64,000 nt of DNA from an uncultured Lachnospiraceae bacterium (GTDB lineage Bacteria > Bacillota > Clostridia > Lachnospirales > Lachnospiraceae). Shown one piece after another: positions 1-64,000 of this stretch (its first letter is position 1; every line of letters starts with the position of its first letter). The position numbers were made by a program, and so were the translations under genes. The notes under the pieces were generated by a model that searched no databases, was not told the DNA's origin, and saw only the letters and a list, made by a program, of their open reading frames with translations. The stretch lies in contig CALWQT010000010.1 in NCBI GenBank assembly GCA_944383765.1, positions 1 through 64,000 of the forward strand. The letters run 5' to 3'.

Positions 1-24
1 ATATTCAGTTAAAATACAGTAACT

Positions 25-43
25 ATGTGGCTTTCAGCCACAT
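25..43. other. short perfect hairpin of unknown role
   Basis: The arms ATGTGGC (25-31) and GCCACAT (37-43) enclose a five-base loop. No T-run follows on either strand, so it is not a convincing terminator. It may belong to a gene to the left of the window. Confidence 0.3.
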
Positions 44-111
44 TCGTGGCAAAGTCGTGAATAATTCAGGTTAAATTTATTTAAAAATATAAAGGAATGG
101 CAGGTTAGGGA

Positions 112-140
112 TTGAAAATAGACAAGTTCCATGATATTAT
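112..140 (+). promoter_or_regulatory. sigma-A promoter for udp-deoB
   Basis: TTGAAA at 112-117 and TATTAT at 135-140 are separated by 17 bases. This places transcription start near 147, about 45 bases before the udp start codon. Confidence 0.65.
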
Positions 141-191
141 ACAAGCATAAAGAGAAGATGCTTATCATATTGACAGGAAAGGAGAAGGGGT

Positions 192-974
192 ATGCAGAAT
201 TATTCAGGTGAGATAGGGCTGCAGTATCATATACAACTGAGAAAGGGAGATGTGGGACGCTATGTGATTCTTCCGGGGGATCCCAAACGCTGCGAGAAGA
301 TTGCACAGTTTTTTGATGAGCCGAAGCTGATGGCGGACAGCAGGGAATATGTGACTTATACCGGATATCTGGATGGAGAGAAGGTAAGCGTCACATCTAC
401 AGGAATCGGCGGACCTTCTGCTTCCATTGCCATGGAAGAGCTGGTTCAGTGCGGAGCGGATACCTTCCTTCGGGTGGGAACCTGCGGCGGTATGGACCTG
501 AATGTAAAGGGCGGAGATATTGTCATTGCTACGGGGGCAATCCGTATGGAGGGAACCAGCAAAGAATATGCACCCATTGAATTCCCGGCAGTGGCAAATT
601 TAGATGTAGTGAATGCTATGGTTGCAGCAGCCAGAGATTTGGGGCATAATTATCATGTAGGAGTTGTGGAGTGTAAGGATTCTTTCTACGGCCAGCATTC
701 TCCGGAAACAAAACCGGTGAGTTATGAACTGCTGAATAAATGGCAGGCATGGCTGAGGCTTGGATGCAAAGCATCCGAAATGGAGTCAGCTGCTTTATTT
801 ATTGTGGCCAGTTATCTGGGAGTGCGCTGTGGTTCCAACTTCCTGGTGGTGGGAAACCAGGAGAGAGAAGCAGCAGGTCTTGACAATCCCATCTGCCATG
901 ACACAGAGGCTCCCATAAAAGTGGCAGTGGAAGCAATCCGCAGGCTCATTAAGCAGGATAAGGAAACACGTTGA
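192..974 (+). CDS. udp: uridine phosphorylase-type nucleoside phosphorylase
   Basis: This 260-residue cytoplasmic enzyme of the PNP/UDP phosphorylase superfamily splits a nucleoside with phosphate to give ribose (or deoxyribose) 1-phosphate and the base. The phosphate loop PGDPxR lies at residues 28-33, the conserved ST-GIGGPS block at about 69-76, RVGTCGG at 94-100, and the ribose-binding EMES motif near residue 197. Length matches bacterial uridine phosphorylases. A strong AAGGAGAAGGGG ribosome site precedes the ATG. The stop is 17 bases before deoB, whose product converts the sugar 1-phosphate formed here, so the two form a nucleoside salvage operon. The exact base preference (uridine versus other nucleosides) cannot be fixed by eye. 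Confidence 0.93.
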
Positions 975-991
975 GAGGAGAAAAGGAGATC

Positions 992-2182
992 ATGAAAAAA
1001 TATAAGAGAATTTTTACCATTGTACTGGATTCCCTTGGAGCAGGAGCTGCAAAGGATTCCGCTGATTATGGCGATGTGGGCGTGGATACTCTGGGACATA
1101 TCGCAGACCATATGGACGAATTTCATATTCCGAATCTGCAGAAACTGGGGATTGCCAATCTTCATCCTTTGAAACAGGTGGAAGCAGTAGAAAAACCTAT
1201 GGCGCGCTATACCAGACTTTCAGAAAAAAGCTGCGGAAAAGATACCATGACAGGACATTGGGAGATGATGGGGCTTTATATTACAAAGCCGTTCCAGACT
1301 TTTACGGATACAGGATTTCCTGAAGAACTGATCCGGGAACTGGAGAAGAAGACGGGCCGTAAGATCATCGGAAACAAAAGTGCCAGCGGTACGGAGATTT
1401 TAGACGAACTGGCAGAGGAAGAGATCAACCAGGGTCATCTGATCGTGTATACGTCAGCAGACTCCGTTCTCCAGATCTGTGGTAATGAGGAGACGATGGG
1501 ACTGGATACTCTGTATCATTACTGTGAGATCGCCAGAGAGCTGACCATGAAAGATGAGTGGAAAGTAGGCCGGGTGATCGCCAGACCGTATGTAGGAAAG
1601 AAAAAGGGAGAATTCAAGCGTACGGCAAACCGTCACGATTATGCGCTGAAACCTTATGGAAAAACAGCATTAGATGCATTAAAGTCAGCTGGTTATGATG
1701 TAATCTCCGTGGGAAAGATTTTTGATATTTTTGACGGAGAAGGGCTGACAGAATCCAATAAATCCAAGAGTTCCGTTCATGGTATGGAACAGACCATAGA
1801 GATCGCAAAGAGAGATTTTACCGGACTGTGTTTTACGAATTTAGTAGACTTTGATGCTCTGTGGGGACATAGAAGAAATCCGGTAGGATATGGAGAAGAG
1901 ATTCAGCGGTTTGATGAGAAACTGGGTGAGCTGCTTCCTCTCCTGAAAGAAGATGACCTTCTGATCCTTACAGCAGACCATGGAAACGATCCTACCTATA
2001 CGGGAACTGACCATACCAGAGAGATGGTACCGTTCCTGGCATATTCTCCGTCTATGAAAGAAGGAGGAGAGATCAGTCCTGAAGATACATTTGCTGTGAT
2101 CGGAGCTACCATTGCAGATAATTTTGAAGTGGAAATGCCACAGGATACTATAGGACATTCCATTCTGGACGAATTGGTATAG
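992..2182 (+). CDS. deoB: phosphopentomutase
   Basis: The 396-residue enzyme interconverts (deoxy)ribose 1-phosphate and 5-phosphate, feeding nucleoside sugars into the pentose phosphate pool. It is a metal-dependent member of the alkaline phosphatase superfamily: the N-terminal VLDSLGAGA carries the first metal-binding Asp, [10 protein letters not shown] carries the phosphorylated Thr, and the C-terminal ADHGND...TDHTRE motifs supply further metal ligands. The ATG at 992 is chosen over an in-frame TTG at 971 because it follows AAAAGGAG at good spacing and gives the family's usual length (about 394). It is co-transcribed with udp and followed by a strong terminator. Confidence 0.95.
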
Positions 2183-2204
2183 AACAGAATAACGCAAAGA
2201 TATA

Positions 2205-2243
2205 AGAGGCAGATATGCGCGGTGAGGCATACCTGCCTCTTTG
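2205..2243 (+). terminator. terminator of udp-deoB
   Basis: AGAGGCAG (2205-2212) pairs with CTGCCTCT (2233-2240), with an inner TATGC/GCATA extension, followed by a short T-run. It lies 22 bases after the deoB stop. Confidence 0.75.
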
Positions 2244-2337
2244 TACCATTGTAGATATTATATAAAAAAATACAAAAATATAAAAAATTCAAATATATAT
2301 CAAGAATGGTATGGAATAGACGGCGGGAGACAGGCGG

Positions 2338-2366
2338 TTGATAATATATACCGGTTATAGTAAAAT
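2338..2366 (+). promoter_or_regulatory. promoter of the DUF3783-nitroreductase operon
   Basis: TTGATA (2338-2343), 17-base spacer, TAAAAT (2361-2366). The upstream 2244-2337 stretch is very AT-rich, as in UP elements. The start would fall near 2373, leaving a leader of about 70 bases. Confidence 0.6.
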
Positions 2367-2394
2367 GGCATAAAGAAAGGATTTTTTGCCATTT
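2363..2394. promoter_or_regulatory. inverted repeat across the -10 and start site
   Basis: The perfect 8-base arms AAATGGCA (2363-2370) and TGCCATTT (2387-2394) flank a 16-base spacer. The left arm overlaps the -10 element, so it cannot form an RNA hairpin in this transcript and looks more like a repressor site. Confidence 0.4.
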
Positions 2395-2441
2395 ACATTG
2401 CAAAAATAATATAAAAAATAAAAAATCATAAAGGAGATAAT

Positions 2442-2837
2442 ATGAATAAAGGAAAGGAACTGGTTTTATTCTATACGCCCCAGGTAACGGAACGGACCTC
2501 AAAGCTGAAAGGTATTTTTGTGCGGTTGGGAATCCGTATTAAAAATATTACGGCGGACCAGATGAAAGAGAAGGTGGGTTATCTGGCAGGAATGGATGGG
2601 TTTGGTCCCTGTCCGCCGGAGGAGGAACCGGAAACAGGGGTTCCGGACAGAGAGATGCTGGTGATGAAAAACTTTACCAGCCCGCGGATTGATGAGCTGC
2701 TTCTGGCAATCCGGAAAGCCGGTCTGGCAAAGATTGAACTGAAAGCTGTGGTGACTCCTACCAATGCAGACTGGCCCTTATATCGTTTGTATCAGGAAAT
2801 TGAAAAAGAACATGAAGAAATGACAAAAGGAAAGTAA
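2442..2837 (+). CDS. DUF3783-like conserved protein
   Basis: A 131-residue soluble protein of unknown function. The C-terminal part, with ISPRIDELLLAIRKAGL-like helix followed by LKAVVTPTNADW, resembles DUF3783, a small family common in Clostridia; I make the family call from memory of the TPTN-W signature. No signal peptide or membrane segment is visible. A Pro/Glu-rich linker sits near residues 60-68. AAAGGAGATAAT precedes the ATG. It opens the long operon that continues with the nitroreductase 14 bases downstream. No reaction can be assigned. Confidence 0.8.
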   Translation: MNKGKELVLFYTPQVTERTSKLKGIFVRLGIRIKNITADQMKEKVGYLAGMDGFGPCPPEEEPETGVPDREMLVMKNFTSPRIDELLLAIRKAGLAKIELKAVVTPTNADWPLYRLYQEIEKEHEEMTKGK

Positions 2838-2851
2838 GAGAGGTAACAGCT

Positions 2852-3421
2852 ATGCTGAAAGATCTGTTAAAAGCCAGCCGGTCATACCGGAGATTTTATG
2901 AAGATGATGAGATTCCGAAAGAATTGCTGGAAAACTGGGTGGACAATGTACGGTATGCACCATCGGCAGCCAATGCCCAGACGCTGAAATTTAAAATCTG
3001 CACCGGAGAAGAGGAGAGAGAGGGTATTTTTCCCTGGATCCGCTGGGCAGCAGCCTTAGAGGACTGGAGAGGACCGGAACCGGGGGAGCGCCCCAGTGCC
3101 TATGTGGTGATCGTAAATGATAAAAGCCTGGGAAAAGGCCGGGGAGCCGATGAAGGAATCTGTGCCCAGACGATCATGCTGTCTGCGGCGGAGGCGGGAT
3201 ATGGAGGCTGTATCATAGGCAGTTTTGAGAGAGAACCGGTGGCGGAATATCTGGGGATTGACCAGACCAGGTATTCTGTGGACTATATTCTGGCTCTTGG
3301 CAGGCCGAAAGAAACCGTCATCCTTACAGACGTAGGAGAAGATGGAAAAACTGCTTATTACAGAGACCGGGATGGGATCCATTTTGTGCCGAAACGGGCA
3401 TTGAGGGATATTTTACTGTAG
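2852..3421 (+). CDS. nitroreductase-family flavoprotein
   Basis: 189 residues with the compact nitroreductase fold: an N-terminal SRRFYED-type FMN-phosphate motif (here SRSYRRF at about residues 9-15), the VRYAPSAANAQ loop (33-43) that covers the flavin, and a C-terminal ALGRPKE flavin-contact motif near 148. Such proteins use FMN and NAD(P)H to reduce nitro groups, quinones or enones; the physiological substrate is unknown. Two Trp-rich stretches (PWIRWAAALEDWRG) mark the region that varies most between subfamilies. It is the second gene of the operon, with a 14-base gap from the DUF3783-like gene. Confidence 0.88.
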   Translation: MLKDLLKASRSYRRFYEDDEIPKELLENWVDNVRYAPSAANAQTLKFKICTGEEEREGIFPWIRWAAALEDWRGPEPGERPSAYVVIVNDKSLGKGRGADEGICAQTIMLSAAEAGYGGCIIGSFEREPVAEYLGIDQTRYSVDYILALGRPKETVILTDVGEDGKTAYYRDRDGIHFVPKRALRDILL

Positions 3422-3456
3422 GTGTTTTGCGGCCAAAAGAAAGGAAACAGGCGGGA

Positions 3457-4401
3457 ATGACAGAATATTTATATGAAAAAACAGACCGGGGAATCCGGAT
3501 CAATGCCTGCCGCAGTTACAGTGACAGCGCAGTGGTACCGGAAGAAATCCAGGGCATTCCGGTGACGGAACTGGCTCCCTATGCGTTTTCCGGAGACCGG
3601 AGGACCATTCCTGGGGGAATGTGGACCGGGAATGCTCCAGAAGGGGAAGAACCGCCGTTTCTGGAGGGAGAACGGCTGAAAAACCTGGTATTGCCGGCTA
3701 CGGTAAAGAAGGCGGGAGCTTACGCTTTTTATAACTGCAGGAACTGGGAAAGCCTTACCTGCTACAGCAGCTTTCAGGATATTGGAGCCGGAGCTTTTAC
3801 CGGATGCCGGAAACTTTCCAGACTGGATATGACCATGCTTCCGGAGGAAAAAAGGCCGGGACTCAGGGAGATCCTGGCGGAACTTCCCCAGGAAGTCCAT
3901 GTCACTTACCGGGGAGAGCAGCTGACGAAGCTGGTATTTCCTGCCTATTATGAAGATGCCGTGGAGAATACACCGGCCAGGATCGTATCGGTCCAGGTTC
4001 ACGGCAGCGGCCATTTTTACCGGTATTGCTTTGACGGGAGAGAACTGCAGTTTAAAGACTATGACGCCCAGTTTCCCAATCTGGTGAATATGGACAGGGA
4101 AGAGCTGGCGGTGGAGGCGGCAGTGGGACGTCTCCGGTATCCGTTCCGTCTGTCGGAGGAAGCAGAGAATGGTTACCGGGAATTTCTGGACAGCCATAGA
4201 AAAGGGGCAGCAGAGTGGTTTTTAAAGCAGCAGGATCTGGGAGGGCTGAAATGGCTTCTTGGAGTGGTGGATTTTTCTGATGATGATTTAAAACAGGCCA
4301 TAGAGGCGGCAGGACGATTAAGAGCAGCAGAAGGGCTGGCTGCCCTTATGGAGTGGAAGCAGAAAAAATATGCTCCCTCCCGGAAACGGTTTGAATTGTG
4401 A
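3457..4401 (+). CDS. leucine-rich-repeat (LRR_5/BspA-like) cytoplasmic protein
   Basis: 314 residues. The N-terminal half has BspA/LRR_5-type repeats: VTELAPYAFSGD, LVLPATVKKAGAYAFYNC and IGAGAFTGCRKLSRLDM. The C-terminal half is helical and charged, ending in a repeat-like LAALMEWKQKKY block. No signal peptide or anchor is seen, unlike surface BspA proteins, so it is probably cytoplasmic. The ATG at 3457 is preferred to an upstream TTG (3427) because of the GGCGGGA just before it. It sits 27 bases upstream of the VWA/MoxR pair, which suggests it is a partner or substrate adaptor of that pair (inference). Confidence 0.82.
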   Translation: MTEYLYEKTDRGIRINACRSYSDSAVVPEEIQGIPVTELAPYAFSGDRRTIPGGMWTGNAPEGEEPPFLEGERLKNLVLPATVKKAGAYAFYNCRNWESLTCYSSFQDIGAGAFTGCRKLSRLDMTMLPEEKRPGLREILAELPQEVHVTYRGEQLTKLVFPAYYEDAVENTPARIVSVQVHGSGHFYRYCFDGRELQFKDYDAQFPNLVNMDREELAVEAAVGRLRYPFRLSEEAENGYREFLDSHRKGAAEWFLKQQDLGGLKWLLGVVDFSDDDLKQAIEAAGRLRAAEGLAALMEWKQKKYAPSRKRFEL

Positions 4402-4428
4402 TAAAAGTGGGAAAGGCAGGAAAAGGGA

Positions 4429-5775
4429 ATGGATACAAGTCCGGTAAGGCAGAGACAGCTGGAAGAACTGGATATGGTTTCGCTTTGCGTAGAGATTCTG
4501 TCTGATGCAAGAAATGAATTATATATGAATATGAAGTTCCTGGACGTAGCCCTGAGCAGTCTGTACTTTGAGGCAGATCCTGGATGCAGCACTATGGGAA
4601 CAGACGGTTACGGCATTTTTTACCGACCGGAATTTTTGCTTTCTCAGTATCAGAAAGGCAGAGTGCTGATCAACAGAGCCTATCTTCATATGGTATTGCA
4701 CTGCCTTTTCTGCCATCTGGATACCAGGGGAAAAAGAGCAGAAGATTATTGGAACTTGGCCTGTGATATTGCCATAGAGTCTATGATCGACGGAATGTAT
4801 GTGAAATGTATCCATGTACAGCCGTCTCCTTTTCGCCGGGAAATCTATCTCCGCCTGTCAAAAGAGCTTCCGGTACTGACGGCGGGAGGCATCTACCGTC
4901 AGCTGCAGCAGATGGAAATGGATGAACGGCAATATCTGAGACTGGCAGCGGAATTTTGTATAGATGATCACCGATACTGGAAACAGGACAGGAAAGGGAA
5001 AAGCGGAACGCCCAGGCAGAAAGACTGGCAGCAGAAGCGGGAGCAGATGGAGACTAATATGGAGACATTTGCCAGGGAAGCGGCCGAGGACAGCAAAGAA
5101 CTGATGGAACAGGTAAGAGCGGCGAACCGGGAAGGATATGATTACCGCACATTCCTGAAAAAGTTTTCTGTATGGAAAGAGGAAATGGAGACGGACCCTG
5201 ACAGCTTTGATTATGGGTTCTATGCTTACGGACTGGAACTGTATGGGAATATGCCGTTGATCGAACCTCAGGAGACAAGAGAAGTGTTCCGGGTGGAAGA
5301 GTTTGTGATCGTGGTGGATACATCCATGTCCTGTTCCGGGGAACTGGTGAAGCGTTTTCTGGAAGAAACCTACGGGGTACTGAGTGAAGGGGAGAGTTAT
5401 TTCCGGAAAATCAATATCCATATTATACAATGTGATGAAAAAATCCAGGAAGACCATGTGGTCACCAGCCGGGAAGAGATGGAACAGTATCTGGAACATT
5501 TCACGGTCCGGGGATTCGGCGGTACAGATTTCAGACCTGCCTTCACCTATGTCAGCGCCCTGATAGGAAGAGGAGAATTTCATAAGCTGAAAGGACTGAT
5601 CTATTTTACAGACGGGGAAGGTATCTATCCGGTAAAACGGCCGCCCTACGAGACCGCATTTGTTTTTATCCGGGGAAAAGGGAACGACAGCGAAGTTCCG
5701 CCATGGGCCATACGGATCATGCTGGAACCGGAAGATCTGGAAGAAAAAGAAGAGGCAGGAGAACATTTGTTATGA
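4429..5775 (+). CDS. DUF2201-type metallopeptidase-like protein with VWA domain
   Basis: 448 residues. The N-terminal half has a helical domain with HMVLHCLFCHL (about residue 87), resembling the HxxxH helix of putative metallopeptidases in the DUF2201 family; whether it still binds zinc is uncertain. The C-terminal third is a von Willebrand A domain with an intact MIDAS: DTSMS (about 298), GGTD (about 364) and YFTDGEG (about 391). Its stop overlaps the start of the MoxR ATPase as ATGA, so the two are translationally coupled. MoxR-VWA pairs usually act as chaperones or metal-insertion machines for other proteins; the client here is unknown. Confidence 0.85.
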   Translation: MDTSPVRQRQLEELDMVSLCVEILSDARNELYMNMKFLDVALSSLYFEADPGCSTMGTDGYGIFYRPEFLLSQYQKGRVLINRAYLHMVLHCLFCHLDTRGKRAEDYWNLACDIAIESMIDGMYVKCIHVQPSPFRREIYLRLSKELPVLTAGGIYRQLQQMEMDERQYLRLAAEFCIDDHRYWKQDRKGKSGTPRQKDWQQKREQMETNMETFAREAAEDSKELMEQVRAANREGYDYRTFLKKFSVWKEEMETDPDSFDYGFYAYGLELYGNMPLIEPQETREVFRVEEFVIVVDTSMSCSGELVKRFLEETYGVLSEGESYFRKINIHIIQCDEKIQEDHVVTSREEMEQYLEHFTVRGFGGTDFRPAFTYVSALIGRGEFHKLKGLIYFTDGEGIYPVKRPPYETAFVFIRGKGNDSEVPPWAIRIMLEPEDLEEKEEAGEHLL

Positions 5776-7271
5776 ATATCAAACAGGCCAAACAGGAAAT
5801 AAAAAATACCATACAGGCATATCTGATGAAAGACGACCAGGGTGAGTATGTGATCCCATCTGTCCGCCAGAGGCCGGTGCTTCTTATAGGAGCTCCCGGT
5901 ATCGGAAAGACCCAGGTAATGGAACAGGTGGCCAGGGAATGCGGGATCGGTCTTGTGGCTTATACCATCACCCATCATACCCGCCAGAGTGCGGTAGGGC
6001 TTCCCTTTATCTCAAAGAAACATTATGGAGAAAAGGAATATTCTGTGACAGAATATACCATGAGCGAGATCGTAGCGTCTGTTTATGATAAGATAGAAGA
6101 AACCGGGCTTTCGGAAGGGATTTTGTTTATTGACGAAATTAACTGCGTATCAGAGACGCTGGCGCCTACGATGCTGCAGTTTCTGCAGTGCAAAACGTTT
6201 GGAAATCATCGGATTCCGGAAGGATGGCTGATCGCAGCGGCAGGAAATCCTCCGGAGTACAATAAATCAGTCCGGGAATTTGACATTGTGACATTGGACA
6301 GGCTGAAGGTGATCCCGGTGGAACCGGATTTTGGGGCATGGCGGGAATATGCCTGCCGGGAAGCAATCCATCCGGCCATCATTGCATATCTGGATCTGAA
6401 GCAGCAGAATTTCTGCAGGATTGAGACGACTGTGGATGGAAAGCTGTTTGCCACTCCCAGAGGCTGGGAAGACCTGTCCCGTTTGATGGAAGTATATGAA
6501 ACACTGGGGATTCCCATAGACCGGAATGTGATCGGGCAGTATATCCAGTATCCGGCAATTTCCAAAGATTTTGCCAATTATCTGGAATTATATGAGAAAT
6601 ACAGAAAAGATTATCAGGTTGATGCCATACTTGCAGGAGAGATCCGGGAAGAACTGTGTGATAAAGTGAGAAAAGCCCCGTTTGACGAAAAAATGAGCGT
6701 GATCAGTCTTCTGCTCACCCGTCTGGAGAATGAGTTCCGGAATGTGGCGGAACAGGAAGAGAAAACAGAACTGTTGATGAAGTGGCTGAAGACTTATCAG
6801 GAACGGGAAGGAAATGGAAACCGGCGGCTGGAAGCTGTGCTGGCAGAGCTGACAGAGGAATGGGAACAAAGGAAAAAAGCAGGACTTCTGGACCACAGGT
6901 CAGACAGGAGAATGCGTCAGGTGATCGCCCTGCTGGAAGGATACCGGAAGTCGGCCGCTTCCCTGGAAAGAGATGAGCCGGAGGAAATCTGGGAATATCT
7001 GAAAGAACAGTTTGCCCGGCAGAGGGAGATTTACGATTCCGTATGGGAAAAGGCCGGAACCATGCTGGAATATGGTTTTGATTTTATGGAAGCAGCGTTT
7101 GCTGCCGGACAGGAAATGGTCCTGTTTGTGACCAATCTGAACGCCAGCAGTTACAGCGTGCATTTCCTTCAGGAATATGAGTGTAAGCGTTATTACGAAT
7201 ATAACCGGAATCTGTTATTTGAGGACCGGGAAACGGAAAGGAAGAAACGTATCTCAGCCATGATAGGGTGA
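5772..7271 (+). CDS. MoxR-family AAA+ ATPase
   Basis: 499 residues. Walker A GAPGIGKTQ lies at about 40-48, Walker B LFIDEIN at about 118-124, and sensor 1 AAGNPPEYNKS at about 155-165. These are typical of MoxR/YifB-like AAA+ ATPases with a long helical C-terminal extension. The start at 5772 (MNIKQAK) overlaps the VWA gene's stop and is preferred to an in-frame ATG 69 bases upstream, which lies inside that gene. It likely remodels a client protein together with the VWA protein encoded just before it. The C-terminal region (residues 280-499) is charged and helical, and I cannot assign it a separate function. Confidence 0.9.
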   Translation: MNIKQAKQEIKNTIQAYLMKDDQGEYVIPSVRQRPVLLIGAPGIGKTQVMEQVARECGIGLVAYTITHHTRQSAVGLPFISKKHYGEKEYSVTEYTMSEIVASVYDKIEETGLSEGILFIDEINCVSETLAPTMLQFLQCKTFGNHRIPEGWLIAAAGNPPEYNKSVREFDIVTLDRLKVIPVEPDFGAWREYACREAIHPAIIAYLDLKQQNFCRIETTVDGKLFATPRGWEDLSRLMEVYETLGIPIDRNVIGQYIQYPAISKDFANYLELYEKYRKDYQVDAILAGEIREELCDKVRKAPFDEKMSVISLLLTRLENEFRNVAEQEEKTELLMKWLKTYQEREGNGNRRLEAVLAELTEEWEQRKKAGLLDHRSDRRMRQVIALLEGYRKSAASLERDEPEEIWEYLKEQFARQREIYDSVWEKAGTMLEYGFDFMEAAFAAGQEMVLFVTNLNASSYSVHFLQEYECKRYYEYNRNLLFEDRETERKKRISAMIG

Positions 7272-7303
7272 GAAATAGCCGGACGGAGGGAGAGACAAGA
7301 CAG

Positions 7304-7762
7304 ATGATATTCATTGGAGGAATCAGCCAGGGACAGAAAGTGATCCCATATGGGGGACCTGCTGTTGCCTGCATGGCCTGTCATGGGCATGGCAGATATG
7401 AGATTATTATGGTATATACCTATTTCAGCTTTTTCTTTATTCCGCTGTTTCGGTGGAATCGCAGATATTATGTGAGAATGTCCTGCTGTGATGCGCTGTA
7501 TGAGCTGTCACCTCAGGTGGGAAGAGCAGTGGAAAAGGGACAGCAGACGGAGATCAGGTCGGAAGACCTGACTTTGGTTCGACAGGGAAACAACGGGGAA
7601 GGGGAACCGCCCTCTTCTGCCAGGGAACTGAAAGAGCGTTATGGAGATGAGTTCCGTATGCGTTCCTGTTCAAACTGCGGTTATCAGTTTATTGATCAGG
7701 AGAAAGAATTTTTATACTGTCCCAGATGCGGTGCGGCTCTGGAAGAAAAAAAGGAGGAATGA
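7304..7762 (+). CDS. membrane-associated zinc-ribbon protein
   Basis: 152 residues. Two metal-binding Cys pairs are visible: CMACHGHG near residues 23-30 and a C-terminal ribbon CSNCGYQF...CPRCG near 127-148. Between them is a hydrophobic stretch rich in Phe and Tyr (YTYFSFFFIPLF, about residues 36-47), which may be a single membrane-touching segment. This layout recalls zinc-ribbon proteins whose TM segment contains FFIPLF. The ATG at 7304 follows GGAGGGAGAG; an upstream in-frame start (7268) overlaps the MoxR stop and lacks a better ribosome site. Function unknown; it belongs to the MoxR-VWA operon. Confidence 0.75.
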   Translation: MIFIGGISQGQKVIPYGGPAVACMACHGHGRYEIIMVYTYFSFFFIPLFRWNRRYYVRMSCCDALYELSPQVGRAVEKGQQTEIRSEDLTLVRQGNNGEGEPPSSARELKERYGDEFRMRSCSNCGYQFIDQEKEFLYCPRCGAALEEKKEE

Positions 7763-7764
7763 CG

Positions 7765-8508
7765 ATGAAAGTGACCTATATCCATCACAGCGGCTTTTTC
7801 GTGGAACTGGATCATGTGGGGCTTTTGTTTGATTATTATACGGGAGAACTGCCTTGCAGGCTGGGAGAAAAGCCGGTTGTGGTATTTGCCAGTCATCGGC
7901 ATGGAGACCATTTTTCCCAGGAGATTTTCAGACAGTTTCCGGAAAACAGGGAAGGGGAAGTACGCTATGTACTTTCCTATGACATAAGGGAGAAATTTGT
8001 TCCGGAAGAAAAAAGAAGCAAAACGTTATGGGTAAAATCTCATACCGTGACAGAACTGACGGTTCCATGGGGGAAACAGGGGGAAGCAGAAAAGCTGGAG
8101 ATTGAGACGTTCCGTTCTACGGATGAGGGAGTGGCGTTTCTGGTCCGTTGCCAGGGAATGACCATTTACCATGCAGGCGATCTGAATAACTGGTTTTGGA
8201 ATGGAGAACCGGATTCGTGGAATCATAATATGGCAGCCAATTATGGAAAAGAGCTGGGCAGGATAAAGGAATCCATGGGAGGCCAGCCGGTAGATGTGGC
8301 ATTTGTTCCTCTGGATCCCAGGCTGGAAGATAAGTTCTGTCTGGGCCTGGACCAGTTTATGAAAACTGTGGGGGCAAAAGAAGTCTTTCCCATGCACTGC
8401 TGGGATGATTATGATGTAATCAGAAGGCTGAAAGAGATGACTTGCAGTGAGGATTACAGGGACAGGATTGCAGAAATAAAAAAGGACGGAGACAGCTTTG
8501 AAATATAG
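7765..8508 (+). CDS. metallo-beta-lactamase-fold hydrolase
   Basis: 247 residues. The HxHGDH metal motif appears as SHRHGDHF (about residues 44-51), followed by YHAGDLNNW (about 132), and a late MHCWDDY with the last His. It is a UlaG/YycJ-like small MBL protein, a superfamily that includes lactonases, nucleases and phosphodiesterases; the substrate is not determinable. The ATG at 7765 is chosen because AAGGAGG ends seven bases before it, while another ATG at 7759 is only one base from that site. The 5' end lies right after the zinc-ribbon gene's stop, so the operon continues into pyrC. Confidence 0.87.
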   Translation: MKVTYIHHSGFFVELDHVGLLFDYYTGELPCRLGEKPVVVFASHRHGDHFSQEIFRQFPENREGEVRYVLSYDIREKFVPEEKRSKTLWVKSHTVTELTVPWGKQGEAEKLEIETFRSTDEGVAFLVRCQGMTIYHAGDLNNWFWNGEPDSWNHNMAANYGKELGRIKESMGGQPVDVAFVPLDPRLEDKFCLGLDQFMKTVGAKEVFPMHCWDDYDVIRRLKEMTCSEDYRDRIAEIKKDGDSFEI

Positions 8509-8544
8509 GAAGCAGGTGCCAGGCACAGAGAAAGGAGAAGAGAT

Positions 8545-9816
8545 ATGATTCTGATCAAGGGAAGCCGGATTGTAGACCCGGCAGCAGGAACAGACAAAAC
8601 AGGTGACATTCTGATAAAAGATGGAAAAATAGCCAGAATAGCAGAAAATATAGAACCAGGAACGGAAGAAGTCCGTGTGATAGATGGAACAGGACTGATT
8701 ACCGCCCCTGGATTCATTGATGTCCATGTTCATTTCCGTGATCCCGGACTCACCTATAAAGAAGATATTCAGACAGGTGCAGCTGCGGCAAAACGGGGCG
8801 GATATACCACAGTTGTCTGTATGGCAAATACCAGACCGGCAGTGGACAGTCCGGAGACAGTCCGGTATGTATTGGAAGAAGGAAAAAAGACAGGAATCCA
8901 TGTACTTCCTGCGGCGGCCGTGACCAAGGGACTTCAGGGCCAGGAGATGACGGATATGGAAGCTCTGAAAGAAGCCGGGGCTGTGGGATTTACGGATGAT
9001 GGGATTCCGCTCATGGATGGCAGTCTGGTAAAAAAAGCCATGGAAGAGGCAAAACGTCTCCGGCTGCCTTTAAGCTTTCACGAAGAAGATCCGGCCTTTA
9101 TCCGGAATAATGGTATTAACCATGGTAAGGTATCGGAACAGCTGGGAATCTATGGCTCTCCATCCGTAGCGGAAGACAGCCTGGTAGCCAGGGATTGCAT
9201 GATCGCTCTGGATACGGGAGCAGCAGTGGATATCCAGCATATCAGTTCAGCCGGAGCGGTGGAAATGGTAAGAGCGGCAAAACGTATGGGGGCCAATGTG
9301 TGGGCAGAAGTGACGCCCCATCATCTGACCCTGACAGAAGATGCGGTACTCCGGTATGGAACTCTGGCAAAAATGAACCCGCCTCTCCGGACGGAGAAAG
9401 ACAGAAAAGCGCTGATCCAGGGGCTGAAAGACGGGACTATTGATATGATCGCTACAGACCATGCACCTCACAGCAGGGAAGAAAAAGAAAAGCCTCTGAC
9501 AGAGGCACCCAGTGGGATCATAGGGCTGGAGACAGCCCTTCCCCTGGCATTGGAGGCTCTGGTAAGGACCGGGGAGCTGACCATGGTCCAGTTGATGGAG
9601 AAAATGAGCCTGAATCCTGCAAGGCTGTATCATCTGGAAAAGGGAAGCCTGGAAGAAGGGGCTGATGCAGATCTGGTGGTGTTTGATGCAGACAGGGAAT
9701 GGACGGCAGACCAGTATGCATCCAAATCTTCCAACAGCCCGTTTACCGGTTGGAAACTGAAAGGGAAAGTAATCTATACGATATGCGAAGGAAATGTGGT
9801 ATATGAAGAAGTATAG
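8545..9816 (+). CDS. pyrC: dihydroorotase
   Basis: 423 residues, the usual length of class I dihydroorotase. It closes carbamoyl aspartate to dihydroorotate in de novo pyrimidine synthesis. Metal ligands are seen in DVHVHFRDPG (about residues 58-67) and TDHAPHS (about 304-310), and VDIQHISSAGAVE holds another His. GAAAGGAGAAGAG precedes the ATG. No other pyr genes are in the window; it sits at the end of the MoxR-VWA run with a 36-base gap and no terminator between. Its 3' end overlaps the next gene's start. Confidence 0.95.
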   Translation: MILIKGSRIVDPAAGTDKTGDILIKDGKIARIAENIEPGTEEVRVIDGTGLITAPGFIDVHVHFRDPGLTYKEDIQTGAAAAKRGGYTTVVCMANTRPAVDSPETVRYVLEEGKKTGIHVLPAAAVTKGLQGQEMTDMEALKEAGAVGFTDDGIPLMDGSLVKKAMEEAKRLRLPLSFHEEDPAFIRNNGINHGKVSEQLGIYGSPSVAEDSLVARDCMIALDTGAAVDIQHISSAGAVEMVRAAKRMGANVWAEVTPHHLTLTEDAVLRYGTLAKMNPPLRTEKDRKALIQGLKDGTIDMIATDHAPHSREEKEKPLTEAPSGIIGLETALPLALEALVRTGELTMVQLMEKMSLNPARLYHLEKGSLEEGADADLVVFDADREWTADQYASKSSNSPFTGWKLKGKVIYTICEGNVVYEEV

Positions 9817-10489
9817 AGCGGTACTGATTGACATAGATGGTACGCTTCTTGATTTTGAGAAAGCAGAATGCCGTGGAGTCCAGGCAGTCATGAAACTTTA
9901 TGGCGTGGTTCCCGATCATAATAAGGTGGCACGCTATCAGGAAATCAACCAGAACTTCTGGAGAAGATATGAAAAAGGGGAGATTACCAGGGCCCAGATC
10001 AGTGAGGGACGTTATCCCATGTTCTTTGGAGAAATGGGAGTGACCGTGGACCCGGAAGAATGTGAGAGGTTGTATCGGCAGCATGTGGACAGCCTGATCA
10101 TCCTGATAGACGGGGCCAAGGAACTGTGTCATTATCTGGCAGGCAAGTACCTTCTTTATGCGGCAACGAACGGATATTCCAAAAGCCAGAGGGAGAGATT
10201 GAGACAGGCGGAGCTGTATGATTATTTCCAGGATATTTTTGTATCCCAAGATACGGGAAGCCAGAAGCCGCAAAAAGAATTTTTTGATTACTGCTTTGCC
10301 AGAATGCCGGGAGACATCAGCCGGGAAGAGATGATCATGATAGGAGACGGGCTGACTTCTGATATAGAAGGAGGAATAAGGGCAGGAATCCATACCTGCT
10401 GGTTTAATCAGTCCGGAAAGAAAAATGAGACCGGTATTCAGCCGGATTTTGAAGTAAAGACTCTGGAAGAGATAAAAAAAATACTTTAA
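9803..10489 (+). CDS. HAD-superfamily nucleotidase/phosphatase (YjjG-like)
   Basis: 228 residues with the four HAD motifs: DIDGTLLDFE (about 9-18) with the nucleophilic Asp, AATNGY (about 116), the Lys in SQKPQKEFF, and GDGLTSDIEGG (about 178). The helical cap and overall pattern resemble YjjG/YfnB, which dephosphorylate noncanonical pyrimidine nucleotides. That would suit its overlap with pyrC, but substrate choice is inferred. The start at 9803 is preferred to 9794 because AAGGAA lies nine bases before it. Confidence 0.85.
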   Translation: MKKYRAVLIDIDGTLLDFEKAECRGVQAVMKLYGVVPDHNKVARYQEINQNFWRRYEKGEITRAQISEGRYPMFFGEMGVTVDPEECERLYRQHVDSLIILIDGAKELCHYLAGKYLLYAATNGYSKSQRERLRQAELYDYFQDIFVSQDTGSQKPQKEFFDYCFARMPGDISREEMIMIGDGLTSDIEGGIRAGIHTCWFNQSGKKNETGIQPDFEVKTLEEIKKIL

Positions 10490-10503
10490 TTTGTAATTTA
10501 TCC

Positions 10504-10532
10504 TTTACAAATGCACTTTAGTATGCTACCAT
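10504..10532 (+). promoter_or_regulatory. probable promoter of the amino acid ABC importer
   Basis: TTTACA (10504-10509), 17 bases, TACCAT (10527-10532). The -10 is weak, which fits a regulated promoter; it is overlapped by the 16-bp palindrome described separately. Confidence 0.4.
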
Positions 10533-10539
10533 GGTAGCA
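10524..10539. promoter_or_regulatory. perfect 16-bp palindrome, candidate operator
   Basis: TGCTACCATGGTAGCA reads identically on both strands. It covers the likely -10 region, 38 bases upstream of the substrate-binding protein's start codon. No T-run follows, so it is more likely a dimeric repressor site than a terminator. Confidence 0.5.
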
Positions 10540-10576
10540 CAACACAAAAAATGAGGGACTTTGAGGAGGATAAATT

Positions 10577-11437
10577 ATGAAAAAAACGATGGCAGTGCTT
10601 ACAATGGCAATGGTAGTGGCAGCATCCGGCTGTGGAAGCAATACAGGAACAGAGACAACGGCAGCAGAAACGACTGCAGCGGAGACGACTACAGCAGCGG
10701 TAGCAGAAGATACCACAGCAGAAAGCAGCGATACGGCATCAAAAGGAACGTTTACCGTTGGATTTGATGCAGATCTTCCACCTATGGGATTTAAGGGAGA
10801 GGACGGTTCCTATGTTGGCTTTGACCTGGATCTGGCTCAGGAAGTAGCGAAAAGGCTGGGATTGGAATATGTGGCTCAGCCAATTCTCTGGGATGCCAAG
10901 GATATGGAGCTGGATAACGGCACCATTGACTGTGTATGGAATGGATTTACCATTACGGGCAGGGAAGACAAATACACCTGGACAGAGCCGTATATGGATA
11001 ACAGCCAGGTATTTATTGTCATGAATGATTCCGGTATAGAAACCGTAGATGACCTGGCAGGTAAGGTAGTAGAGGTTCAGGTTGATTCTGCAGCTGAGGC
11101 GGCTTTAAATGAGGATCCGGAACTGAAAGGGACCTTTGCCAGTGTGGAGACCACACCTAACTATAATCAGGCATTGATGGATTTGGAGATGGGTGCCGTA
11201 GATGCAGTTGCCATGGACAGTGTGGTGGCTCAGTACCAGTTAAAACAGCGGGGTACAGATGCCAAAGTTTTGGAAGAAGCTCTTTCTTCCGAGGAATATG
11301 CAGTTGGCTTTAAGCTTGGCAATACAGAACTGAGGGATCAGGTTCAGGCTGCATTGGAAGAGATGGCTGCAGATGGTACCATGGCTGAAATTTCAGAAAA
11401 ATGGTTTGGAAGCGATATTACTACAATTGGAAAATAA
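10577..11437 (+). CDS. polar amino acid ABC transporter, substrate-binding lipoprotein
   Basis: 286 residues. An N-terminal lipoprotein signal ends in AASGC with the lipidated Cys at residue 19. It is followed by a Thr/Ala/Glu-rich flexible linker (about 22-52), then a family 3 solute-binding domain beginning TFTVGFDADLPPMGF and containing DLDLAQEVAKRLG and NGFTITGRE, where the Arg contacts the ligand carboxylate. It should capture a polar amino acid outside the membrane and deliver it to the permease encoded next. The ligand (for example cystine, glutamine or arginine) cannot be told from sequence alone. GAGGAGGATAAATT precedes the ATG. Confidence 0.93.
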   Translation: MKKTMAVLTMAMVVAASGCGSNTGTETTAAETTAAETTTAAVAEDTTAESSDTASKGTFTVGFDADLPPMGFKGEDGSYVGFDLDLAQEVAKRLGLEYVAQPILWDAKDMELDNGTIDCVWNGFTITGREDKYTWTEPYMDNSQVFIVMNDSGIETVDDLAGKVVEVQVDSAAEAALNEDPELKGTFASVETTPNYNQALMDLEMGAVDAVAMDSVVAQYQLKQRGTDAKVLEEALSSEEYAVGFKLGNTELRDQVQAALEEMAADGTMAEISEKWFGSDITTIGK

Positions 11438-11449
11438 GGAAAGACAGAT

Positions 11450-11470
11450 CAGGCGGCAGCTTGCCGCCTG
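11450..11470 (+). other. intercistronic hairpin
   Basis: AGGCGGCA (11451-11458) pairs with TGCCGCCT (11462-11469) around a three-base loop, closed by C11450-G11470. No T-run follows. In ABC operons such hairpins often protect the upstream, highly expressed binding-protein message. Confidence 0.6.
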
Positions 11471-11497
11471 TCTGTATGACAGGGGAGAATATTCGGA

Positions 11498-12181
11498 ATG
11501 GATTTTATTCAGTGGATCGTTAATATAGGCGTACAGATTATGGAAATGCTTCCTCAGCTGTTGGCTGGAATGGCAGTGAGTGTTCAGATATTTGCAGTAA
11601 CAGTTGTGTTTTCACTGCCGCTGGGACTCATCATATCGTTTGGAAGAATGGCTAAGAATCCGGTAGTAAGGGGGATCACAAAAGCCTATATTTCCATTAT
11701 GAGGGGAACTCCCCTGATGTTACAGCTTTTTATTGTTTATTTTGGACCTTATTATCTGTTTGGTATCCGGGTGACCAATGATTACCGGCTCTGGGCTGTG
11801 TTTATCGGGTTTGTGATCAATTATGCTGCTTACTTTGCGGAAATTTACAGAAGCGGAATTCAGTCCATGCCTGCCGGTCAGTATGAGGCTGCCAGATTAC
11901 TGGGGTATAACAGGGTCCAGACGTTTTTCAGGATTATTTTCCCTCAGGTCGTGAAACGGATTCTTCCTCCGGTGACCAATGAGGTGATCACTCTGGTAAA
12001 AGACACGTCCCTGGCATTCACCATCAGCGTAGTGGAGATGTTTACCATTGCAAAACAGCTGGCATCCGCCCAGGCAACCATGGTGCCCTTTGTGGCGGCA
12101 GGAATTTTTTATTATATCTTTAATTTCCTGGTTGCTGTGGTCATGGAATGGGCAGAGAAAAAACTTTCTTACTATCAATAG
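11498..12181 (+). CDS. polar amino acid ABC transporter, permease
   Basis: 227 residues, HisM/GlnP family. The protein is hydrophobic with about five membrane helices, and carries the cytoplasmic coupling motif EAARLLGYNRVQTFFR (about 128-143). RGTPLMLQLF (about 69-78) is the typical early family motif. It forms the membrane channel, presumably as a homodimer since only one permease gene is present. The gene lies between the binding-protein and ATPase genes, with a GGGGAGAATATTCGG ribosome site. Confidence 0.94.
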   Translation: MDFIQWIVNIGVQIMEMLPQLLAGMAVSVQIFAVTVVFSLPLGLIISFGRMAKNPVVRGITKAYISIMRGTPLMLQLFIVYFGPYYLFGIRVTNDYRLWAVFIGFVINYAAYFAEIYRSGIQSMPAGQYEAARLLGYNRVQTFFRIIFPQVVKRILPPVTNEVITLVKDTSLAFTISVVEMFTIAKQLASAQATMVPFVAAGIFYYIFNFLVAVVMEWAEKKLSYYQ

Positions 12182-12196
12182 GGGGAGTGACAGTTT

Positions 12197-12964
12197 ATGT
12201 GTTTATTGGAAATGAATCATATCCAGAAAAAATTTGAAAATCTTCAGGTACTGAAAGATATTTCCTTATCTGTAAAAGAAGGGGAGATTGTGTCTATCAT
12301 CGGTCCTTCCGGTTCGGGGAAATCTACCCTGCTCCGGTGCGCCACCATGCTGGAAACGATTGACAGTGGAGAAATGATTTATCTGGGAGAGAAGGCAGCC
12401 TGGACAGAAAATCAGAAGACGGTATATGCGAAAAAAGACCAGTTGAAGGAAATCCGTAAGAGCTTCGGGCTGGTATTTCAGAGCTTTAACCTGTTTCCTC
12501 ATTTTTCTGTTATCAAGAATATTACCGATGCCCCCATCCATGTGCAGGGAAAGAGCAAAGAAGAGGCATACCGGGAGGGTATGGAACTGCTGAAAAAAAT
12601 GGGCCTTGAGGACAAGGCAGATGCATACCCCTGTCAGCTTTCCGGAGGCCAATGCCAGCGTGTGGCCATAGCCAGGGCATTGGCGCTGAATCCTAAGATC
12701 CTGTTTTTTGATGAGCCAACGTCAGCTCTCGACCCGGAATTGACCGGAGAGGTACTGAAGGTGATCCGGTCTCTGGCAGATCTGGATATTACTATGGTGA
12801 TTGTAACTCATGAGATGGCCTTTGCCAGAGATATTTCTGACCGTGTGATCTTTATGGCAGATGGAGTGATCGTAGAAGAGGGAACACCGGAAGAAGTATT
12901 TTCTTCTACGAATGAGAGAACCCAGGCATTTTTGGGAAGATATGGGGAAATGCTTGGCAGATAG
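12197..12964 (+). CDS. polar amino acid ABC transporter, ATP-binding protein
   Basis: 255 residues, GlnQ/HisP-like. It has Walker [10 protein letters not shown] (about 36-44), Q-loop FQSFNLFPH, signature [15 protein letters not shown] (about 150) and Walker [13 protein letters not shown]. An insertion around [12 protein letters not shown] (about 73-84) before the Q-loop is longer than in the E. coli protein. It powers uptake by the preceding permease. GGGGGAGTGACAG precedes the start and overlaps the permease stop region. No clear terminator follows; 12965-13089 shows nothing else I can name. Confidence 0.95.
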
Positions 12965-13089
12965 CAGAAAGGTTTACCGTCTTTTTACAGAGATTTAACC
13001 GGATTCGGATTGTGCAAACCGGCTCAGGCTGGTAGCGTAGAAGACAGAGGAAACGAAATGCAGATACGGCTGGAAAGGACGGAAGAACA

Positions 13090-13911
13090 TTGAGCAGACG
13101 ATCAGATTTTCATACTCACACTATATATGGAGATGGGAAAAATACTCCAAAGGAAATGGCTCAGGCGGCTTATACCATGGGCATGACAGACTTTGGCATA
13201 TCTGAACATGCATGGATGCCGGATTTCCCGGATGAAAACGGGTTTGGCCTGACAGAAGAAAAGCTGGTACGTTATACAAGAGAAATGCGGGAACTGCAGG
13301 AATGGTATCGGGGCAGAATGAAGGTACATTTCGGCATTGAATTAGATGGTATGGGACCGATTCAAAAGGCAGATTATACCATTGGCTCCACCCATATGCT
13401 GAGGAAATCTGGGAGGCTGATTGCGGTGGATGATTCTGAGGAAACATTGAAAGAGGCCGTTCAGCAGCTTTGGCAGGGAGACTGGTATGCTATGGCAGCT
13501 GATTATTACAAGCAGGAAGAAAAGATCGTGGAATTGACTTCCTGCCATATTATCGGACATTTTGACCTGATTACGAAGTTCAATCAGGGAGGCAGGCTGT
13601 TTGATGAGTCTGCAGATGCTTATCGGGAAGTTGCACTGGATGCTATGAAGAAACTGAACCGGTATGGAATACCGTTTGAGATCAATACAGGTGCTATTTC
13701 AAGAGGATACCGGAAAGAACCTTATCCGTCTTCTTTTCTGCTGAAAGAATTGAGGAACATGGGTGGGAAGATCATGATCAATTCGGACAGTCACAGTATT
13801 TCAGGGTTGGACCAGGGCTGGGAGCTGGCGAGACAGCTGGCGGCAGACTGTGGATTTTCCAGCCGGTATATTCTTGATGGAACAGGCGGTTACCGCAGGG
13901 TAGAATTATAA
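13090..13911 (+). CDS. PHP-domain phosphatase (histidinol-phosphatase-like)
   Basis: 273 residues. The PHP metal motif DFHTHTIYGDG is at residues 6-16, followed by FGISEHAW (about 36), HFGIELDGM (about 79), and a late NSDSHS. The TTG start at 13090 is the only start that keeps the metal-binding HxH, since no in-frame ATG or GTG lies near upstream; GGAAAGGACGGAAG precedes it. It resembles HisJ histidinol phosphatase (last-but-one step of histidine synthesis), but no his genes are nearby, so another phosphoester substrate is possible. Confidence 0.82.
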   Translation: MSRRSDFHTHTIYGDGKNTPKEMAQAAYTMGMTDFGISEHAWMPDFPDENGFGLTEEKLVRYTREMRELQEWYRGRMKVHFGIELDGMGPIQKADYTIGSTHMLRKSGRLIAVDDSEETLKEAVQQLWQGDWYAMAADYYKQEEKIVELTSCHIIGHFDLITKFNQGGRLFDESADAYREVALDAMKKLNRYGIPFEINTGAISRGYRKEPYPSSFLLKELRNMGGKIMINSDSHSISGLDQGWELARQLAADCGFSSRYILDGTGGYRRVEL

Positions 13912-13942
13912 AAGCCCGGACGCTTCAGGCGTTCGGGCTTTT
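13911..13942. terminator. bidirectional terminator between convergent genes
   Basis: AAAGCCCGGACGC (13911-13923) pairs with GCGTTCGGGCTTT (13929-13941) around TTCAG. A-run and T-run flanks allow use from both strands. It separates the PHP gene from the minus-strand glycosyltransferase. Confidence 0.85.
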
Positions 13943-13947
13943 ACTGG

Positions 13948-15246
13948 TTATATAGATACTTCTTTTTTTCTCCTGGAAGGCATGAACTGGTTTTGGTCGG
14001 AACCGTGATAAATGGGTTTCCATTCTACTTTCCTTACCAGGGCAACGGCAGAAATCGGAATATATGTGAACATAAAGACAGGGAAAGTAAACAGGTATAA
14101 AAGCTTTTTATGAGCAGGTATCTGTATGACCTTCCATTCCAGTAAGGTTGTCATTCCGCCGTAAAGGAGCAGGCCAAGGTAGAAGAACAGAATCGTACGG
14201 CCGATAAATCCCATACATTCATGGACTACTATATTAGCAATGATCATGGGCTGTGTGGTGCAGGCGGCCAGAATCAGCAGATTGATAAAAATCGCAAACA
14301 GGGTAAAGAACATTCCTGGAGCTACTGTCATGAACAGATCGAAACAGGAAAAGCCCCGGCGGCCACCGGCAAAGATTCCTTTCAGCAGTGACAGGCCATA
14401 ATGGTAATCAATCTGATAAAAGCCTTTTGACCATCTCAGACGCTGGTCCCATGACTGTTTGAAGACTACCGGCTGCTCGTCATAGATCACAGCTTTTTCA
14501 CAGTATCCGATCAATTCTCCTTTTAAAGCACAGTCTACGGAAAACTCAATATCTTCCGTCAGAAGATGATAAGGCCAGCCTCCGTTTTTGCGGATCAGAT
14601 CGCCGGAAACCAGGAAACCGGTGCCGGAAATGGCACAGTTTACGCCAAGAGCCATACGGGGAGAATTTAAGAAACGGGATTCCCTCAGAAACCACAGACC
14701 GTATCCGGCAGAAATCCAGTTGGAACCGAAATTACGGGAATTACGGTAACTGGTCAGAGCGGCGTATTTTCCGGTATCAAATACGTGGTTCATTTCTTTT
14801 ACAAAATCAGGATCTACATAGTTGTCAGCGTCAAAAACAAAATAGCCTTCATAATCGTTTTTCTGTTCCTGATCCAGACGTTTGAACAGGTAATCCAGAG
14901 CGTACCCTTTTCCCACCTGCAGCCGGTTAAAACGGCGGTAAACAATAGCTCCGGCATTTTCAGCTACCTGGGCGGTATTGTCCGTACAGTTATCGGCGAT
15001 CACATAAATGTCCAGAAGTTCTGACGGGTAGTTCTGATTTTTCAAGCTTTGTATCAGGCCGCCGATGACATTTTCCTCATTACGGGCTGAGATAATGGCT
15101 GCATACCGGTGATTGACGGCAGCTTTGTGGTGGAACTGCCGTTTCTTCTGGATGAAGCCAAGCAGCAGGTATCCAAGTTGGTACAGGTACAGTAAAGTCA
15201 GGATCACTGCAATCGTTGTGTTGAAATTTTCTGTTAACTGAATCAT
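13948..15246 (-). CDS. membrane family 2 glycosyltransferase
   Basis: 432 residues. An N-terminal membrane helix (about 10-30, rich in Leu/Ile/Tyr) precedes a GT-A catalytic domain with AIISARNEE (about 49), the DxD-like FDADN (about 133), TEDIEF (about 227) and the QRLRW motif (about 265) of processive enzymes such as BcsA and HasA. Three or four more C-terminal membrane helices follow. This points to an envelope or exopolysaccharide polymerase; sugar and product are unknown. The start at 15246 (MIQLTENF) is chosen because GAGGGAAC stands just before it. The gene is isolated, convergent with the PHP gene and divergent from murC. Confidence 0.85.
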   Translation of the reverse strand: MIQLTENFNTTIAVILTLLYLYQLGYLLLGFIQKKRQFHHKAAVNHRYAAIISARNEENVIGGLIQSLKNQNYPSELLDIYVIADNCTDNTAQVAENAGAIVYRRFNRLQVGKGYALDYLFKRLDQEQKNDYEGYFVFDADNYVDPDFVKEMNHVFDTGKYAALTSYRNSRNFGSNWISAGYGLWFLRESRFLNSPRMALGVNCAISGTGFLVSGDLIRKNGGWPYHLLTEDIEFSVDCALKGELIGYCEKAVIYDEQPVVFKQSWDQRLRWSKGFYQIDYHYGLSLLKGIFAGGRRGFSCFDLFMTVAPGMFFTLFAIFINLLILAACTTQPMIIANIVVHECMGFIGRTILFFYLGLLLYGGMTTLLEWKVIQIPAHKKLLYLFTFPVFMFTYIPISAVALVRKVEWKPIYHGSDQNQFMPSRRKKEVSI

Positions 15247-15390
15247 AATTGTTCCCTCTTTTATAATGTTTCTGTTTCCAGAAGCTGGATACAGATGTGT
15301 TGTCAGCATATTCAGGGAATACCCCTTATACGATATGACACCAGAAAACACTATCATATTTTTTGCAGAATACAAGAGTTTTGCGATAAC

Positions 15391-15407
15391 CTTAATATAA
15401 TCTTAAT
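15391..15407. repeat. CTTAAT direct repeat with 11-base period
   Basis: CTTAAT occurs at 15391-15396 and 15402-15407, spaced like the half-sites of OmpR/PhoB-type response regulators. It lies upstream of both divergent genes. Confidence 0.35.
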
Positions 15408-15507
15408 AATTAAGTGAGAAAATTGTAATAATATGCCTGCGGCATTTGACAGAATATATTATAATAGGAAGAAAATGGTCTAAAACCGTTGTTCCTCCCA
15501 CATAGCT

Positions 15508-15536
15508 TTGATTTTTATATAAAAGTCAGTTATAAT
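15508..15536 (+). promoter_or_regulatory. murC promoter
   Basis: TTGATT (15508-15513), 17 bases, perfect TATAAT (15531-15536). The expected start is near 15543, about 30 bases before murC. Confidence 0.7.
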
Positions 15537-15573
15537 AATAGAAGATTATAGAAAGACAAGAGGGATAAGAGGT

Positions 15574-16953
15574 ATGTATCAGATAGATTTTAAAAAACCC
15601 TGCCATATCCATTTTATAGGAATAGGCGGCATCAGTATGAGCGGACTGGCTGAAATATTGATGAAGGAAGGTTTTACGGTAAGTGGCTCCGATGCAAAGG
15701 AGTCGGAACTGACCAGGAATCTGGAGGCCAGTGGTGCCCAGGTAATGTATGGACAGAGGGCAGAAAATATTCAGGAAGGAACGGACGTAATAGTTTATAC
15801 AGCAGCTGTCCATGCGGATAATCCGGAATACCGGGAAGCAGAGAGACGGGGACTGCCTATATTGACCAGAGCGGAATTGCTGGGACAGATCATGAAAAAT
15901 TACAGACATTCTCTGGGTGTGGCGGGAACCCATGGAAAAACAACGACTACGTCCATGATCACAGAAATTTTACTGGCGGCGGGAGAAGACCCTACTATAT
16001 CGGTAGGAGGAATCCTCAATTCCATCGGCGGAAATATCCGGGTGGGAAAGTCCGACCTGTTTGTGACAGAAGCCTGTGAATATACCAACAGTTTTCTGGC
16101 CTTTCACCCTACTATGGAAATCATATTGAATATTGAAGAAGACCATCTGGATTTCTTTAAGGATATCCATGATATCCGCAATTCCTTCCGTGAGTTTGCA
16201 AAGCGGCTGCCGGAAGACGGATTGCTGATCATCAACAGTGAGATTGAGCAGTATCAGGAGCTGGTCAAAGGGCTGAACTGCAGGATTTTCCCATTTGGAA
16301 ACGGCCAGGGAAGCCGCCTGAAAGCGGAAGCAGTCTGCCATGACGAGCTGGCAAGGGCTTCTTTTGATGTGATTTATGATGGTGACCGGTTAGGACATAT
16401 AATCCTGGGGGTTCCAGGGGAACACAATGTTTCCAATGCGCTCTCAGCGATAGCAGCTGCCCTGGAATGGGGAATTCCATTTGAAAATATCCAGAAAGGA
16501 CTGGAGAAGTTTACAGGCACCAATCGGCGTTTTGAAAAGAAGGGAGAGATAGGGGGCGTGACGGTGATTGATGATTATGCCCACCACCCAAGCGAGATCC
16601 GCGCTACCTTGGAGGCAGCCAGGAACTATCCCCATAATAAAGTCTGGTGTGTGTTCCAGCCTCACACCTATACCAGGACAAAGGCTTTTATGGATGAATT
16701 TGCCAAGGCATTGTCTATGGCAGATGAGGTGATCCTGGCAGATATTTATGCTGCCCGGGAAACGGATACGCTGAGAGTCAGCTCCAGAGATCTGGCGGAG
16801 AAGATTGAGGAGTTGGGAACCAAGGCTGTGTATCTGCCATCATTTGATGAAATAGAAACATTTATTTTGGAAAATTGTTTACACGGTGATTTGTTGATAA
16901 CTATGGGTGCCGGAGATATTGTAAAAGTGGGAGAAAAGCTGCTGGGAGTATAG
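15574..16953 (+). CDS. murC: UDP-N-acetylmuramate--L-alanine ligase
   Basis: 459 residues, normal length for MurC. It adds the first L-Ala to UDP-MurNAc in peptidoglycan precursor synthesis, using ATP. The sequence shows the N-terminal UDP-binding HFIGIGGISMSGLAE (about 10-24), the ATP loop GTHGKTTTTSM (about 115-125), the central EACEY/EEDHLD motifs, and the C-terminal DDYAHHPSEI (about 334). The ribosome site is AAGAGGGATAAGAGGT. It is a single-gene unit with its own promoter; its terminator includes one of the DnaA boxes of the following array. Confidence 0.97.
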   Translation: MYQIDFKKPCHIHFIGIGGISMSGLAEILMKEGFTVSGSDAKESELTRNLEASGAQVMYGQRAENIQEGTDVIVYTAAVHADNPEYREAERRGLPILTRAELLGQIMKNYRHSLGVAGTHGKTTTTSMITEILLAAGEDPTISVGGILNSIGGNIRVGKSDLFVTEACEYTNSFLAFHPTMEIILNIEEDHLDFFKDIHDIRNSFREFAKRLPEDGLLIINSEIEQYQELVKGLNCRIFPFGNGQGSRLKAEAVCHDELARASFDVIYDGDRLGHIILGVPGEHNVSNALSAIAAALEWGIPFENIQKGLEKFTGTNRRFEKKGEIGGVTVIDDYAHHPSEIRATLEAARNYPHNKVWCVFQPHTYTRTKAFMDEFAKALSMADEVILADIYAARETDTLRVSSRDLAEKIEELGTKAVYLPSFDEIETFILENCLHGDLLITMGAGDIVKVGEKLLGV

Positions 16954-16971
16954 TTATCCACATTATCCACA
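16954..16971 (+). repeat. two back-to-back consensus DnaA boxes
   Basis: TTATCCACA occurs at 16954-16962 and again at 16963-16971 with no spacer, directly after the murC stop codon. This is the canonical bacterial DnaA nonamer. Confidence 0.8.
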
Positions 16972-17014
16972 TAGTTTTCAACATTTTATGTAAAGAGACT
17001 ATGTGGATTTTTTA
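16965..17014 (+). terminator. murC terminator built on a DnaA box
   Basis: ATCCACATAG (16965-16974) pairs perfectly with CTATGTGGAT (16999-17008) and is followed by a T-run. The left arm contains most of the second DnaA nonamer, so the site serves as both DNA box and RNA stem. Confidence 0.65.
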
Positions 17015-17108
17015 ATTTACATAATCAAATGTCAGTTAATTTTTAAAACCTGTAAAACAGGCAAGATTCGACAGAGCTTTCGAAAAACAGACAGGTTATG
17101 TCAACGCA

Positions 17109-17135
17109 TTATCCACGTTATCCACATTATCCACA
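17109..17135 (+). repeat. three back-to-back DnaA boxes
   Basis: TTATCCACG (17109-17117), TTATCCACA (17118-17126) and TTATCCACA (17127-17135) abut with no spacer. A weaker inverted copy, TGTGGAAAG, is at 17144-17152. The array ends about 95 bases before the dnaD-like start codon. Confidence 0.8.
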
Positions 17136-17230
17136 ATTACCTTTGTGGAAAGTTAGGGCTATTTCCTTTTTTGTTTTGATATGTTATGATGAAACAAAGT
17201 ACAGGAAAGTGGTTAAAAGGGGAGTTAACC

Positions 17231-18193
17231 GTGAAAAATCAGTTTGAAGTTCATGCCACATTGGTTGCCAATGAGTTTATTGATACGTATATGGCGTCGG
17301 CCAATGGAGAGTATGTGAAAGTATACCTATATCTGCTGCGTCATCAGAATGAGACTGTGGATCCGGTGTCCATAGCAGATGCCTTGAATCATACGGAAGC
17401 AGATGTTCGCCGTGCCGTGGCCTACTGGCAGAAAATGGGAGTGCTGCAGGCATCAGAAGAAGGAAAGGCAGAACAGGAGACGGCGGCAGCATTGCCGGGC
17501 GCGCAGGACGACGAGAAAGAGAAGAAGCAGGAAAAGCGCAGGAATTATGGGAAGGCGGATCTGGAAAAGCTTCAGAAGGATGGGGAGTTCAGCCAGCTCC
17601 TTTATGTGGCGGGACAGTATATGGGACGTCTGCTGAAACCGCAGGATGCGGATATGCTGGCATATCTTTATGATGGGCTTCATATGCCCTGTGATGTGAT
17701 CGAATATCTGATTGAGTATTGTGTGCAGAATGGACACAGCAGTATCCGTTATATGGAAAAGGTGGCTTTGAACTGGCATGAAAGAGGAATTACCAGGCTG
17801 GCAGATGCGAAAGCATTTGCAGAGCGTTTCAGCGAAGATGCGTTTGCGGTGATGAAAGCGTTTGGAATCAATGACCGCCGCCCGGGAAATATGGAATGGG
17901 AGGCCATCGAACGCTGGTACCGGAACTGGGGCTTTACCAGGCAGATGGTAGTGGAAGCCTGCAACCGTACCATGCAGGCTATACATAAGCCCAGTTTCCA
18001 GTACGCAGACCGGATCCTTCAGGAATGGTACCGGAATGGAATCCGTACCCTGGAGGCGGCAGCAGAGGCAGATGGTAAGAGAAAGAAAACGGGGCAGAGG
18101 CAGGAGACGCCCAGGCGTTCCAATAATCAGTTCCGTAATTTTGAAGAGCGTGAAATCGATTATGATGCCATGATGTTGGAACAGTGGCAGTAA
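17231..18193 (+). CDS. dnaD: DnaD-domain replication protein
   Basis: 320 residues. The N-terminal part (about 1-75) has the winged-helix DnaD_N pattern (FIDTYMASANGEYVKVYLY, VSIADALNHTEADVRRAVAYW). After a charged linker come one or two DnaB_2/DnaD helical domains with the YRNWGF and YADRILQEWYRNG motifs (about 230-270). Such proteins help load the replicative helicase at the origin and at restart sites. A GTG start at 17231 is preferred because GGGGAG lies seven bases upstream; an ATG at 17186 has no ribosome site. It is paired with the DnaC-like loader 12 bases downstream and preceded by the DnaA-box array. Confidence 0.88.
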   Translation: MKNQFEVHATLVANEFIDTYMASANGEYVKVYLYLLRHQNETVDPVSIADALNHTEADVRRAVAYWQKMGVLQASEEGKAEQETAAALPGAQDDEKEKKQEKRRNYGKADLEKLQKDGEFSQLLYVAGQYMGRLLKPQDADMLAYLYDGLHMPCDVIEYLIEYCVQNGHSSIRYMEKVALNWHERGITRLADAKAFAERFSEDAFAVMKAFGINDRRPGNMEWEAIERWYRNWGFTRQMVVEACNRTMQAIHKPSFQYADRILQEWYRNGIRTLEAAAEADGKRKKTGQRQETPRRSNNQFRNFEEREIDYDAMMLEQWQ

Positions 18194-18205
18194 GGAGGGA
18201 GAAAT

Positions 18206-19201
18206 ATGGCACTCAGCAATTCCCAGTATGATGCCATCATCAGGGAATACGGAAGGCAGCAGCTCCTGAATAAGCATGAGCAGGATAAGCGGGTGGAAGA
18301 AATTTACCGGTTGATCCCTGCGGTCAGGGAACTGGATGATGCGATCAGCACAACAGCCGTGCAGTATGCAAAAAAAATGCTGGGAGGTGATCAGGACGCA
18401 CTGAACAGAATGAAGGAAGAACTGGCTGACCTGCGGGAGCAGAAAAAAATCCTGCTTCAGTCCAGGGGGTACAGGGCTGATTATATGGAAATGCAGTACC
18501 GGTGTCCGGACTGCCGGGATACGGGATATGTTAATGGAAAAAAATGCCATTGCTTCCGTCAGGCTCAGATGCGACTGCTGTATGCCCAGTCCAATATTGA
18601 GGAAGTGGTGAAAAGGGAGAATTTCCAGACCTTTTCTCTGGAGTACTATGATGATGAGCAGGTTATTCCGGCAATCGGAAAAACTGCCCGTGCCCATATC
18701 CGTCAGGTAGAGGAAGCATGCCGACGGTTTGTAGAAGAATTCGGGGAAAAGAAAGGAAGCCTGCTGCTGACCGGGAATACAGGGGTGGGGAAAACATTTC
18801 TTGCCAACTGTATTGCCAAGGAACTGATAGACCGGTATTTTTCTGTGATCTATCTGTCTGCCAGTGACCTGTTTGATATTTTTTCCAAGACCAAATTTGA
18901 ATATCAGGCAGAAGAAGAGATGAAAGATATGTACGGGTTTATTCTGGACTGCGATTTGCTGATCATCGACGATCTGGGAACGGAGCTGAATAACAGCTTT
19001 ACCTCGTCACAGCTTTTCTACTGCCTGAACGAAAGGCTGAACAGGAAAAAGGGGACTGTGATCTCCACAAATCTGTCCCTGAATGCCCTGCGTGATAATT
19101 ACACGGAACGGGTTACTTCCAGGATTATGAGTTATTATCAGATCCTTCCCGTATATGGCGACGATATCAGGCTGAAAAAACGGCGGGGAAGCAGGCAATG
19201 A
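18206..19201 (+). CDS. dnaC: DnaC/DnaI-like helicase loader ATPase
   Basis: 331 residues. A coiled N-terminal region (about 15-85) is followed by a zinc-binding CPDCRDTGY...CHC cluster (about 99-115), then an AAA+ domain with Walker A GNTGVGKTFLANC (about 191-203), Walker B LLIIDDLGTE (about 253-262) and sensor STNLS. It should load the replicative DNA helicase, working with DnaD. AGGAGGGAGAAAT precedes the ATG. It is named here by the common annotation; in Bacillus the counterpart is DnaI. Confidence 0.9.
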   Translation: MALSNSQYDAIIREYGRQQLLNKHEQDKRVEEIYRLIPAVRELDDAISTTAVQYAKKMLGGDQDALNRMKEELADLREQKKILLQSRGYRADYMEMQYRCPDCRDTGYVNGKKCHCFRQAQMRLLYAQSNIEEVVKRENFQTFSLEYYDDEQVIPAIGKTARAHIRQVEEACRRFVEEFGEKKGSLLLTGNTGVGKTFLANCIAKELIDRYFSVIYLSASDLFDIFSKTKFEYQAEEEMKDMYGFILDCDLLIIDDLGTELNNSFTSSQLFYCLNERLNRKKGTVISTNLSLNALRDNYTERVTSRIMSYYQILPVYGDDIRLKKRRGSRQ

Positions 19202-19203
19202 CC

Positions 19204-19232
19204 TTGACTATTCATGTCGATAATGCTATAAA
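19204..19232 (+). promoter_or_regulatory. prs promoter
   Basis: TTGACT (19204-19209), 17 bases, TATAAA (19227-19232), just after the dnaC stop. Confidence 0.65.
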
Positions 19233-19274
19233 TATACGGGAAATGGATCAATACTGATAAATAGGAGGGCAAAC

Positions 19275-20453
19275 ATGATATACGAAGAGAAAACGATTGA
19301 GACGATACCGGTGGGGCCGCTGGGACTGATACCGCTGAAAAGCTGCGCCGATCTGGGAAAGAAGGTAAACCAATACCTTGTGGAGTGGAGACGTGAGAGA
19401 GAAAGCGAACATAAATCCACCATTGCTTTTACCGGCTATCAGAGGGATAACTATATCATTGATGCGCAGACACCAAGATTTGGTTCCGGAGAAGGAAAAG
19501 GTACCATTGAAGAGTCTGTTCGAGGCGATGACCTGTATTTCATGGTAGATATCTGTAATTACAGCCTCACATATTCTCTTTGTGGCATGATCAACCATAT
19601 GTCACCGGACGACCACTTTCAGGATTTAAAACGAGTGATTGCAGCAGCGGCAGGAAAAGCCCGCAGACTGAATGTCATCATGCCGTTTCTGTATGAAGGA
19701 AGACAGCACAAACGTTCCGGAAGGGAATCTTTGGATTGTGCCACAGCCCTTCAGGAATTGGTGAATATGGGCGTGGAAAATATCATTACATTTGATGCCC
19801 ATGATCCCAGAGTGCAGAACGCGATTCCGCTGAAAGGATTTGAAACCGTCCAGCCTATTTATCAGTTTATTAAGAGCCTTTTGAAAACGGAAAAAGAACT
19901 TCAGATCGACAGTGACCATATGATGGTAATCAGCCCGGATGAGGGCGGTATGAAGAGAGCCATCTTCTTTGCTAACGTTCTGGGTCTGGATATGGGTATG
20001 TTCTATAAGAGAAGAGATTATACCCAGATTGTTAACGGCAGAAATCCCATCGTAGCCCATGAATTCCTGGGAACGGATATTGAAGGAAAAGATGTGGTGA
20101 TCATCGACGATATGATTTCTTCCGGAGAGAGTATGCTGGATGTAGCGAAAGAGCTGAAAAGAAGAAAAGCCAGAAAAGTGTTTATTTTCTCTACCTTTGG
20201 CCTGTTTACCAATGGGTTATCTAAGTTTGATGAATATTATCAGAATGGCCTGATCGACCGTATCTTTACTACCAATTTGGTATATCAGACGCCGGAACTG
20301 CTTTCCAGACCTTATTATACCAGTGTGGATATGAGTAAATACATTGCTCTGATCATTGATAATCTGAATCATGATGACTCCCTCAGTGAACTGCTGAATC
20401 CTACCAAGAGAATCAATCGGGTATTGGATCTGTACAGAAAAGGAGAGTATTAA
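19275..20453 (+). CDS. prs: ribose-phosphate pyrophosphokinase
   Basis: 392 residues, the long clostridial form of PRPP synthetase, which transfers pyrophosphate from ATP to ribose 5-phosphate. It has the two phosphoribosyltransferase-like halves. Visible motifs are FTGYQRDNYI, TFDAHDPRVQN (about 176-186) and the PRPP loop VVIIDDMISSGESM (about 274-287). The product feeds purine, pyrimidine, histidine and NAD synthesis. The gene has its own promoter, an AGGAGG ribosome site, and ends in a bidirectional terminator. Confidence 0.93.
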   Translation: MIYEEKTIETIPVGPLGLIPLKSCADLGKKVNQYLVEWRRERESEHKSTIAFTGYQRDNYIIDAQTPRFGSGEGKGTIEESVRGDDLYFMVDICNYSLTYSLCGMINHMSPDDHFQDLKRVIAAAAGKARRLNVIMPFLYEGRQHKRSGRESLDCATALQELVNMGVENIITFDAHDPRVQNAIPLKGFETVQPIYQFIKSLLKTEKELQIDSDHMMVISPDEGGMKRAIFFANVLGLDMGMFYKRRDYTQIVNGRNPIVAHEFLGTDIEGKDVVIIDDMISSGESMLDVAKELKRRKARKVFIFSTFGLFTNGLSKFDEYYQNGLIDRIFTTNLVYQTPELLSRPYYTSVDMSKYIALIIDNLNHDDSLSELLNPTKRINRVLDLYRKGEY

Positions 20454-20458
20454 AAAAG

Positions 20459-20497
20459 ACAAGCCCCGGCAGCCGGAAAAGCTGCAGGGGCTTTTTT
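20459..20497. terminator. bidirectional terminator, prs / idh
   Basis: AAGCCCC (20461-20467) with inner GCAGC pairs with GCTGC and GGGGCTT, followed by T-runs on the + strand and by A-runs usable from the - strand. It lies between two convergent operons. Confidence 0.85.
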
Positions 20498-20507
20498 ATA
20501 GAAAATT

Positions 20508-21509
20508 TCAGGAAAGCCGTTGAATAATGGCATGAACATAGTCTGCTGTTGTTCCCGAACCACCCAGGTCAGGAGTGATGGCAGTTCCTTCCATCAGCAC
20601 CTCATCGACCGCTTTCCGGATACGGAGGCTGACCTCCTGTTTGCCCATATGATCCAGCATCATGCAGGCTGACCAGAGAAAGGCAGTGGGGTTTGCAATG
20701 CCTTTTCCGGCTATATCAGGAGCACTTCCATGCACCGCTTCAAACATGGCATATCCGCAGCCAAGATTGCTGGACGGTAAAAGGCCCAGGCCGCCGATCA
20801 GTCCGCTGGACAGGTCGGATAAAATATCTCCATACAGATTGGGCATTACCATCACATCAAACTGCTCTGGCTTCATGACCAGCTGCATGGCAGCATTGTC
20901 TACAATCTTATCATCTGCCTCAATCTGAGGAAATTCTTTGCTGATTTCATAGAAAATATCCCGGAACATTCCATCAGACAGTTTCATAATATTCGCCTTG
21001 TGGATACAGGTGACCTTTTTCCGGTTCTGACGGACGGCGTAGGTAAAAGCATCACGGATAATCCGTTCACTGCAGGCCCTGGTGATGATCTTGATGGAAT
21101 GGGCGGTATTTTCGTCAATCATTTCTTCTACTCCTGCGTAAAGGTCTTCTGTGTTCTCACGGAAGATTACCAGATCCACATTGGGAAAAGGAGTTTTGAC
21201 AGCGGGATTGGATTTGGCAGGCCGTATATTGGCATAGAGGTCATATTTTTTCCGCATCATGACGTTCAGGGAGCGGAACCCGGTTCCCACAGGTGTGGTA
21301 ATGGGAGATTTGAGAAGAATTTTATTCTTTTCAAAAGAAGCGAAGGCATCATCGGGAATCAATGCTCCGTGAGCCTCGTATTCTGCTGCTCCTACAGAAA
21401 AAATCTCATAATTCAGGCCGGCTCCGGCAGCATCCAAAATAGAAAGGACGGCATCTGTGATTTCGGGACCGATTCCGTCGCCTTTAAATACAGTAATGGT
21501 ATCATTCAT
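20508..21509 (-). CDS. icd: NAD-type isocitrate dehydrogenase (IDH/IMDH family)
   Basis: 333 residues, short-form beta-decarboxylating dehydrogenase. It starts ITVFKGDGIGPEIT (3-16), has IFRENTEDLYAG (about 113-124) with substrate-contact residues typical of isocitrate enzymes, and the HGSAPDIAGKGIANP cofactor region (about 263-277). It would oxidise isocitrate to 2-oxoglutarate. The family also includes isopropylmalate and homoisocitrate enzymes; the neighbouring citrate synthase and aconitase decide for isocitrate. It is the last gene of the operon, three bases after citrate synthase. Confidence 0.88.
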   Translation of the reverse strand: MNDTITVFKGDGIGPEITDAVLSILDAAGAGLNYEIFSVGAAEYEAHGALIPDDAFASFEKNKILLKSPITTPVGTGFRSLNVMMRKKYDLYANIRPAKSNPAVKTPFPNVDLVIFRENTEDLYAGVEEMIDENTAHSIKIITRACSERIIRDAFTYAVRQNRKKVTCIHKANIMKLSDGMFRDIFYEISKEFPQIEADDKIVDNAAMQLVMKPEQFDVMVMPNLYGDILSDLSSGLIGGLGLLPSSNLGCGYAMFEAVHGSAPDIAGKGIANPTAFLWSACMMLDHMGKQEVSLRIRKAVDEVLMEGTAITPDLGGSGTTADYVHAIIQRLS

Positions 21510-21512
21510 GAT

Positions 21513-22853
21513 TTATCTTTCCTCCATTGGTATGTATTTCTGATTTTCTCCCACATATTTTGTAGCAGGACGCATGATCTTTCCATCATACAGTTTATTT
21601 TCGATATTGTGAGCCAGCCAGCCTACGATACGGCTGCAAACGAAAAGAGGAGTATAGAGATCTCTTGGAATCTGCAGCATTCCATAGGCGAAACCGCTGT
21701 AGAAGTCTACGTTGGTAGGAAGGGCTTTTCCCTTTGTTTCTATCATCACTTCCTGAACGATCCGTTCAAAGCGGCTGTAAAATTCCAGTTCGGTCAAATG
21801 GCCCTTCTCTTTGGCCACTGCCTGGCAGCGGGAACGGAGAATCTCAGCTCTCGGGTCTGTAATGGTATATACGGCATGCCCGAATCCATAGACCAGGCCG
21901 GACCGGTCATACAGCTGTCCGTTCATCAGTTTTATGACAGCCTGGCGGATTTTCTCATCAGAAGCATCATAGCCTCCTACGTCTTCTAAAACTGCGTCCA
22001 TCATTTCCGCTGCTTTGATGTTGGCCCCTCCGTGGCGAGGACCTTTCAGAGAACCAATACTTCCGGAAACGGTGGAATAAATGTCGGTTCCTGTGGAAGA
22101 AATCACCACGTTGGTAAAGGTGGAGTTATTGCCGCCGCCATGGTCGGCATGGAGCATCAGAATCGTATCCAGAAGAGCTGCTTCTTTGGGAGAGAACGAC
22201 TGATCTTTCCGAAGCAGGCTCAAAAAGTTTTCTGCAATGGAATACTCCGGATTGGTATAGTGGATAAACAGGCTCCCCCGGTCGTAATAGTGTACTTTGC
22301 TCTGGTAAGCATAGCAGGCGATGGAGGGAAGTTTTGCCAGCAGGCTGATACCTTTTTCCAGGGTATCATATACCTCTGTATTGTCCGGATCATCGTCGTA
22401 GTTATACAGAGTAAGCACAGCATCCTGCAGTTTGTTCATCAGATTTCTTCCAGGCATGCGCAGCAGGTTCATCTCCACAAATTCGTCTGGGATCCTGTAA
22501 TTTTCCCTGAGAACGCTGCAGAAATTATTTAGTTCTTTCTGACGTGGAAGATAACCAAAAAGCAGGAGAAAGCATACTTCCTCATAGCCGAAATGACTGC
22601 CGTGCTTGCCTTCCACCAGGTCCATGATATCAATTCCCCGATAATACAATTTTCCGGGAATCGCCTGGATACCGTTTTCGGTTTCTTCATATCCCACTAC
22701 GTCGGCCACCCGGGTCAGTCCTACCCGGACACCGGTACCGTCTTCATTTCGCAGACCTTTTTTCACATCATATTCTTTATACCATTTGTTAGGGATTTCT
22801 GTGTAGTTCTGTGATTTTCCGTAAAATTGTGCGAGATAACTTTCCTTTGTCAT
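21513..22853 (-). CDS. gltA: citrate synthase
   Basis: 446 residues, dimeric-type citrate/methylcitrate synthase. It condenses acetyl-CoA with oxaloacetate. Catalytic residues are visible in [13 protein letters not shown] (His near residue 235), [11 protein letters not shown] (about 272), [13 protein letters not shown] (about 322) and DFYSGF near the Asp. An N-terminal extension of about 60 residues precedes the usual [12 protein letters not shown] block. Its ATG overlaps the aconitase stop (ATGA), so these are translationally coupled. Together with aconitase and isocitrate dehydrogenase it provides 2-oxoglutarate for glutamate. Confidence 0.93.
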
Positions 22854-25183
22854 ACGTCTGCTCCTTTCTGAAGATGTTGACGGTTACGGTTATAGTTGAT
22901 CAGACAGCCGGCTTTCACGATGCTGCGTTCCTCTGCTGTCATGTCAGCGATGGACAGATCTAGCACCGTAACCGGATTGCCATCGTCGGTATGTTTTAAC
23001 AGATAAGCCGGGATATGTTTCAGGTCCCCGTCCAATGCAGAACGGATACCGGGTATGTAAATATAGTCGCCTACCTGGAACGGCGGTTCTCCTTCCATCT
23101 GGAAAGGAATCATTCCCCAGTTCATCACATTGGAACGGTAACGCTTGGTGGCGTATTCTCTGCAGATATTGGCCAGGCCGCCGATTACTCTCTGGCAGCT
23201 TGCGGCCTGTTCTCTGGCAGAACCATCTCCTGGCTTTACCGCGTAAATCACACTTCCGATTTCTGTGTCCGCAGGAGATACCTGACTGTTTCCGGGAATA
23301 CGGTGTATCTGTTCAAATATGTGGGATAATGCCGGTTCCAGGGAGAATTCTTGTTCTATATTCCCGGATGTTCTGGCTTTTTCCAGACGGTCTACTTCTT
23401 TGGCTCTGCCCACATATTCCGGATCTCTTCTGGAGAGAGTAAATTCTGCCAGTCCAAGGGGATTGGAACGGTAGGAAGAAGTTTCGCCGGAAGGAATCAG
23501 TTCATCGGTGGTGGTTACAGGATCCATGATCCGGGAACATACTTTTAACAGGATATTTTCTGACAGCGGGCTCATGTCCGGCCAGTCTTTAATATTGGGA
23601 CCGTAAATCAGGCTGGCGTTTTCTGCCCCTTTGCCATATCCCATGTATACTCTGTTTCTGTAAGAAATATCATCATATTCGTATTCCGGCACCTGGTCCC
23701 AGCCGTCCATTTCCCATGCGGAAGTCAGAATACCTTTGTTGGCTGCAGTGGCGGCGATAGACCGGGCGTCCATTAATGCGACAGCGGCCATCTGTCCATT
23801 ACCAGGTTTGGAACCTTCCCGGTTGGGGAAGTTTCTGGTAGTGTGGCGGATACTCAATCCATTGTTGCAGGGAGTATCCCCGGCTCCGAAGCAGGGACCG
23901 CAGAAGGCGGTCCGGATGATGGCGCCTGCATCCATCAGCCAGGAGACGGCGCCTTTCTTGACCAGATCTGCAAATACAGGCTGGGAAGAAGGATAGACAG
24001 CGAGAGAAAATTCATCGCAGCCGCAGTCTTTTCCTTTTAATGCCTGGGCGGCTTCCATCACATTGGTATAAGTACCTCCGGCGCAGCCGGCGATCACTGC
24101 CTGCTGTACGGTCAGCTGGTTGTTTTTTACTTTATCCAGAAGGGTAAAAGTTGCTTTCTGACCGCTGATCCGGTTGGCTTCCAGTTCTACCTGATGGAGA
24201 ATATCGGTCAGGTTGGCTTTCAGCGTATCAATCTCATATGCATTGCTGGGGTGGAAAGGCAGAGCGATCATGGGCTTTACGGAGGAAAGGTCTACATACA
24301 CGCAGCCGTCATAATAAGCAGTGTCAGCCGGAGCCAGACGGCGGAACGCGTCTCCTCTGTGGTGCTTTTCCAGATAGTTTCTGGTATCATCATCTGTCTG
24401 CCAGATAGAAGACAGACAGGTGGTTTCTGTAGTCATCACATCGATGCCATTGCGGAAATCAGTGGTCATGGAGGCGATTCCCGGACCAACAAATTCCATG
24501 ACTTTATTTTTTACATATCCATTCTGGAATACGGCTCCGATAATGGCGAGAGCAATATCCTGAGGACCTGTGCCTGGCTGAGGAGCCCCATCCAGATAAA
24601 CAGCGATGACGCCGGGGTAAGCAATATCATAGGTGTCGGTCAACAGCTGCTTGACCAGTTCTCCTCCGCCTTCTCCCACGGCCATGGTTCCCAGAGCGCC
24701 GTAGCGGGTATGGCTGTCAGAACCCAGAATCATATTTCCACAGCCTGCCATGCGCTCTCTCATATACTGATGAATGACTGCCATATGAGGAGGAACATAG
24801 ATCCCGCCATATTTTTTGGCTGCAGACAGTCCGAACATATGGTCATCTTCGTTGATCGTTCCCCCTACTGCGCATAGAGTATTGTGACAGTTGGTGAGTA
24901 CATAAGGAATGGGGAAACTGGTCATGCCGGAAGCTTTTGCTGTCTGAATGATTCCCACAAATGTAATGTCATGAGAAGCCATACTGTCAAAACGGAGTTT
25001 CAGGTGTTCCATATCTCCGGAAGTGTTGTGAGCTTCCAGAATGGAGTAGGAAATGGTGCCTTTCCGTGCCTGTTCCCGTGACACACCAAAACCGGTCTGG
25101 TGTTTTCTGGATTCGTATTCGTTTTCTGCTACGATTTCCGTTCCATTGATCAGATAAATTCCGCTGTTGTATAAAGATACCAT
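22850..25183 (-). CDS. acn: aconitate hydratase
   Basis: 777 residues. The [4Fe-4S] cysteines are seen in GCAGGTYTN (about 375) and [12 protein letters not shown] (about 436-447). [15 protein letters not shown] (about 152) and the C-terminal swivel domain with [13 protein letters not shown] (about 692) complete the aconitase fold. It converts citrate to isocitrate. The start at 25183 (MVSLYNSG) is chosen because AGGGGGACC precedes it; the same frame extends 70 codons upstream without any aconitase homology. It is the first gene of the acn-gltA-icd operon, behind a leader that contains a terminator-like hairpin and a palindromic operator. Confidence 0.92.
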
Positions 25184-25220
25184 AGAGGGTCCCCCTTTAT
25201 CTCCTGATTTTCCATTAAAT

Positions 25221-25258
25221 AAGAAAAAGGGCGCAGTCCAAAAAGACCGTGCCCCTTT
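25221..25258 (-). terminator. terminator-like hairpin in the acn leader
   Basis: On the minus strand AAAGGG (25258-25253) pairs with CCCTTT (25231-25226), with an inner CGGTC/GGACTG helix, followed by a T-rich run. It lies 40-75 bases before the acn start and could be an attenuator or the terminator of the upstream SbcC-like gene. Confidence 0.55.
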
Positions 25259-25311
25259 GCCGTGATACTTATTACTATAAAACAAATTTATTAAAAAATC
25301 CAGCATTTTAA

Positions 25312-25326
25312 TTGTAATAGTTACAA
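25312..25326. promoter_or_regulatory. perfect palindrome TTGTAA-N3-TTACAA, candidate operator of acn operon
   Basis: The 15-base site has identical 6-base arms. It resembles the 7-1-7 architecture of Fur/PerR boxes. It overlaps a possible minus-strand -35 (TTACAA) whose -10 (TTAATA) lies 17 bases on, giving transcription toward acn. Confidence 0.45.
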
Positions 25327-25382
25327 CTTTTTGATTGTAAGAATATCTCTGTTTAAAGAATTTCAGACTGTATGAAGAATTG

Positions 25383-27239
25383 TCACATATCAATCCGGTG
25401 ATAAGGAAGCCCTGATTCTTTTAACATTTGCAGTTCCCTCTGATGACAGGTAAAAATGATGATCTGGCCGTCATAAGTCTCGGACAGCCATTTCAAAGCT
25501 GTTTTTAAACGTTCATCATCATACTGAACGAAACTGTCGTCAAAAATAAGGGGAAGAGGTTCCTGGTCACCCTGCATCAGGCGGGCTACCGCCATACGGA
25601 GCGCCAGATAAATCTGATCCATAGTTCCGCTGGAAACCTGTTCAATAGGAACCAGCTTCGTACGGGTATTCATAAAGATATTCAGGTTCTCATCTACGCT
25701 CATGCTGTTATAAATACCACCGGTAATACCGGCTATCAGATCGGAAGCTTTTTTATTGAGGAGAAGACCGAATGAAGCCCGTATGGAAGTGGATACCTCT
25801 GCCATGGTTTCCAGCGCCAGGTCAATTGCGGCGATTTCTTCCCGCAGCCTGTCGTTTTCATTGATCACATGCTGGAGAGCATCAATCTGGTCTTTGCAGA
25901 AGGCGAGCCGTTCCAGTTTCTTTTCCAGTTCCCATTGCCGTTTCTGCTGTTCTTCAATTTCATCGGTGCAGGCCTGGGCTTTTTTCTCCAGTTCTTCAAT
26001 TTCTTTTTGCTGTTCCTGCATGGAAGCTTCTGATTTTTCCAGAGTGGCATTGAGGCGGATAAATTCGTTCATGCGGTCAGACAGTGCTTTCATGGCAGTA
26101 TCAGAAATAGAACTGTCTCCAAGATGCCTGGAAAAAATCTCCTTGATCAGGCCGGAACTTAACTCTGCTTCTTTGCAAAAACGTTTTCCCCGGAAAATCA
26201 GAAAGATACCGAGAAGAAGACATACGGGGGCAGGAACCAGGCACAGAAGCCAGAAACGTCCGGAAGACAGAGGAAAAACAGCTGGCGGCTGAATAATTCC
26301 GGATAGCCCTAAAGCTGCGGCGGTGCAGGTGAGAACAGCCAGCAGAAAGAACAGGATTGCTGCAGCTTTGCGGGATTTTTTGCCTGCTGCTACGGCAGCG
26401 GCTTGATATTCCCCGTACACTTTTTCGGCATTTGCCAGATAGTTCCGTATGGAGGTTTCATCTGTGAACTGGTTTCCTGCCAGAATCTGGCGGCCTTTTG
26501 CGGTTTTCTGGATCAGTTCTTCCCGCTGGCTCCGTTTGGCAGCCAGCTGTTCATTGACGTCTTTCTGGATTCCGCGGAAAGCAGTCAGCTGGTTTTCAAA
26601 TTCAGGAGAGGAGATTTCCTGTTCGATGGAGCGGATCTCTCCCAATAAAGTAGTATAATTCCGGGCGGCTTCCGGCACAATCTGGGTTTCCAGATTTTTT
26701 TTCTGCTTTTTCAGAAATGCAGAAGCCCGGGTAATGTTTAATGCCATACTGCCGGAAGTATTCAGGTTGGCAATATAGTTTTTTAATTCAGCCACCATAG
26801 TCCCGTCTGTGGCACTTTTCAGCTGGCCAATACTGATGGTATTGTTGTAGGAAGTTTCTGTCAGGCCGCACAGGACCTGGTCGTAGAAAGCTTTGTCAGG
26901 AACGATTTCTTTTCCCAGGGTTTCATTGATCACATGGACTTCTTTTTTGTTTTTACTGAAATTCCGCTCGATGCGAAAGGTATTTCCGCTGCTTTCCAGG
27001 CGAAGGTATCCTTCATATCCGGAAGTGCTGTCCCATGGTTCATATTTGGAGTAAAGATCATTTTTGGGGATACGGCCCCGTCCCCGTTCAATACCAAAGA
27101 GCATTCCCCGGATAAAGGTATGGAGAGTGGATTTTCCTGCTTCATTCTTTCCATATATTACATTCAGCCCGTCATGGAATTCCATGGATTTCTGATGGAA
27201 TTTTCCAAATCCGGTAATATGTAGGTCTAAGAGTTTCAT
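25383..27239 (-). CDS. SbcC/Rad50-like (YhaN-type) AAA ATPase with membrane hairpin
   Basis: 618 residues. The N-terminal ABC-ATPase half has Walker [10 protein letters not shown] (about 30-38). The C-terminal half has signature [13 protein letters not shown] (about 535-547) and Walker B PLIFDDSF (about 563). Between them are coiled coils, and in the middle two hydrophobic segments (about residues 285-305 and 325-345) that look like membrane helices. No zinc-hook CxxC is visible. This matches YhaN-type proteins rather than true SbcC (about 1000 residues). It overlaps the SbcD-like gene by ATGA, so the two likely form a DNA-processing complex; a membrane tie is inferred. Confidence 0.85.
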
Positions 27240-28312
27240 GACTGGCTCCTTTCATCGGTGGTATGCAGTAAGGCATTAATGCCGTAATAAAGAGCTTTCT
27301 TTTCCACCGGGCTGGCGTTTTCTTTCTGAAGGGCCTGGATATAGAAGCCGATCATGTCACTGGGATGTTCGGCAAACAGGGCGCTGAAATCATACTGCGG
27401 TTCCGATTCGTCCAGGATTTCTGATATTTTCAGGCGGTAAGATAAGGATTCCAGATCAAATTCCATTTCCGGGTCTCTCATTCCCCGGATGCGGAAACGG
27501 TAAATATGTTCGGTACCTCTTTTCTGGATTTCTTCGTCCATTCGCTGAGCCAGCTCCGTATTGGTCGTTTCAGGTGTGACATGGACGATGAGGGAGATGT
27601 ATTGGGTACGGGCCAGAGGAACAAATTCCAGAGAGGTCACTTTTCCGGTCATATAATTAATGTCTCCTACGATCATTCCATGCTGCCCGCTTTCTGTTTT
27701 ATCCAGAGGTTCCGGAGAACCGGGATAAGCCATACGGTTTCCGGAAAAGATTTCCGGTTTATGGATATGGCCCAGGGCAATATAGGAAAAGCTGCTGTTT
27801 AAAAGTTTTTCCCGGTCAAAGGGCAGATGTTTGGAATCGCCTCCGTGGGCCATCAGGATAGAGATACGGCCGTTGGCCGGGGCGTGGATCTCAGCCAGTC
27901 TGTTTTCTGTGATTTCCGCGGTATGGTAAGAGAAGCCGAATACTTCCGTATTGATTTCCTCAAAGTAAACGGAAGAAATCTGGTCGTCCAGGAAGAATGT
28001 GACATTGGGGGACCAGGTGAAACTTAAAAGGGCGGAACTTTTTCGGATGCGGTCATGGTTTCCTGCAATCATGCAGATACGCACAGCCGGTATGGTGGAA
28101 AACAGATAATTCAGTTCCTTCAGATCCCGTGCCAGAGGCTGACTGTGGAACAGGTCTCCGGATATAAAGATACAGTCTACGTCTCTGTCTTTGGCTTCCT
28201 GTATGATCCGGGCAAAGGTATCTTTGATTGCCTGGGCCCGTTCCCGGCTCCAGGGTTTGTCACTGTCTGGGTTCATGCCCCAATGTATATCTGCTGTGTG
28301 GATAAATTTCAT
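27236..28312 (-). CDS. SbcD/Mre11-like DNA exonuclease (YhaM/YhaO-type)
   Basis: 358 residues with the calcineurin-like phosphoesterase motifs: HTADIHWG (about 4-11), SGDLFH (about 50-55), AGNHDR (about 82-87), LMAHGGD (about 150) and ALGHIHKPE (about 174-182). All metal ligands are present. Partnering with the overlapping ATPase gene downstream, it should process DNA ends in a manganese-dependent way. The start codon follows GGAGGTCTTTCC. Family members in Firmicutes are named SbcD or YhaO; I do not choose between them. Confidence 0.88.
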   Translation of the reverse strand: MKFIHTADIHWGMNPDSDKPWSRERAQAIKDTFARIIQEAKDRDVDCIFISGDLFHSQPLARDLKELNYLFSTIPAVRICMIAGNHDRIRKSSALLSFTWSPNVTFFLDDQISSVYFEEINTEVFGFSYHTAEITENRLAEIHAPANGRISILMAHGGDSKHLPFDREKLLNSSFSYIALGHIHKPEIFSGNRMAYPGSPEPLDKTESGQHGMIVGDINYMTGKVTSLEFVPLARTQYISLIVHVTPETTNTELAQRMDEEIQKRGTEHIYRFRIRGMRDPEMEFDLESLSYRLKISEILDESEPQYDFSALFAEHPSDMIGFYIQALQKENASPVEKKALYYGINALLHTTDERSQS

Positions 28313-28365
28313 GGAAAGACCTCCGTGGTGAAAGATGGAAAGGGCGGCACAGCGCCTTTATGAGA

Positions 28366-28395
28366 AAAGGGCTGCCTGAAACAGGACAGCCCTTT
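28366..28395. terminator. asnS terminator (also usable from + strand)
   Basis: On the minus strand AAAGGGCTG pairs with CAGCCCTTT, with inner CCTG/CAGG, followed by TTTTCTC. It starts ten bases beyond the asnS stop. Confidence 0.8.
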
Positions 28396-28404
28396 GATCG
28401 TTCA

Positions 28405-29796
28405 TTACAGCTCGCAGTTGTTTACGGTTCTCGGGAACGGGATAACGTCACGGATGTTAGCCATGCCGGTAAGATACATGACACAGCGTTCAAATCCAAG
28501 GCCGAAGCCTGCGTGCCGGGTAGAGCCGTATTTACGGAGATCAAGATAGAATTTGTAGTCTTCCGCATTCAGCCCCAGTTCATTCATGCGGGTGAGGAGC
28601 TTGTTATAATCATTCTCTCTTTCGCTTCCTCCGATGATCTCGCCGATGCCGGGAACCAGGCAGTCCATGGCGGCCACTGTTTTACCGTCATCATTCTGTT
28701 TCATGTAGAAAGCCTTGATCTCTTTCGGATAGTCGGTGACAAACACCGGTTTTTTGAAAATCTGCTCAGTCAGATAACGCTCGTGCTCTGTCTGCAGGTC
28801 GCAGCCCCAGAATACCTTATAATCAAATTGGTCATTGTGTTTTTCCAGAAGTTCAATGGCCTCGGTATAGGTTACATGGCCGAATTCGGAATTCAGCACG
28901 CCATTCAGACGATCCAGCAGATTCTTATCTACAAACTGATTGAAGAAATTCATTTCTTCCGGAGCATGTTCCATCACATAGCGGATAATATATTTTAACA
29001 TGCCTTCTGCTTCAGCCATATTGTCATTCAGGTCTGCAAATGCCATTTCCGGTTCGATCATCCAGAATTCAGCAGCATGACGGGTGGTGTTGGAATTTTC
29101 AGCCCGGAAAGTAGGACCAAAGGTATATACGTTGCGGAACGCCATCGCATAGGTTTCCACATTCAACTGGCCGCTAACCGTCAGGTAAGTTGCTTTATTG
29201 AAGAAATCCTGAGAATAATCGATGGAACCATCTTCCTTTTTAGGTGGGTTCATCATATCCAGAGTGGTAACCTGGAACATTTCTCCGGCACCTTCACAGT
29301 CGCTGGCAGTGATCAGGGGAGTATGGACATATACGAATCCTCTTTCCTGAAAATACTGATGAATGGCGTAGGCAATCAGAGAACGGACACGGAATACCGC
29401 CTGAAAGGTATTCGTTCTGGGACGCAGATGGGAAATCGTGCGCAGGTACTCAAAGGAATGGCGTTTTTTCTGCAGAGGATAATCTGCGCTGGATGCGCCT
29501 TCTACCAATACTTCAGATGCCTGGATCTCAAACGGCTGTTTTGCCTGGGGAGTTGCCACCAGGGTACCTTTTACTATAAGAGCAGCCCCTACGTTGGTTT
29601 TGCTGATCTCATCAAAGTTTGCCATAGTATCATGATAAACGACCTGAAGCGTTTCAAAGTAAGAACCGTCATTTAATACGATAAAACCGAAAGATTTGGA
29701 ATCCCGGATACTTCTTACCCAGCCTCCTACCGTTACTTCTTTGTCCAGATAATGTTCACGGTTTTTGTATATTTCCTTTATGGTAATCAAGTTCAT
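28405..29796 (-). CDS. asnS: asparaginyl-tRNA synthetase
   Basis: 463 residues, class IIb synthetase. An N-terminal OB-fold anticodon domain (about 1-110, [19 protein letters not shown]) precedes the catalytic core with motif 2 [17 protein letters not shown] (about 211-227) and motif 3 [15 protein letters not shown] (about 435-449). It charges tRNA-Asn with asparagine. It is a stand-alone gene with an AGGAGATACGG ribosome site and its own promoter; the short leader rules out a T-box. Confidence 0.96.
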
Positions 29797-29847
29797 AACC
29801 GTATCTCCTTTGTCATATTTTCTTCCTATTATAATAATCTACAGGTG

Positions 29848-29876
29848 ATTATACTGTATTTTCTATTGCTATTCAA
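29848..29876 (-). promoter_or_regulatory. asnS promoter
   Basis: On the minus strand TTGAAT (29876-29871), 17 bases, perfect TATAAT (29853-29848). Confidence 0.7.
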
Positions 29877-29993
29877 GGTTTTGAACATAATTTATTTGTC
29901 GGGAGAAACTGCAAAAATACGACAAAACAAAAAAATATTCCCCATATATGGCGAATATAGACAGGAAATGCACAAGATGTGGGAAGGAAAGAG

Positions 29994-30022
29994 AATGTTA
30001 GAGGAATGTTAGAAGATTGTTA
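29994..30022 (+). repeat. three direct heptamers with 11-base period
   Basis: AATGTTA (29994-30000), AATGTTA (30005-30011), ATTGTTA (30016-30022). The spacing is one helical turn, as in binding sites of OmpR/PhoB-type response regulators. They lie about 75 bases upstream of the glgC -10. Confidence 0.5.
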
Positions 30023-30074
30023 AAAAAAATGTCAGAAATTGCACAAAAAAGTACAAAGAATATTAAGAAAATTG

Positions 30075-30103
30075 TTCACTATTTCCAAATAGTGTGGTAT
30101 AAT
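30075..30103 (+). promoter_or_regulatory. glgC promoter with extended -10
   Basis: TTCACT (30075-30080), 17 bases, TGGTATAAT ending at 30103. The TGn motif makes it an extended -10 promoter. The start is near 30110, 35 bases before the glgC ATG. Confidence 0.65.
30077..30094. promoter_or_regulatory. inverted repeat in the glgC promoter spacer
   Basis: CACTATTT and AAATAGTG form perfect 8-base arms around CC. The site lies between -35 and -10, the classical position for a repressor or a MerR-type regulator. Confidence 0.55.
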
Positions 30104-30144
30104 ACGTTTATAACTAAAAACTCACAGCAAGAGGTGATAACGTA

Positions 30145-31419
30145 ATGATCAAGAAAGAAATGATTGCCATGTTATTGGCAGGAGGACAGGGGAGCCGTCT
30201 TGGTGTATTGACGCAAAATGTTGCCAAGCCTGCGGTATCGTTTGGAGGTAAATACCGTATTATCGACTTTCCGCTGAGTAACTGCATTAATTCCGGCGTA
30301 GACACGGTAGGGGTGCTCACCCAGTATCAGCCATTGCGTTTGAATGCCCATATCGGGATTGGTATTCCGTGGGATTTGGACCGCAATGTAGGTGGTGTAA
30401 CGATTCTGCCGCCGTATGAGAAGAGCAAAGGAAGTGACTGGTATACCGGTACAGCCAATGCGATCTATCAGAATCTGGAATATATGGAGACATATAATCC
30501 GGATTATGTTTTAATCCTTTCTGGTGACCATATTTATAAGATGGATTATGAAGTCATGCTGGAATATCACAAGGCAAATAATGCTGATGTCACCATTGCT
30601 GCTATGCCGGTGCCTATCGAGGAAGCAAGCCGTTTCGGAGTGGTAATCACCGATGATAATAACCGGATTACTGAGTTTGAGGAAAAACCGGCGAAGCCAA
30701 GAAGCAATCTGGCATCCATGGGAATTTACATATTTAACTGGAAGGTATTGAAAGATGCCCTGATCAAAATGTCAGAAGAGCCGGGCTGCGATTTCGGAAA
30801 GCATATTATCCCATACTGCCATAGCAGGGGAGACAGGATTTTTGCCTACGAATATAATGGATATTGGAAAGATGTGGGAACTCTGGGTTCCTATTGGGAA
30901 GCCAATATGGAATTGATCGATATCATTCCGGAGTTTAATCTGTATGAAGAATATTGGAAGATTTATACAAAGACGGACCGAATACCGCCTCAGTATGTTT
31001 CCGCAGATGCAGTGATCGAAAGAAGCATTGTAGGAGAAGGCGCGGAAGTCTACGGTGAGATTTATAATTCTGTCATTGGCTCCGGAGTTATCATCGGCAA
31101 AGGCGCGGTGGTAAAGGACTCTATCGTTATGCATGGCAGCGTGATCGAAGAGGGAGCTCATGTGGACAAGGCTATTATTGCAGAAGATGTAAAAGTGGGA
31201 AGCGGTGCACAGCTTGGTGTGGGAGAGTATGCTCCCAGTAAGTATGATCCGAAAGTATACCAGTTTGACCTGGTGACTGTGGGAGAACACAGTGTGATTC
31301 CGCCGAATGTACAGATTGGAAAAAATACCGCAATCAGCGGCGTGACGGAAGCTGAGGACTATCCGGACGGAGTATTGGCAAGCGGAGATTACATTATAAA
31401 GGCAGGTGGAGTACGATGA
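30145..31419 (+). CDS. glgC: glucose-1-phosphate adenylyltransferase
   Basis: 424 residues. It makes ADP-glucose for glycogen. The N-terminal nucleotidyltransferase domain has [13 protein letters not shown] (about 13-25), [19 protein letters not shown] (19 residues from about 28) and [10 protein letters not shown] (about 130-139) with the catalytic Asp. The C-terminal left-handed beta-helix (about 290-424) carries hexapeptide repeats. It overlaps glgD by ATGA, so both subunits are made together. The gene is first in the glgC-glgD-spoVG unit behind the operator-rich region at 29797-30144. Confidence 0.95.
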
Positions 31420-32537
31420 GAGCAGTCGGTATTGTTTTGGCAGGCGGAAACAGCAAGAGAATGAAGGAGTTATCCAATAAAAGGGCAATCTCTGCCATGC
31501 CTATTGCAGGAAGTTACAGGAGCATCGACTTCGCATTGAGTAATATGAGCAATTCTCATATTCAGAGCGTTGCGGTATTTACACAGTATAATTCCCGTTC
31601 CCTGAACGAGCATCTGAGTTCTTCCAAATGGTGGGATTTTGGAAGAAAGCAGGGAGGACTTTATGTATTTACTCCTACCATCACGGCGGAGAGCAGTGAC
31701 TGGTACCGGGGAACAGCAGATGCCCTTTACCAGAACCTGACGTTTTTAAAGAACAGCCATGAACCGTATGTGGTGATTGCAGCTGGTGATGGTATCTATA
31801 AGATGGATTACAATAAGGTTCTGGAATACCATATTGAGAAAAAAGCGGATATCACTGTTGTATGTAAGGATATGCCGGAAGATGTGGACACCACAAGATT
31901 TGGTATTGTGAAGGTAAACGATGACGGAAGGATCGTGGACTTTGAAGAGAAACCTATGGTGGCTACGTCTAACACGATTTCCTGTGGTATTTATGTAATC
32001 CGCAGAAGACAGCTGATCGAACTGATCGAGCGGTGCGCAGCGGAAGACCGTTATGATTTCGTTCGGGATGTACTGGTACGTTACCGCAACCTGAAACGGA
32101 TTTATGCTTACAAGACAGAAGATTACTGGAGCAACATTGCTTCCGTAGAGTCTTACTATAAAACAAACATGGACTTCCTGAAACCGGAAGTGAGAGATTA
32201 TTTCTTTAAACAGTATCCTGATGTGTATTCCAAAGTGGGAGATTTTCCGCCGGCAAAATATAATCCCGGAGCATCTGTAAAGAACAGTCTGATATCCAGT
32301 GGTTGTATTATCAATGGAACTGTGGAGAATTCTTTGCTGTTTAAAAAGGCCTACATTGGCAACAACTGTGTGATCAAGAATTCTATTATCCTGAATGATG
32401 TATATATTGGAGACAATACAGTCATTGAAAACTGTATCGTGGAAAGCCGTGATACCATTCGGGCGAATACCACACATATCGGTACACCGGATAATATTAA
32501 GATTGTGATCGAGAAAAATGAAAGATATACGCTGTAG
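31416..32537 (+). CDS. glgD: GlgD, non-catalytic/regulatory ADP-glucose pyrophosphorylase subunit
   Basis: 373 residues, homologous to GlgC but diverged at the nucleotide loop ([17 protein letters not shown]) and at the catalytic segment, which reads [10 protein letters not shown] in place of [10 protein letters not shown]. In Firmicutes GlgD is a regulatory partner that raises GlgC activity in a heterotetramer. A C-terminal beta-helix is retained. GGTGGAG precedes the start, which overlaps the glgC stop. Confidence 0.92.
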
Positions 32538-32573
32538 AAAAGACAGTAATATGACAAAAGGGGTGTTTACATT

Positions 32574-32852
32574 ATGCAGATTACGGATGTAAGAGTGAGG
32601 AAAATCGAAAAAGAAGGAAAAATGAAAGCAATCGTTTCCATTACCCTGGATAACGAATTTGTGATTCATGACATTAAGGTAATTGAGGGAGAAAAAGGCT
32701 TATTTATTGCTATGCCCAGCCGGAAAGCAGCAGATGGGGAGTACAGGGATATTGCCCATCCTATCAATTCGGCTACCAGAGATATGATTCAGAGTGTGAT
32801 TCTTTCCAAGTATGAGACCACCACACTGGATCTGCCTGAAGGGGAATTTTGA
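32574..32852 (+). CDS. spoVG: septation/sporulation regulator SpoVG
   Basis: 92 residues, full-length SpoVG: begins [19 protein letters not shown], with the central IHDIKVIEG and the [18 protein letters not shown] motif. SpoVG is a small nucleic-acid-binding regulator involved in septum formation, sporulation and post-transcriptional control. It follows glgD by 36 bases with no visible terminator or new promoter, so it is probably carried on the glycogen transcript. AAAAGGGGTG is its ribosome site. The terminator at 32886 closes the unit. Confidence 0.95.
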
Positions 32853-32885
32853 TCCGGATATCTCATTATGATGTAACGCAGTATG

Positions 32886-32914
32886 GCGCGGCATGATTTA
32901 TGCCGCGCTGTTTT
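32886..32914 (+). terminator. terminator of glgC-glgD-spoVG
   Basis: GCGCGGCAT (32886-32894) pairs with ATGCCGCGC (32900-32908), loop GATTT, followed by TGTTTTA. The T-run is short but the stem is strong. Confidence 0.7.
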
Positions 32915-33035
32915 ATGTGAGGAAATCTGGTGCATGACATTTTTGATATGATACCATGCAGTATTGATGTTGTACTTTTGAACCATGGAATGTTACACTG
33001 CTTTCAGAGTTGAACGATCAGATGGAGGTAGGTAT

Positions 33036-34220
33036 ATGACATGGTTGCCAATCACCGCATTCACCGCGGTAGCTGTTATTTATGCCATAGGGGATTATGT
33101 GGCAGTTAAAACAAAGGGAGTTATTTCTTCCATTTTGGTGGCAATTTTTTTATTGTTGCTGCTGGGGGGAACGTTACAGCTGTTGCCGGCAGATCTTATG
33201 GACCTGTCAGGACTGAATGGTTTGATTCCCACATTCGGTATGGGATTGATTCTGGTAAATGTAGGTTCCCTGATGAATCTGAATGATCTGAAACGGGAAT
33301 GGAAAACGGTGGCGGTTTCTCTGGCCGGCATTGCAGGAATCATTCTGGTGGATCTGACTATTGGAACAGCAATTTTCGGCAGGGAAAGAGCTCTGGCAGC
33401 GATTCCGCCCACTGCGGGGGGAACTGCAGTTACCATGATGATCACAGAGGCGGCTAATGTAGCCGGCCGGCCGGAAATCGGTTCTTTTGTGGCAGCGATC
33501 ACAGCGCTGCAGATTTTGGTAGGTCTTCCAATTGCTTCTTTTTGTCTCAGAAAAGCAGCCAGAAGCTTTATTCAGGACGGAGGACATAAGCAGAACGATA
33601 AAAGAACAGGAAAAGAAATCAATCTGCGGGTGATTCCGAAGCTTCCCCAGGTTTTGAATGCTTCCAGTACAGTGCATTTTGCAAGATTGGGGATCGTGGC
33701 TGTTCTGGCCCAACTGTGTACGAATGTAACAGGAATCAGCACAGGAGTGACCTTCCTGGTATTTGGTATTGTGGCAGGGGCCTTGGGTATTGTAGAAAAG
33801 GGAAGTCTGAAAACAGCAGGAGGAGAAAGCCTTTTAATGCTGGCAACTTATGCGTTTGTGACCTCCAGTTTTGTATCCATGAAATTTTCTGATTTTGGAG
33901 CGCTTCTGGTTCCGGTATTGGGATTGCTGTTCATTGGGGCAGCTGGTGTGGTTGTGGTTGCGGCTGTAACGGGAAAACTGTTGAAATGGAATCCGTATCT
34001 GGCTGTGGCAGTAGGTGTGGCCTGCTTATTTGGCTATCCGGTTACTTATGCGGTGGCAATGGAAGTGGCAGGCGGAGTAACAAAAGAGGGAGATTTTACC
34101 CCGGAAGAGGAGCAAAAGATTGTGAATTATCTGCTTCCTAAAATGTTAGTTGCCGGTGTGGTGTCAGTCAGCCTTGCGTCGGTTATTCTGGGAGGAATAA
34201 TTATCCCATATTTGTTTTAA
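33036..34220 (+). CDS. multi-pass membrane transporter, family not assigned
   Basis: 394 residues with about ten hydrophobic helices arranged as two halves: one before and one after a charged cytoplasmic loop (about residues 180-205, rich in Lys/Asn/Asp). A Gly/Thr-rich re-entrant-like segment PPTAGGTAVTMMITEAANVAGRP (from about 128; shown only in part: PTAGGTAVTMM) recalls GltS/DUF819-type carriers, but I cannot name the family. The start at 33036 (MTWLPITAF) follows ATGGAGGTAGGT and is preferred to an ATG 51 bases upstream. It is 32 bases before an M20 amidohydrolase gene, so it likely imports that enzyme's amidated or peptidic substrate. Confidence 0.75.
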   Translation: MTWLPITAFTAVAVIYAIGDYVAVKTKGVISSILVAIFLLLLLGGTLQLLPADLMDLSGLNGLIPTFGMGLILVNVGSLMNLNDLKREWKTVAVSLAGIAGIILVDLTIGTAIFGRERALAAIPPTAGGTAVTMMITEAANVAGRPEIGSFVAAITALQILVGLPIASFCLRKAARSFIQDGGHKQNDKRTGKEINLRVIPKLPQVLNASSTVHFARLGIVAVLAQLCTNVTGISTGVTFLVFGIVAGALGIVEKGSLKTAGGESLLMLATYAFVTSSFVSMKFSDFGALLVPVLGLLFIGAAGVVVVAAVTGKLLKWNPYLAVAVGVACLFGYPVTYAVAMEVAGGVTKEGDFTPEEEQKIVNYLLPKMLVAGVVSVSLASVILGGIIIPYLF

Positions 34221-34252
34221 AAGTCAGAGGTAAGATAGAAGGAGAATATGAA

Positions 34253-35422
34253 ATGATGTTTCGGGTATCAGAGGAATTAAAAAAAGAAATCATTGCCAAC
34301 AGAAGAGAACTTCACCGGAGGGCAGAGATCGGATTTGACCTGCCCAAAACGAGAGCCTATGTAATGGATAAACTGAAAGAATACGGCTATGAACCGGTAG
34401 AAATCGGAGGGGGTATTACCTGCACAGCAGGTTCCGGCGGTAAGACGATTCTGCTGCGGGCGGATATGGATGCCCTTCCTATGGAGGAACAGTCGGGAGA
34501 GGAATTTGCCTGTACCGATGGAAACTGCCATTCCTGTGGCCACGATTGCCATACTGCCATGCTTTTGGGGGCGGCAAAAGCATTCAAGGAGATGGAAGGG
34601 ACTCTGAAGGGAACTGTAAAATTCATGTTCCAGCCGGCGGAGGAATTACTTGGAGGAGCGAAAGCCATGATAGAAGCCGGAATCCTGGATCATCCCAAGG
34701 TAGATGCAGCCATGGGGCTTCACATTGCAGTGGCACGGGAGAATACGGTTCCGGGAACGGTACTGATCACGCATGGTACCATGAATAATTCAGGAGATGC
34801 GGTAAAGATTACCGTGCAGGGGAAAGATGCCCATGGCTCCACTCCTGAAAAAGGAATTGATTCGGTCAGTATTGCGGCAAGAATCGTACTGGGGCTGGAA
34901 GAACTGGTAGCAAAGGAGATTCCCAGCAAGGAAGATTCTGTAGTTCTGGTGGGAAAGATTGCAGGAGGGACGACCTGCAATACCGTGGGAGGAACTACGG
35001 TTATGGAAGTATCCATACGAACCCAGGGGTATGAAGAAAGGGATTACCTGAAACGGCGGGTGAAAGAGATTGCTCAGGGAATCGCAGCTGTTTACCGGGG
35101 CAGCGCGGAAGTAGAATACCAGTACGGCATGCCTCCGCTAGTCAATCATGAGGAATTGCTAAATGAATGCAAAGATTATCTGAAAGAATTCCTTCCGGAA
35201 GAAAAGATCGTGGAAGTGGGCAACCAGGGAGGCTGCGAAGATTTTACCATGGTCTGTGAAAGAGTGCCTTCCATTTTTCTGATGATAGGAGCTGGGGACA
35301 GCGGGCATGGATATGTAAATGGAGCCCATCATCCAGCTATGAGGATTGATGAAGATGCGTTATCCGCAGGCACGGAAGTGTATGTTAACTGCGGAATCAG
35401 ATGGCTGGAAAATCATAGGTGA
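34253..35422 (+). CDS. M20-family amidohydrolase (aminoacylase/carboxypeptidase-like)
   Basis: 389 residues. The zinc ligands appear in ADMDALPM (about 78), HSCGHDCHTAM (about 98-108) and the QPAEE motif (about 131), with a C-terminal GAHHPAM His. The lid/dimerisation domain is inserted at about 185-295. It resembles IAA-amino acid/hippurate hydrolases and N-acyl amino acid deacylases, which release an amino acid from an amide. The substrate is unknown; the transporter gene immediately upstream probably supplies it. AGAAGGAGAAT is the ribosome site. Convergent with udk, sharing a terminator. Confidence 0.9.
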   Translation: MMFRVSEELKKEIIANRRELHRRAEIGFDLPKTRAYVMDKLKEYGYEPVEIGGGITCTAGSGGKTILLRADMDALPMEEQSGEEFACTDGNCHSCGHDCHTAMLLGAAKAFKEMEGTLKGTVKFMFQPAEELLGGAKAMIEAGILDHPKVDAAMGLHIAVARENTVPGTVLITHGTMNNSGDAVKITVQGKDAHGSTPEKGIDSVSIAARIVLGLEELVAKEIPSKEDSVVLVGKIAGGTTCNTVGGTTVMEVSIRTQGYEERDYLKRRVKEIAQGIAAVYRGSAEVEYQYGMPPLVNHEELLNECKDYLKEFLPEEKIVEVGNQGGCEDFTMVCERVPSIFLMIGAGDSGHGYVNGAHHPAMRIDEDALSAGTEVYVNCGIRWLENHR

Positions 35423-35426
35423 TGAC

Positions 35427-35461
35427 AAAAGAGAGTGGCATAGGTTGTGCCACTCTCTTTT
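35427..35461. terminator. bidirectional terminator, M20 gene / udk
   Basis: AAAAGAGAGTGGCA (35427-35440) pairs perfectly with TGCCACTCTCTTTT (35448-35461). A-run and T-run flanks make it active in both directions between convergent genes. Confidence 0.9.
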
Positions 35462-35463
35462 GT

Positions 35464-36081
35464 TTACTGACCGGAAGCCAGAAATGCACGGATCTTGTTG
35501 CTCACCAGGTCAAAAGCCACGTCATTCATACCGCTGTTAGTGATCACATCGGCATAAATCTTCGTGGGCTCTACATAAAGATTGTGCATAGGCTTTACGG
35601 TAGACAGATACTGGTCAATGATATTTTCTATGTCACGTCCACGCTCCGCAGTGTCTCTTACAATTCTTCGCAGGATTCTTTCATCTGCATCCGCATCTAC
35701 AAAAATTTTAATGTCCAGCAGTTCTCTCAGACGTTTATCACAGAGAACAAGAATGCCTTCCAGCAGGATCACCCGTTTTGGCTCAATGGTGATGGTTTCT
35801 TTTGCTCTGGTGTGAAGGCTGTAGTTATAAGTGGGGCATTGGATGGCATGACCTGCTTTCAGCTGTTTTAAATGCTCTACCAAAAGTCCGGTTTCCAGGG
35901 AATCCGGGTGGTCATAATTCAGCTTTTTTCTTTCCTCAAAAGGAATATCATCATGAGCTTTGTAATAATTGTCATGATAAATGACAGAAACCTGGTCCTG
36001 AAACAGGTCTTTTAACCGGTTGGTAAATGTTGATTTTCCAGATCCGGTACCTCCGGCAATTCCGATGATAATAGAATTCAT
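35464..36081 (-). CDS. udk: uridine kinase
   Basis: 205 residues. Phosphorylates uridine/cytidine with ATP or GTP in salvage. Walker A GGTGSGKST is at about 10-18, with the IYHDNYYK substrate motif (about 34-41), the DHPDSLET block and the C-terminal VEPTKIYADVI. Length is typical. CGGAGGAAACAC precedes the ATG. It lies downstream of the LysR gene on the same strand but is separated from it by a hairpin at 36101-36127. Confidence 0.95.
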   Translation of the reverse strand: MNSIIIGIAGGTGSGKSTFTNRLKDLFQDQVSVIYHDNYYKAHDDIPFEERKKLNYDHPDSLETGLLVEHLKQLKAGHAIQCPTYNYSLHTRAKETITIEPKRVILLEGILVLCDKRLRELLDIKIFVDADADERILRRIVRDTAERGRDIENIIDQYLSTVKPMHNLYVEPTKIYADVITNSGMNDVAFDLVSNKIRAFLASGQ

Positions 36082-36100
36082 GTGTTTCCTCCGTTCGTAG

Positions 36101-36127
36101 AAAAAGACCGTCCGTGAGGGGCGGCCC
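36101..36127 (-). terminator. hairpin between lysR-type gene and udk
   Basis: On the minus strand GGGCCGC pairs with the CGGTC region and is followed by TTTTTCT, 20 bases before the udk start. It probably ends the LysR transcript; an attenuator role for udk is possible. Confidence 0.55.
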
Positions 36128-36187
36128 TGAAGTTATCTGTAGTATACAACAGAATGAGCGGTAAGTCCAATAGAAAATGAAAAGAAA

Positions 36188-37129
36188 TCAATCAGATTGG
36201 CGCAGATATCTTTTTTTAATACGGTTCATCACTGTCTGGGAAGTAAGAATACCATTTGCGAATAATTCAGCAGCCGGATTGGAGCTGCTTTTTAAGGTCA
36301 TGGAGCAGTAAGATTGCTCAGGAAGTATTTTCTGGGAAAAAATCTGCAGCCCGTCAGGCAGTTCTGTTTCTAAAAAAGCAGGAACAAAAGCAACCCCCAG
36401 TCCGGCTTTGACCATAAGAAACAGGGCGTTTAAACTGTTTACGGGGGTTATATGGGCAGGAAAAAATCCTGCGGCTTTCATGTGGGAAGTAAGGGAAGCT
36501 TCCGAGATGGGGCCGTAGGATTCCGTCAGAATGAAAATGGTCTCCTGGGCCAGATCTTTCGCCTGGACTGGGCGTTTTCTGGAAAAAGCAAAGGAAGATT
36601 TGTGTTCGCTGGACACCAAAAGGCCCTGGCGGGCAGAGAACATATGCTGTATTCCGATATTTACATGATTTTCCGGTATGACAGTGGCTGGATGGGGAAA
36701 AATGACATCTGCGGAACCGTCCTCCAATCGTTTGACCAGATCGGCATATGGATACTGTCCCACGGACAGCTGAATATCAGGAAACAGACTGTGAAATTCC
36801 CGAAACAGTTCCGAGACAAATCCCATTTCATACTGACCGATACCAAGATGAAGGGCGGAAGCCGTTCCACTGTAGGCGGAGTGAGCTTTTTCTATGGCAA
36901 GGCGGTAGTGTTCCAGCATGGGAACGATTTCGGAGTGAAAAGCTTTTCCGGCAGGTGTCAGTTCTACGGAACGGTTAGTACGGTAGAATAATTTGCAGCC
37001 TATTTCATCTTCCAAGGCGGCAATATGCCGGCTGATGGCTGTCTGGGCTATATGGCAGGCATCGGCGGCTTTGGTGAAATTCAAATGTTCAGCAACAGCT
37101 ACAAAATATTCTAATCGATCCAGGTTCAA
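36188..37129 (-). CDS. LysR-family transcriptional regulator
   Basis: 313 residues. The N-terminal winged helix-turn-helix (LEYFVAVAEHLNFTKAADAC and TAISRHIAALEDEIG, residues 5-50) is followed by a periplasmic-binding-like effector domain from about 90. The TTG at 37129 (MNLDRLEYF) is chosen because GGAGGGAATT sits eight bases upstream; an ATG at 37147 lies before that ribosome site and has none of its own. It is divergent from the MATE pump gene across a 201-base region, the usual arrangement for a LysR protein and its target. Its effector is unknown. Confidence 0.88.
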   Translation of the reverse strand: MNLDRLEYFVAVAEHLNFTKAADACHIAQTAISRHIAALEDEIGCKLFYRTNRSVELTPAGKAFHSEIVPMLEHYRLAIEKAHSAYSGTASALHLGIGQYEMGFVSELFREFHSLFPDIQLSVGQYPYADLVKRLEDGSADVIFPHPATVIPENHVNIGIQHMFSARQGLLVSSEHKSSFAFSRKRPVQAKDLAQETIFILTESYGPISEASLTSHMKAAGFFPAHITPVNSLNALFLMVKAGLGVAFVPAFLETELPDGLQIFSQKILPEQSYCSMTLKSSSNPAAELFANGILTSQTVMNRIKKRYLRQSD

Positions 37130-37173
37130 GGCAATTCCCTCCTGCATAAAAGGTTTCGATATTAGATTCTTTC

Positions 37174-37202
37174 ATTTTACATCGGCGCCGCTTAATTGTC
37201 CA
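37174..37202 (-). promoter_or_regulatory. promoter of the lysR-type gene
   Basis: On the minus strand TGGACA (37202-37197), 17 bases, TAAAAT (37179-37174). Confidence 0.5.
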
Positions 37203-37215
37203 TGGATTTATGGAC
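37198..37215. promoter_or_regulatory. inverted repeat between lysR-type gene and MATE gene
   Basis: GTCCAT (37198-37203) and ATGGAC (37210-37215) flank six bases. It overlaps the -35 of the lysR promoter, as expected for an autoregulated LysR site. Confidence 0.45.
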
Positions 37216-37251
37216 TGGTATGATAAAGCTGTAGAAAGAGAAGAACGAAGA

Positions 37252-37280
37252 TTGACAGCCTTATGTCTGCGCCGTATAAT
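37252..37280 (+). promoter_or_regulatory. consensus promoter of the MATE gene
   Basis: TTGACA (37252-37257), 17 bases, TATAAT (37275-37280): a perfect sigma-A promoter. Confidence 0.8.
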
Positions 37281-37330
37281 AAATCTGTTTATCTCTGAAT
37301 GAGGAGCACAAAAGAGGGGGAGGGAATATT

Positions 37331-38713
37331 TTGAGTGAACAAGCAATAACAGCGCAGAAAGAGAACAAGATGGGGGTTATGCCGGTCAATCGCTTGTTGA
37401 TCAGTATGTCAGTACCAATGATGATTTCTATGCTGGTACAGGCTCTGTATAATATTGTAGACAGTATGTTTGTGGCCCAGTTAAGTGAAAACGCCCTGAC
37501 AGCCGTTTCGTTGGCGTTTCCGGCACAGAACCTGATGATCGCAGTGGCGACGGGAACCGGTGTAGGTATTAATGCATTACTGTCAAAAAGTTTGGGAGAG
37601 AAGAACTTTCGCCGGGCAGATAAAACTGCCAATAATGCAGTGTTTCTGGCACTGTGCAGTTATGTGGCATTTGCGGTAGCAGGAGTCGCTTTTTCCAGAG
37701 TGTTTTTTTCGTTTCAGACAGATGTGCAGGAAATCGTAGATTACGGTACTTCCTATCTGGTGATCTGTACGGTGTTTTCCTTTGGCCTGTTCGGCCAGAT
37801 TACATTTGAAAGACTTCTTCAGGCAACAGGAAAGACTTTTTATACCATGTTCACCCAGGGATTGGGAGCCATCATCAACATTATATTTGACCCGATTCTG
37901 ATCTTTGGTCTGTTCGGTTTTCCTAAAATGGGAGTATCCGGTGCAGCAGCAGCGACCGTATTTGGCCAGATTGTAGCCTTTTTACTGGCAGTGATCCTGA
38001 ATTTGAAGAAGAATCATGAAGTGCATCTTCGTTTTGGCGATATGAGACCCAGCGCTGCCATTATAAAGAACATTTATGCAGTAGGTGTTCCTTCTATTAT
38101 TATGGCGGCCATCGGTTCTGTCATGACATTTGGGATGAATAAAATCCTGATCGCATTTACAACCACAGCGACAGCTGTATTTGGTGTGTATTTCAAATTG
38201 CAGAGTTTTGTGTTTATGCCGGTGTTTGGAATGAACAATGGTCTGGTTCCCATTATTGCCTATAATTACGGGGCCCGTAAAGGCCACAGAATGTTTCTGG
38301 CGGTGAAATTGGGAATCTTTTATGCCGTGTGTATCATGATGATAGGCCTGGTGATCATGCAGGTATTTGCCAGAGAATTGCTGGGAATCTTCAATGCTTC
38401 AGATCATATGCTGGCAATTGGAGTCCCGGCTCTTCGCATCATCAGTATCAGTTTTGTTATGGCTGGCTTCAATATTATCTGTTCTTCTTTGTTCCAGGCA
38501 TTGTCCCATGGATTCTTAAGTCTTTGGGTATCCCTGATCCGTCAGCTGGTAGTGCTGCTTCCGGTAGCTTTCGTGTTATCTCTGACAGGTAATCTGGAAC
38601 TTGTGTGGTTGGCATTCCCGGCAGCGGAAGTAGTTTCTACGGTACTGTGCGGATTTTTCTTAAGGTTTATCTATAATAAAGAAATAAAGCCGATCATGTC
38701 CGCTGAAAAGTAG
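37331..38713 (+). CDS. MATE-family efflux transporter
   Basis: 460 residues and about twelve membrane helices in two homologous halves. The first half starts NRLLISMSVPMMISMLVQ (about 18-35) and contains the typical ALYNIVDSMFVAQ segment. Such pumps export drugs, cationic metabolites or toxins in exchange for Na+ or H+. The TTG start at 37331 follows GGGGGAGGG; the next ATG (residue 13) has a poorer ribosome site. Divergent from the LysR gene, whose product may control it. The transcript ends at a UUCG-loop terminator. Confidence 0.92.
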   Translation: MSEQAITAQKENKMGVMPVNRLLISMSVPMMISMLVQALYNIVDSMFVAQLSENALTAVSLAFPAQNLMIAVATGTGVGINALLSKSLGEKNFRRADKTANNAVFLALCSYVAFAVAGVAFSRVFFSFQTDVQEIVDYGTSYLVICTVFSFGLFGQITFERLLQATGKTFYTMFTQGLGAIINIIFDPILIFGLFGFPKMGVSGAAAATVFGQIVAFLLAVILNLKKNHEVHLRFGDMRPSAAIIKNIYAVGVPSIIMAAIGSVMTFGMNKILIAFTTTATAVFGVYFKLQSFVFMPVFGMNNGLVPIIAYNYGARKGHRMFLAVKLGIFYAVCIMMIGLVIMQVFARELLGIFNASDHMLAIGVPALRIISISFVMAGFNIICSSLFQALSHGFLSLWVSLIRQLVVLLPVAFVLSLTGNLELVWLAFPAAEVVSTVLCGFFLRFIYNKEIKPIMSAEK

Positions 38714-38735
38714 ATGCAGGAATGATAACTAGAAG

Positions 38736-38768
38736 AGGACCAAGCTCCTTCGGGAGAAGGTCCTTTTT
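38736..38768 (+). terminator. terminator of the MATE gene
   Basis: AGGACC pairs with GGTCCT and inside it CTCC-TTCG-GGAG forms a UUCG tetraloop helix, followed by TTTTTTATTT. Confidence 0.9.
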
Positions 38769-38886
38769 TATTTGAGAAAGAAGGATATGTCTGTATGGCT
38801 TGATTGATAAAGTAATCAAAATAATCTGAAAAATTATATACAATTAGAAAATTTATAGAATAAACAAAAATAAATTTAAAAAAGTA
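38769..38886. other. AT-rich spacer, nothing recognised
   Basis: A stretch of A/T-rich DNA upstream of the consensus promoter at 38887, perhaps acting as an UP element. No reading frame, repeat or RNA signature was seen. Confidence 0.5.
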
Positions 38887-38915
38887 TTGACAAAATAATA
38901 GGGCTAAGCTATAAT
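38887..38915 (+). promoter_or_regulatory. perfect consensus promoter of the candidate ncRNA
   Basis: TTGACA (38887-38892), 17 bases, TATAAT (38910-38915), preceded by A-tracts. Start expected near 38922. Confidence 0.8.
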
Positions 38916-38921
38916 AAAGAC

Positions 38922-39279
38922 AACAAAAAGAGATAAGAAAATCTTAACATCCCAAAGAGGAAAACAAGAATATCTTAAAATCTCAGAAAAGGAGGTACGG
39001 TCCAAAGGGCTAAGAAGAGAATCCCCAGGAATATTCAAGAATCATTCCGGAAGTCAATTTTTTAAAAGGTTCAGTTTCATGGACAGGTTAAGAGAATAGA
39101 TGGAATTCGTTAAGAATGAAGTGAATGAGGAAGAATAATATATAGATTACTGATAATAGGGGGTTTTATCAGGGCGAATGAAAGTTTCGCAATATAGAAA
39201 AAGAGGTATAATCCAATGGAGACAATGAGTTAGGAACGGGTACTGATGAAGTAAGATCGGTATCCGTTCCTATTTTTTT
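38922..39279 (+). ncRNA. candidate noncoding RNA, about 358 nt, unassigned
   Basis: The transcript predicted from the consensus promoter ends at a strong terminator (39232-39279) and contains no long reading frame. It shows a 17-base near-repeat (38935-38951 and 38966-38982, two mismatches, 31-base period), an SD-like AAAAGGAGGT with no start codon after it (38987-38996), a bulged hairpin CC-A-GGAAT/ATTCCGG (39025-39050), CTGATAA/TTATCAG (39150-39172) and GCGAA/TTCGC (39175-39190, approximate). It is not tmRNA, RNase P, SRP RNA, a T-box or S-box, whose signature motifs I looked for and did not find. I do not recognise 6S, OLE, ROOL or raiA features, but cannot exclude them by eye. Two short frames inside (39100-39138 and 39178-39228) are possible small peptides. 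Confidence 0.6.
39232..39279 (+). terminator. terminator of the candidate ncRNA
   Basis: AGGAACGGGTAC (39232-39243) pairs with GTATCCGTTCCT (39260-39271) with one G-T pair, then a run of seven T. Confidence 0.9.
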
Positions 39280-39332
39280 GCCTTTTTATGGGTGTTTTGT
39301 TACGAGCGGAAGAAAACCGACAGGAAATCCCC

Positions 39333-39362
39333 TTGCTATCGGGAGTAAGGCTGTTATATACT
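39333..39362 (+). promoter_or_regulatory. probable asparaginase promoter
   Basis: TTGCTA (39333-39338), 18 bases, TATACT (39357-39362), 24 bases before the start codon. Confidence 0.45.
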
Positions 39363-39385
39363 GTATCATGCAAAGGAGTAAGATT

Positions 39386-40405
39386 ATGAAAAGGGTACGG
39401 ATCATCAATACAGGAGGAACGTTTTCTTCCGTAAAAAGCCCGAAAGGAATGCTTCCAGGTCTGGGTGGACAGGATATCCTGGAAGAACTGAGGGGATTTG
39501 TGAAAGACTGTGAATTGGAATATGAAGATTTTTGCTCTCTGGACAGCGCCAATATTCTGCCAAAGCACTGGAAGGCTCTGGCAGAAAGGATAGAGCCAGC
39601 GTGCAGGGAATATGATGGCATTGTGATCATCCATGGAACGGATACCATGGCTTATACAGCTTCCATGTTGTCTTTTATGCTGTGGGGAGTCCCGGTACCA
39701 GTGGTGATCACTGGAAGCCAGTTGTCGATTGCCCATCCGGTAGCGGATGCTATGGAGAACTGCAGGGCGGCCATTCATATGGCCTGCAGCGGCTGTGCCG
39801 GGGTATTTGTGGCATTTAACCGTAAGATCATGCTGGGGGTAAGGGCTTCCAAAGTCCGTACCATGAGTTTTGATGCGTTTGAAAGCATCAACTATCCATG
39901 TGTGGCTGAGATTGATGCGTTTGGGATGAGGGTGCACAGAGAGCTGATTCCCCGGCGGGCAGCGGTAAGATTTATGGCAGATACTACATTTTCTGACAGA
40001 GTAGCAGTGATCAAGCCGGTTCCGGGCATGACCGGAGAACTGTTCGGGATTCTGGCAGATCAGGGATACCGTGGGATTATTGTGGAAGCATTTGGCCTTG
40101 GGGGACTGCCCTTCGGTGAGAATGATATGAGTGAGACGATAAAGGATGTGATCCGGCAAGGTGTGGCAGTGGCGATCGGAAGCCAGTGCCGCTATGATGG
40201 CAGTGATCTTTCCGTATACGAAACAGGAAGGAGACTGCGGGAAAGCGGAGCGTTTGAAATGAGGGATATGACCACAGAGGCTGCAGTGACAAAGCTTATG
40301 TGGCTTTTGGGTAAGGACCTGTCTTTGGCAGAACTGAAACAAAAGTTTGAAGAAAATCTGATAAATGAATTATCCAGTGATATGGAAGGATTGGCAGGAG
40401 TATAA
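39386..40405 (+). CDS. ansA: type I L-asparaginase
   Basis: 339 residues. It hydrolyses asparagine to aspartate and ammonia. The catalytic Thr is in IINTGGTFSS (about 6-15) and the second motif is IHGTDTMAYTA (about 82-92). No signal peptide is seen, so it should be the cytoplasmic, low-affinity type. The start at 39386 (MKRVRI) follows AAGGAG; a longer frame upstream begins inside the ncRNA terminator region and has no homology. A two-gene exporter follows directly, so the three may be one operon. Confidence 0.92.
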   Translation: MKRVRIINTGGTFSSVKSPKGMLPGLGGQDILEELRGFVKDCELEYEDFCSLDSANILPKHWKALAERIEPACREYDGIVIIHGTDTMAYTASMLSFMLWGVPVPVVITGSQLSIAHPVADAMENCRAAIHMACSGCAGVFVAFNRKIMLGVRASKVRTMSFDAFESINYPCVAEIDAFGMRVHRELIPRRAAVRFMADTTFSDRVAVIKPVPGMTGELFGILADQGYRGIIVEAFGLGGLPFGENDMSETIKDVIRQGVAVAIGSQCRYDGSDLSVYETGRRLRESGAFEMRDMTTEAAVTKLMWLLGKDLSLAELKQKFEENLINELSSDMEGLAGV

Positions 40406-40406
40406 C

Positions 40407-41201
40407 ATGGAAAGAAATGGAGAACAGGAAGAATATGAACGGGAGGTTATGGAGACGGCTATGAGGGCGGGACGCCTTCTCCTTGGCCATGGGGCGGAGA
40501 TTTTCCGGGTAGAGGAGACGATTTACCGGATTTGCAGACATTATGGAGTTCATTCCTGCAGCGCGTTTGTCCTGAGCAATGGTATTTTTCTTACAGCGGG
40601 GAGCAGGGAAGAACCGGGGTATTCTGCAGTCAGGCATTTGCCTTCCTGGGAAACAAGGCTGGATAAAGTAGCTGCAGTAAACCAGCTGTCCAGGGAAATT
40701 GAGGAGAAGGATTATACTCTGGAAGAGGTGAACCGGCGATTGGATCAGATACAGGCTATGCCTGGCCGTTCCGGTATCTCTCAGATTCTGGCAGCAGGAA
40801 TTGCCTGTGCCTGTTTTGGATTTTTGTTTGGAGGAGACTGGGGAGTAGTCCTGTCAGATTTCCTTACCGGAGCGATCCTTTATATTTTTGTGTTGACGGC
40901 AGGCCCTTCTTTATCTAAGATCACCAATAATATTTTAAGCGGGGCGCTGATCACAATATGCTGCATTGCTTTTTACCGCATTGGCCTGGCGGGGGAGCTT
41001 AGGCCGCTGCTGATGGGAGCCATTCTTCCCATGGTTCCAGGAATCCCATTTACCAATGGGATCAGGGACCTGGCTGACGGTGATTATATTTCCGGGTCTG
41101 TGAGAATGCTGGATGCGATTCTGGTATTTATGAGCCTGGGAGCAGGAGGCGGCGTCGCATTTCTTTTGTATCATTATGTGCTGGGAGGTGTGATGCTGTG
41201 A
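40407..41201 (+). CDS. ThrE-type threonine/serine exporter, large subunit
   Basis: 264 residues, PF06738/DUF1212-like. The cytoplasmic N-terminal domain has MRAGRLLLGHGAEIFRVEET (about 14-33) and SCSAFVLSNGIFLTA. It is followed by about five membrane helices from residue 130 with an MLPMVPGIPFTNG-type motif (here ILPMVPGIPFTNG). The start at 40407 (MERNGEQ) lies one base after the asparaginase stop with CAGGAG before it. The family exports threonine, serine or related molecules; together with the next gene it reproduces the two halves of ThrE. Confidence 0.88.
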   Translation: MERNGEQEEYEREVMETAMRAGRLLLGHGAEIFRVEETIYRICRHYGVHSCSAFVLSNGIFLTAGSREEPGYSAVRHLPSWETRLDKVAAVNQLSREIEEKDYTLEEVNRRLDQIQAMPGRSGISQILAAGIACACFGFLFGGDWGVVLSDFLTGAILYIFVLTAGPSLSKITNNILSGALITICCIAFYRIGLAGELRPLLMGAILPMVPGIPFTNGIRDLADGDYISGSVRMLDAILVFMSLGAGGGVAFLLYHYVLGGVML

Positions 41202-41683
41202 TCGGACAGTTTATTGCTGCATTTATTGGAACGGTGGCATTTGGTTATCTTTTTGGTATCCCTGCCACTTATTATGCTTACTGCGGCCTGTGCGGAAGCA
41301 TTGCATGGGGAGTATATACGTTCCCGTTCTGGAACTCTGATGTGGTGGCATCTTTCTTTGCCACGTTGGTGGCGGCATTTCTGGCAAGATTATTTGCGGT
41401 GTGGAAGAGGTGCCCGGTCACGATCTTCCTGATTTCCGGGCTGATACCGCTGGTTCCGGGAGTAGGACTTTACTGGACTTTTTACTATCTTGTCACGAAT
41501 CAGTTGGAACAGATGTCTTCTACAGGCCTGGTGGCAGTAAAATCTGCCTGCACCATTGTAGTGGGAATTGTGTTTGTTTTTGAAATACCCCAGAAATTTT
41601 TTCGGTTTTTAGCTGCTGGATTCCACAAAGGGGAAACATGCAAAAAAGAGAAAGACAATTCAGGCAAGGGCAAAAATCAGTGA
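41198..41683 (+). CDS. ThrE-type exporter, small subunit
   Basis: 161 residues, PF12821-like, with about four to five membrane helices and the paired motif LIPLVPGVGLYWTFY. It overlaps the large subunit by four bases (GTGA) and uses a GTG start. The family is naturally split in many Firmicutes, so this is not a frameshift. The C-terminal tail is Lys-rich. Substrate is unknown; the asparaginase upstream hints at amino acid traffic. Confidence 0.86.
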   Translation: MIGQFIAAFIGTVAFGYLFGIPATYYAYCGLCGSIAWGVYTFPFWNSDVVASFFATLVAAFLARLFAVWKRCPVTIFLISGLIPLVPGVGLYWTFYYLVTNQLEQMSSTGLVAVKSACTIVVGIVFVFEIPQKFFRFLAAGFHKGETCKKEKDNSGKGKNQ

Positions 41684-41698
41684 AAAAATTCTCAATTA

Positions 41699-41727
41699 TG
41701 GACAAAAAAACAGTTATTGGGTATAAT
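41699..41727 (+). promoter_or_regulatory. promoter of the ATP synthase operon
   Basis: TGGACA (41699-41704), 17 bases, perfect TATAAT (41722-41727). Transcription would start near 41734, so the first atp gene must start downstream of that point. Confidence 0.75.
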
Positions 41728-41765
41728 AATTTCGTGTACGCAAAAGAAGGAAAGCAGGTGCAGAT

Positions 41766-42131
41766 ATTAAAGATCACAGACAGGTATTCCGGAGCCTTTC
41801 GCTTATTACGCAGCTGGGGCTTACGGTGATGGTTCCGGTTTTCTTATGTATTTTTGCGGGCCGGTATATCGATTCCCGGTTTGGAACAAACTGGACGTTT
41901 GTGCTGATGATCCTGGGATTTCTGGCTGGTGTATCCAGTGCATGGCGTTTGGCTGCCAGAGTGGCTGCCATGGAGCGAAAGGAACTGGAACAGAGGAAAA
42001 AAGAGCAGCTGGAACGATGGAAGACGGAGCATGGTCCGGATGACTGGAAGAGATGTCCGAAAAAACAAAGCCGGGTCATGAAGCAAGAGGAGAATTTGTA
42101 TGGAAAAAAGTACGAAGATCCTGGTCGCTGA
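41766..42131 (+). CDS. atpZ: AtpZ/AtpI-like subunit at the head of the atp operon, apparent ATT start
   Basis: 121 residues if read from ATT at 41766. The first helix LITQLGLTVMVPVFLCIFAGRYID (shown in part: QLGLTVMVPVF) and second helix VLMILGFLAGVSSAWRL match the two-helix AtpZ family, which helps assembly and ion supply of Fo. The frame is blocked by TAA at 41727 and holds no ATG, GTG or TTG before GTG 41826, which would cut off half of the first helix. ATT lies five bases after AGGTG, a fair ribosome site. Alternatives are a sequencing indel or start at 41826/41829. The Lys/Glu-rich C-terminus overlaps the next gene by 32 bases. Confidence 0.65.
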   Translation: MKDHRQVFRSLSLITQLGLTVMVPVFLCIFAGRYIDSRFGTNWTFVLMILGFLAGVSSAWRLAARVAAMERKELEQRKKEQLERWKTEHGPDDWKRCPKKQSRVMKQEENLYGKKYEDPGR

Positions 42132-42489
42132 AATGTTTCTGGGAATTCTGGTGCATAATGGATTGTGTGCTGCCCTGGCAGCCATGTTTTTCCCGGAAAG
42201 CTCCGTGTTTGCCGGGCTGCTTCTGGGAATGGTCAGCGCATTCCTCATGCTTCTGCACATGGCCTATTGTCTGGAGAGGGCAATCGATACCAGGGACTAT
42301 TCTGCAGCCAGCAAGAAAACAGCGGTGGGATCGGTCATCAGAAATTTTTGCTATTTGATTTTACTGCTGGTGATCCTCTGGAAATTTTCAGACCAGATCA
42401 ATGTACTGGCAGTGGTGATCGGGGCTTTGGGCCTTAAGACCGGCGCATATCTGCAGCCGGTAGTTCACAGATTATTTAAGAAAAAATGA
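42100..42489 (+). CDS. atpI: ATP synthase subunit I-like membrane protein
   Basis: 129 residues with four hydrophobic helices (about 8-28, 34-54, 82-98, 102-120). It is placed between atpZ and atpB like AtpI of other species, which aids c-ring assembly. Sequence similarity in this family is weak and position is the main argument. AAGAGGAGAATTTGT precedes the ATG, and the start lies inside atpZ. A short KKK tail ends the protein. Confidence 0.82.
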   Translation: MEKSTKILVAEMFLGILVHNGLCAALAAMFFPESSVFAGLLLGMVSAFLMLLHMAYCLERAIDTRDYSAASKKTAVGSVIRNFCYLILLLVILWKFSDQINVLAVVIGALGLKTGAYLQPVVHRLFKKK

Positions 42490-42505
42490 GAAAGGAGGTT
42501 GACCT

Positions 42506-43210
42506 ATGGGAGGAATCAGTCTGACAGGCGAACCGGACTTCATGATACATGGGGTGTATCAGTTTACCCTGTTCGGACAAGAGTTGTGGATCACAACAAC
42601 GACAATCGGCTTGCTCATTATTTCATTATTTATTCTGATTTTAGCCATTATTGCAAACCGCCATCTGAGAAAAGCTTCTGAAGTGCCGGATACCATACAG
42701 AATATTGTGGAGCTGGCAGCAGAGATGCTGGAAAAAATGATAGGAAGCGTGATGGGGAAAAATGGGGGAAGATTTTTCAATTACATTGGAACGATTTTCC
42801 TGTTTATCCTGTTCTGCAATATTGGCGGATTGTTTGGGCTTCGTACCCCTACAGCCGATTTTGGCGTAACTTTTACGCTGGGTATTTTCACATTTCTGAT
42901 TGTGAATTACCAGGGAATCAAAAACAGAAAATTCAGACATTTTACCAGTCTGTTTGAACCATTTCCCATTTTGTTTCCCATTAACTTGATTGGTGAAATT
43001 GCCAATCCGGTTTCTTTGTCCCTGCGTTTGTTTGGAAACATGGTTTCCGGCGTGATTCTTATGGGACTCTGGTATGGCATGATGCCTATTTTTGTAAAAA
43101 TAGGTATTCCTGCATTTTTACATGCCTATTGTGACCTGTTCTCCGGTGCCATTCAGACCTATGTGTTCTGTATGCTGACAATGGTATATGTGAATGACAA
43201 GATGGAGTAA
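42506..43210 (+). CDS. atpB: ATP synthase Fo subunit a
   Basis: 234 residues and about five membrane helices. The key stator arginine sits in SLRLFGNMVSG (Arg near 174), and the last helix carries QTYVFCMLTMVY. It forms the ion half-channels next to the c-ring. AAAGGAGGTTGACC precedes the ATG. Together with subunit c it should translocate Na+, judging from the c-subunit signature. Confidence 0.95.
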   Translation: MGGISLTGEPDFMIHGVYQFTLFGQELWITTTTIGLLIISLFILILAIIANRHLRKASEVPDTIQNIVELAAEMLEKMIGSVMGKNGGRFFNYIGTIFLFILFCNIGGLFGLRTPTADFGVTFTLGIFTFLIVNYQGIKNRKFRHFTSLFEPFPILFPINLIGEIANPVSLSLRLFGNMVSGVILMGLWYGMMPIFVKIGIPAFLHAYCDLFSGAIQTYVFCMLTMVYVNDKME

Positions 43211-43250
43211 CAGAAGTTGAAAAAAGTAAAATTTATTCAGGAGGAAATAA

Positions 43251-43511
<261 letters not shown>

Positions 43512-43576
43512 AGAAAAAGGAAGACGGATATGCCGTTGAGGCTGTATAGAGAACGGCAAGGAAAGGAGGCGGAACT

Positions 43577-44092
43577 TTGGAACGGTTATTGGGATTTGAC
43601 GCCCAGCTGCTGTTTGACAACTTTGTGACTGCCATCAGCATTTTTATCTTATTTTTTGCATTATCCTATTTGCTGTTTAATCCAGTCAAAAAGATACTGG
43701 CAGACAGACGGAATAAGATTGCAGGAGAATTGGAGCATGCAGCGAAAAGCCAGACAGAGGCGGAAGAATTAAAAAGCCAGTATGAGGCTAAGCTGAAAAA
43801 TGTGCAGAAGGAAGCCGATGAGATCTTGGAAGCGGCCAGAAAGAAGGCAAAAGCCCAGGAAGCTGAAACATTGGAGGCAGCTAGGGCAGAAGCAGCCAGG
43901 ATCATCGAGAGGGCAAATCGTGAGATTGAGCTGGAGAGGAAGAAGGCAGTGCATGATCTGAAGCAGGAGGTAGTATCCATTGCTGCATTAATGGCAGAGA
44001 AAGCAGTGACAGCATCTATGAATGTGGATATCCAGAATGCTCTGATCGAGGAAACTTTAAAGGAAATGGGTGAGAGCACATGGCAAAGCTAG
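43577..44092 (+). CDS. atpF: ATP synthase Fo subunit b
   Basis: 171 residues. One N-terminal membrane helix (about 10-32) is followed by a long charged coiled coil rich in Lys, Glu and Ala that forms the peripheral stalk. TTG start at 43577 after AAAGGAGGCGG. The 3' end overlaps atpH by 13 bases. Confidence 0.94.
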   Translation: MERLLGFDAQLLFDNFVTAISIFILFFALSYLLFNPVKKILADRRNKIAGELEHAAKSQTEAEELKSQYEAKLKNVQKEADEILEAARKKAKAQEAETLEAARAEAARIIERANREIELERKKAVHDLKQEVVSIAALMAEKAVTASMNVDIQNALIEETLKEMGESTWQS

Positions 44093-44628
44093 TATCGAAC
44101 GTATACAGCGAAGCATTGTTTGAGACGGCCCTGGAAAAGGATCAGGTGGATTCCCTGTATGAGGAAGCTCTGAGCCTGAGAGAGATTTTCACTGAAAATG
44201 CTGAACTTCTGCAGCTTCTGGATCACCCTAAGATTGTCAGGGAAGAAAAACTGGAAATATTGAAACATATTTTTTCCGGAAAGCTTTCCGGTGAATGGCA
44301 GGGGCTTCTTGCGGTCACTGTGGAAAAGGGACGGCAGCATGAAGCGCCGAAGATTATTGATGCGTTTATCAGGGACGTGAAAGAATATAAGCGGATAGGA
44401 ACTGCTCATGTGGAGAGCGCTGTGGAACTTACCCCACAGCAGAAAACCCAGATCCAGCAGAAATTGCTTGCTACTACTTCCTATGTGGAATTTGAGATGG
44501 ATTATAAAGTGAATCCAGCTCTGATAGGAGGCCTGGTGATCCGTATCGGAGACCGGGTGGTGGATAGCAGTATCCGCACACAGATTTATGAAATAAAGAG
44601 AGAACTGCTGAAAATGCAGATGGCGTAA
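44080..44628 (+). CDS. atpH: ATP synthase F1 subunit delta
   Basis: 182 residues. The N-terminal helical domain (VYSEALFETALEKDQVD) and the C-terminal segment with VNPALIGGLVIRIGDRVVDSS (shown in part: GGLVIRIGDRVVD) match the OSCP/delta family, which ties the peripheral stalk to the top of F1. Start lies in the atpF 3' end. A 59-base gap with a TGCTGT/ACAGCA hairpin separates it from atpA. Confidence 0.94.
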   Translation: MAKLVSNVYSEALFETALEKDQVDSLYEEALSLREIFTENAELLQLLDHPKIVREEKLEILKHIFSGKLSGEWQGLLAVTVEKGRQHEAPKIIDAFIRDVKEYKRIGTAHVESAVELTPQQKTQIQQKLLATTSYVEFEMDYKVNPALIGGLVIRIGDRVVDSSIRTQIYEIKRELLKMQMA

Positions 44629-44687
44629 AACGCTTTGGTAATGAAAATATTGCTGTTGGATCAGACAGCAGGAAAGGTGCGAACTGA

Positions 44688-46193
<1,506 letters not shown>

Positions 46194-46205
46194 AGGTGAC
46201 GGATT

Positions 46206-48474
<2,269 letters not shown>

Positions 48475-48485
48475 GGGGGCAGAAT

Positions 48486-48884
48486 ATGGCGGAAATGATG
48501 AAATTGAAGGTGATCACTCCGGAACGGAATTTCTATGACGGAGAAGCCTCTATGGTAGAGTTTACTACCACAGAGGGTGACATCGGTATTTATAAGGATC
48601 ATATCCCGCTGACTGCCATTGTGGCTCCGGGAGTTCTGACAATCCATGAGCCGGAAGGCAAGAGGGAGGCGGCATTGATTTCCGGGTTTGCGGAGATTCT
48701 GCCGGATGGCGTGACGATTCTTGCTGAAGTGGCAGAATGGCCGGATGAAATTGATTACAGCAGAGCCCAGGAGGCAAAAGAACGGGCAGAACGGCGGCTT
48801 CAGGAAAAGGCCCCGAATCTGGACGTAGCCAGAGCAGAACTGGCGCTGAAACGGGCTTTGGTCAGACTGGATATGAGAAAATAA
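48486..48884 (+). CDS. atpC: ATP synthase F1 subunit epsilon
   Basis: 132 residues. N-terminal beta-sandwich (LKVITPERNFYDGEA, GDIGIYKDHIPLTAI) followed by a helical hairpin. It regulates ATPase activity from the central stalk. Last gene of the atp operon, followed by a 15-base-pair terminator stem. Confidence 0.95.
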   Translation: MAEMMKLKVITPERNFYDGEASMVEFTTTEGDIGIYKDHIPLTAIVAPGVLTIHEPEGKREAALISGFAEILPDGVTILAEVAEWPDEIDYSRAQEAKERAERRLQEKAPNLDVARAELALKRALVRLDMRK

Positions 48885-48888
48885 GAGA

Positions 48889-48926
48889 AAATGCTGTTGT
48901 GCCGGTGGGCACGGCAGCATTTTTTG
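48889..48926 (+). terminator. atp operon terminator
   Basis: AAATGCTG TTGTGCC (48889-48903) pairs, with two G-T pairs, to GGCACGG CAGCATTT, tetraloop GGTG, followed by T5. Confidence 0.9.
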
Positions 48927-48978
48927 TGACCAAAAGAAAGAGGGAAGTGTATTAAGAAAGTCTTAAAAAACAGGCGGC

Positions 48979-49007
48979 TTGCACTTCCCCTGTTTTTCAG
49001 TTAGAAT
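48979..49007 (+). promoter_or_regulatory. promoter of the nucleotidyltransferase gene
   Basis: TTGCAC (48979-48984), 17 bases, TAGAAT (49002-49007). AACAGG/CCTGTT arms flank the -35 (about 48968-48996) and could form a weak hairpin or operator. Confidence 0.5.
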
Positions 49008-49073
49008 AAAATAAAACAAACTGCGGACGGCAGTTTTGATCAAGCAAAAACAAAATCAACGGGAGGTAATATT

Positions 49074-49994
49074 GTGAAGGAAACAGCCCTTGTCATTATG
49101 GCAGCAGGAATAGGGAGCCGCTTTGGGGGAGGCATTAAACAGCTGGAGCCGGTAGGCCCAAACGGGGAAATCATTATGGATTATTCCATTTATGATGCCT
49201 TGGAAGCCGGATTTGATAAGATTGTATTTATTATAAGAAAAGACCTGGAAAAGGATTTTAAGGAAATCATTGGAAACCGCATTGAAAAGATTGCGAAAGT
49301 AGAATATGCCTATCAGGAACTGGATGATATTCCGGCTGGGATTTCGGTTCCGGAAGGAAGAAAGAAACCATGGGGGACCGGTCAGGCTGTGTTAAGCATC
49401 AGAGGACTGGTGAATGGCCCATTTTTGGTGATCAATGCAGATGACTATTATGGAAAAGAAGGATTTAAGAAAATCCATGATTATATGACAAAGGAAATGA
49501 AAGACAGCGATGGCGTTTATGATATGTGCATGGGAGGATTTATTCTGAAAAATACTCTCAGTGATCATGGAAGCGTGACAAGAGGGGTGTGTACACTCAG
49601 GGAAGACGGAAGCCTGAAGGATGTGACAGAGACGTATGAGATCCGTATGGAGCAGGGAACACTTTTGGCTCAGGATGAAAGTGGAAATCCGGTATCTGTA
49701 AGTCCGGAACAGCATGTTTCCATGAATATGTGGGGGCTGCCGGAAGGTTTTCTGAAGGAATTGGAGCAGGGATTTCCTGATTTCCTCTCTTCGCTGAAAG
49801 AAGGAGATATTAAATCGGAATATCTTCTTCCCAAGATCATTGATGATCTGGTAAAAAAAGGAAAAGCTACTGTGACAGTACTGGAGACAAGAGACAAATG
49901 GTTTGGTGTTACTTATAAAGAAGATAAGGAGACCGTTGTTGCAGCGATCCGTCAATTGATCCATGACGGAGTTTACCCGGAAAAGTTATTTTAA
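49074..49994 (+). CDS. sugar-phosphate nucleotidyltransferase-like protein
   Basis: 306 residues. N-terminal nucleotide loop AAGIGSRFGGGIKQLEPVG (19 residues from about 10) and NADDYYG (about 122) with the metal Asp mark a nucleotidyltransferase of the GT-A fold. There is no hexapeptide beta-helix, unlike GlgC. Such enzymes activate sugar or choline phosphates for envelope polymers; the substrate is not determinable. GTG start after GGGAGGTAATATT. It stands 26 bases upstream of the large envelope protein gene and may be co-transcribed with it. Confidence 0.85.
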   Translation: MKETALVIMAAGIGSRFGGGIKQLEPVGPNGEIIMDYSIYDALEAGFDKIVFIIRKDLEKDFKEIIGNRIEKIAKVEYAYQELDDIPAGISVPEGRKKPWGTGQAVLSIRGLVNGPFLVINADDYYGKEGFKKIHDYMTKEMKDSDGVYDMCMGGFILKNTLSDHGSVTRGVCTLREDGSLKDVTETYEIRMEQGTLLAQDESGNPVSVSPEQHVSMNMWGLPEGFLKELEQGFPDFLSSLKEGDIKSEYLLPKIIDDLVKKGKATVTVLETRDKWFGVTYKEDKETVVAAIRQLIHDGVYPEKLF

Positions 49995-50020
49995 ACAGAG
50001 GACAGAAGGAAGAGTAATCT

Positions 50021-52492
50021 ATGAGTCGATGGAAGAAAAAAGCAGGAATTTTGCTGGGCGTATTTGTCGCAGCAATTGCTGTGTGTTTTGTGCTGACCCA
50101 AAATCTCCTGACTGGAGAAGAAGAAAAAGTATATATTTCTATGGAGGAGTCTTCTCTGCCGGTGGCGTATGTGGAAACTATGGGCAGAGAAATGAACCTT
50201 TTGCATGGATATATCCAGGATATGGAGGGAACAGTTGCGGACTCATTGACGATTCTTCCTGAGGACAGAAATCTTTCTGTCCGTTTTTCCGGTTATGAAG
50301 GCCAGATTACAGGAATTAAATATGAGATCAGGAGCCTGGACCAGACACAGCTGGTGGAACGAACAGAACTGGATACCTGGAATACAGAAGAAGATGGAGT
50401 GAGGGCATCTTTGCCTATCCAAAACCTTTTGTCCGAAGATATCCGATATCAGCTGTGTATCATAGTTTCTCTTGATGATGGCAGACAGGCGAGATATTAT
50501 ACACGGATCGTATGGACGGATGGCACAAAAGCACAGGAAATGGTAAATCTGGCTATGGAATTTTCAGATAAGACGTTTGATCAGAATCAGGCGAGAGACC
50601 TGGTGACTTATCTGGAGGTTGATCCGACGGCAGATAACAGCTCTCTGGGCCATGTAACCATTCATTCTGATTTTTCCCAGCTCACATGGGCAGGCATGGA
50701 TATGGAAGTGCTGGGGGAAAAGCAGGTTACGCTGAAAGAGGCTGATGGTATCATGGGAAATGTGGAAGTGAGCTATCTGGTTTATGAATCAGGAAAAGAC
50801 CAGGAATTATATGAAGTCACAGAAAATTTTACCATGAAATGGGACGAAAAAAGAATCTATTTAATGAATTATGATCGGACCATGGACCAGATTTTTTCCG
50901 GAGAAAGGGATTTGGTGAGCGGGAAAAGGATTCTTCTGGGAATTCAGAATGATGGCAATGTTCAGATCGTGGAAAGCGGGGATGGCAGATACACGGCTTT
51001 TGCAGTCAATGATGACCTGTGGCTGTATGACCAGGGACAGGGCAGGGGAGATGGCAGTTTGACAAGAGTCTTTTCTTTCCGGAGCCAGGACAGGGAAGAT
51101 GCAAGAGATAATTATGGAGAGCATGGTATCAAAGTGCTGAAGACGGGAGATAGCGGCAGCATAGATTTTATGGTATATGGGTACATGAACCGGGGAAGGC
51201 ATGAAGGAGCTATGGGTGTTGCTGTCTACCAATACAGAGAAGAAATGCTGGAAGAGAGATTCTTTTTCCCTACCACTTCTTCCTATGAAGAGTTATCTGC
51301 CGATCTTTCCCAGCTGGCTTATCTGGATAAGAATGGAATGCTTTATCTTTATGTGGCAGATACGGTATATGGGGTGGATCTGAAAAGTAATGAATATCTG
51401 GTGGTAGCTGACGGACTGATAGATGGAGGATATGCGGTAAGCAGTGACCAGAGCCATCTGGCATGGCAGGAAGGACGCAGCTTATATGGGGCAGAAGCGC
51501 TGCATCTGATGAATCTGGAGACTGGAATGAAAATGGACATACCGGCAGATTATGGCGGTTATGTGCGTTTGTTCGGTTTTGTAGAAAATGATATGATTTA
51601 TGGAAAGGCAGAACAGGAAGATCAGTGGATCGTAAGGGGAAGGGTATCGGATCTTCCGGTTTTCGACCTGCAGATTGTAGATGACAGTCTGAATGTACAG
51701 GCTGAATATAAAAAAGAAGATATTTATGTTACGAATGTTCAGGCAGAAGGCGGCAGGATACGGCTGGATCAGGTGGTAAAAAGCGGCACCGGATTTGAAA
51801 AAACAGGAGAAGATATCATAGTCTGCAATGCAGAATTGGAGAGTGGAGAGGAACAGGCTCTTGGCTGGTATGCCTCCAATGACAGAAGAAAAGTATATTT
51901 TATTCAGCTGGATCATGAAGTGGAAGGCAGTGAACATCTTCGCCTGAATGCGCCCAAAAGCGTGACTTATGATGCTGCGGATATCCTGGAGTTGAAATCA
52001 GGAGAGTGGGAGCAGACGGTGGAATACCAGGCCTTTGGAAATGGGAAGATGCTGGGCCGTACAGATAATCTGGCGGAAGCGATCGGACTTTGCTATGACC
52101 AGATGGGTTATGTAAAAGACCAGAATGGAAGAATCGTATGGAACCGGGTGGATCGGGGAACTTCCTATCAGATAAAAGACGGGGCCTCAGCAGCGGCAAA
52201 AATGACCAAATATCTGGATACCCTGGAAACAGACGGAAAGCAGGATAATGGAGTTCTTGTCATGAGCGGGAAAGGGGCTACCTTACATCAGGTATTATAT
52301 TATGTAGGGAAGGGCTGTCCGGTGGTGGCCTATGAACCGGACGGCAGTTATCTGTTGATCACTGGTTATGACCAGTATAATATTACCGTGCTGGATCCGG
52401 ATACGGGAGAAAGCCGGAAGATGGGGCTGGAAGATGGAAACCAGTATTTCGCATCCATGAAAGACGATTTTGCATGCGCCCTTTACAAATAG
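50021..52492 (+). CDS. large membrane-anchored envelope protein, degenerate C39-like C-terminus
   Basis: 823 residues, not assigned. A single N-terminal anchor (about residues 8-27) leaves the rest outside the membrane. Residues about 30-290 are beta-rich and Ig/adhesin-like. Residues about 300-640 look like a beta-propeller with repeated DG/SG turns (YTAFAVNDDLWLYD, LSQLAYLDKNGMLYLY, HLAWQEGRSLYG). The C-terminal 140 residues resemble a papain-like peptidase C39 domain: AIGLCYDQMGY (Cys near 690), GCPVVAYEPDGSYLLITGYD and ITVLDPDTGE. The catalytic His position reads DGSY, so peptidase activity may be lost. It lies between a nucleotidyltransferase and murA, suggesting a wall-related role. Confidence 0.75.
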   Translation: MSRWKKKAGILLGVFVAAIAVCFVLTQNLLTGEEEKVYISMEESSLPVAYVETMGREMNLLHGYIQDMEGTVADSLTILPEDRNLSVRFSGYEGQITGIKYEIRSLDQTQLVERTELDTWNTEEDGVRASLPIQNLLSEDIRYQLCIIVSLDDGRQARYYTRIVWTDGTKAQEMVNLAMEFSDKTFDQNQARDLVTYLEVDPTADNSSLGHVTIHSDFSQLTWAGMDMEVLGEKQVTLKEADGIMGNVEVSYLVYESGKDQELYEVTENFTMKWDEKRIYLMNYDRTMDQIFSGERDLVSGKRILLGIQNDGNVQIVESGDGRYTAFAVNDDLWLYDQGQGRGDGSLTRVFSFRSQDREDARDNYGEHGIKVLKTGDSGSIDFMVYGYMNRGRHEGAMGVAVYQYREEMLEERFFFPTTSSYEELSADLSQLAYLDKNGMLYLYVADTVYGVDLKSNEYLVVADGLIDGGYAVSSDQSHLAWQEGRSLYGAEALHLMNLETGMKMDIPADYGGYVRLFGFVENDMIYGKAEQEDQWIVRGRVSDLPVFDLQIVDDSLNVQAEYKKEDIYVTNVQAEGGRIRLDQVVKSGTGFEKTGEDIIVCNAELESGEEQALGWYASNDRRKVYFIQLDHEVEGSEHLRLNAPKSVTYDAADILELKSGEWEQTVEYQAFGNGKMLGRTDNLAEAIGLCYDQMGYVKDQNGRIVWNRVDRGTSYQIKDGASAAAKMTKYLDTLETDGKQDNGVLVMSGKGATLHQVLYYVGKGCPVVAYEPDGSYLLITGYDQYNITVLDPDTGESRKMGLEDGNQYFASMKDDFACALYK

Positions 52493-52509
52493 AAATCTTA
52501 TGCTATAAT
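52482..52509 (+). promoter_or_regulatory. murA promoter with extended -10
   Basis: TTTACA (52482-52487), 16 bases, TGCTATAAT ending at 52509. The -35 lies inside the end of the envelope protein gene. Confidence 0.65.
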
Positions 52510-52577
52510 CATACTTGCAACATGGAAGGGTTGAAATAACAAGTAATTGATATAGATAGATTTATTTGAGGTAAGGA

Positions 52578-53870
52578 ATGGAACAGTATATTATGAAAGG
52601 CGGCAATCCGCTGGTTGGTGAGGTGAATATCAGCGGAGCAAAGAATGCTGCGCTTGGAATTTTAGCTGCGGCAATTATGACTGACGAAGATGTACTGATT
52701 GATAATCTGCCAGATGTGAGAGATATTAATGTGCTTTTGGAAGCGATCGCTGAGATTGGCGCTACTGTGGAGAGGATTGACTCTCATACAGTGAGGATCA
52801 ATGCTGGCAAGATTAAAGAAGTGTCTGTAGATGATGAATTTATCCGTAAAATCCGGGCATCTTATTATTTTATAGGTGCCCTTCTGGGAAAATACAAGAG
52901 CGCGGAAGTGCCTTTGCCGGGAGGCTGCAATATTGGCAGCCGTCCTATTGACCAGCATTTAAAGGGCTTTAAGGCTCTGGGCGCTAAGGTGGATATTGTA
53001 AAAGGGTCTGTGGTAGCCCATGCCATTGACCTGGTAGGCAGCCATATTTATCTGGATGTAGTGTCAGTAGGGGCTACGATCAATATTATGATGGCGGCAG
53101 CCCTGGCTGAGGGGCAGACCATATTGGAAAATGTGGCGAAGGAACCCCATGTGGTAGATGTGGCGAATTTCCTGAACAGTATGGGAGCGAATATCAAAGG
53201 GGCCGGTACTGACGTGATCCGGATCAAAGGAGTGACCAAACTGCACGGAACGGAGTATTCGGTAATTCCAGACCAGATTGAAGCGGGAACGTTTATGTGT
53301 GCCGCAGCAGCGACCCGTGGGGATATTACGGTAAAAAATGTAATCCCTAAACATCTGGAAGCGATTTCTGCAAAACTGGCGGAAATCGGCTGTGAAATTG
53401 TGGAATTTGATGATGCTGTCCGGGTAGTAGGAAAGCCAAAGCAGCATTCCACGAATATCAAAACTCTTCCTTATCCTGGATTCCCTACAGATATGCAGCC
53501 GCAGATGGCAGTAACGCTGGCCCTGGCAGAGGGGACCAGTATGGTGACAGAGAGTATTTTTGAAAACCGGTTTAAGTATGTGGATGAGCTGGCCCGTATG
53601 GGAGGCAGTATTAAAGTAGAAGGCAATGTGGCAGTGATAGACGGCGTGAAGAATTTTACGGGGGCACAGGTAGAGGCTCCGGATCTTCGGGCTGGTGCTG
53701 CCTTGGTGATTGCTGGTCTGGCAGCGGATGGTTATACGGTGGTAGACGAGATTGGTTACATACAGAGAGGCTATGAGCAGTTTGAAAAGAAGCTCCAGTC
53801 CCTGGGCGCTGTGATCGAGAAAGTGGATTCGGAAAAGGAAGCCAGAAAGTTCCAGTTCCGGGTAGGCTGA
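52578..53870 (+). CDS. murA: UDP-N-acetylglucosamine 1-carboxyvinyltransferase
   Basis: 430 residues. First committed step of peptidoglycan synthesis: transfers enolpyruvate from PEP to UDP-GlcNAc. SGAKNAAL (about 19-26) contributes the substrate Lys, the catalytic Cys sits in [10 protein letters not shown] (Cys near 117), so the enzyme should be fosfomycin-sensitive in principle, and the general base is in [11 protein letters not shown] (about 300). Single gene with its own promoter; the metK riboswitch unit follows. Confidence 0.96.
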
Positions 53871-53878
53871 AAACCTGG

Positions 53879-53907
53879 TTGACAAACAGGGCGGAATGTT
53901 ATAAGAT
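53879..53907 (+). promoter_or_regulatory. promoter of the SAM riboswitch-metK unit
   Basis: TTGACA (53879-53884), 17 bases, TAAGAT (53902-53907), right after the murA stop. Confidence 0.55.
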
Positions 53908-53948
53908 ACATCTGCAACTTTATAAAAATTGAAAAGAACGTATATCCC

Positions 53949-54131
53949 TTATTCAGAGTGGCGGAGACAGAGAGGGTCGATGAAGTCACGGCAACCCCGT
54001 TTAAGCGCATGGCGTGAAGAACGGAAGGTGCCAACCTGAGCGAGGACATAGGGAGATTCCCTATAAATCGAGCAATAAGAGGAATTGATACAGCATTGAT
54101 CAAGTCCGTATTGCGATACGGGCTTTTCTTT
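53949..54131 (+). promoter_or_regulatory. SAM-I (S-box) riboswitch with terminator
   Basis: P1 is CTTATT/AATAAG (about 53949 and 54074). The core has GGTCGATGAAGTCACGGCAACC-type elements (shown in part: TGAAGTCACGGCAACC) and AGGTGCCAACCTGAGC. These match the S-box consensus. An expression platform terminator AAGTCCGTAT/ATACGGGCTT with T-run spans 54102-54131. High SAM should favour termination and lower metK expression. Confidence 0.93.
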
Positions 54132-54173
54132 TTGCCGACACCATAAGGTGTGATTACAGAAGGAGGAAATAAA

Positions 54174-55367
54174 ATGGAGAAATTATTGTTTACGTCCGAG
54201 TCTGTTACAGAAGGACATCCGGATAAAATGTGTGACCAGATTTCTGATGCGATTCTGGATGCCCTGATGGAACAGGACCCGATGAGCCGTGTAGCATGTG
54301 AGACAGCCGTTACCACAGGACTGGTACTGGTAATGGGTGAGATTACCACCAAGGCATATGTGGATATTCAGAAGATTGTCCGTGAGACTGTCCGTGAAAT
54401 TGGATATGACCGGGCAAAATATGGTTTTGACTGCGATACCTGCGGCGTGATCGTTGCCATTGATGAGCAGTCTGCAGATATTGCTTTGGGTGTGGACAAG
54501 GCGCTGGAAGCAAAAGAGCATACCATGTCAGAGGAAGAAATCGATGCCATTGGAGCCGGAGACCAGGGAATGATGTTTGGATATGCCACTAATGAGACGG
54601 AAGAATATACGCCATATCCCATTGCACTGGCTCATAAGCTGGCACGCCGTCTGACAGAAGTAAGAAAGAACGGAACCCTTTCTTATCTTCGCCCGGATGG
54701 AAAGACACAGGTGACGGTAGAATATGATGAGGCTGGAAAACCAAAGCGTCTGGAAGCAGTCGTGCTTTCTACTCAGCATGATGATGCGGTTTCCCAGGAG
54801 CAGATCCACGAGGATATTAAGAAATATGTGTTCGACGCGATTCTTCCTGCAGAGCTGGTAGATGAGAAAACAAAATTCTTTATCAATCCTACAGGACGTT
54901 TTGTGATCGGAGGACCTCACGGAGACAGCGGTCTTACAGGACGTAAGATCATTGTGGATACTTACGGCGGTTATGCCCGTCACGGCGGCGGAGCTTTCTC
55001 CGGAAAAGACTGTACCAAGGTGGACCGTTCAGCAGCCTACGCAGCCCGGTATGTGGCAAAAAATGTGGTAGCAGCAGGACTGGCTGACCGGTGTGAGATT
55101 CAGCTTTCCTATGCCATCGGAGTAGCCCATCCTACATCGATCATGGTAGATACCTTTGGAACCGGAAAGCTGTCCAATGAAAAACTGGTGGAGATTATCC
55201 GTGAGAACTTTGACTTACGGCCGGCAGGAATTATCAAGATGCTGGATCTTCGCCGTCCGATTTACAAGCAGACAGCAGCCTATGGTCATTTTGGAAGAAA
55301 TGATCTGGATCTTCCCTGGGAGAAGCTGGATAAGGCAGAATTGTTAAAGAAGTATTCCCAAAATTAG
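54174..55367 (+). CDS. metK: S-adenosylmethionine synthetase
   Basis: 397 residues. Makes SAM from methionine and ATP. Motifs: [15 protein letters not shown] (about 12-26), [12 protein letters not shown] (about 127-138), [20 protein letters not shown] (about 250-269) and the [14 protein letters not shown] segment. Start at 54174 follows AGGAGGAAATAAA. Controlled by the S-box upstream, which senses its product. Confidence 0.97.
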
Positions 55368-55401
55368 TCAGTTGTGATATGATGGTTCTGAAGCAGGTAT
55401 T

Positions 55402-55421
55402 GCTGTCAGAATTCAGACAGC
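55402..55421. promoter_or_regulatory. inverted repeat upstream of the transaldolase gene
   Basis: GCTGTC (55402-55407) and GACAGC (55416-55421) are perfect arms around eight bases. It is about 35 bases before the start codon, in the untranslated leader or promoter. No firm -10/-35 pair was identified here. Confidence 0.3.
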
Positions 55422-55454
55422 GTAGACAGACTATATCAGAAAAGGGGAAAAGAC

Positions 55455-56108
55455 ATGAAATTTTTTATTGACACAGCAAATGTTGACGACATCAGAAAAG
55501 CAAATGATATGGGGATTATTTGCGGAGTAACCACCAATCCGTCTCTGATCGCAAAAGAAGGAAGAGATTTTAATCAGGTAATTTCTGAGATTGCTTCCAT
55601 CGTAGACGGACCGATTAGCGGAGAAGTAAAGGCTACCACTACAGATGCAGAAGGCATGATCAAGGAAGGCCGTGAGATTGCAGCTATCCATCCTAATATG
55701 GTAGTGAAGATTCCTATGACCGTAGAAGGTCTGAAGGCAGTGAAGGTTCTGAGCGCAGAGGGAATCAAAACCAATGTAACCCTGATCTTCAGCGCAGCAC
55801 AGGCCCTTCTGGCAGCAAGAGCAGGTGCAACCTATGTATCTCCATTCCTGGGACGTCTGGATGATATTTCCATGCCTGGTATTGATCTGATCAATGACAT
55901 CACAGAAATTTTCATGATGCATGATATTCAGACAGAGATCATCGCTGCAAGCGTCCGCAATCCGATCCATGTGATCGACTGCGCAAAGGCAGGAGCTGAT
56001 ATTGCTACTGTTCCTTACAATGTTCTGGTTCAGATGACCAAACATCCTCTGACCGATCAGGGAATTGAAAAATTCCAGGCAGATTACAAAGCTGTGTTCG
56101 GAGAATAA
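55455..56108 (+). CDS. FSA-type transaldolase / fructose-6-phosphate aldolase
   Basis: 217 residues, the short TalC/FSA/MipB family. [11 protein letters not shown] (3-13), [12 protein letters not shown] (about 26-37) and the Schiff-base Lys in [10 protein letters not shown] (about 84-93) are clear, as is [13 protein letters not shown]. Members either transfer dihydroxyacetone in the pentose pathway or cleave fructose 6-phosphate; sequence alone does not decide. AAAAGGGGAAAAGAC precedes the ATG. Single gene, ending at a strong terminator. Confidence 0.93.
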
Positions 56109-56148
56109 TATAGAAGAAATTTAGAAATCAGGCAGAATACCTGTCTGG

Positions 56149-56182
56149 AAAAGTCCGGAGCTGTGTCTCCGGACTTTTTATT
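56149..56182 (+). terminator. terminator of the transaldolase gene
   Basis: AAAAGTCCGGAG (56149-56160) pairs with CTCCGGACTTTT (56167-56178), loop CTGTGT, then a T-rich run. Confidence 0.9.
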
Positions 56183-56192
56183 TTTTATCCTA

Positions 56193-56221
56193 TTTACAAA
56201 TAAAAAAAATCGTGATAATTT
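56193..56221 (+). promoter_or_regulatory. probable promoter of the molybdenum operon
   Basis: TTTACA (56193-56198), 17 bases, TAATTT (56216-56221), preceded by TGA as an extended -10. The start is near 56228, at the edge of the ModE-like operator. Confidence 0.45.
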
Positions 56222-56229
56222 TTAAATGT

Positions 56230-56253
56230 CGTTATATATAAAAAAACATAACG
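56230..56253. promoter_or_regulatory. ModE-type molybdate operator
   Basis: The arms CGTTATAT (56230-56237) and ACATAACG (56246-56253) flank eight A/T bases. This arm sequence and 24-base span match my memory of the E. coli modA operator bound by ModE. It sits between the predicted start of transcription and the ribosome site of the first operon gene, a position that suits repression. Confidence 0.65.
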
Positions 56254-56268
56254 GGAGGAAGCGAAAGA

Positions 56269-57315
56269 TTGAAACAGATTAAGACAGAAGAAGCGGTAGG
56301 CATGGTACTGTGCCATGATATCACGCAGATTATTAAAGGAGTAACGAAAGACGCCGTGTTCCGCAAAGGCCATGTGGTGACTCCGGAAGATATTCCTGTG
56401 CTTCTGAGTGTGGGAAAAGAATGGCTTTATGTATGGGAGAAAGAAGAAGGAATGCTTCATGAAAATGATGCAGCGGAAATTCTGTGTGCCATGTGTCTGG
56501 GAGAACATATGGAACGTTCCCAGGCAAAGGAAGGGAAAATAGAGATTACGGCCGCCCGGGACGGTCTTTTGAAAGTAAAACGGGAAGCACTGAAGGCGGT
56601 CAATGGTTTTGGACAGATGATGATCGCTACCCGCCATGGTGATTTTCCGGTGCATAAAGGGGATAAACTGGCAGGAACCCGTATTATTCCCCTTGTGATC
56701 GAGGAAGATAAAATGGAGCGGGCCAGAAACATGGCAAAAGAACTGACAGGAGGGAGACCTCTGCTGGAACTGAAGCCGTTTCTGCCTAAAAAAGTGGGAA
56801 TTGTGACTACGGGAAACGAAGTATACAGCGGACGCATTAAAGATACCTTTACCCCTGTGGTAGTGGAAAAGTTAAAGGAATATGGGGGAGAGGTAGTCAG
56901 CCATGTTACCTGGAATGATGATGATAGAAAAGTGACGGCTTCCATTCTGGAAATGATCGAACAGGGAGCGGATGTAGTGGTCTGTACAGGAGGCATGAGT
57001 GTAGATCCGGATGATAAGACACCTCTGGCAATTCGGAATACAGGGGCAAAAATCGTGTCTTATGGGGCGCCGGTCCTGCCGGGAGCCATGTTCCTTCTGG
57101 CATATTATGAGAAGGAAGGCAGGAAGGCGGTGATCATGGGACTTCCAGGGTGTGTCATGTATGCGAAACGGACGATTTTTGACCTGATCTTGCCCAGAGT
57201 TATGGCAGATGACCAGGTAACAGGGGAAGAACTGGCAGCTCTGGGAGAAGGCGGCCTCTGTCTGAATTGTCCGGATTGTACATTCCCGAACTGCGGATTC
57301 GGAAAGGGACATTAA
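56269..57315 (+). CDS. MoeA/MoaB-like molybdopterin-binding protein with Cys-rich tail
   Basis: 348 residues, no canonical MoeA domain I/II layout but a C-terminal MoCF-biosynthesis (MPT-binding) domain from about 175: [19 protein letters not shown] (19 residues), [11 protein letters not shown] (about 240) and [10 protein letters not shown]. The N-terminal SAF/beta region begins [12 protein letters not shown]. The last 25 residues carry [16 protein letters not shown], a four-Cys cluster that could bind metal. It likely inserts or carries molybdenum in cofactor assembly. TTG start after GGGAGGAAGCG. First gene after the ModE-like operator. Confidence 0.82.
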
Positions 57316-57344
57316 GCATACGAGTGTGGGAAAGGAGTGAAGAC

Positions 57345-57839
57345 ATGGAATTTACCCATTTTGATGAACAGGGCAATGCTCATATGGTGGATGTGGGGGA
57401 GAAAGATGACAGCCGCCGGGAAGCGGTGGCAAAGGGAAGCATCTTCATGAGCCGGGAATGCCTGGATATGGTAAAGGCAGGCTCCATGTCCAAGGGAGAT
57501 GTGCTGGGAGTGGCAAGGATTGCCGGTATTATGGGAGCCAAACAGACCTCTTCCCTTATCCCCCTCTGCCATGGATTGAACCTGACAAATCTGACTGTGG
57601 ATTTTCAGATCATAGAGGAACACTGTGAGATTCAGGCAATCTGCCGCGCTCGGACGACTGGAAAGACCGGAGTGGAGATGGAGGCGCTGACGGGGGTATC
57701 CGTTGCTCTTCTTACCATTTATGATATGTGTAAAGCGGTGGATAAAACGATGGAAATGGGAGGGATCCATCTGGAGTATAAGTCTGGTGGGAAAAGCGGA
57801 GAGTTCGTAAATCCCGGGAAAGGACGGCAGGGAGAATGA
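57345..57839 (+). CDS. moaC: cyclic pyranopterin monophosphate synthase
   Basis: 164 residues. With MoaA it converts GTP to cyclic pyranopterin. [11 protein letters not shown] (about 74-84) and the [21 protein letters not shown] segment (shown in part: [13 protein letters not shown]) hold the catalytic residues. Start at 57345 ([10 protein letters not shown]) after AAAGGAGTG. Its stop overlaps the moaA start by ATGA. Confidence 0.95.
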
Positions 57840-58816
57840 AAGACAGTCTGGGAAGAACCATTGATTATATGAGGATTTCCATTACAGACCGGTGTAACCT
57901 GCGCTGCAGATATTGCATGCCCTATGGGATACAGGCTTCCCGCTGCCAGGATATCCTGCGGTTTGAGGAAATACAGGAAGTGGCAGCCTGTGCGGCCAGT
58001 CTGGGAATCCGAAACCTGAAACTGACAGGGGGAGAGCCGCTGGTGCGAAAGGACTGCTGCCACCTGGTAGAGATGCTGAAGGCCGTGCCGGGAATCGAGA
58101 AGGTTACCATGACAACCAACGGGGTTTTGCTGGAACAGTATCTGGAAGATCTGGTAAAAGCTGGGATTGATGGCATCAACATCAGTCTGGATACTCTGGA
58201 TGAAAGGATTTATGCGGATCTTACCGGCTCGGACAGCTGTGGGCAGGTAGTGGAAGCTTTGAAACATGCGGCCCAGGTGGTTCCTTCCGTAAAAGTGAAT
58301 GCGGTTTCTCTGGATCTGGGCAGGGAAAACTGGATCAGGCTGGTAGAACTGGCAGAAAAGCTTCCGGTAGACATTCGGTTTATTGAGATGATGCCGGTAG
58401 GATACGGGAAGGAATTTGATTCCGTAGACCACCGGGACCTGCTGGAAGAGATGAAAGGCAGATATAAAGGAATGGAGAAAGACAGGACCAGGCATGGACC
58501 AGGACCGGCGGTGTATTATCAGATACCGGGATTTTCCGGCAGTATCGGATTTATCAGTGCGATTCATGGAAAATTCTGCAGCAGCTGCAACCGGATCCGG
58601 CTGACGGCGAAGGGGTATCTGAAAACCTGCCTTTGTTATGAAGATGGAGCGGACTTAAGAAGTATTCTGCGGGCAGAACCGGTTACGGCGGAAGAACGGC
58701 AGGAGCGGCTGCGGGAAGCATTCCGGGAGGCAGTATGGAAAAAACCGGCGGCCCATTGCTTTGAAGAGCCGGAACATATGACAGAAACGGAAAGTATGGT
58801 GTCGATTGGAGGATAA
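57836..58816 (+). CDS. moaA: GTP 3',8-cyclase (radical SAM)
   Basis: 326 residues. N-terminal radical SAM cluster [12 protein letters not shown] (about 20-31) and a second Fe-S cluster in the C-terminus ([10 protein letters not shown], then CLC near 268). It opens molybdenum cofactor synthesis with moaC. GGCAGGGAG precedes the ATG. It overlaps the moaC stop, and its own stop is eight bases before the next start. Confidence 0.95.
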
Positions 58817-58823
58817 GAAAGCT

Positions 58824-59774
58824 GTGAACAGGGAAGAGAAAAAGGGGGTTGTGCAGGCAGTCTGCATCAGCAATGCCCGGGGAACGGAGAAGCATACGGT
58901 GCCGGAAGGCCATTTTGTAGTGGGGTTTGGAATCGAAGGAGATGCCCATGGGGGAAACTGGCACAGGCAGGTAAGCCTTCTTTCCCGGGATAAGGTGGAA
59001 GAATTCAATGCCCGGGGAGCGGGAGTGGAGGACGGAGCCTTTGGGGAGAATCTGGTGGTTTCCGGGCTGGACTTTCGCACCATGCCGGTAGGCACCAGGC
59101 TTCATTCCGGCAATGTGGTATTGGAAATTACACAGATCGGGAAAGAGTGCCACAGCCATTGTGCCATTTACCGGAGAATGGGTGAGTGTATCATGCCCCG
59201 GGAAGGAGTTTTTGCCAGAGTGATCAAAGAAGGTGTGATCCGGCCTGGCGATGAAATGACAGTGGAGGAACCTTTGCCGGACAGACCCTTACAGGCGGCA
59301 GTGATTACCTTAAGTGATAAAGGTGCCCGGGGAGAGAGAACGGATGAGAGTGGTCCTGCAGCAAAAGAGATCCTGGAGAAAGACGGATATGAGGTGGTAG
59401 AACTGCTTCTGATTCCGGACGAGCCGGAACAATTGAAGGCCCAGCTGATCCGTCTGGCAGACAGCCGCCAGGTGGACCTGATCCTTACCAGCGGAGGAAC
59501 GGGATTTTCTCTCAGAGACCAGACTCCGGAAGCCACTATGGAAGTGGCTCACCGGAATGCCCCGGGAATTGCTGAGGCAATCCGATACCGTTCTATGGAG
59601 AAGACAGACCGGGCAATGCTGGGACGGGGCGTTTCTGTGATCCGGGGAAAGACCCTGATCGTGAATCTTCCGGGAAGCCCGAAAGCGGTCAGGGAGAGTC
59701 TGGGATTTGTGCTGGGGAGCCTGAGGCATGGATTGGAGATCCTGAGGGGCAGCGCTTCCGAATGCGGCAGATAA
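58824..59774 (+). CDS. MOSC domain-MogA/MoaB fusion protein
   Basis: 316 residues. Residues about 1-140 form a MOSC domain (GIEGDAHGGNWHRQVSLL, and FGENLVVSG); its conserved Cys is in KECHSHCAIY. From about 152 a MogA/MoaB adenylyltransferase-like domain follows (AVITLSDKGARGERTDESG, LTSGGTGFSLRDQTPEAT, both under 20 residues). It combines molybdopterin adenylylation with a MOSC sulfur-handling domain. The GTG at 58824 is preferred to a TTG at 58806 because GGAGG lies about ten bases before it; the difference is six residues. Confidence 0.85.
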   Translation: MNREEKKGVVQAVCISNARGTEKHTVPEGHFVVGFGIEGDAHGGNWHRQVSLLSRDKVEEFNARGAGVEDGAFGENLVVSGLDFRTMPVGTRLHSGNVVLEITQIGKECHSHCAIYRRMGECIMPREGVFARVIKEGVIRPGDEMTVEEPLPDRPLQAAVITLSDKGARGERTDESGPAAKEILEKDGYEVVELLLIPDEPEQLKAQLIRLADSRQVDLILTSGGTGFSLRDQTPEATMEVAHRNAPGIAEAIRYRSMEKTDRAMLGRGVSVIRGKTLIVNLPGSPKAVRESLGFVLGSLRHGLEILRGSASECGR

Positions 59775-59824
59775 AAGAAAGATAAAAAATCAGAAGCAGA
59801 TGACAGGATAAAGGAGAAAACAAT

Positions 59825-60670
59825 ATGAGAAAAGCTTTGGTACTTTTAGCTGCGGTGGGGATAGTTGGAGGATTGACAGGGTGTGGGGAATCACAGGAAA
59901 AGCCAGCTGCCCATACTCCGCAGACGTCTCTGACAGCAGAAACGGCGGAAGAAACAGAGGGTACATCAGAATCGGTGGAGATTCTTGTGGCGGCAGCAGC
60001 CAGTTTGAAAAATGCTTATGAAGAAGAACTGATTCCCATGTTTGAGGAAAAAAATCCGGGGGTGACTGTATCCGGGACTTATGACAGTTCCGGGAAGCTC
60101 CAGACCCAGATTGAGGAGGGACTGGAGGCTGATGTATTTATGTCGGCTGCAGTAAAACAGATGAATGCCCTTGATGAGGAAGGGCTGATTGCTTCGGATA
60201 CGATTGTGAACCTGCTGGAAAATGAGATCGTACTGATCGTACCTTCAGATGGAGGGGAAGGCTTTGAAACGTTTGAGGATATTGAAAAAGCCCAGTCTAT
60301 TGCATTGGGAGATCCGGCAAGCGTTCCGGCAGGCCAGTATGCCAAGGAAGCATTGACTTCTCTGGGACTTTGGGAGGAGATACAGGACAGAGTAAGCCTG
60401 GGCTCAAACGTAACGGAAGTGCTGAATCAGGTTGCGTTTTCCAGCGCAGAGGCCGGTGTGGTATATGCCACAGACGCAGCGTCTATGGCAGACCAGGTGA
60501 GAGTGGTAGCGAAAGCTCCGGAAGGAAGCCTGAAAGAACCGGTTATCTATCCGGTTGCAGTAGTAAAAAATACTCTCCATGAGGCGGAAGCAAAGGCTTT
60601 TGTAGATTTCCTGGAATCAGAGGAAGCTATGGAGGTATTTCAGGCCTACGGCTTTTCCGCCGGGAATTAA
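59825..60670 (+). CDS. modA: molybdate ABC transporter, substrate-binding lipoprotein
   Basis: 281 residues. Lipoprotein signal with lipobox GLTGC (Cys near 20), then a linker rich in Glu/Thr, then ModA fold with VAAAASLKNAYEEEL (about 55-69) and TYDSSGKLQTQIEEG (about 84-98), the oxyanion-binding loop residues. It captures molybdate outside the membrane. AAAGGAGAAAAC precedes the ATG. First of the modABC genes. Confidence 0.93.
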   Translation: MRKALVLLAAVGIVGGLTGCGESQEKPAAHTPQTSLTAETAEETEGTSESVEILVAAAASLKNAYEEELIPMFEEKNPGVTVSGTYDSSGKLQTQIEEGLEADVFMSAAVKQMNALDEEGLIASDTIVNLLENEIVLIVPSDGGEGFETFEDIEKAQSIALGDPASVPAGQYAKEALTSLGLWEEIQDRVSLGSNVTEVLNQVAFSSAEAGVVYATDAASMADQVRVVAKAPEGSLKEPVIYPVAVVKNTLHEAEAKAFVDFLESEEAMEVFQAYGFSAGN

Positions 60671-60688
60671 AATAACAGGAGGATGGTT

Positions 60689-61366
60689 ATGGACTGGTCT
60701 CCAATACTGATTTCTATGAAAACGGCCAGTTTGTCTATTTTCATTACCTTTTTTCTTGGGATTCTGGCAGCCTGGCTGGTGGTGAGGATGAGAAATCCGG
60801 TCTGGAAACTGATCAGTGACGGAATATTAACATTGCCGCTGGTTCTTCCTCCTACGGTAATGGGCTTTTTTCTGCTTGATCTGTTTGGAGTGAAAGGCTG
60901 GATCGGGAGCTTTTTTGTAGAGTATTTCAGCATCAAAATTGCTTTTTCCTGGCCGGCTACTGTGCTGGCAGCAGTGACCATGTCCTTTCCTTTGATGTAT
61001 CGTTCTGCAAGAGGTGCCTTTGAACAGGTGGACCAGAACCTGATTTCTGCTGCCAGGACGCTGGGAATGGGAGAATGGGAGATTTTTGCCAGAGTGTTGC
61101 TGCCAAATGCGATTCCAGGCGTGGTGAGCGGAGGAGTCCTGGCGTTTGCCAGAGGGCTGGGAGAATTTGGCGCCACCTCCATGATTGCAGGGAACATTGC
61201 GGGAAAAACCCGCACCCTTCCTATGGCCGTATACTCAGAGGTGGCGGCGGGAAATATGGACACAGCATATGATTATGTGGCAGTGATCGTAGTGATCGCA
61301 TTTCTGTCTGTCTGCATCATGAATGGAGCTGCCTGGAAGGCTGGAAAGGAGACGCATGGAGGCTGA
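60689..61366 (+). CDS. modB: molybdate ABC transporter, permease
   Basis: 225 residues and about five to six membrane helices. The coupling motif AARTLGMGEWEIFARVLLP (19 residues, about 118-136) and the GLGEFGATSMIAG segment are typical of ModB. Start at 60689 (MDWSPI) is preferred to the ATG at 60683, which touches the AGGAGG ribosome site. Its end overlaps modC. Confidence 0.93.
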   Translation: MDWSPILISMKTASLSIFITFFLGILAAWLVVRMRNPVWKLISDGILTLPLVLPPTVMGFFLLDLFGVKGWIGSFFVEYFSIKIAFSWPATVLAAVTMSFPLMYRSARGAFEQVDQNLISAARTLGMGEWEIFARVLLPNAIPGVVSGGVLAFARGLGEFGATSMIAGNIAGKTRTLPMAVYSEVAAGNMDTAYDYVAVIVVIAFLSVCIMNGAAWKAGKETHGG

Positions 61367-62456
61367 TGGGAATATTTGTCTGGAAGTAAAGATTGAAAAG
61401 AGATTAAAAAGTTTTACATTAGATGTGGGATTTCAGACAGAAGGAGGCTGCCTGGGAATACTGGGACCGTCCGGCTGTGGAAAAAGCATGGCCCTGAAGT
61501 CGATTGCGGGAATTGTCAGCCCCGACAGGGGAAGGATTGCCGTCAGGTATGGAAGGGGGGAACAGGAACGGATCCTTTATGATTCTTCCTGTAAAAAGAA
61601 TGAATCTCCTCAGAGGCGCCGGGTAGGCTATCTGTTTCAGAACTATGCCCTGTTCCCCAATATGTCTGTGGAAGAAAATATCGGCATAGGAGTGAGAGGC
61701 AGGGAGAAAAAGATAAGGGTAAGAGAAATGCTGGAACGGTTCCGGTTGGGCGGGCTGGAAAAGAGATATCCGGGACAGCTTTCCGGAGGCCAGCAGCAGA
61801 GAGTGGCTCTGGCCAGGATCATGGCTTATGAACCGGAGGTTATCCTGCTGGATGAACCTTTTTCTGCCATGGATACCCATCTGAAGGAAAAACTCAGGCT
61901 GGAACTGGGAGAAATCCTGAAGGATTACCATGGGATATCCATTTTAGTGACCCATGACAGGGACGAGGCTTATCAGTTATGCTCCAATATGCTTCTGATG
62001 GACCAGGGACAGGTCATAGCAGGAGGAAATACAAAAGCATTGTTCCAGAATCCGGTTACCTGCAGGGCAGCCAGGTTTACAGGGTGTAAAAATATTTCCA
62101 GGATCGAACGGACAGGAGAGCGGCGCATTCGGGCTCTGGACTGGGGAAATCTGGAATTGACCACGGCAGAGGCGGTTGGAGATGAGATCACAGCAGTGGG
62201 AATCCGTGCCCATGATTTTGAAGCAGTGTCTGGGGAAGAGGCAGAGAAGTGGGCGGACTGTCCGGAAGGGAATCTGATTCCGGTAAGAAATCCGTCGGTA
62301 TCAGAAATGCCGTTTGAATGGTATGTGACCCTGGATCATGGCCTTTGGTGGAAAACGGAAAAAAGTATCCATGTCCATTCACCGGAGCAGGTGATTCCCC
62401 AATGGCTCAGGGTTCCCCCGTCTGCCCTGATACTTCTTACGGGAGAACCGGAATAG
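61356..62456 (+). CDS. modC: molybdate ABC transporter, ATP-binding protein
   Basis: 366 residues. Walker A GPSGCGKSMAL (about 34-44; the usual Ser/Thr pair reads SM), Q-loop FQNYALFPN, signature LSGGQQQRVALARIM (about 135) and Walker B VILLDEPFSAMD. The C-terminal region (about 235-366) is a TOBE-like regulatory domain. It energises molybdate import. Start at 61356 overlaps modB. Confidence 0.92.
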   Translation: MEADGNICLEVKIEKRLKSFTLDVGFQTEGGCLGILGPSGCGKSMALKSIAGIVSPDRGRIAVRYGRGEQERILYDSSCKKNESPQRRRVGYLFQNYALFPNMSVEENIGIGVRGREKKIRVREMLERFRLGGLEKRYPGQLSGGQQQRVALARIMAYEPEVILLDEPFSAMDTHLKEKLRLELGEILKDYHGISILVTHDRDEAYQLCSNMLLMDQGQVIAGGNTKALFQNPVTCRAARFTGCKNISRIERTGERRIRALDWGNLELTTAEAVGDEITAVGIRAHDFEAVSGEEAEKWADCPEGNLIPVRNPSVSEMPFEWYVTLDHGLWWKTEKSIHVHSPEQVIPQWLRVPPSALILLTGEPE

Positions 62457-62468
62457 CAGGAGGCATAT

Positions 62469-63410
62469 ATGAAAACAGGAGCTTTGATCATAGCGGCAGG
62501 ACAGGAAAAAGAACAGAAAGAATTCCGGCCTATGCTGCCGGTGGGGGACAGCACGGTCATCCGTAGGATTATCATTACCATGCAGCAGGCAGGTATCGAA
62601 CCGATTGTGGTGATCACCGGGAAACAGGGAGATGAACTGGAACGGCATATTGCCAGATTACAGGTTATTTCTCTGAGAAACAGGGATTATGAGACAACTC
62701 AGATGTTTGACAGTATCTGCATGGGGCTCAGATATATAGAAGATTTATGTGACAGAGTCTTTATTCTGCCTGCTAAATTTCCCATGTTTCTTCCGGTAAC
62801 CATCCGGCAGATGATGCGGGCAGATGCTCCTGTGGTCTGCCCGACAGTAGAAGGGAGAAGGGGACATCCGGTGCTTGTATCAAGAAAGATGATCAGCAGA
62901 ATTCTTTCTTATCATGGAGATTCCGGGCTCAGGGGAGCGTTGAGGCAGCCGGAGATGGAGCAGTGGGTCATGGAGATTCCGGTGGAGGATACAGGAATCA
63001 TCCAGGCGGTAGAACGGAAAGAAGACAGTTCCCGTCCGTCTGTAGAAAAAAAGAAAATACAGATTCATCCGAAGATTTCTCTGAATCTGGAGCGGAATGA
63101 AGCCTTTTTCGGATCGTCCGTGGCACAGTTTTTGAAGCTGATCGCCCATACCGGATCCATGCAGACGGCATGCCGGCAGATGCATATGTCTTATACGAAA
63201 GGCTGGAATCTGCTGAAGGAGGCAGAGAGGCAGTTTGGCTTTCCTCTTCTGGTCACGGGTTCAGGCGGTGCAGTAGGAGGATTTTCCCAGCTGACCCCGA
63301 AAGGAGAAGAACTTTTAAAAAAATATGGCTTGATGGAACAGAGATTAAGAGAAGAGGCAGAAAGATTATTTCAGGAATATTTTCCGGAATATGCAGATGG
63401 AGAGATTTAA
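62469..63410 (+). CDS. MobA/MocA-like nucleotidyltransferase fused to a ModE-type DNA-binding domain
   Basis: 313 residues. N-terminal nucleotidyltransferase domain: ALIIAAGQEKEQKEFRPML (19 residues from about 5; the usual GxGxR loop is altered), PVVCPTVEGRRGHPVLV (about 119). After a linker (about 185-205) comes a winged helix-turn-helix: FLKLIAHTGSMQTACRQMHM and SYTKGWNLLKEAERQFGFP, then GGFSQLTPKGEELL. This is the ModE N-terminal DNA-binding pattern, without the ModE molybdate-binding domains. It could couple cofactor nucleotide chemistry to control of the operator at 56230. Confidence 0.85.
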   Translation: MKTGALIIAAGQEKEQKEFRPMLPVGDSTVIRRIIITMQQAGIEPIVVITGKQGDELERHIARLQVISLRNRDYETTQMFDSICMGLRYIEDLCDRVFILPAKFPMFLPVTIRQMMRADAPVVCPTVEGRRGHPVLVSRKMISRILSYHGDSGLRGALRQPEMEQWVMEIPVEDTGIIQAVERKEDSSRPSVEKKKIQIHPKISLNLERNEAFFGSSVAQFLKLIAHTGSMQTACRQMHMSYTKGWNLLKEAERQFGFPLLVTGSGGAVGGFSQLTPKGEELLKKYGLMEQRLREEAERLFQEYFPEYADGEI

Positions 63411-63411
63411 C

Positions 63412-64000
63412 ATGAAAGATTTGTTTCGAATATTAAGGGAGAATCTGGAACAGGGAAACGAAGGGGTTCTGGTCACGATTATTGCCAGTTCCGGTTCTAC
63501 GCCAAGAGGGGCAGGCTCCCGGATGCTTGTGACCCGGGAGGGGATCGTCTGCGGTACCGTAGGGGGAGGAGCTGTGGAACATCAGGCAGAGATGACGGCC
63601 AGGAAAGTTCTGGAAACGAAAAATTCCCATATAAAAGGCTTTAACCTGACGAGAAATCAGGTGGCAGATATCGGAATGGTGTGCGGAGGAGATGTGACGG
63701 TATATTTTCAGTATGTCAGTCCCGAGGACAGGAAAACGGTGGCTCTTGTCAGGAAGATGGAACAGGCCTTCCAGACAGATGAGGACAGCTGGCTGGTTCT
63801 GGATATTACAGATGAAACCTGCTGGAAGATGGGATTTTATCACGGAGAAGACCAGATGGAAGACGGAGAGGAAGGGTTTCTGACATTGCTGAGAAAACAG
63901 CCGGAAAAAGTGTTCGGGGGGAATGTACTGCAGATAGAAGCAGAAGGAAGAAAATTTTATGTGGAACCTTTGGTCAGAGCGGAAACCGTATATATTTTTG
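63412..64000 (+). CDS. xdhC: XdhC/CoxI-family protein (cut by window end)
   Basis: At least 196 residues with no stop before the window end. GSTPRGAGSRMLV and CGTVGGGAVEHQ (about residues 24-54) and MVCGGDVTVYF (about 90) are the XdhC N-terminal domain. These proteins sulfurate and insert molybdenum cofactor into xanthine dehydrogenase-type hydroxylases. Only two bases separate it from the previous stop, so it belongs to the operon. The rest, and the hydroxylase genes expected after it, lie outside. Confidence 0.88.
   Translation, partial: MKDLFRILRENLEQGNEGVLVTIIASSGSTPRGAGSRMLVTREGIVCGTVGGGAVEHQAEMTARKVLETKNSHIKGFNLTRNQVADIGMVCGGDVTVYFQYVSPEDRKTVALVRKMEQAFQTDEDSWLVLDITDETCWKMGFYHGEDQMEDGEEGFLTLLRKQPEKVFGGNVLQIEAEGRKFYVEPLVRAETVYIF

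Follow-up and report, generated by a model that had tools for sequence, protein, structure and literature searches.

The window analysed is a 64,000-nucleotide stretch of a contig from an uncultured Lachnospiraceae bacterium, in which an array of DnaA boxes lies between murC and dnaD. The genes around the array were identified with NCBIfam and Pfam. The upstream gene, murC (15574-16953, plus strand), scores over the cut-off of TIGR01082, and dnaD (17231-18193, plus strand) matches TIGR01446 and PF07261. A dnaC/dnaI-like helicase-loader ATPase gene follows (18206-19201, plus strand); its product scores over the cut-off of the ATP-binding protein model NF005304 and matches the DnaC and DnaI models below their cut-offs. 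The likely start of dnaD is the GTG at 17231, not the ATG at 17186 of the open reading frame list. The GTG agrees with the nearest relatives, and the ATG overlaps the predicted -10 element described below.

The boxes form two plus-strand groups with no spacing inside either group. Group A comprises two exact matches, TTATCCACA TTATCCACA (16954-16962 and 16963-16971), which are kept in relatives; the first directly abuts the murC stop codon. Group B comprises TTATCCACG TTATCCACA TTATCCACA (17109-17117, 17118-17126 and 17127-17135). A sequence-only reading had described this 2 + 3 packing of four exact TTATCCACA and one TTATCCACG in the murC-dnaD gap; its coordinates are confirmed, and by shuffling the boxes are not accounted for by chance. 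The window holds five exact boxes against 0.58 expected, a count reached in 0 of 100 shuffles. Six sites with at most one mismatch fall in the 460 bp upstream of dnaD, against 0.19 expected, the sixth being located on the minus strand within murC codons (16892-16900), and none of 100 shuffles of this region contained a zero-spaced pair. Genome-wide, TTATCCACA occurs 66 times versus eight for the reversed pattern. The genome has two further pairs of closely placed exact boxes (L058 and L059); both lie within long coding frames and were ascribed to chance. Group A also has a weak third box, TTTTCAACA (16975-16983, plus strand), which follows after a 3-bp gap; only in L036 and relatives like it does this box have a single mismatch. 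The two weaker inverted copies that had also been noted (17002-17010 and 17144-17152) are present, each two positions off the consensus. The first forms the 3´ side of the murC terminator stem, and the second, on the minus strand, corresponds in place to an exact minus-strand box in L033-L035.

The intrinsic terminator of murC (16965-17013, plus strand) overlaps group A. Box A2 forms its 5´ arm and the inverted copy at 17002 its 3´ arm, and the stable hairpin (-18.6 kcal/mol, z -5.9) is followed by a T-run, as expected of an intrinsic terminator; a terminator scanner with a loop limit of 8 did not list it. A terminator-like 3´ arm with a T-run is kept in 54 of the 68 loci having a box pair. 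The double use of box A2 would suit the explanation that the boxes are kept solely as the stem of this terminator, which we consider very improbable: box A1 and group B are left unexplained, and the boxes persist where the terminator is lost, as partly seen in loci without a recognised terminator such as L133 and L135, which retain both groups. The sequence TTTACATAA directly after the terminator (17014-17024), a putative binding site, is conserved in relatives L033-L053, and an inverted partner precedes group B in some species.

Conservation was assessed in relatives sampled through DnaD peptides, blind to the boxes, which gave 22 loci including the window; L054, a 22nd peptide hit, was excluded because its match spans 25 residues only. 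Upstream of dnaD, every one of the 22 loci carries two or more sites with no more than one mismatch; a zero-spaced pair is present in 19, with L047, L052 and L053 lacking one under the same mismatch rule. A DnaD profile matched 139 of 148 genomes of the class, from which 30 loci were examined, four in the family (one being the source genome) and 26 outside it. No zero-spaced pair was found at dnaD in these 26 outside loci, the densest of which (L238) has three scattered sites. Because boxes occur at 22 of 22 in-family loci and a zero-spaced pair at 0 of 26 outside, the array appears to be a feature of Lachnospiraceae. The comparison across the family that the earlier reading had called for found the array kept. 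In L047, boxes before dnaD are kept though a murC match is absent from the 3 kb upstream. In L125 (genome G030), a transporter-like gene (89-1636 relative to the array) separates the array from dnaD, and the array stays beside murC; a phased promoter was not found at that locus.

Downstream of group B, an extended -10 element, TGTTATGAT (17182-17190, plus strand), is predicted, its hexamer beginning 49 bp past the last box, together with a weak -35. The -35 is weak across loci, averaging 3.5 of 6 matches and reaching five or more in 9 of 68. Consensus boxes lie beside the predicted promoter of the gene, as at DnaA-regulated promoters. The position of the boxes relative to this promoter was measured at 72 dnaD loci, of which 47 had been picked for the exact zero-gap 18-mer and 24 by DnaD alone, in addition to the window; kinship links the loci, and L169 and L218 represent a single genome. 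Of the 72, 54 showed both box groups together with an extended -10 of 7 or more matches out of 8, and 18 fell short. Between the end of the last zero-spaced pair and the -10 lie 39 bp, 48-50 bp (13 loci), 56-60 bp (9), 67-70 bp (22), 79 bp (6), 94 bp, 101 bp or 157 bp. These distances cluster at steps of one helical turn, with R = 0.82 at a period of 10.0 bp (n = 54) and p = 0.034 in a test on distinct distances, under a last-pair rule that was adopted only after the loci had been inspected. When any box with at most one mismatch is counted, R drops to 0.64 (n = 69) and the distinct distances give p = 0.065. In controls on the same loci (n = 48 each), the start codon is not phased with the last box pair (R = 0.33) or with the -10 (R = 0.29), so box position is conserved relative to the promoter, and much of the worry that kinship alone makes the distance classes is answered. 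The turn class changes at least 15 times on the MurC tree, and nearest-pair (sister) changes of 34, -24 and -78 bp fit whole turns poorly. Groups A and B are likewise phased with each other (R = 0.67, best near 11 bp; distinct distances p = 0.002 versus jitter).

Taken with its conservation across the family, the phasing supports the earlier suggestion that DnaA may control transcription of its loading partners. We give a probability of roughly 0.64 to the reading that the array is the DnaA-controlled promoter region of the dnaD-dnaC operon. Each group would be bound by DnaA as a cooperative oligomer, and the two groups would come together on the same side of the helix. Group B, from roughly -50 to -110, would then contact RNA polymerase in the manner of a class I activator. 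Direct contact between DnaA and RNA polymerase fits the promoter phasing, the location of the boxes upstream of a weak -35 and the extended -10. The terminator may shield the array from murC transcription. Through such a promoter DnaA would govern the amounts of DnaD and of the helicase loader, the proteins next to act after it at the origin. B. subtilis DnaD binds DnaA and inhibits its cooperative DNA binding (PMC5295017), and DnaA-driven expression of dnaD could therefore close a negative loop.

The sign of this control is a matter of weight. Since the -35 is weak, activation of the dnaD promoter appears likelier than repression, by about two to one. That DnaA represses dnaD, as it does its own gene, is a rather unlikely alternative that nevertheless keeps some weight: several species are reported to have a DnaA that represses its own gene (PMC8203912), and a repression loop could arise from two phased groups, yet every box lies upstream of the -35, itself weak.

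A different account, which we regard as unlikely, takes the array as an oriC-proximal DnaA-titration cluster similar to those of B. subtilis, with a place before dnaD that has no regulatory meaning. The locus is oriC-proximal in all five relatives in which the distance was measurable, being separated from dnaA by about 4-14% of the genome, five others having dnaA and the locus on different contigs; proximity is known from these relatives, the window contig not being joined to dnaA. The distance from dnaA to the loader gene or array is about 287 kb of 6.9 Mb in G046, 518 kb of 3.8 Mb in G085, about 238 kb of 2.8 Mb in G035, 136 kb of 2.6 Mb in G005 and, if the main contig is circular, about 257 kb of 3.7 Mb in G102. 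A second zero-spaced element of the family, described below, has changing neighbours, as a titration site could. Titration, however, does not require the boxes to keep a set helical phase to a promoter, and such a phase is found for the -10 and absent for the start codon. Because of its proximity to oriC in the five relatives, the array may still serve as the secondary or titration locus that the sequence-only reading had offered as an option.

The origin-like element offered beside it did not hold. The search for dnaA and dnaN placed them on another contig, with a box cluster upstream of dnaA and dnaN downstream. GC skew is above zero throughout the window and does not change sign at the array (17 kb). 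As the dnaA-dnaN locus has its own boxes elsewhere and the skew keeps its sign, the array is not the main origin, and that interpretation was rejected. The dense array does adjoin AT-rich DNA, as might an additional replication origin or a reserve site for unwinding. Such a role is extremely improbable given the unchanged skew, the separate dnaA-dnaN locus with its own boxes and the phasing of the array with a promoter.

The preferred reading, DnaA control of the dnaD-dnaC promoter, has partial parallels in known systems. At the E. coli nrdAB, mioC, purH and polA promoters, paired boxes lie upstream of genes for which DnaA acts as a transcription factor (PMC8203912, PMC11317965). The pairs at DnaA-regulated promoters of E. 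coli are 2-3 bp apart (PMC11317965), whereas here the gap is 0 and the two groups lie 78-189 bp apart. The oriC-proximal clusters of B. subtilis (Okumura 2012, via PMC5295017) are also DnaA-box clusters outside the origin; dnaD is not named in the account of the strongest DnaA regions given in PMC4447404, whereas in the present family the cluster keeps its place at dnaD and a helical phase to the dnaD promoter. In Caulobacter, DnaA boxes are predicted before the helicase gene dnaB as part of the DnaA regulon (PMC8203912), but the gene and the phylum differ, and the passage concerned describes no such array. E. coli datA and DARS are likewise non-origin regions of DnaA boxes; these alter the nucleotide state of DnaA (PMC4585315). 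A limited literature search (titles and opening abstract text) returned nothing on DnaA control of dnaD in Clostridia, nor on DnaA boxes in Lachnospiraceae, tandem DnaA boxes or nrdAB box spacing. If true, the arrangement gives a major family of gut bacteria a small circuit, open to experiment, that links DnaA to the helicase-loader genes, and it bears on how Gram-positive bacteria match the amounts of these loading partners to the level of DnaA.

The zero spacing had been noted as unusual for DnaA boxes, which is right and extends to the family. The exact zero-gap 18-mer occurs at 124 places in 69 of 120 family genomes, and its reversed control at none. The same genomes contain 4, 26, 18 and 4 exact pairs separated by 1, 2, 3 and 4 bp, respectively; the zero-gap pair is thus the commonest exact close pair in Lachnospiraceae (124 versus 26 at 2 bp and 18 at 3 bp). 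E. coli DnaA binds box pairs 2 or 3 bp apart, and one extra base in the 3-bp gap lowers binding (PMC11317965), so that zero-gap pairs fall outside the E. coli rule; with a gap of 0, the boxes do not form double DnaA boxes of the E. coli type, and their geometry is not predicted by that spacing rule. The dnaD region is probably a DnaA-controlled promoter with unusual box geometry, kept family-wide. Among 90 loci fetched around the 18-mer, 46 lie at murC-dnaD, 25 at hpf, 15 beside other neighbours and 2 at dnaA, and 2 are unplaced; the 15 mostly share the element layout of the hpf loci.

In the source genome, a second zero-spaced array is located outside the window between hpf and secA (L055, 2437-2560; G000:C18). 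In many Lachnospiraceae this element has boxes at -53, -12, 0 and +9. A box 52-54 bp before the tandem was found in 32 of 40 family loci, the box at -12 is usually degenerate, and TTTTGT follows the tandem by 50-53 bp in 26 of the 28 well-matching loci among the 40. Its neighbours vary and include NlpC/P60-like, hpf, secA, DUF1858-like and trmB-like genes among others, several of these names being our own reading of the sequences. Of 18 tandem loci outside Lachnospiraceae, 11 have a box 42-54 bp upstream. At about 70-100 bp past the tandem, a Spo0A-like core is present in 15 of the 25 genomes that encode full-length Spo0A versus 2 of the 15 that do not (Fisher p = 0.007, kinship ignored); the core was noticed first and then tested on the same loci. 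Clear phasing of the second element with a promoter downstream of it was not seen (R = 0.38, n = 32), and when 20 of its loci were searched against Rfam for a small RNA, the only hits were tRNAs.

Together the two arrangements allow a broader proposal, which we hold as tentative and on balance doubtful. Zero-spaced tandem boxes may be a separate DnaA geometry for regulation, not for origin opening, and Lachnospiraceae may keep at least two such devices: the promoter-phased array at dnaD-dnaC, and a portable -53/-12/0/+9 element with a fixed TTTTGT about 51 bp on and a Spo0A-like core in many Spo0A lineages. Through these devices, helicase loading and the decision to grow or to sporulate would both be coupled to the level of DnaA.

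An RluA-like coding gene of the source genome (L056, 2848-3115; G000:C3) contains eight internal DnaA-box-like sites; as a third conserved cluster it was rejected, being common to just 1 of 29 other loci examined (L186). The motif TTCGACA is found near both arrays, about 80 bp after the L055 tandem and, in the window, at 17067-17073 on the minus strand, where we tentatively take it to be a Spo0A-box-like core. In L113, L083 and L145, GAAC-N4-GTTT, a putative LexA-box-like sequence, lies about 40-50 bp after the tandem of the second element, beside TTTTGT.

Follow-up and report, generated by a model that had tools for sequence, protein, structure and literature searches.

Organisation of the locus

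The window analysed here is a stretch of 64,000 nucleotides from an uncultured Lachnospiraceae bacterium, in which genes for a MATE pump (PF01554) and an asparaginase (PF00710/PF17763), the latter followed by a gene for a ThrE-type exporter (PF06738), flank what appears to be a separate transcription unit (Table 1). An earlier note on this DNA had described the unit as an orphan noncoding transcript with a consensus promoter and a strong terminator, lying between these two genes, and domain searches confirmed both neighbours. The promoter is the sole full match within 3.5 kb in a sigma-70-type scan, and the terminator stem (39231-39272) has 17 pairs in our scan and is followed by seven T residues. 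An ORF search found no reading frame of ordinary size on the + strand of the RNA body, again as the note had it. The predicted fold is more stable than those of 100 shuffled sequences (z -4.7), a figure to which the terminator contributes part.

Table 1. Features of the transcription unit, in window coordinates
Feature	Position	Strand	Basis
Promoter: TTGACA (38887-38892), 17 nt, TATAAT (38910-38915)	38887..38915	+	12/12 score
RNA of ~358 nt, from the inferred transcription start (~38922)	38922..39279	+	Promoter, terminator and fold; kept in relatives
Unit 1, start-less ribosome-binding site	38980..39017	+	Match to model R1 (E 3.4e-8); unit consensus
Hairpin CTGATAA/TTATCAG with G-rich loop	39150..39172	+	Conserved in the genus
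Hairpin GCGAA-[TGAAAGT]-TTCGC	39174..39190	+	Counterpart in G005
Shine-Dalgarno AAAGAGGT of the mini-ORF	39200..39207	+	Sequence and family mini-ORF scan
Mini-ORF ATG GAG ACA ATG AGT TAG (METMS*)	39216..39233	+	Relatives; family-wide coding signature
Intrinsic terminator, beginning with the stop codon of the mini-ORF	39231..39279	+	Terminator scan

The key to reading this RNA is a 17-base near-repeat, which the earlier note had also picked out. Its two copies, GAGGTACGGTCCAAAGG (38992-39008) and GAGGTATAATCCAATGG (39203-39219), are identical at 13 of 17 positions, an identity read directly off the sequence as it falls under the sensitivity of the automated repeat search. We regard the repeat as being beyond chance because the layout of promoter, unit and terminator recurs in relatives with 78-82% identity and throughout the family. 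The first copy resembles a strong ribosome-binding site in which the position of the start codon reads AAG. It belongs to a unit (unit 1) made up of AAAGGAGGT (38988-38996), UCC/A (39001-39004), the AAG triplet (39005-39007) and, in the same frame as AAG, GGC TAA (39008-39013). The second copy, located just 5' of the terminator, has ATG in place of AAG and opens a five-codon ORF encoding METMS, for which the relatives of the window RNA have MDTMS, MDTMF, MDTMI, MDTMH, MDTIF or MDTML.

Two hairpins lie between these copies. In the first (39150-39172), a relative from the same genus (G005) and Enterocloster bolteae (L076) shift the sequence and register of the stem with pairing retained, as judged by eye from the alignment. 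The counterpart of the second (39174-39190) in G005, also compared by eye, is ACAGT-[TGAAAGG]-ACTGT, in which four of the five pairs are changed on both sides and the loop is nearly the same.

Distribution of related RNAs

The description of this RNA as an orphan proved to be wrong, since the RNA belongs to a class that spans the family and has a paralog in the same genome. Conservation in related genomes was evident both from DNA searches and from a sequence model of the unit. A DNA search matched the RNA body in six congeneric genomes: identity was 78-82% in five, and a partial match at 75% was obtained in G005. The RNAs of the five closer congeners (L029 to L033) carry an extra, well-conserved 5' domain of ~200 nt, CAAGGGGCGTATCCC ... 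CCTGAAGCGGAACATCTCAAAAAA, which is absent from those of the window and G005. Weaker DNA matches in other genera converge on a single shared element, AAGGAGGUACRGWCCA. A scan of named genomes for this element found it in many Lachnospiraceae, mostly with a near-consensus promoter upstream, including Anaerobutyricum hallii, Anaerostipes, Enterocloster, Butyrivibrio, Mediterraneibacter, Sporofaciens and Agathobacter; the scan also gave unrelated chance matches in other phyla, without a promoter.

Genome tallies based on a strict pattern were too insensitive and have been superseded by R1, a 44-nt sequence model of the unit. At a threshold of E <= 0.01 per genome, for which about three chance matches are expected, R1 matched 165 of 298 Lachnospiraceae genomes, representing 157 of 280 genera. 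In a draw from the whole class, matches were found in 16 of 196 genomes, five of which are Lachnospiraceae and most of the others weak. The paralog in the window genome (L023; G000:C2:56958 onward) adjoins a convergent radical SAM gene, and a further, low-scoring R1 match there (G000:C27, E 0.0067) has by eye no layout of promoter and terminator. At L136 a single contig bears the RNA twice on one strand, the copies being separated by ~850 nt.

We found no indication that the RNA is spread by mobile elements. Viral contigs carry the motif outside the RNA layout, the better matches being mostly ribosome-binding sites of long ORFs, and the RNA is absent from all 80 viral contigs in which the motif was found, so that spread by phages can be rejected; spread by plasmids was rejected as no plasmid match was obtained.

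Comparison with known RNA classes

No match at the gathering level of Rfam 15 was obtained for the window RNA or for any RNA of nine related loci, and scans at permissive settings, covering the window region and ten diverse loci, gave sub-threshold chance matches only. This bears out the absence of tmRNA, RNase P and SRP RNA noted earlier. Of the known classes that had been offered as possible identities, 6S is rejected, as the window RNA does not match RF00013 and the 6S RNA of this genome is located elsewhere (G000:C14:29946-30122, 64.5 bits); raiA, OLE and ROOL, together with GOLLD and the other Rfam classes, are likewise rejected for lack of a model match. The sole gathering-level match in the window is a SAM riboswitch (S-box, RF00162; 53946-54081, + strand, 61.7 bits). 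What is supported is a stand-alone transcription unit that has no counterpart in Rfam 15. In the open-access literature that we could search no prior description was found, and one may exist among preprints or subscription papers.

In common with raiA/ModT, ROOL, OLE and GOLLD, the RNA is a stand-alone, conserved Firmicutes RNA outside the usual classes, but it does not match their Rfam models and consists of short conserved parts in a modular arrangement rather than one large ornate fold. The TwoAYGGAY and Clostridiales-1 motifs are also RNAs of gut bacteria and Clostridiales (Weinberg 2010, PMC2864571), and AYGGAY is present once here, as the mini-ORF start AUGGAY; in contrast to those motifs, no locus scanned here has an Rfam match.

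Anatomy of the family

We assembled 168 distinct RNAs from all loci, with a median length of 392 nt. A promoter scoring at least 11/12 is present in 81% of these and one scoring 12/12 in 48%, figures biased upward by the entry requirement of an upstream promoter scoring at least 9/12; the other strand of these stretches gives 1.3% and 0%. By model score each RNA contains one to nine units, with approximately nine in tandem in A. hallii (L089), and the distance between the inferred start and the first unit has a median of 68 nt. The terminator stems of many members share a GGRUAUCGAU / AUCGGUAUCC-like sequence exceeding what termination requires. There is no conserved neighbour, and the downstream gene is co-directional in 70 and opposite in 45 of 115 cases. 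Five loci (L064, L093, L098, L240 and L268) have upstream neighbours that belong to one cluster and point away from the RNAs. This cluster was identified in L064 as the asparagine synthetase AsnA (PF03590), and the mini-ORFs of the RNAs beside it are mostly of the MIEIS type. As the window copy adjoins an asparaginase gene, there is possibly a real link to asparagine, or possibly a coincidence.

In 166 start-less units the triplet that follows CCN is CCA, CCG, AAG, ACA, AAA or CCT, rarely ATC or TCA, in place of NTG. In 129 of these units the replaced start shares its frame with the first stop triplet, mostly UAA at +9, compared with 12 and 22 units for the two other frames; a fixed UAAG motif could partly account for this excess. 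In a minority of the internal units NTG is present, giving ORFs of two or three codons (MGT*, MYS*, MYN*). Homologous units may differ in having AAG or ATG, as in L086 and L115, or in unit 1 and the 3' copy of the window RNA. The mean energy of pairing with the anti-SD (Shine-Dalgarno) sequence is -12.7 kcal/mol for internal units, whose SD core is partly guaranteed by a motif search that favoured GGAGG, compared with -11.0 for mini-ORF leaders, -8.2 for ordinary ORFs and -4.6 for random positions of the RNAs. In viral genes, the ATG form of the motif serves as a normal ribosome-binding site.

The units take two forms, with a strong association between their parts: ACC is followed by CC in 90 of 113 cases and UCC by another sequence in 87 of 102. 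In the ACC type, which makes up about half, folding suggests that GGAGGU could pair with ACCACC and so hide the SD, GGA then lying in the 5' arm of a weak hairpin and outside its loop. Pairing between units had been suggested by the predicted fold of L154, the smallest member, and by the palindromic appearance of the motif. A conserved long-range helix joining unit 1 to the 3' unit was rejected, given that matched and mismatched combinations gave -9.5 and -9.7 kcal/mol respectively (permutation p 0.84).

An exact UGACGAGAAAG loop on a covarying stem occurs in 49 of the 168 RNAs, including the paralog L023; the window copy is without it. The three inner pairs of this stem are never broken and both sides are changed in 50 of 174 cells, giving a covariation of 0.856 compared with 0.229 for shuffled sequences and at most 0.231 for slid controls. 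The invariance of the loop follows from the exact search, but the covariation of the stem does not. A hammerhead-like reading of UGACGAGAAAG was rejected since its flanks pair together as a plain hairpin. Conservation of the UCC/ACC element and of the UGACGAGAAAG loop, which SD-anti-SD pairing leaves unexplained, may point to a protein or other partner.

A conserved mini-ORF at the 3' end

The window RNA was originally taken to be noncoding, but its 3' end carries a conserved mini-ORF with the signature expected of translated sequence. An SD-led ORF, mostly of 5-10 codons and ending at the terminator, is present in 121 of the 137 RNAs in which a terminator was detected, and contact of the stop codon with the terminator stem is the rule across the family. 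When the SD was required to span at least 5 nt and the stop to fall between -6 and +3 relative to the stem, 106 of 137 RNAs qualified. Dinucleotide-shuffled sequences yielded 4.2 such cases (maximum 7), and of 260 other terminators on these contigs 4 had such an ORF. The sequence NTGGA was in the training set of R1; however, 46 of the 121 mini-ORFs lack this motif (40 of which keep the tight contact between stop and stem) and in only 28 of the 121 was the SD of the mini-ORF itself scored as a unit, and therefore the circularity is limited. Start codons are ATG (81), TTG (35) and GTG (5), and stop codons TAA (55), TAG (41) and TGA (25).

Comparison of close pairs of mini-ORFs gave differences at codon positions 1, 2 and 3 in the ratio 104:122:270, and 292 nonsynonymous changes where 372 were expected; the pairs share ancestry and the counts are thus not independent, but the direction is plain. 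The excess at the third position is a mark of translation. Within the MD[ES]IV, KL and MIE groups of peptides, residues are retained via synonymous codons, for example TTA, CTT and CTA for leucine and ATA, ATC and ATT for isoleucine. On these comparative grounds, translation of the mini-ORF and the reality of the RNA class are strongly supported.

Dual-function small RNAs of the SgrS, RNAIII and SR1 types are stand-alone regulatory RNAs that also encode a peptide. The present RNAs are similar in having a conserved ORF with a putative translation signature, but differ in that the peptide has only 5-10 residues and lies at the extreme 3' end, and in their repeated start-less ribosome-binding sites. 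Minigenes and leader mini-ORFs (lambda bar type, txe leader) also consist of a few codons behind a strong SD, and occupancy of the SD alone can stabilise an RNA (reviewed in PMC8708949). These act in cis on a downstream gene, whereas here only the terminator follows.

Alternative explanations

The position of the mini-ORF stop codon inside the terminator stem, and of the asparaginase gene next on the same strand, would suit a leader or attenuator in which translation of the mini-ORF controls the terminator and hence the downstream gene. We reject an asparaginase attenuator given the orientation and diversity of neighbours across loci described above, to which may be added that the paralog in the window genome ends against a convergent gene, and consider attenuation in general highly improbable. 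It is also very unlikely that a known class has been missed by the Rfam thresholds: the variable length and short motifs of these RNAs are hard for covariance models, but neither the gathering-level nor the permissive scans gave anything beyond chance matches, and 6S is encoded elsewhere.

Codon-level conservation of the MD[ES]IV, [MV]KL[LQ]xIH and MIExS groups, and the net acidic character of 72 of 96 distinct peptides, are consistent with a minimal mRNA whose product is a mostly acidic formyl-methionyl peptide of 5-10 residues, serving as an intracellular or released signal, with the units protecting or regulating the message. This seems unlikely, though a serious candidate, as the peptides vary widely among groups, their last residue is free in the genus of the window, and they have neither an export signal nor a conserved neighbouring receptor or exporter gene. 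Similarly doubtful is an RNA sponge, in which the units and the UGACGAGAAAG loop would bind either C-rich small RNAs with CCUCC loops or some protein that is not CsrA. Tandem short motifs in variable copy number, an invariant loop on a covarying stem and the hairpin-forming ACC units all favour such a role, and CsrB/RsmZ sponges are likewise stand-alone, strongly terminated RNAs with repeated GGA-containing motifs. However, CsrA (PF02599), the known owner of such sponges, was not found by domain search in the window genome or the eight congeners searched (G000-G008), nor in G027, G029, G033 and G035, so that a CsrA sponge is rejected, and a coding mini-ORF abutting the terminator, which CsrB/RsmZ do not have, is not needed by a sponge.

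Ribosome capture as a possible function

Our preferred reading, to which we assign a probability of about one half from sequence comparison, is that these strongly promoted, stand-alone RNAs form an undescribed class found across the Lachnospiraceae and engage ribosomes. The class probably works by catching ribosomes. Points against this reading are the possible hiding of the SD in ACC-type units, the SD core that the motif search partly guaranteed, the conserved UCC/ACC element and UGACGAGAAAG loop that SD pairing does not account for, and the lack of the loop hairpin in the window copy. The closest precedent is STAB-SD in the cry3A leader of Bacillus thuringiensis, which binds the 30S subunit without initiating and blocks RNase J1 (PMC4113751). 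Here too a strong SD without a start codon lies near the 5' end, and 30S binding and stabilisation may be expected by analogy. STAB-SD differs in being a single site within the 5' UTR of an mRNA for a protein, while up to nine sites occur here in a stand-alone RNA with no long ORF. By this analogy, the start-less units would bind 30S subunits through the anti-SD sequence without initiation, and the RNA would thereby hold ribosomes and escape 5'-3' exonuclease decay. The terminal mini-ORF would be translated up to the terminator, and the function of the RNA would be capture of ribosomes, as a buffer or decoy for small subunits, with the peptide secondary. More tentatively, and with rather more doubt than confidence, we suggest a dedicated ribosome-capture RNA in which tandem start-less sites accompany one productive five-codon gene and the capacity for small subunits is set by the number of units, providing a tunable buffer or brake unlike known RNAs.

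The Lachnospiraceae are among the most abundant bacteria of the human gut, and this RNA is present in over half of the sampled genera of the family yet has no Rfam entry. The class offers hundreds of conserved ORFs of 5-10 codons, which fall under the size cut-off of gene finders. If ribosome capture is true, it would represent a new form of translation control, in which ribosome-binding sites are the working part of an RNA and not the entry to a gene.
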